Assembly (NCBI GenBank): GCA_937967805.1
Contig: CALBTC010000155.1
Location: 1-9,466 of the forward strand
Direction of reading: 5' to 3'
Length of the DNA: 9,466 nt
Origin: an uncultured Anaerolineaceae bacterium
Lineage (GTDB): Bacteria > Chloroflexota > Anaerolineae > Promineifilales > Promineifilaceae
Shown here in pieces: positions 1-9,466 of the stretch. Each line of letters starts with the position of its first letter. Position 1 is the stretch's first letter. Below the pieces are notes generated by a model. The model had not been told where the DNA came from and made no database searches. It was given only the letters and a program-made list of their open reading frames with translations. Made by a program: the position numbers and the translations under genes.

Positions 1-804
1 GGCCAGCCCGTCAGCATGGCCAACATCCGCGCCGCCAGCCAGATATGCCACCGCCACAACGTGCCACTCTTCCTCGACTGCTGCCGCTTTGCCGAAAACG
101 CCTGGTTCATCAAAACCCGCGAAGAAGGCTACGCCGACAAAACGCCGCTGGAAATTGCCCAGGAGATGTTCAGCTACGTGGACGGGGCCACGATGAGCGC
201 CAAGAAGGACGGCATGGCCAACATCGGCGGCTTCCTGGCGCTCAACGATGATGCCCTGGCACAAAAGTGCAAAAATATGCTCATCCTCACCGAAGGCTTC
301 CCCACCTACGGCGGCCTGGCCGGCTACGATTTGGAAGCCATCGCCGTGGGGCTGGAAGAGGTGCTGCACGAGGATTATTTGCAATACCGCATTCGCTCCG
401 TCGCTTACCTGGGCGACATTCTCACGGCCAACAACGTGCCAATTGTGCAGCCGCCCGGCGGCCACGCTATCTACATCGACGCCAAAGCGATGCTGCCCCA
501 CATTCCGCAAAGTGAGTATCCGGCCTGGGCGCTGTCGCTGGCGCTTTATTTAGAAGGCGGCATCCGCTCCGTGGAGATCGGCTCGGTGATGTTTGGCCAC
601 CAGCCGGACGGTGGTGAAAAACCGGCGGCGATGGAGCTGGTGCGATTGGCCTTCCCCCGCCGCGTTTACACGCAAAGTCACGTCGATTACCTGGCCGAAG
701 TGCTGCTTTATGTCAACAGAATCAAGGAAAACATTCGCGGCGTGCGCATTGTGGAGGCCCCGCCAGTACTGCGTCACTTTACGGTGAAAATGGCACTTAT
801 TTGA
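1..804 (+). CDS. tnaA: Tryptophanase (L-tryptophan indole-lyase), C-terminal part, 5' end outside window
   Basis: PLP-dependent beta-eliminating lyase, predicted cytosolic, splitting L-tryptophan into indole, pyruvate and ammonia. The frame is open to base 1 (GQPVS precedes the first in-window Met at base 16), so the start lies upstream; 267 residues of a family usually about 460-470 long are present. Visible landmarks, numbered in the fragment: Asp26 and Arg29 in LDCCRFAEN (PLP pyridine-nitrogen side) and the SAKKD motif with Lys69 as the Schiff-base lysine. Downstream come EGFPTYGGLAG, a GGHA motif and VRLAFPRRVYT, whose arginine binds substrate carboxylate in this family. Tyrosine phenol-lyase is the main alternative. 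However, the segment SVEIGS has Ile where phenol-lyases have the Arg of MERG, and LRHFT has the His of tryptophanases where phenol-lyases have Phe. Both favour tryptophanase. It contains no CGGCCG palindrome, unlike all the genes after it. Confidence 0.9.
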   Translation, partial: GQPVSMANIRAASQICHRHNVPLFLDCCRFAENAWFIKTREEGYADKTPLEIAQEMFSYVDGATMSAKKDGMANIGGFLALNDDALAQKCKNMLILTEGFPTYGGLAGYDLEAIAVGLEEVLHEDYLQYRIRSVAYLGDILTANNVPIVQPPGGHAIYIDAKAMLPHIPQSEYPAWALSLALYLEGGIRSVEIGSVMFGHQPDGGEKPAAMELVRLAFPRRVYTQSHVDYLAEVLLYVNRIKENIRGVRIVEAPPVLRHFTVKMALI

Positions 805-860
805 TCGGTGATCGGTCAACCGTTATCCGTAATCGGTGTTCGGTTACCAGAATCGCCACC

Positions 861-879
861 GATTACCGTTCACCGATTA
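861..879. repeat. 19-nt direct repeat, left copy
   Basis: GATTACCGTTCACCGATTA matches 1642-1660 at 18 of 19 positions in the same orientation. The two copies bracket the thioredoxin-like gene. Confidence 0.75.
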
Positions 880-967
880 CTGATGACTGACACATTAATC
901 ACTGAACAAATGTTACTTATTCCAACAGGCTGCATCTAATAAAATGGAACACTGCACAACTGGAATC

Positions 968-971
968 GGAG
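968..971 (+). promoter_or_regulatory. Ribosome binding site of the thioredoxin-like gene
   Basis: GGAG lies 7 bases before the ATG at 979. It supports that start over the in-frame ATGs at 988 and 1000. Confidence 0.6.
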
Positions 972-978
972 TAACTTT

Positions 979-1590
979 ATGACCAATATGAATCGCGGTA
1001 TGAGCCCCAACAAACATGCAGTGAGGCACAAAAAGCAGGCGCGGCAAAATAATTTGATGCTGCTGGCAGCGGTTGTTTTGATTTTAGGTGGGATTGGCAC
1101 GCTGGTTTGGCTGAGTTGGAAAACGGCCGCACCCCAACCCGCCACCAACAGCTACGGCGCGCCCGCCCTGGCCCAACAAGGCGGCACCGTTACCGACTTC
1201 TCGATTGGCTCGCTGGCCGGCGGCAACCTTGCCCTGAGCGATTTTGCCGGTGAGGTGGTGATCATGAACTTTTGGGCCACCTGGTGTCCGCCCTGCCGCG
1301 CCGAAATGCCGGGGCTGAATCGCTTTTACGAAACACATCGAGGGAAAGGGCTCGTGCTTCTGGCCATTAATGTGGAAGAAGGTGTGGAATTGGTACGGCC
1401 GTTCATCCAAAACAACAACTTCACCTTCCCCGTGCTGCTGGATGAGCAGGGCCGGGTAGCCCAACAGTACAGCACGCGCAGCTACCCCACCACCTTCATC
1501 ATCGACCGCGAAGGCGTGATCCAACACGTGCAAACCGGCATCATCAGCGAAGATGAATTGGCCCGCGTTGTGCTGCCGCTTTTACAGTAA
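979..1590 (+). CDS. Membrane-anchored TlpA/ResA-type thioredoxin-like protein
   Basis: A 203-residue extracytoplasmic thiol:disulfide oxidoreductase. A basic N-terminus (residues 6-22, rich in Arg/Lys/His) precedes one hydrophobic helix at about 26-46, fitting an uncleaved signal anchor with the C-terminal domain outside the membrane. After a Pro/Ala/Gln linker, the thioredoxin fold starts near 70. The active site is W102-C103-P-P-C106 within NFWATWCPPC, and the cis-proline is in SYPTTFIID. WCPPC with NFWATW is typical of the AhpC/TSA-Redoxin TlpA/ResA/CcmG group. In that group the usual job is to reduce disulfides in apocytochrome c or other exported proteins. No cytochrome-biogenesis gene is visible nearby, so the substrate is open. 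The gene stands alone, convergent with the kinase operon, between two blocks of related repeats. The family call is firm; the exact role is not. Confidence 0.88.
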   Translation: MTNMNRGMSPNKHAVRHKKQARQNNLMLLAAVVLILGGIGTLVWLSWKTAAPQPATNSYGAPALAQQGGTVTDFSIGSLAGGNLALSDFAGEVVIMNFWATWCPPCRAEMPGLNRFYETHRGKGLVLLAINVEEGVELVRPFIQNNNFTFPVLLDEQGRVAQQYSTRSYPTTFIIDREGVIQHVQTGIISEDELARVVLPLLQ

Positions 1591-1657
1591 TCCGTATTCA
1601 GTAAATCCGTAATCAGTAAACTCGTTATTGATTGATTTACTGATTACCGCTCACCGA
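1591..1657. repeat. Convergent intergenic repeat block with a 12-bp hairpin
   Basis: Two tandem 15-mers come first: 1591-1605 and 1606-1620, 14 of 15 identical, of the form TCCGTAATCAGTAAA. GTAATCAGTAAA at 1609-1620 then pairs perfectly with TTTACTGATTAC at 1636-1647 across a 15-nt loop. The block sits between two convergent genes, where a bidirectional terminator is expected. The stem is AT-rich and has no T-tract on either strand, so a Rho-independent terminator is uncertain. Confidence 0.65.
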
Positions 1658-1660
1658 TTA
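1642..1660. repeat. 19-nt direct repeat, right copy, overlapping the kinase stop codon
   Basis: GATTACCGCTCACCGATTA is the partner of 861-879. Together with a further GATTACCG unit it runs into the 3' end of the kinase gene on the other strand. The repeat family thus provides that gene's last codons (Gly-Asn-Arg) and its TAA stop (1658-1660). Confidence 0.7.
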
Positions 1661-3073
1661 CCGATTACCGTCCACCGGCAAGCGTACCTCAAAACGCGTC
1701 TCGCCAGGTTGGGAAGTGACGGTGAAACGGCCGTTATGCTTCTGCACCACAATATTGTAGGAAAGATTTAAACCCAGGCCGGTGCCCTGCCCCGGTGGCT
1801 TCGTCGTAAAAAACGGATCAAAAATTTTGGCCTGAATCCCCTCAGGAATGCCGGGTCCGTCATCGGTGACGGCCACCACCACCCATTCCCCTTCGCGATA
1901 GGTTTGTAAAATCAGCCTTCCCTGCCCGGACATCGCGTCGATGGCATTGTCGATCAGGTTGGTCCACACTTGGTTAAGTTCGCTGCCGTAGGCGTCCAGC
2001 AGCGGCACGTCGCTGCCGTAGTCGCGCACCACGTCTACGCCATTTTTCAATTTGTGACGCAAAATCGCCAGCGTACCGTCCAACCCTTCGTGAATATCCA
2101 CCTGCTGCGTCGGGGCCTGGTCCATGTACGAGTAAGATTTCAGCGCCTTGACGATTTCAGAAATACGGCCGCTCGCCTCGCTGATCTCCTGTGCCAACGC
2201 AAACAAGGCGTAAGTGGCGCTAATCCAGGCCACCACAGCCGAAAGCTGGGCCTGGCCAAACGTGGCTTCCAGCCGCCGCAGCGCCGTCTCATCGTATCCC
2301 AGCGCCACCAGTTCCGGCGCGTATTCCCAACAGTCGGCCACCTGCTGCGCTTCCAGCCACGCCTCAATTTCCTCCTGCCGGTCGCTGCGCGTCAGGCTGT
2401 CCAGGTTCAGCGGGTGAGCCGCCTGTTCGGCTGCCCGCTGCAAGAGTGACGTCAGCTGCGCCTCTTGCGCCGAAGACAGCCCATACATATCCAGGCCTAG
2501 CTGCGCTTTCTGCAAGCGACTGATTGCCGTCAACAAATAACTGGCGCTGCGCTGTACGGCCGCTGCCGGATTGTTCAATTCGTGGGCCACGCCGGCGCTC
2601 AGGCGACCCAGTGTGGCCAGCTTTTCCGACTGGCGCAGCCGCACCTCCTGCTGTAGATACACCTTTTCCAGATCGCGCAGCTTCTTTTTTTCCAGGCTGG
2701 TGTCCAGGCGGGCTTTCAGCAGCACCGGATCAAACGGCTTGGGCAAAAAATCCTCCGCGCCCATCTGGATGCAGCGCACGATGCTGTCCATCTCATCCAG
2801 CGCCGAAATGACGATGACCACAATATCGCGCCAGTCGGCGTTGGCCTTGATCTCGCGCAGCACCGCGTAGCCGTCCATCTCCGGCATGAGCAAATCGAGC
2901 AGCACGACATCAAACGGCCGTTCCGCCAACATCTCCAGCGCCAGACGGCCGTTTTCCACCACCGCCACCTTGTGCCCCTGCTGCTCCAACATGCGAGACA
3001 GCTTAATGCGGTTCATCCGGTTGTCATCTACGACCAAAATGTGTCCGTGAGAACGGGTTTCGTCAGTTGTCAT
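1658..3073 (-). CDS. Receiver-histidine kinase (REC-DHp-HATPase), soluble
   Basis: A 471-residue cytosolic protein with no membrane segment. Residues 10-125 are a response-regulator receiver with acidic pair D16/D17, phospho-acceptor D60 (LLDLLMPEMDG), Ser90 and K112 (LPKPF). A coiled linker (about 126-150) leads to the H-box GVAHELNNP with H164. The ATPase domain has the N-box (N372, N376), DDGPGIP (404-410), FDPFFTTK (418-425) and GTGLGL (430-435). The second dimerisation helix (SGRISEIVKALKSYSYMDQ, about 301-319) is some 135 residues after the histidine, against roughly 45 in a standard HisKA domain, so about 90-100 residues are inserted. The gene is last in the operon. Its ATG overlaps the stop of the hybrid kinase by 4 bases (3070-3073), with AGGA a few bases before it. 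From memory, kinases with this SYSYMDQAP region often neighbour REC-flavoprotein fusions, as here. Confidence 0.9.
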   Translation of the reverse strand: MTTDETRSHGHILVVDDNRMNRIKLSRMLEQQGHKVAVVENGRLALEMLAERPFDVVLLDLLMPEMDGYAVLREIKANADWRDIVVIVISALDEMDSIVRCIQMGAEDFLPKPFDPVLLKARLDTSLEKKKLRDLEKVYLQQEVRLRQSEKLATLGRLSAGVAHELNNPAAAVQRSASYLLTAISRLQKAQLGLDMYGLSSAQEAQLTSLLQRAAEQAAHPLNLDSLTRSDRQEEIEAWLEAQQVADCWEYAPELVALGYDETALRRLEATFGQAQLSAVVAWISATYALFALAQEISEASGRISEIVKALKSYSYMDQAPTQQVDIHEGLDGTLAILRHKLKNGVDVVRDYGSDVPLLDAYGSELNQVWTNLIDNAIDAMSGQGRLILQTYREGEWVVVAVTDDGPGIPEGIQAKIFDPFFTTKPPGQGTGLGLNLSYNIVVQKHNGRFTVTSQPGETRFEVRLPVDGNR

Positions 3074-6000
3074 GATCGGTCCTGTGCCCGTACCTGCTGC
3101 AAATAAGCAGCCACCTGTGCATACGCCTGGTTCATGTCGGCAACCAGTTCCGGCAGTTCAGCCAGATTTGCTTCTTTGGCCAACGCTTCTACTTGAATCG
3201 CCAATTCATGCAGGCGCGCCGCGCCAAAGTCAGCGGCGTTACTCTTCAGGCTGTGGGCGGCCAGATGGATTATTGGCGCGTCCGCAGCAGCCAGCCCCTG
3301 CTCAATTTTGGCTATCAACTGTGGCGCCTCGGCCAAAAAGCCGTCGATCAATTCATGCAGATATGCCGGCTCACCCCCCATCATCTCCTGTAATTGGGCC
3401 AGGGCTGCGGCATCAACGGCCGTCTCCACATCTGCAACCGGTTTATCTGACGAGTCCGCCTCAGCAAAACGCATCCCAACTTCGGCTGCCGATTGGGGCA
3501 AATTGGCCCTGTCTTGTGCCGCCCGTTCCAATGTTTCTATCAGCGCCTGCACCCGAACCGGTTTGGTCAGGAAATCATTCATCCCCGCTGCCTTGCAATT
3601 ATTGCGCTCCTCCATGAGTACATCCGCAGTGGTAGCCACCACATACGGTTGGGGCTGCTCCATCTGGCGAATGCGCCGCGTCGCTTCGATACCATCCATC
3701 ACCGGCATGTGTATGTCCATAAACACCACGTCGTATCGCTGCCGCTGAACGGCCGTTAACGCCTCCAACCCATTCGCCACCACATCAACCCGGTAGCCCA
3801 ACCGCTGTAATAGCCGCACGCCCAGCTTCTGGTTGGTGCTGTTATCGTCGGCCAGTAATATGCGCAGCGGCAGCCGTTGGGCCATCTGCGGATCAAACTC
3901 TGATTGGGGTACGGTCGTCTCAGGCTTGGGCAACGGCCGTTCCCCAAAAATGTGCAAAAGGGTCTCATAAAGCTGGGACGGTTTGACCGGCTTCGTCAAT
4001 GTGGCGGCAAAGTTCGCGTCCGCCACTGCCCGCTGTTCGCCGCTTAGACCGCCCAGCGAGGTAAGCAGCAGCAGCGGCAACGCTTTGCCCTGCTGAACGC
4101 TGCGCAATTCTTCGGCCAGCGTCAGCCCATCCATTTCCGGCATTTGCATGTCCAGAACGGCCGCGTCAAACGGCTTGTCGCGGCACAGTTCAACCAGCGC
4201 CTCCTGGCCACCGGCCACGGCACAGGTTGTCATGCCCCACGCCTCCGCCTGACGCTGCAAGATGCGCCGGTTGGTGGCATTGTCATCGACAATGAGCAAA
4301 TGGCGGCCGGCCAGGTGCGGCTGATCGTCCTGCAAAAAGGTGCGCGCCGGCCCGGCAGCCGCTTCCGCCTGGATGGTGAAGGTGAAGGTAGAGCCTTCTC
4401 CCATCCGGCTTTCCACCGTGATATCGCCGCCCATCAGTTGGGAGAGCCGCTTGCAAATGGCCAGCCCCAGCCCGGTACCGCCATAGGTGCGCGTCGTAGA
4501 CGCGTCCACCTGGCTAAAGGAGCGAAACAGCCGGTCCATGCGGTTAGCGGGAATGCCAATGCCCGTATCGCGCACGGCAAACGTGAGCGTGTAAGTTTTC
4601 GCCTCGGTGGGCAACGGTTCGGCGCTCACGGTTACAACCACCTCCCCCTGCTGGGTAAACTTGATGCCGTTACTCAGCAAATTGATCAGAATTTGGCGCA
4701 GGCGCGTCACGTCCCCCACGATCTGCTCCGGCGTTTCCGGGGCAATCGCATAAGCCAGGTCTAACCCCTTGTCGGCAGCGGGCACGGCCATCAGGTCCAG
4801 TGAGGCTTCAACGGCATCGTGCAGGTGGAACGGCCGTTTCTCCAGTTCCAACTGCCCCGCTTCTATCTTGGAAAAATCAAGAATATCGTTAATCAACAGG
4901 AGCAAAATTTCGCCGCTGTTGCGAATCGTCTCCGTAAATTCCCGCTGTTCGGCCGTTTGTGGGGTGTCCAGCAGCAGGCTGGTCATACCGATGACGGCAT
5001 TCATGGGGGTGCGAATTTCGTGGCTCATGGTGGCCAGGAAGGCGCTTTTGGCCTCATTGGCGGCTACGGCGGCAGCGCGGGCAGCGGCCGTTTCTTCGTA
5101 CAGCCGGGCATTGGTGATGGCAATCGAAGCCAGCCGCGTCAGGCGCTCCAAAATATGTAGATCGGCGGCATCAAAGGGGGCTTCCCCTGCGGGCCGCCAG
5201 ATCGACATGACGCCCATCACGCCGTCGCGCGACGTGAGGGGCGCTGCCATCAGCTTTTCCGCCTGCTGTGCCGCCGACACGTTGTGCAGCGTCACCCTCA
5301 GCGGGTCCATGGACGTGTCGGACACAATTTCGGCCTGACCAGACTGGGCCACGGAGCCGATGATGCCCTGCCCCACACGCGGCTGAAACGCCCGCACCTC
5401 ATCCGGAATCTGGCCGGAGCAGGCGGTCAGGCGCAGCGTTTGGCTTTCCGGCTGCACCAGGTAAATGGCGCAGTTGTTGGCCGCCAACAGCTCCCGGGCA
5501 TGGTCGGTAATGCGTCCCAGCAGCTTATTCAGATCGAGCGTGGCCAGGATATCGTTGCCAATTTCGGCCAGCGACGCCATCTCGGTGGCCTGCCGCCGCG
5601 TTTGGCGGAACAGCCGCATATTTTCGGCCAGCGTCTCATCCTTTTGGCGCAAAAAATGGTGCACCAGGGCAAATGCGGCCGTAAACGGACCAATGATGTT
5701 CATGGCAAAAAAGATGGCGCGGATGCCGGTTGCGCTCGCCCCCCGTTGGCTGACCCATGGTTCCAGCAAAACGCTGAGCAGCACCAGGGTCACAAAGGCC
5801 GCAAACCAACCGGTTGCCTGCCGGCGGCTGCTGACCAAAAGCGCCCCCAACGGAGCAATCAATGACCAAAGGATCGTCGCGCTGCCTTGAATGAGCCCGC
5901 CAAGCAGCAGCATCATAAAAAAAGGCAGCAGCAGGCTGGCGCAAAGCTGGATGAAGCGAAAGCGACGGAAGTGGCGCGTGCGGGCAAAAATCAGCACGTT

Positions 6001-6240
6001 CAGGAGTGAAACAATGCCATACCCAAACGGCGGCACCAGCGCCAGGGAGCCGGCATAATCGTAAAACAGAACGGCAAAGATGCCCCAGATGATTCCTGCC
6101 AGGCTCATTACGGTGGCAAAGAGCAGCACCACAGAGCGGCGCAGACGCATTTCGTCATTTTCACCAGGGGCAGCCCCGATGCGGCTCATCCTGCTGCGAA
6201 ATTGTGACAAAAGCCACCGCCACGCCCGGTAGAAATTCAT
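3070..6240 (-). CDS. Membrane hybrid histidine kinase: 6TM-GAF-HisKA-HATPase-REC-REC-HPt
   Basis: A 1056-residue sensor kinase. About six hydrophobic helices (near 35-60, 64-86, 96-117, 119-137, 143-160 and 172-197) form an integral membrane input with little outside loop. A helical linker leads to a GAF domain (about 226-380). HisKA has SHEIRTPMNAVIGM with H407. HATPase has N520/N524, DTGIGIP (558-564) and GGTGLGLAI (587-595). Receiver 1 has D652/D653, D697 (VLDMQMPEMDG), T727 and K750. Receiver 2 has D798/D799, D842 (FMDIHMPVMDG) and K893. The HPt domain at the end has H996 in HSLKSNAADFGA. All catalytic and phosphotransfer residues are present, so a complete His-Asp-His relay is possible within one chain. 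The start overlaps the upstream stop by one base (TGATG on the minus strand). The signal sensed is unknown; the membrane part resembles regions seen before cyclase or kinase domains in other bacteria (recollection only). Confidence 0.93.
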   Translation of the reverse strand: MNFYRAWRWLLSQFRSRMSRIGAAPGENDEMRLRRSVVLLFATVMSLAGIIWGIFAVLFYDYAGSLALVPPFGYGIVSLLNVLIFARTRHFRRFRFIQLCASLLLPFFMMLLLGGLIQGSATILWSLIAPLGALLVSSRRQATGWFAAFVTLVLLSVLLEPWVSQRGASATGIRAIFFAMNIIGPFTAAFALVHHFLRQKDETLAENMRLFRQTRRQATEMASLAEIGNDILATLDLNKLLGRITDHARELLAANNCAIYLVQPESQTLRLTACSGQIPDEVRAFQPRVGQGIIGSVAQSGQAEIVSDTSMDPLRVTLHNVSAAQQAEKLMAAPLTSRDGVMGVMSIWRPAGEAPFDAADLHILERLTRLASIAITNARLYEETAAARAAAVAANEAKSAFLATMSHEIRTPMNAVIGMTSLLLDTPQTAEQREFTETIRNSGEILLLLINDILDFSKIEAGQLELEKRPFHLHDAVEASLDLMAVPAADKGLDLAYAIAPETPEQIVGDVTRLRQILINLLSNGIKFTQQGEVVVTVSAEPLPTEAKTYTLTFAVRDTGIGIPANRMDRLFRSFSQVDASTTRTYGGTGLGLAICKRLSQLMGGDITVESRMGEGSTFTFTIQAEAAAGPARTFLQDDQPHLAGRHLLIVDDNATNRRILQRQAEAWGMTTCAVAGGQEALVELCRDKPFDAAVLDMQMPEMDGLTLAEELRSVQQGKALPLLLLTSLGGLSGEQRAVADANFAATLTKPVKPSQLYETLLHIFGERPLPKPETTVPQSEFDPQMAQRLPLRILLADDNSTNQKLGVRLLQRLGYRVDVVANGLEALTAVQRQRYDVVFMDIHMPVMDGIEATRRIRQMEQPQPYVVATTADVLMEERNNCKAAGMNDFLTKPVRVQALIETLERAAQDRANLPQSAAEVGMRFAEADSSDKPVADVETAVDAAALAQLQEMMGGEPAYLHELIDGFLAEAPQLIAKIEQGLAAADAPIIHLAAHSLKSNAADFGAARLHELAIQVEALAKEANLAELPELVADMNQAYAQVAAYLQQVRAQDRS

Positions 6241-7901
6241 CAGACGCTCTTTAAATATTGGTGTACCAGCCGCACAGCAATAGCCCCTTCACCCACGGCC
6301 GACGCGACGCGCCGGGTGGCCCCCTGGCGAATATCGCCCACGGCAAAAATGCCGGGCACGCTGGTTTCCAGATAGTAGGGATCGCGCTTTAACTTCCAGC
6401 CGGTGGGGTAACGGCCGTCTTTCTTCAGGTCAATCCCCGTGGGAATAAAGCCGGCATTGTTGCGCACCACAACGTCGGCCACCAAATCTGAATGGGGCAC
6501 CGCCCCAATGAACAAAAACAAGCCTTTGGCCGGAACCGTTTCCGCTTCTTCACTGTCCATGTGGCGTATGGTAATCGTTTCCAGCCGCTGCTCACCGCCA
6601 ACGGCAACCACCTGCGTGCGCAGCCGAACTTCAATATTATCCGTGGCCTCGATCTGGTCAACCAGGTAATGGGACATCCCCTTTTCTAAGGAACTGCTAC
6701 GTACCAACATGGTGACCTTATCAGCATAGCGCGAGAAAAACATCGCCCCCTGCCCGGCCGAGTTTGCCCCGCCAACTACAAAAACGTGTTCCCCCTTGTA
6801 ATGCGCCGCCTCTGTCATGGCGGCACCGTAATAGATGCCGGCCCCGGTCAACCGGTCCATGTCCGGCAAATTGAGCCGGCGCACGGTCACCCCGGTGGCC
6901 AGGATGATGGCGTGGCAGCTCAGTTCCGTGCCGTCATTCAGGCAAATAATACGGTAGGGGTCTTCCACGCGCACGCCTACAACTTCTTGCGTCGTCAGAA
7001 TCTCAGCGCCAAAGCGGGTGGCCTGAGCTGTTGCCCGGCGCGCCAGGTCTGCTCCGCTCAACCCCTTCGGGAAGCCCAAATAATTTTCAATCTTTGAGCT
7101 GGTACCGGCCTGACCGCCGGTGGCTTCCTTTTCAATCAGCGCCGTGCGCAGCCCTTCCGATGCGCCGTAAACGGCCGCTCCCAAACCACCCGGCCCCGCC
7201 CCCACAATGATCAAATCATAGAATGGCTGGCTCGCCTGGGTTTGCAGCCCCACCTTTTCCGCCAGGGTGCGGTTGTCGGGGTTCACAAGCTGGCTGCCGT
7301 CGGGAAAGTACACCACAGGCAGGATGAGCGGATCATCACCCGAGGCGGCCACGAGTGCGGCCGTTTCCGTATCCGTCTCAATATCCAGCCACTGGTAGGG
7401 AATGCGGTTGCGCGACAAAAAATCTTTTACGCGATGGGAACCCGGCGACCAGAGCGTGCCCGCCACGCGAATGCCGTCGTAAGGCACGGGCACGGTAGCC
7501 CACCAATCGCTCAGCAAATCGTCCAGAATGGGGTAAAGATGCTGCTCCGGCGGGTGCCACGGTTTCATCAGATAGTAGTCCAGGTCAATTTCATTAATGC
7601 TGGCAATGGCTGCCTGAGTATCTGCGTAGGCGGTGAGCAGCACTTTGCGCGCCTGCGGGTAAAAGTTTAGGGCCTCCGCCAAAAACGCCGTCCCCTCCAT
7701 TTGCGGCATTCGCTGGTCTACCAAAAAGAGGGCCACCGGATCGTTGCGCGCTTTGAGCCGGCGCACGGTTTCCAACGCCTCCTGCCCTGAACCGGCCTTC
7801 AAGATGCGGTAGTCGTGGCGATACTGCTGGCGCAAATCTCGCTCAATGGCGTTCAGCACCTGCGGTTCGTCATCAATGGTGAAGATAACAGGCTTGGACA
7901 T
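6240..7901 (-). CDS. Response regulator fused to glutaredoxin-like and thioredoxin-reductase-like FAD oxidoreductase
   Basis: A 553-residue protein. The receiver (about 4-125) has D10/D11, phospho-acceptor D62 (LVDQRMPQMEG), T90 (LLTAYAD) and K113 (MKPW). Residues about 142-218 look glutaredoxin-like (GTLWSPGSHRVKDFL, then PVVYFPDG) but have Ser-Pro-Gly-Ser where redox cysteines would sit. From 228 on it is a pyridine-nucleotide-disulfide-reductase-like flavoprotein. It has the FAD motif GAGPGGLGAA (234-243), ATG (335-337), the NAD(P)H motif GGANSAGQGA (377-386) and the C-terminal FAD motif GIFAVGDIR (517-525). The CATC site of thioredoxin reductases is replaced by IYYGAAMTEA (356-365). The only cysteines are C320 and C329, so a thiol-reductase activity is not expected. 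A longer reading frame opens at 7979, but AGGAG lies 7 bases before the ATG at 7901 and the receiver fold begins there, so 7901 is chosen. It is the first gene of the operon. The family is commonly labelled fused response regulator/thioredoxin-disulfide reductase. Confidence 0.9.
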   Translation of the reverse strand: MSKPVIFTIDDEPQVLNAIERDLRQQYRHDYRILKAGSGQEALETVRRLKARNDPVALFLVDQRMPQMEGTAFLAEALNFYPQARKVLLTAYADTQAAIASINEIDLDYYLMKPWHPPEQHLYPILDDLLSDWWATVPVPYDGIRVAGTLWSPGSHRVKDFLSRNRIPYQWLDIETDTETAALVAASGDDPLILPVVYFPDGSQLVNPDNRTLAEKVGLQTQASQPFYDLIIVGAGPGGLGAAVYGASEGLRTALIEKEATGGQAGTSSKIENYLGFPKGLSGADLARRATAQATRFGAEILTTQEVVGVRVEDPYRIICLNDGTELSCHAIILATGVTVRRLNLPDMDRLTGAGIYYGAAMTEAAHYKGEHVFVVGGANSAGQGAMFFSRYADKVTMLVRSSSLEKGMSHYLVDQIEATDNIEVRLRTQVVAVGGEQRLETITIRHMDSEEAETVPAKGLFLFIGAVPHSDLVADVVVRNNAGFIPTGIDLKKDGRYPTGWKLKRDPYYLETSVPGIFAVGDIRQGATRRVASAVGEGAIAVRLVHQYLKSV

Positions 7902-7908
7902 GCGACAA

Positions 7909-7913
7909 CTCCT
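7909..7913 (-). promoter_or_regulatory. Ribosome binding site of the REC-flavoprotein gene
   Basis: On the minus strand AGGAG stands 7 bases before the ATG ending at 7901. It decides this start against the ATG at 7979, which would add 26 residues with no receiver homology. Confidence 0.75.
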
Positions 7914-7950
7914 AGATTTTAAGCGGATGACCGGGTAAGCGAGCAGTTCC

Positions 7951-7956
7951 ATTGTA
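7951..7956 (-). promoter_or_regulatory. Possible -10 element of the kinase/flavoprotein operon
   Basis: Minus-strand TACAAT would put transcription start near 7943, about 40 bases before the chosen ATG. No good -35 is seen at the usual distance. If real, it lies inside the longer reading frame and would exclude the start at 7979. Confidence 0.3.
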
Positions 7957-8035
7957 ACCAGCCTTTTCGATTCAGGCACACAGATGATGGATTTTAGACT
8001 GCTTCAAATTTGAGATGGGATAACGGCCGTTTTCT

Positions 8036-8044
8036 TGCTAAAAT
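8036..8044 (+). promoter_or_regulatory. Possible extended -10 promoter of the MoxR gene
   Basis: TGC followed directly by TAAAAT (8039-8044) matches the extended -10 pattern, which can work without a -35. TTGAGA at 8010-8015 is too far (23 bases) to serve as a normal -35. Transcription would start near 8051, giving a short leader. Confidence 0.4.
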
Positions 8045-8066
8045 AAAAACATCATCAACCCAGGGC

Positions 8067-8072
8067 AAGGAG
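8067..8072 (+). promoter_or_regulatory. Ribosome binding site of the MoxR gene
   Basis: AAGGAG stands 5 bases before the ATG at 8078, a strong match that fixes the start. Confidence 0.75.
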
Positions 8073-8077
8073 ACTCC

Positions 8078-8965
8078 ATGCAAATTGATTCCATCGACCA
8101 ACTACAAGAAGCCCTGCACGGCCGTAACTATGTAGCGGACCGGGGATTGGCAACGGCCGCTTTTCTGGCGCTGAAACTACAAAGACCGCTCTTTTTAGAG
8201 GGCGAACCCGGCGTGGGCAAGACGGAAATTGCTAAGGTTATCGCCAATTTGCTGGGCACCGAGCTTATCCGCCTGCAATGCTATGAAGGATTAGACGTGA
8301 ACCAGGCGGTGTACGAGTGGAACTACACCCGTCAGATGCTGCACATTCGCCTGCTGGAATCACGCGGCGAGCGGGCCAGTGAATCAGAGCTGTTCGGCAA
8401 GGAATATTTGTTGGAACGGCCGCTGCTCCAGGCCATCGAGCGCAGCAAAAACCACCGTCCCGTCCTGCTTATCGACGAGATCGACCGCAGCGACGAGGAG
8501 TTTGAAGCATTTCTGCTGGAAATATTGTCCGACTTCCAGATCACCATCCCGGAAATTGGCACCATCAAAGCCGCTCAGCCACCTGTGGTTGTGCTCACCT
8601 CCAACCGCACCCGCGAAGTCCACGACGCACTCAAGCGGCGCTGCCTCTACTACTGGATCGACTATCCCAGCTTTGAAAAAGAGTACAACATCGTCCGCGC
8701 CAAGCAGCCCCAGGCCGCCGCCCAACTGGCGGAGCAGGTTACCCACTTCATCCAGGAGCTGCGCCAGCAAGACCTGTACAAAATCCCCGGCGTGGCTGAA
8801 ACACTGGACTGGACGGCTGCGCTGGTGGCCCTGGACGCCCAGGCGCTCAGCGTGGAAATTGTAGAAAACACCATCGGCGTCATCCTCAAATACCAGGACG
8901 ACATCGAGAAAATCAACGGCGAAACGGCCCGGCACATTTTGGACCGGGTTCGGGCCAATGCGTAA
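8078..8965 (+). CDS. MoxR-family AAA+ ATPase (CoxD-like)
   Basis: A 295-residue cytosolic AAA+ ATPase. Walker A is GEPGVGKT (42-49), Walker B VLLIDE (129-134, D133/E134), sensor 1 N176 in VVLTSNRTRE, with arginine-finger candidates R187/R188. The stretch IRLQCYEGLD followed by AVYEWNY is typical of the MoxR branch that includes CoxD, which acts in maturing aerobic CO dehydrogenase. In that branch the ATPase works with a VWA-domain protein (CoxE-like) to remodel or insert metal into a client. The start of such a partner follows 102 bases later, supporting this role. No CO-dehydrogenase or other client gene is visible, so the client is unknown. Three CGGCCG copies in this gene fall in three different codon phases. 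Confidence 0.9.
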   Translation: MQIDSIDQLQEALHGRNYVADRGLATAAFLALKLQRPLFLEGEPGVGKTEIAKVIANLLGTELIRLQCYEGLDVNQAVYEWNYTRQMLHIRLLESRGERASESELFGKEYLLERPLLQAIERSKNHRPVLLIDEIDRSDEEFEAFLLEILSDFQITIPEIGTIKAAQPPVVVLTSNRTREVHDALKRRCLYYWIDYPSFEKEYNIVRAKQPQAAAQLAEQVTHFIQELRQQDLYKIPGVAETLDWTAALVALDAQALSVEIVENTIGVILKYQDDIEKINGETARHILDRVRANA

Positions 8966-8976
8966 TTGGACAGCTT

Positions 8977-9034
8977 GTCACTCCCGCGCAGGCGGGAGTC
9001 CAGGTGTATGGATTCCCGCCAACGCGGGAATAAC
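8977..9034. repeat. dRS3-like pair of inverted hairpin repeats
   Basis: Two 26-nt arms (8977-9002 and 9009-9034) are inverted copies of each other with 5 mismatches, and each arm is itself a hairpin. Arm 1 has ACTCCCGC (8980-8987) pairing with GCGGGAGT (8992-8999). Arm 2 has ATTCCCGC (9012-9019) pairing with GCGGGAAT (9024-9031). Arm 2 fits ATTCCC-N8-GGGAAT exactly, the form of the dRS3 repeats known from Neisseria; similar repeats occur in many bacteria. It fills most of the gap between two genes that probably work together and could attenuate transcription or stabilise RNA there. Confidence 0.8.
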
Positions 9035-9067
9035 AGATAAAGTTCAATTGCAAGCGACAAACCACCT

Positions 9068-9466
9068 GTGACAGACCACTTCCTCCTACACAACCTGATT
9101 TTATTCGGCCGTTTGCTGCGCGCTCTGGGCCTGGACATCAACCCCGGCCGCATGATCGATCTGGTGCAGGCGCTGGACCACGTCAACCTGGCGCGCAAAT
9201 CCGATTTTTACTTCACCGCCCGCAGCCTGCTGGTGCACGACCGGGAAGATCTGCCTCTGTTCGACCAGGCGTTTGAGCTGTTCTGGCGCGCTCCGCGGGA
9301 GAAAACGCTGTTTTCCGAACTGTTTCAGTCTGGCATGGAAAAGTCACGGGACGAACCCCTTGTCACCGCAGGCGACCTGGAAAAGCTGGGACAAGAAAGT
9401 GGTGACGGTGGTGAAGAAGGCGATGATGACGGAGTGCAGGAGATCACCGAAATTACGCGCACCTAC
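9068..9466 (+). CDS. CoxE-like VWA-family protein, N-terminal part, cut by window end
   Basis: 133 residues are visible, starting at GTG 9068; the upstream in-frame stop is at 9038-9040 and no ATG lies between. The N-terminus (LHNLILFGRLLRALGLDINPGR, broken here as LHNLILFGRL then LRALGLDINPGR) and the later REDLPLFDQAFELFW segment match, from memory, the N-terminal region of CoxE-like proteins, which carry a C-terminal von Willebrand A domain. That domain and its metal-binding DxSxS motif lie outside the window. An acidic Gly/Asp/Glu-rich linker (about residues 113-125) follows, as is common before VWA domains. No convincing Shine-Dalgarno precedes the GTG, so the start is less certain than the identity. 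Its place after the MoxR ATPase fits the usual ATPase-VWA pair. Confidence 0.78.
   Translation, partial: MTDHFLLHNLILFGRLLRALGLDINPGRMIDLVQALDHVNLARKSDFYFTARSLLVHDREDLPLFDQAFELFWRAPREKTLFSELFQSGMEKSRDEPLVTAGDLEKLGQESGDGGEEGDDDGVQEITEITRTY

Follow-up and report, generated by a model that had tools for sequence, protein, structure and literature searches.

What a phosphorelay acts on when the only output encoded beside its kinases is a flavoprotein is the question raised by three overlapping genes in the window, that is, the whole stretch of 9,466 nucleotides analysed here from an uncultured Anaerolineaceae bacterium. The genes encode a receiver-bearing flavoprotein (FP), a six-TM hybrid histidine kinase (HY) and a receiver-controlled histidine kinase (RK), whose features are collected in Table 1. 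FP starts at the ATG at position 7901, preceded by AGGAG, and the successive genes overlap by 1 base (FP/HY, 6240) and by 4 bases (HY/RK, 3070-3073); the open reading frames, the numbering of the phosphoacceptor His and Asp residues and both overlaps bear out an earlier sequence-only reading of this DNA. All four receivers (FP, RK and the two of HY) keep the Asp pair, the phospho-Asp, the Ser/Thr and the Lys. The same reading had noted that DNA-binding, GGDEF, EAL, HD-GYP and cyclase domains are missing, and Pfam searches at E up to 0.1 returned no HTH, GGDEF, EAL, HD-GYP or cyclase match in the three proteins; its proposal of a phosphorelay with the flavoprotein as the sole output in the operon is supported. 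No DNA-binding regulator was found within the window among the FP, HY and RK proteins (Pfam), the contig ending at 9466 bases, and a promoter and terminator scan gave a number of sites not above that of shuffled sequences.

Table 1. Coordinates of the three genes and of their domains and motifs in the window.
Feature	Positions	Strand	Basis
FP, REC-glutaredoxin-like-TrxR-like flavoprotein, 553 aa	6240..7901	-	ORF, Pfam, sequence matches
FP receiver, residues 1-130, phospho-acceptor D62	7512..7901	-	Pfam, pocket check
FP WSPGS, residues 151-155; WCxDC there in Cys-containing relatives	7437..7451	-	sequence comparison
FP TrxR-like FAD/NAD(P)H domain, residues 224-553	6243..7232	-	Pfam, sequence and fold matches
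FP YYGAA, residues 357-361; CATC there in Cys-containing relatives	6819..6833	-	sequence comparison
HY, six-TM-GAF-HisKA-HATPase-REC-REC-HPt hybrid kinase, 1056 aa	3070..6240	-	ORF, Pfam, hydropathy
HY six-TM sensor module, residues 12-216	5593..6207	-	hydropathy, homologue comparison
HY HisKA-HATPase core, H407	4366..5052	-	Pfam
HY receiver 1, D697, approximate limits	3961..4290	-	Pfam, pocket check
HY receiver 2, D842	3529..3861	-	Pfam, pocket check
HY HPt, H996	3088..3354	-	Pfam
RK, REC-controlled histidine kinase with DHp insert, 471 aa	1658..3073	-	ORF, Pfam, AF2, fold match
RK receiver, D60	2705..3040	-	Pfam, pocket check
RK DHp helix 1, about residues 150-195, with H164	2489..2626	-	AF2, sequence comparison
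RK helical insert in the DHp hairpin, residues 196-273	2255..2488	-	sequence comparison, AF2
RK DHp helix 2, about residues 274-319	2117..2254	-	AF2, sequence comparison
RK HATPase_c	1670..1981	-	Pfam

Pfam assigns to FP a Response_reg domain (48.5 bits), a Pyr_redox_2 domain and a weak Glutaredoxin match (PF00462, 15.6 bits against a cut-off of 22.9), and a fold search returned the TrxR fold. The scores lie below the cut-offs of TIGR02200 (43.3 bits, cut-off 89.5) and of TIGR01292, thioredoxin-disulfide reductase (232.5 bits, curated cut-off 343.45). With an intact N-terminal receiver and a C-terminal TrxR-type FAD/NAD(P)H domain, FP is a member of the large known class REC-TrxB. Its NADPH domain lacks the redox-active CxxC and reads YYGAAMTEA at residues 357-365, and WSPGS replaces the glutaredoxin/mycoredoxin active site (CxxC or Cys at the start of helix 1). 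Both CxxC centres are absent in 137/137 distinct receiver-bearing relatives and kept in 10/10 relatives without the receiver motif, the loss forming a single split on the tree; FP is related to glutaredoxin-thioredoxin reductase fusions but is cysteine-free. Since none of the receiver-bearing members checked has either centre, disulfide reductase activity of FP is very unlikely, and its candidacy as a thioredoxin reductase was rejected for want of a CxxC. The sequence-only reading, which had overlooked this absence in the TrxR-like part, proposed that phosphorylation gates a redox enzyme. The FAD motif (156/159 distinct relatives) and the NAD(P)H motif (148/159), both kept in FP, and the TrxR fold would suit such an enzyme, but the TrxR-like and glutaredoxin-like dithiols have both been lost, and gating of an enzyme of the thioredoxin reductase type is now scarcely credible. 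At least 8000 candidate relatives were found at E up to 1e-10; among 120 listed, those carrying a name were called 'thioredoxin reductase (NADPH)' (JGI) and 'FAD-dependent oxidoreductase' (NCBI), the former being very likely wrong for the FP clade.

The kinase RK is unusual in its phosphoacceptor domain, a point also missed by the earlier reading. Pfam detects Response_reg, HATPase_c and a partial HisKA (17.8 bits, below cut-off; profile positions 2-29 of 66), and instead of an ordinary two-helix DHp there is a hairpin with an insert which, in kinases of this type, is helical, about 100 residues long and uncatalogued. The RK insert alone matched no Pfam family and no PDB sequence. The distance from the His to the helix-2 motif is 141-150 residues in 52 kinases vs 43 in HY. 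The AF2 model of RK (pTM 0.56) leaves the inter-domain layout uncertain. Nine insert kinases, RK included, have a receiver as their only input; in 9/9 the receiver pocket is complete and the Asp-His spacing is 104 (D60 to H164 in RK), and the pocket is damaged in 6/7 insert kinases with a REC-PAS-PAS input. The titles and abstract openings of the matches listed in a literature search, whose scope left most subscription papers outside, mention no DHp insert.

The distribution of this kinase follows that of FP. In Chloroflexota it is present in 16/17 genomes with REC-FP vs 0/184 without (Fisher p 9e-23); for 12 of the 16 the match was almost full-length, for 3 it started within the insert, and for one (G002) it came in two pieces. 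Within one class, a sample that overlaps the phylum sample, the figures are 27/28 FP genomes vs 5/270 without (Fisher p 3e-32), and in Actinomycetota, where REC-FP orthologues were taken at 526 bits or more, they are 24/24 vs 3/174 with fragments counted (Fisher p 6e-28), G662 by a contig-end fragment stopping short of the insert. The cut-offs for REC-FP orthologues and insert kinases follow gaps in the score tables and were chosen after the scores had been seen; matches covering only positions about 151-332 were treated as generic kinases. Genomes G045, G026 and G620 were counted as having FP despite a contig-end cut or break, and G171 (N-terminus not seen) and G631 (divergent) were entered as without REC-FP. 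Partial insert kinases were accepted in G031, G050, G093, G002, G620 and G662, the equally partial ones of G630 and G608 were entered among genomes without FP, and the candidates of G039, G252, G302, G321, G423 and G383 were not counted. Domain labels in the genome and neighbourhood surveys come from profile or BLAST searches, with Pfam on part of the proteins. In G091 and G398 FP is present and no insert kinase was detected among the best candidates scored; all these genome searches, for FP as for the kinase, scored the 4 to 10 best candidates per genome, so a gene may be present where none was matched.

At 60/80 FP loci an insert-kinase ORF is found no more than 3.5 kb away, and the genomic record points to the RK type of kinase as the standing partner of FP. 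The idea that a flavoprotein with one kinase forms a familiar core is upheld, the two being near one-to-one across genomes. The fixed stoichiometry once read from the overlaps is not supported, because FP and the insert kinase lie apart in 9/27 genomes of the one class having both, some of these separations being due to contig ends. A mutual-information comparison of FP and RK over 86 pairs and 20 shuffles gave no covariation signal above shuffled pairings. At four loci (L007, L012, L180, L182) FP sits behind another response regulator, with the insert kinase far off or on another contig. Such arrangements, together with the missing catalytic thiols and an insert that tracks FP, would fit a different role, in which FP acts as a sensor, or as a sink for phosphate, and its flavin state tells RK of NAD(P)H through the receiver or the DHp insert, the output being an unlinked regulator. 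We regard this as unlikely, given that the phosphorylation pocket is complete in 135/137 distinct receiver-bearing FP forms, as expected of a phosphorylated output, and that no shared second regulator was noticed in the neighbourhood tables, which were inspected uncounted.

The place of HY in the operon becomes clearer when loci are compared. HY contains GAF, HisKA, HATPase_c, two Response_reg and Hpt domains by Pfam, so that all the modules of a tripartite hybrid kinase with HPt and their His and Asp residues are present; its N-terminus is MASE6-like below threshold, with about six membrane segments over residues 37-193 in a hydropathy scan. Orthologues of HY at insert-kinase loci match at 50-64% (core or part present), generic hybrids at 36% at most; Calidithermus chliarophilus (L024) has orthologues of HY, RK and FP. 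Within 1.5 kb, 7/9 receiver-only insert kinases have an HPt gene as neighbour vs 0/127 other insert kinases (p 2e-10), many of the latter being inspected over a 1.5 kb flank only, and this association rests on few evolutionary events because the receiver-only kinases arose just once or twice according to the tree. Longer flanks revealed an HPt gene beside an eighth (8/9), none being found on the 19-kb contig of the ninth (G392); for the 7 REC-PAS-PAS insert kinases no HPt neighbour was found. The sequence-only reading saw HY as inserted between FP and RK and its HPt as able to serve the receiver of either. The constant unit is instead HY followed on its own strand by RK, an order present at 8 loci with the window included, FP lying before, after, convergent to or far from this unit, and the covariation favours the receiver of RK. 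At L001 a small ORF lies between HY and the RK-type kinase.

A convergent relay, in which the HPt would phosphorylate D62 directly, RK would independently phosphorylate or dephosphorylate D62 and the RK receiver would tune RK in some other way, agrees with the intact receivers of both FP and RK and with the overlap of all three genes. It appears improbable, since HPt genes follow the receiver of RK and not that of FP, just 4/80 FP loci showing one within 3.5 kb of the flavoprotein gene, figures by which HY was also rejected as a general partner of FP, and since in G002 and L279 HY adjoins RK while FP is elsewhere. A fifth FP locus with HY (L035) has HY cut by the contig end.

We therefore favour, with moderate confidence, a three-tier His-Asp cascade running from HY through the receiver of RK to RK and from RK to FP, and we infer as follows each of its phosphotransfer steps, the regulatory sign and the reaction at the output. 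The six-TM/GAF part of HY would control autophosphorylation of H407, from which phosphate would pass to D697 and/or D842 and then to H996 of the HPt. H996 would phosphorylate D60, the input receiver of RK, as LvrA feeds LvrB, and this would switch the autokinase at H164, in a DHp hairpin carrying the extra helical domain; RK is probably switched on by HY. RK would then phosphorylate, or dephosphorylate, D62 of FP, which may change NAD(P)H oxidation by the FAD/NAD(P)H domain, or partner docking, rather than drive thiol exchange.

The sensor module suggests a second way of driving the same pair. The six-TM sensor of HY occurs in 15/28 FP genomes vs 3/270 others (p 4e-15), and 19/22 copies are fusions to class III cyclases. 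In 12/12 FP genomes that combine a six-TM cyclase with an insert kinase, the latter has a cNMP input, a type exemplified by the Ktedonobacter gene at L079, and in the 2 FP genomes with the sensor on HY the kinase beside HY carries a receiver; G008 has a second insert kinase, of the cNMP type. In relatives a cyclic nucleotide apparently takes the place of the relay between this kind of sensor and the same kinase-flavoprotein pair, which looks like a natural swap of second messenger and phosphorelay with the same output. More tentatively, and with rather less than an even chance in our estimate, one sensor module and one kinase-flavoprotein pair may be joined by two interchangeable wirings, a cyclase with a cyclic-nucleotide-binding kinase or an HPt phosphorelay with a receiver-controlled kinase, the DHp insert marking the kinases as a distinct class and giving a cysteine-free flavin switch a place to dock or be read; with no thiol chemistry involved, this switch would report or alter the NAD(P)H/flavin state. 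What is gained is a likely kinase partner for numerous FP relatives and an uncharted kinase subclass.

Among known systems, AhpF combines a Trx-fold N-terminus with TrxR. AhpF and bacterial thioredoxin reductases rank with the best matches of FP in both sequence and fold, and AhpF likewise has its Trx-fold domain ahead of the TrxR-type FAD/NAD(P)H domain; FP differs in having a receiver first and in lacking a dithiol in both domains. The TrxR-type ferredoxin-NADP reductases have the TrxR fold without CxxC, electrons leaving the flavin directly; they match FP at 70.1 bits or less vs 162.1 for true TrxR and, unlike FP, carry no receiver. HY shares the HisKA-HATPase-REC-(REC)-HPt order of the BarA/ArcB/TorS-type tripartite hybrid kinases, but it scores below cut-off for all 25 NCBIfam families listed, its six-TM module is common to cyclases and its operon has no DNA-binding partner. 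REC-TrxB proteins, which like FP join a receiver to a pyridine nucleotide-disulfide oxidoreductase domain, appear as a 'Mycobacterium-like' REC-thioredoxin reductase (PMC5847659) and as a TrxB row in a table of response regulators (PMC9953108); the excerpts of these two accounts mention no glutaredoxin-like middle domain, CxxC loss or insert-DHp kinase partner. The titles and abstract openings of the matches listed, again with most subscription papers outside the scope, contain no experimental study of REC-TrxB. The best fold match of RK is LvrB of Leptospira, with which it shares the REC-DHp-CA order, an intact input receiver and a signalling helix of fixed length (Asp-His spacing 104 in RK vs 105 in LvrB, D56 to H161). 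The hybrid kinase LvrA is reported to phosphorylate the receiver of LvrB, which is thereby activated (PMC13269768; PDB 8vc9), and by analogy HY may be the upstream kinase that feeds the input receiver of a REC-DHp-CA kinase. LvrB, as inferred from its chain of about 380 residues, has no room for a DHp insert, and its output LvrC is described there as a putative anti-sigma factor, unlike the flavoprotein FP.

The operon encodes a receiver-bearing flavoprotein (FP), a six-TM hybrid kinase with its own HPt (HY) and a receiver-controlled kinase (RK). The overlaps proposed by the sequence-only reading, 1 base for FP/HY and 4 bases for HY/RK, were borne out and its His and Asp residue numbers are correct; the phosphorylation pocket is complete in all four receivers. 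Among the matches listed, FP's closest named relatives come from Chloroflexota (Anaerolineae, Caldilineaceae), which makes this phylum the most likely origin of the contig.

Features of the window and of other loci compared
Feature	Location	Strand	Content
FP	window 7901-6240	minus	receiver, glutaredoxin-like and TrxR-like domains (Pfam, NCBIfam)
HY	window 6240-3070	minus	about six membrane segments, then GAF, HisKA, HATPase, two receivers, HPt (Pfam, NCBIfam)
RK	window 3073-1658	minus	receiver, partial HisKA, HATPase (Pfam, NCBIfam)
Divergent from operon	window 8078-9466	plus	AAA ATPase, MadB-like (below cut-off); start of MadC-like VWA protein (weak match)
Convergent with RK	window 979-1590	plus	ResA/TlpA-like thiol oxidoreductase with WCPPC
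Tryptophanase-family gene	window 1-804	plus	3'-terminal part
Zinc finger gene	L008 7481-7936		UBP-type (Pfam)
Fused frame	L282 3447-6275		943 aa; AAA-TPR sequence, truncated FP-like domain
Split insert kinase, genome G002	C1:477397-477801 and 664351-664944		two pieces (L280, L279)

In the first FP sequences (the window and 80 loci), YYGA[A/S] stands at the TrxR CxxC site in 81/81 and W-S-x-x-S-H at the glutaredoxin-like site, where 79/81 have S152 and 75/81 have S155. In an enlarged set of 159 distinct sequences (from 173 rows, which include duplicates), both CxxC are absent from all 137 whose receiver bears the D..MP motif, 135 of them with a complete receiver pocket, and likewise from 12 further relatives whose N-terminus is truncated, degenerate or of another kind; both centres (WCxDC and CATC) are kept in 10 relatives without the receiver motif, all from Chloroflexota, and Pfam found no receiver in the two of these that were run. 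In a tree of the TrxR domain from which the CxxC columns had been removed, the Cys-bearing rows form one clade, so that presence or loss of the cysteines is a single evolutionary split. Simple patterns recovered the FAD motif in 156/159 and the NAD(P)H motif in 148/159 relatives. Judged from sequence, a role of FP as a thiol reductase is very unlikely. The AF2 model of FP (mean pLDDT 87) agrees better with the FR than with the FO conformation of Lactococcus TrxR (TM 0.90 by target for 5mh4, 0.62 for 5mjk). FR is the flavin-reducing state, and this predicted fit would suit a protein whose flavin reads out NAD(P)H with no dithiol to supply. In L108, L109 and L224, a Pfam cNMP_binding domain replaces the receiver of Cys-less glutaredoxin-TrxR proteins, an architecture that is a parallel way of controlling the same flavin domain.

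The DHp of RK carries an insert. From the phospho-His to the motif of the second DHp helix there are 141-150 residues in 52 FP-locus kinases versus 43 in HY, and AF2 places four helices at ~201-272 between the two long DHp helices of RK (block pLDDT 94-98). The insert, whose consensus carries an LxRSDRE...WL...W..AP.LV signature, had no match in Pfam families or PDB sequences. FP and these insert kinases travel together. Among 201 Chloroflexota genomes, with the best 4 to 10 candidates scored per genome, a receiver-bearing FP occurs in 17 (15 whole, 2 cut by contig ends), and an insert kinase in 16 of these (12 almost complete, 3 matched from within the insert onward, 1 in two pieces) versus 0/184 others, the exception being G091. 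For 298 genomes of one class, a sample that shares genomes with the former, the figures are 27/28 (exception G398) versus 5/270, the two genes sharing a contig, no more than a few kb apart, in 18/27; for 198 Actinomycetota genomes they are 24/24 (two counted by fragments, one fragment stopping short of the insert) versus 3/174, and 14 Actinomycetota genomes with only divergent FP relatives (38-47% identity) yielded no insert kinase. Across ten genomes, the scores were at least 416 bits for insert kinases, 262 and 238 bits for the two pieces of one split gene, and at most 134 bits, over the generic kinase part, for all else among the matches listed. One piece of the split gene adjoins FP and the other, ~187 kb away, an HPt hybrid kinase; either a rearrangement or a misassembly would explain this.

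Insert kinases differ in their input domain, which is exchangeable. By script profiles, with which Pfam agrees for all run (4 cNMP, 1 REC-PAS-PAS, 2 receiver-only), the N-terminus of 136 distinct insert kinases is cNMP-binding in 114, receiver only in 9, receiver plus PAS in 7 and truncated or unassigned in 6. The cNMP-type kinases of four Chloroflexota loci have a longer C-terminus, a CoA-binding domain by Pfam in L009 and similar by sequence in L011, L013 and L017; a further cNMP-type insert kinase, in L282, lies downstream of the fused AAA-TPR/FP-like frame, itself either a natural deletion or a chimeric assembly. Of the receiver-only kinases, 7/9 have an HPt-bearing gene no more than 1.5 kb away, versus 0/127 others, many of the latter covered by flanks of just 1.5 kb; a longer stretch of G102 lifts the association to 8/9, with G392 as the exception. 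All nine receiver-only kinases have intact receivers and an Asp-His spacing of exactly 104; they have one or two origins, so the HPt association rests on few events. In the receiver-PAS-PAS kinases, 6/7 receivers lack at least one pocket residue, and an HPt neighbour was found for none.

HY had been taken for an insertion between FP and RK, a view that the gene orders contradict: HY and RK stay paired, and it is FP that varies in place. The order is HY-RK-FP in L001 (with a small ORF between HY and RK), L005, L010 and L024, and FP-HY-RK in the window; G008 has the latter order too, split over two contigs (L035, L186); the pair is convergent with FP in G102 and distant from it in G002. The HY cores are orthologous: over the core, or as much of it as is present, identity is 50-64%, against at most 36% for generic hybrids.

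The six-TM module of HY, a sub-threshold MASE6 (22.5 of 27.4 bits), recurs in the HY of L035, L005 and L278; the HY of L010 and L024 lacks the six-TM part and has two GAF domains (Pfam), and that of L001 is similar by sequence. The module is also borne by class III cyclases of 404-426 residues that lie ~5 kb or less from FP and adjoin a cNMP-type insert kinase (L029, L032, L178); most six-TM cyclases do not adjoin FP. It occurs in 18/298 genomes, 15/28 with FP versus 3/270 others (p 4e-15), its 22 copies being 19 cyclase fusions and 3 hybrid kinases. Where FP genomes hold both a six-TM cyclase and an insert kinase, the kinase examined is cNMP-type in 12/12; where the sensor is on HY (G003, G008), a receiver-bearing kinase stands beside it, G008 having a second, cNMP-type insert kinase. 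The cyclase-linked sensor thus pairs with the nucleotide-binding kinase and the HPt-linked one with the receiver kinase, suggesting that the same sensor may use two routes, through a cyclase to a cyclic-nucleotide-binding kinase or through an HPt to a receiver kinase.

Within 3.5 kb of FP, by script profiles and with contig ends included, 60/80 loci have an insert kinase, 9 a cyclase and 4 an HPt gene; a glyoxalase-like gene (named by eye) is found in 16, all cyanobacterial, and a UBP-type zinc finger gene in 12, by profile except in L008. A few Chloroflexota loci have a further response regulator ahead of FP, of the LuxR/NarL type in the cases identified: it is directly upstream in L182 (REC-GerE by Pfam), L007 and L012 (NarL-like by eye) and L180 (no class assigned). 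A GAF-bearing gene precedes regulator and FP in L007, L012 and L180, whose insert kinase lies on a separate contig; in the L182 genome it is ~420 kb away. Soluble cyclase-ATPase-type proteins of ~1200 aa with a zinc-ribbon-like start, identified by eye and with a profile from L013, end shortly before FP in L013, L017, L018, L022 and L034.

Both the REC-TrxB class of regulators and the placing of receiver-controlled kinases under hybrid kinases are known; in the literature searched, no description was met of the uniform dithiol loss, the insert kinase or the interchangeability of phosphorelay and second messenger. The best fold match of RK is LvrB (PMC13269768), the prototype Rec-controlled kinase, which its upstream kinase LvrA activates. 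The HPt/receiver association, the HY-RK pairing and this precedent together suggest that HY would signal to the RK receiver, and RK then to FP.
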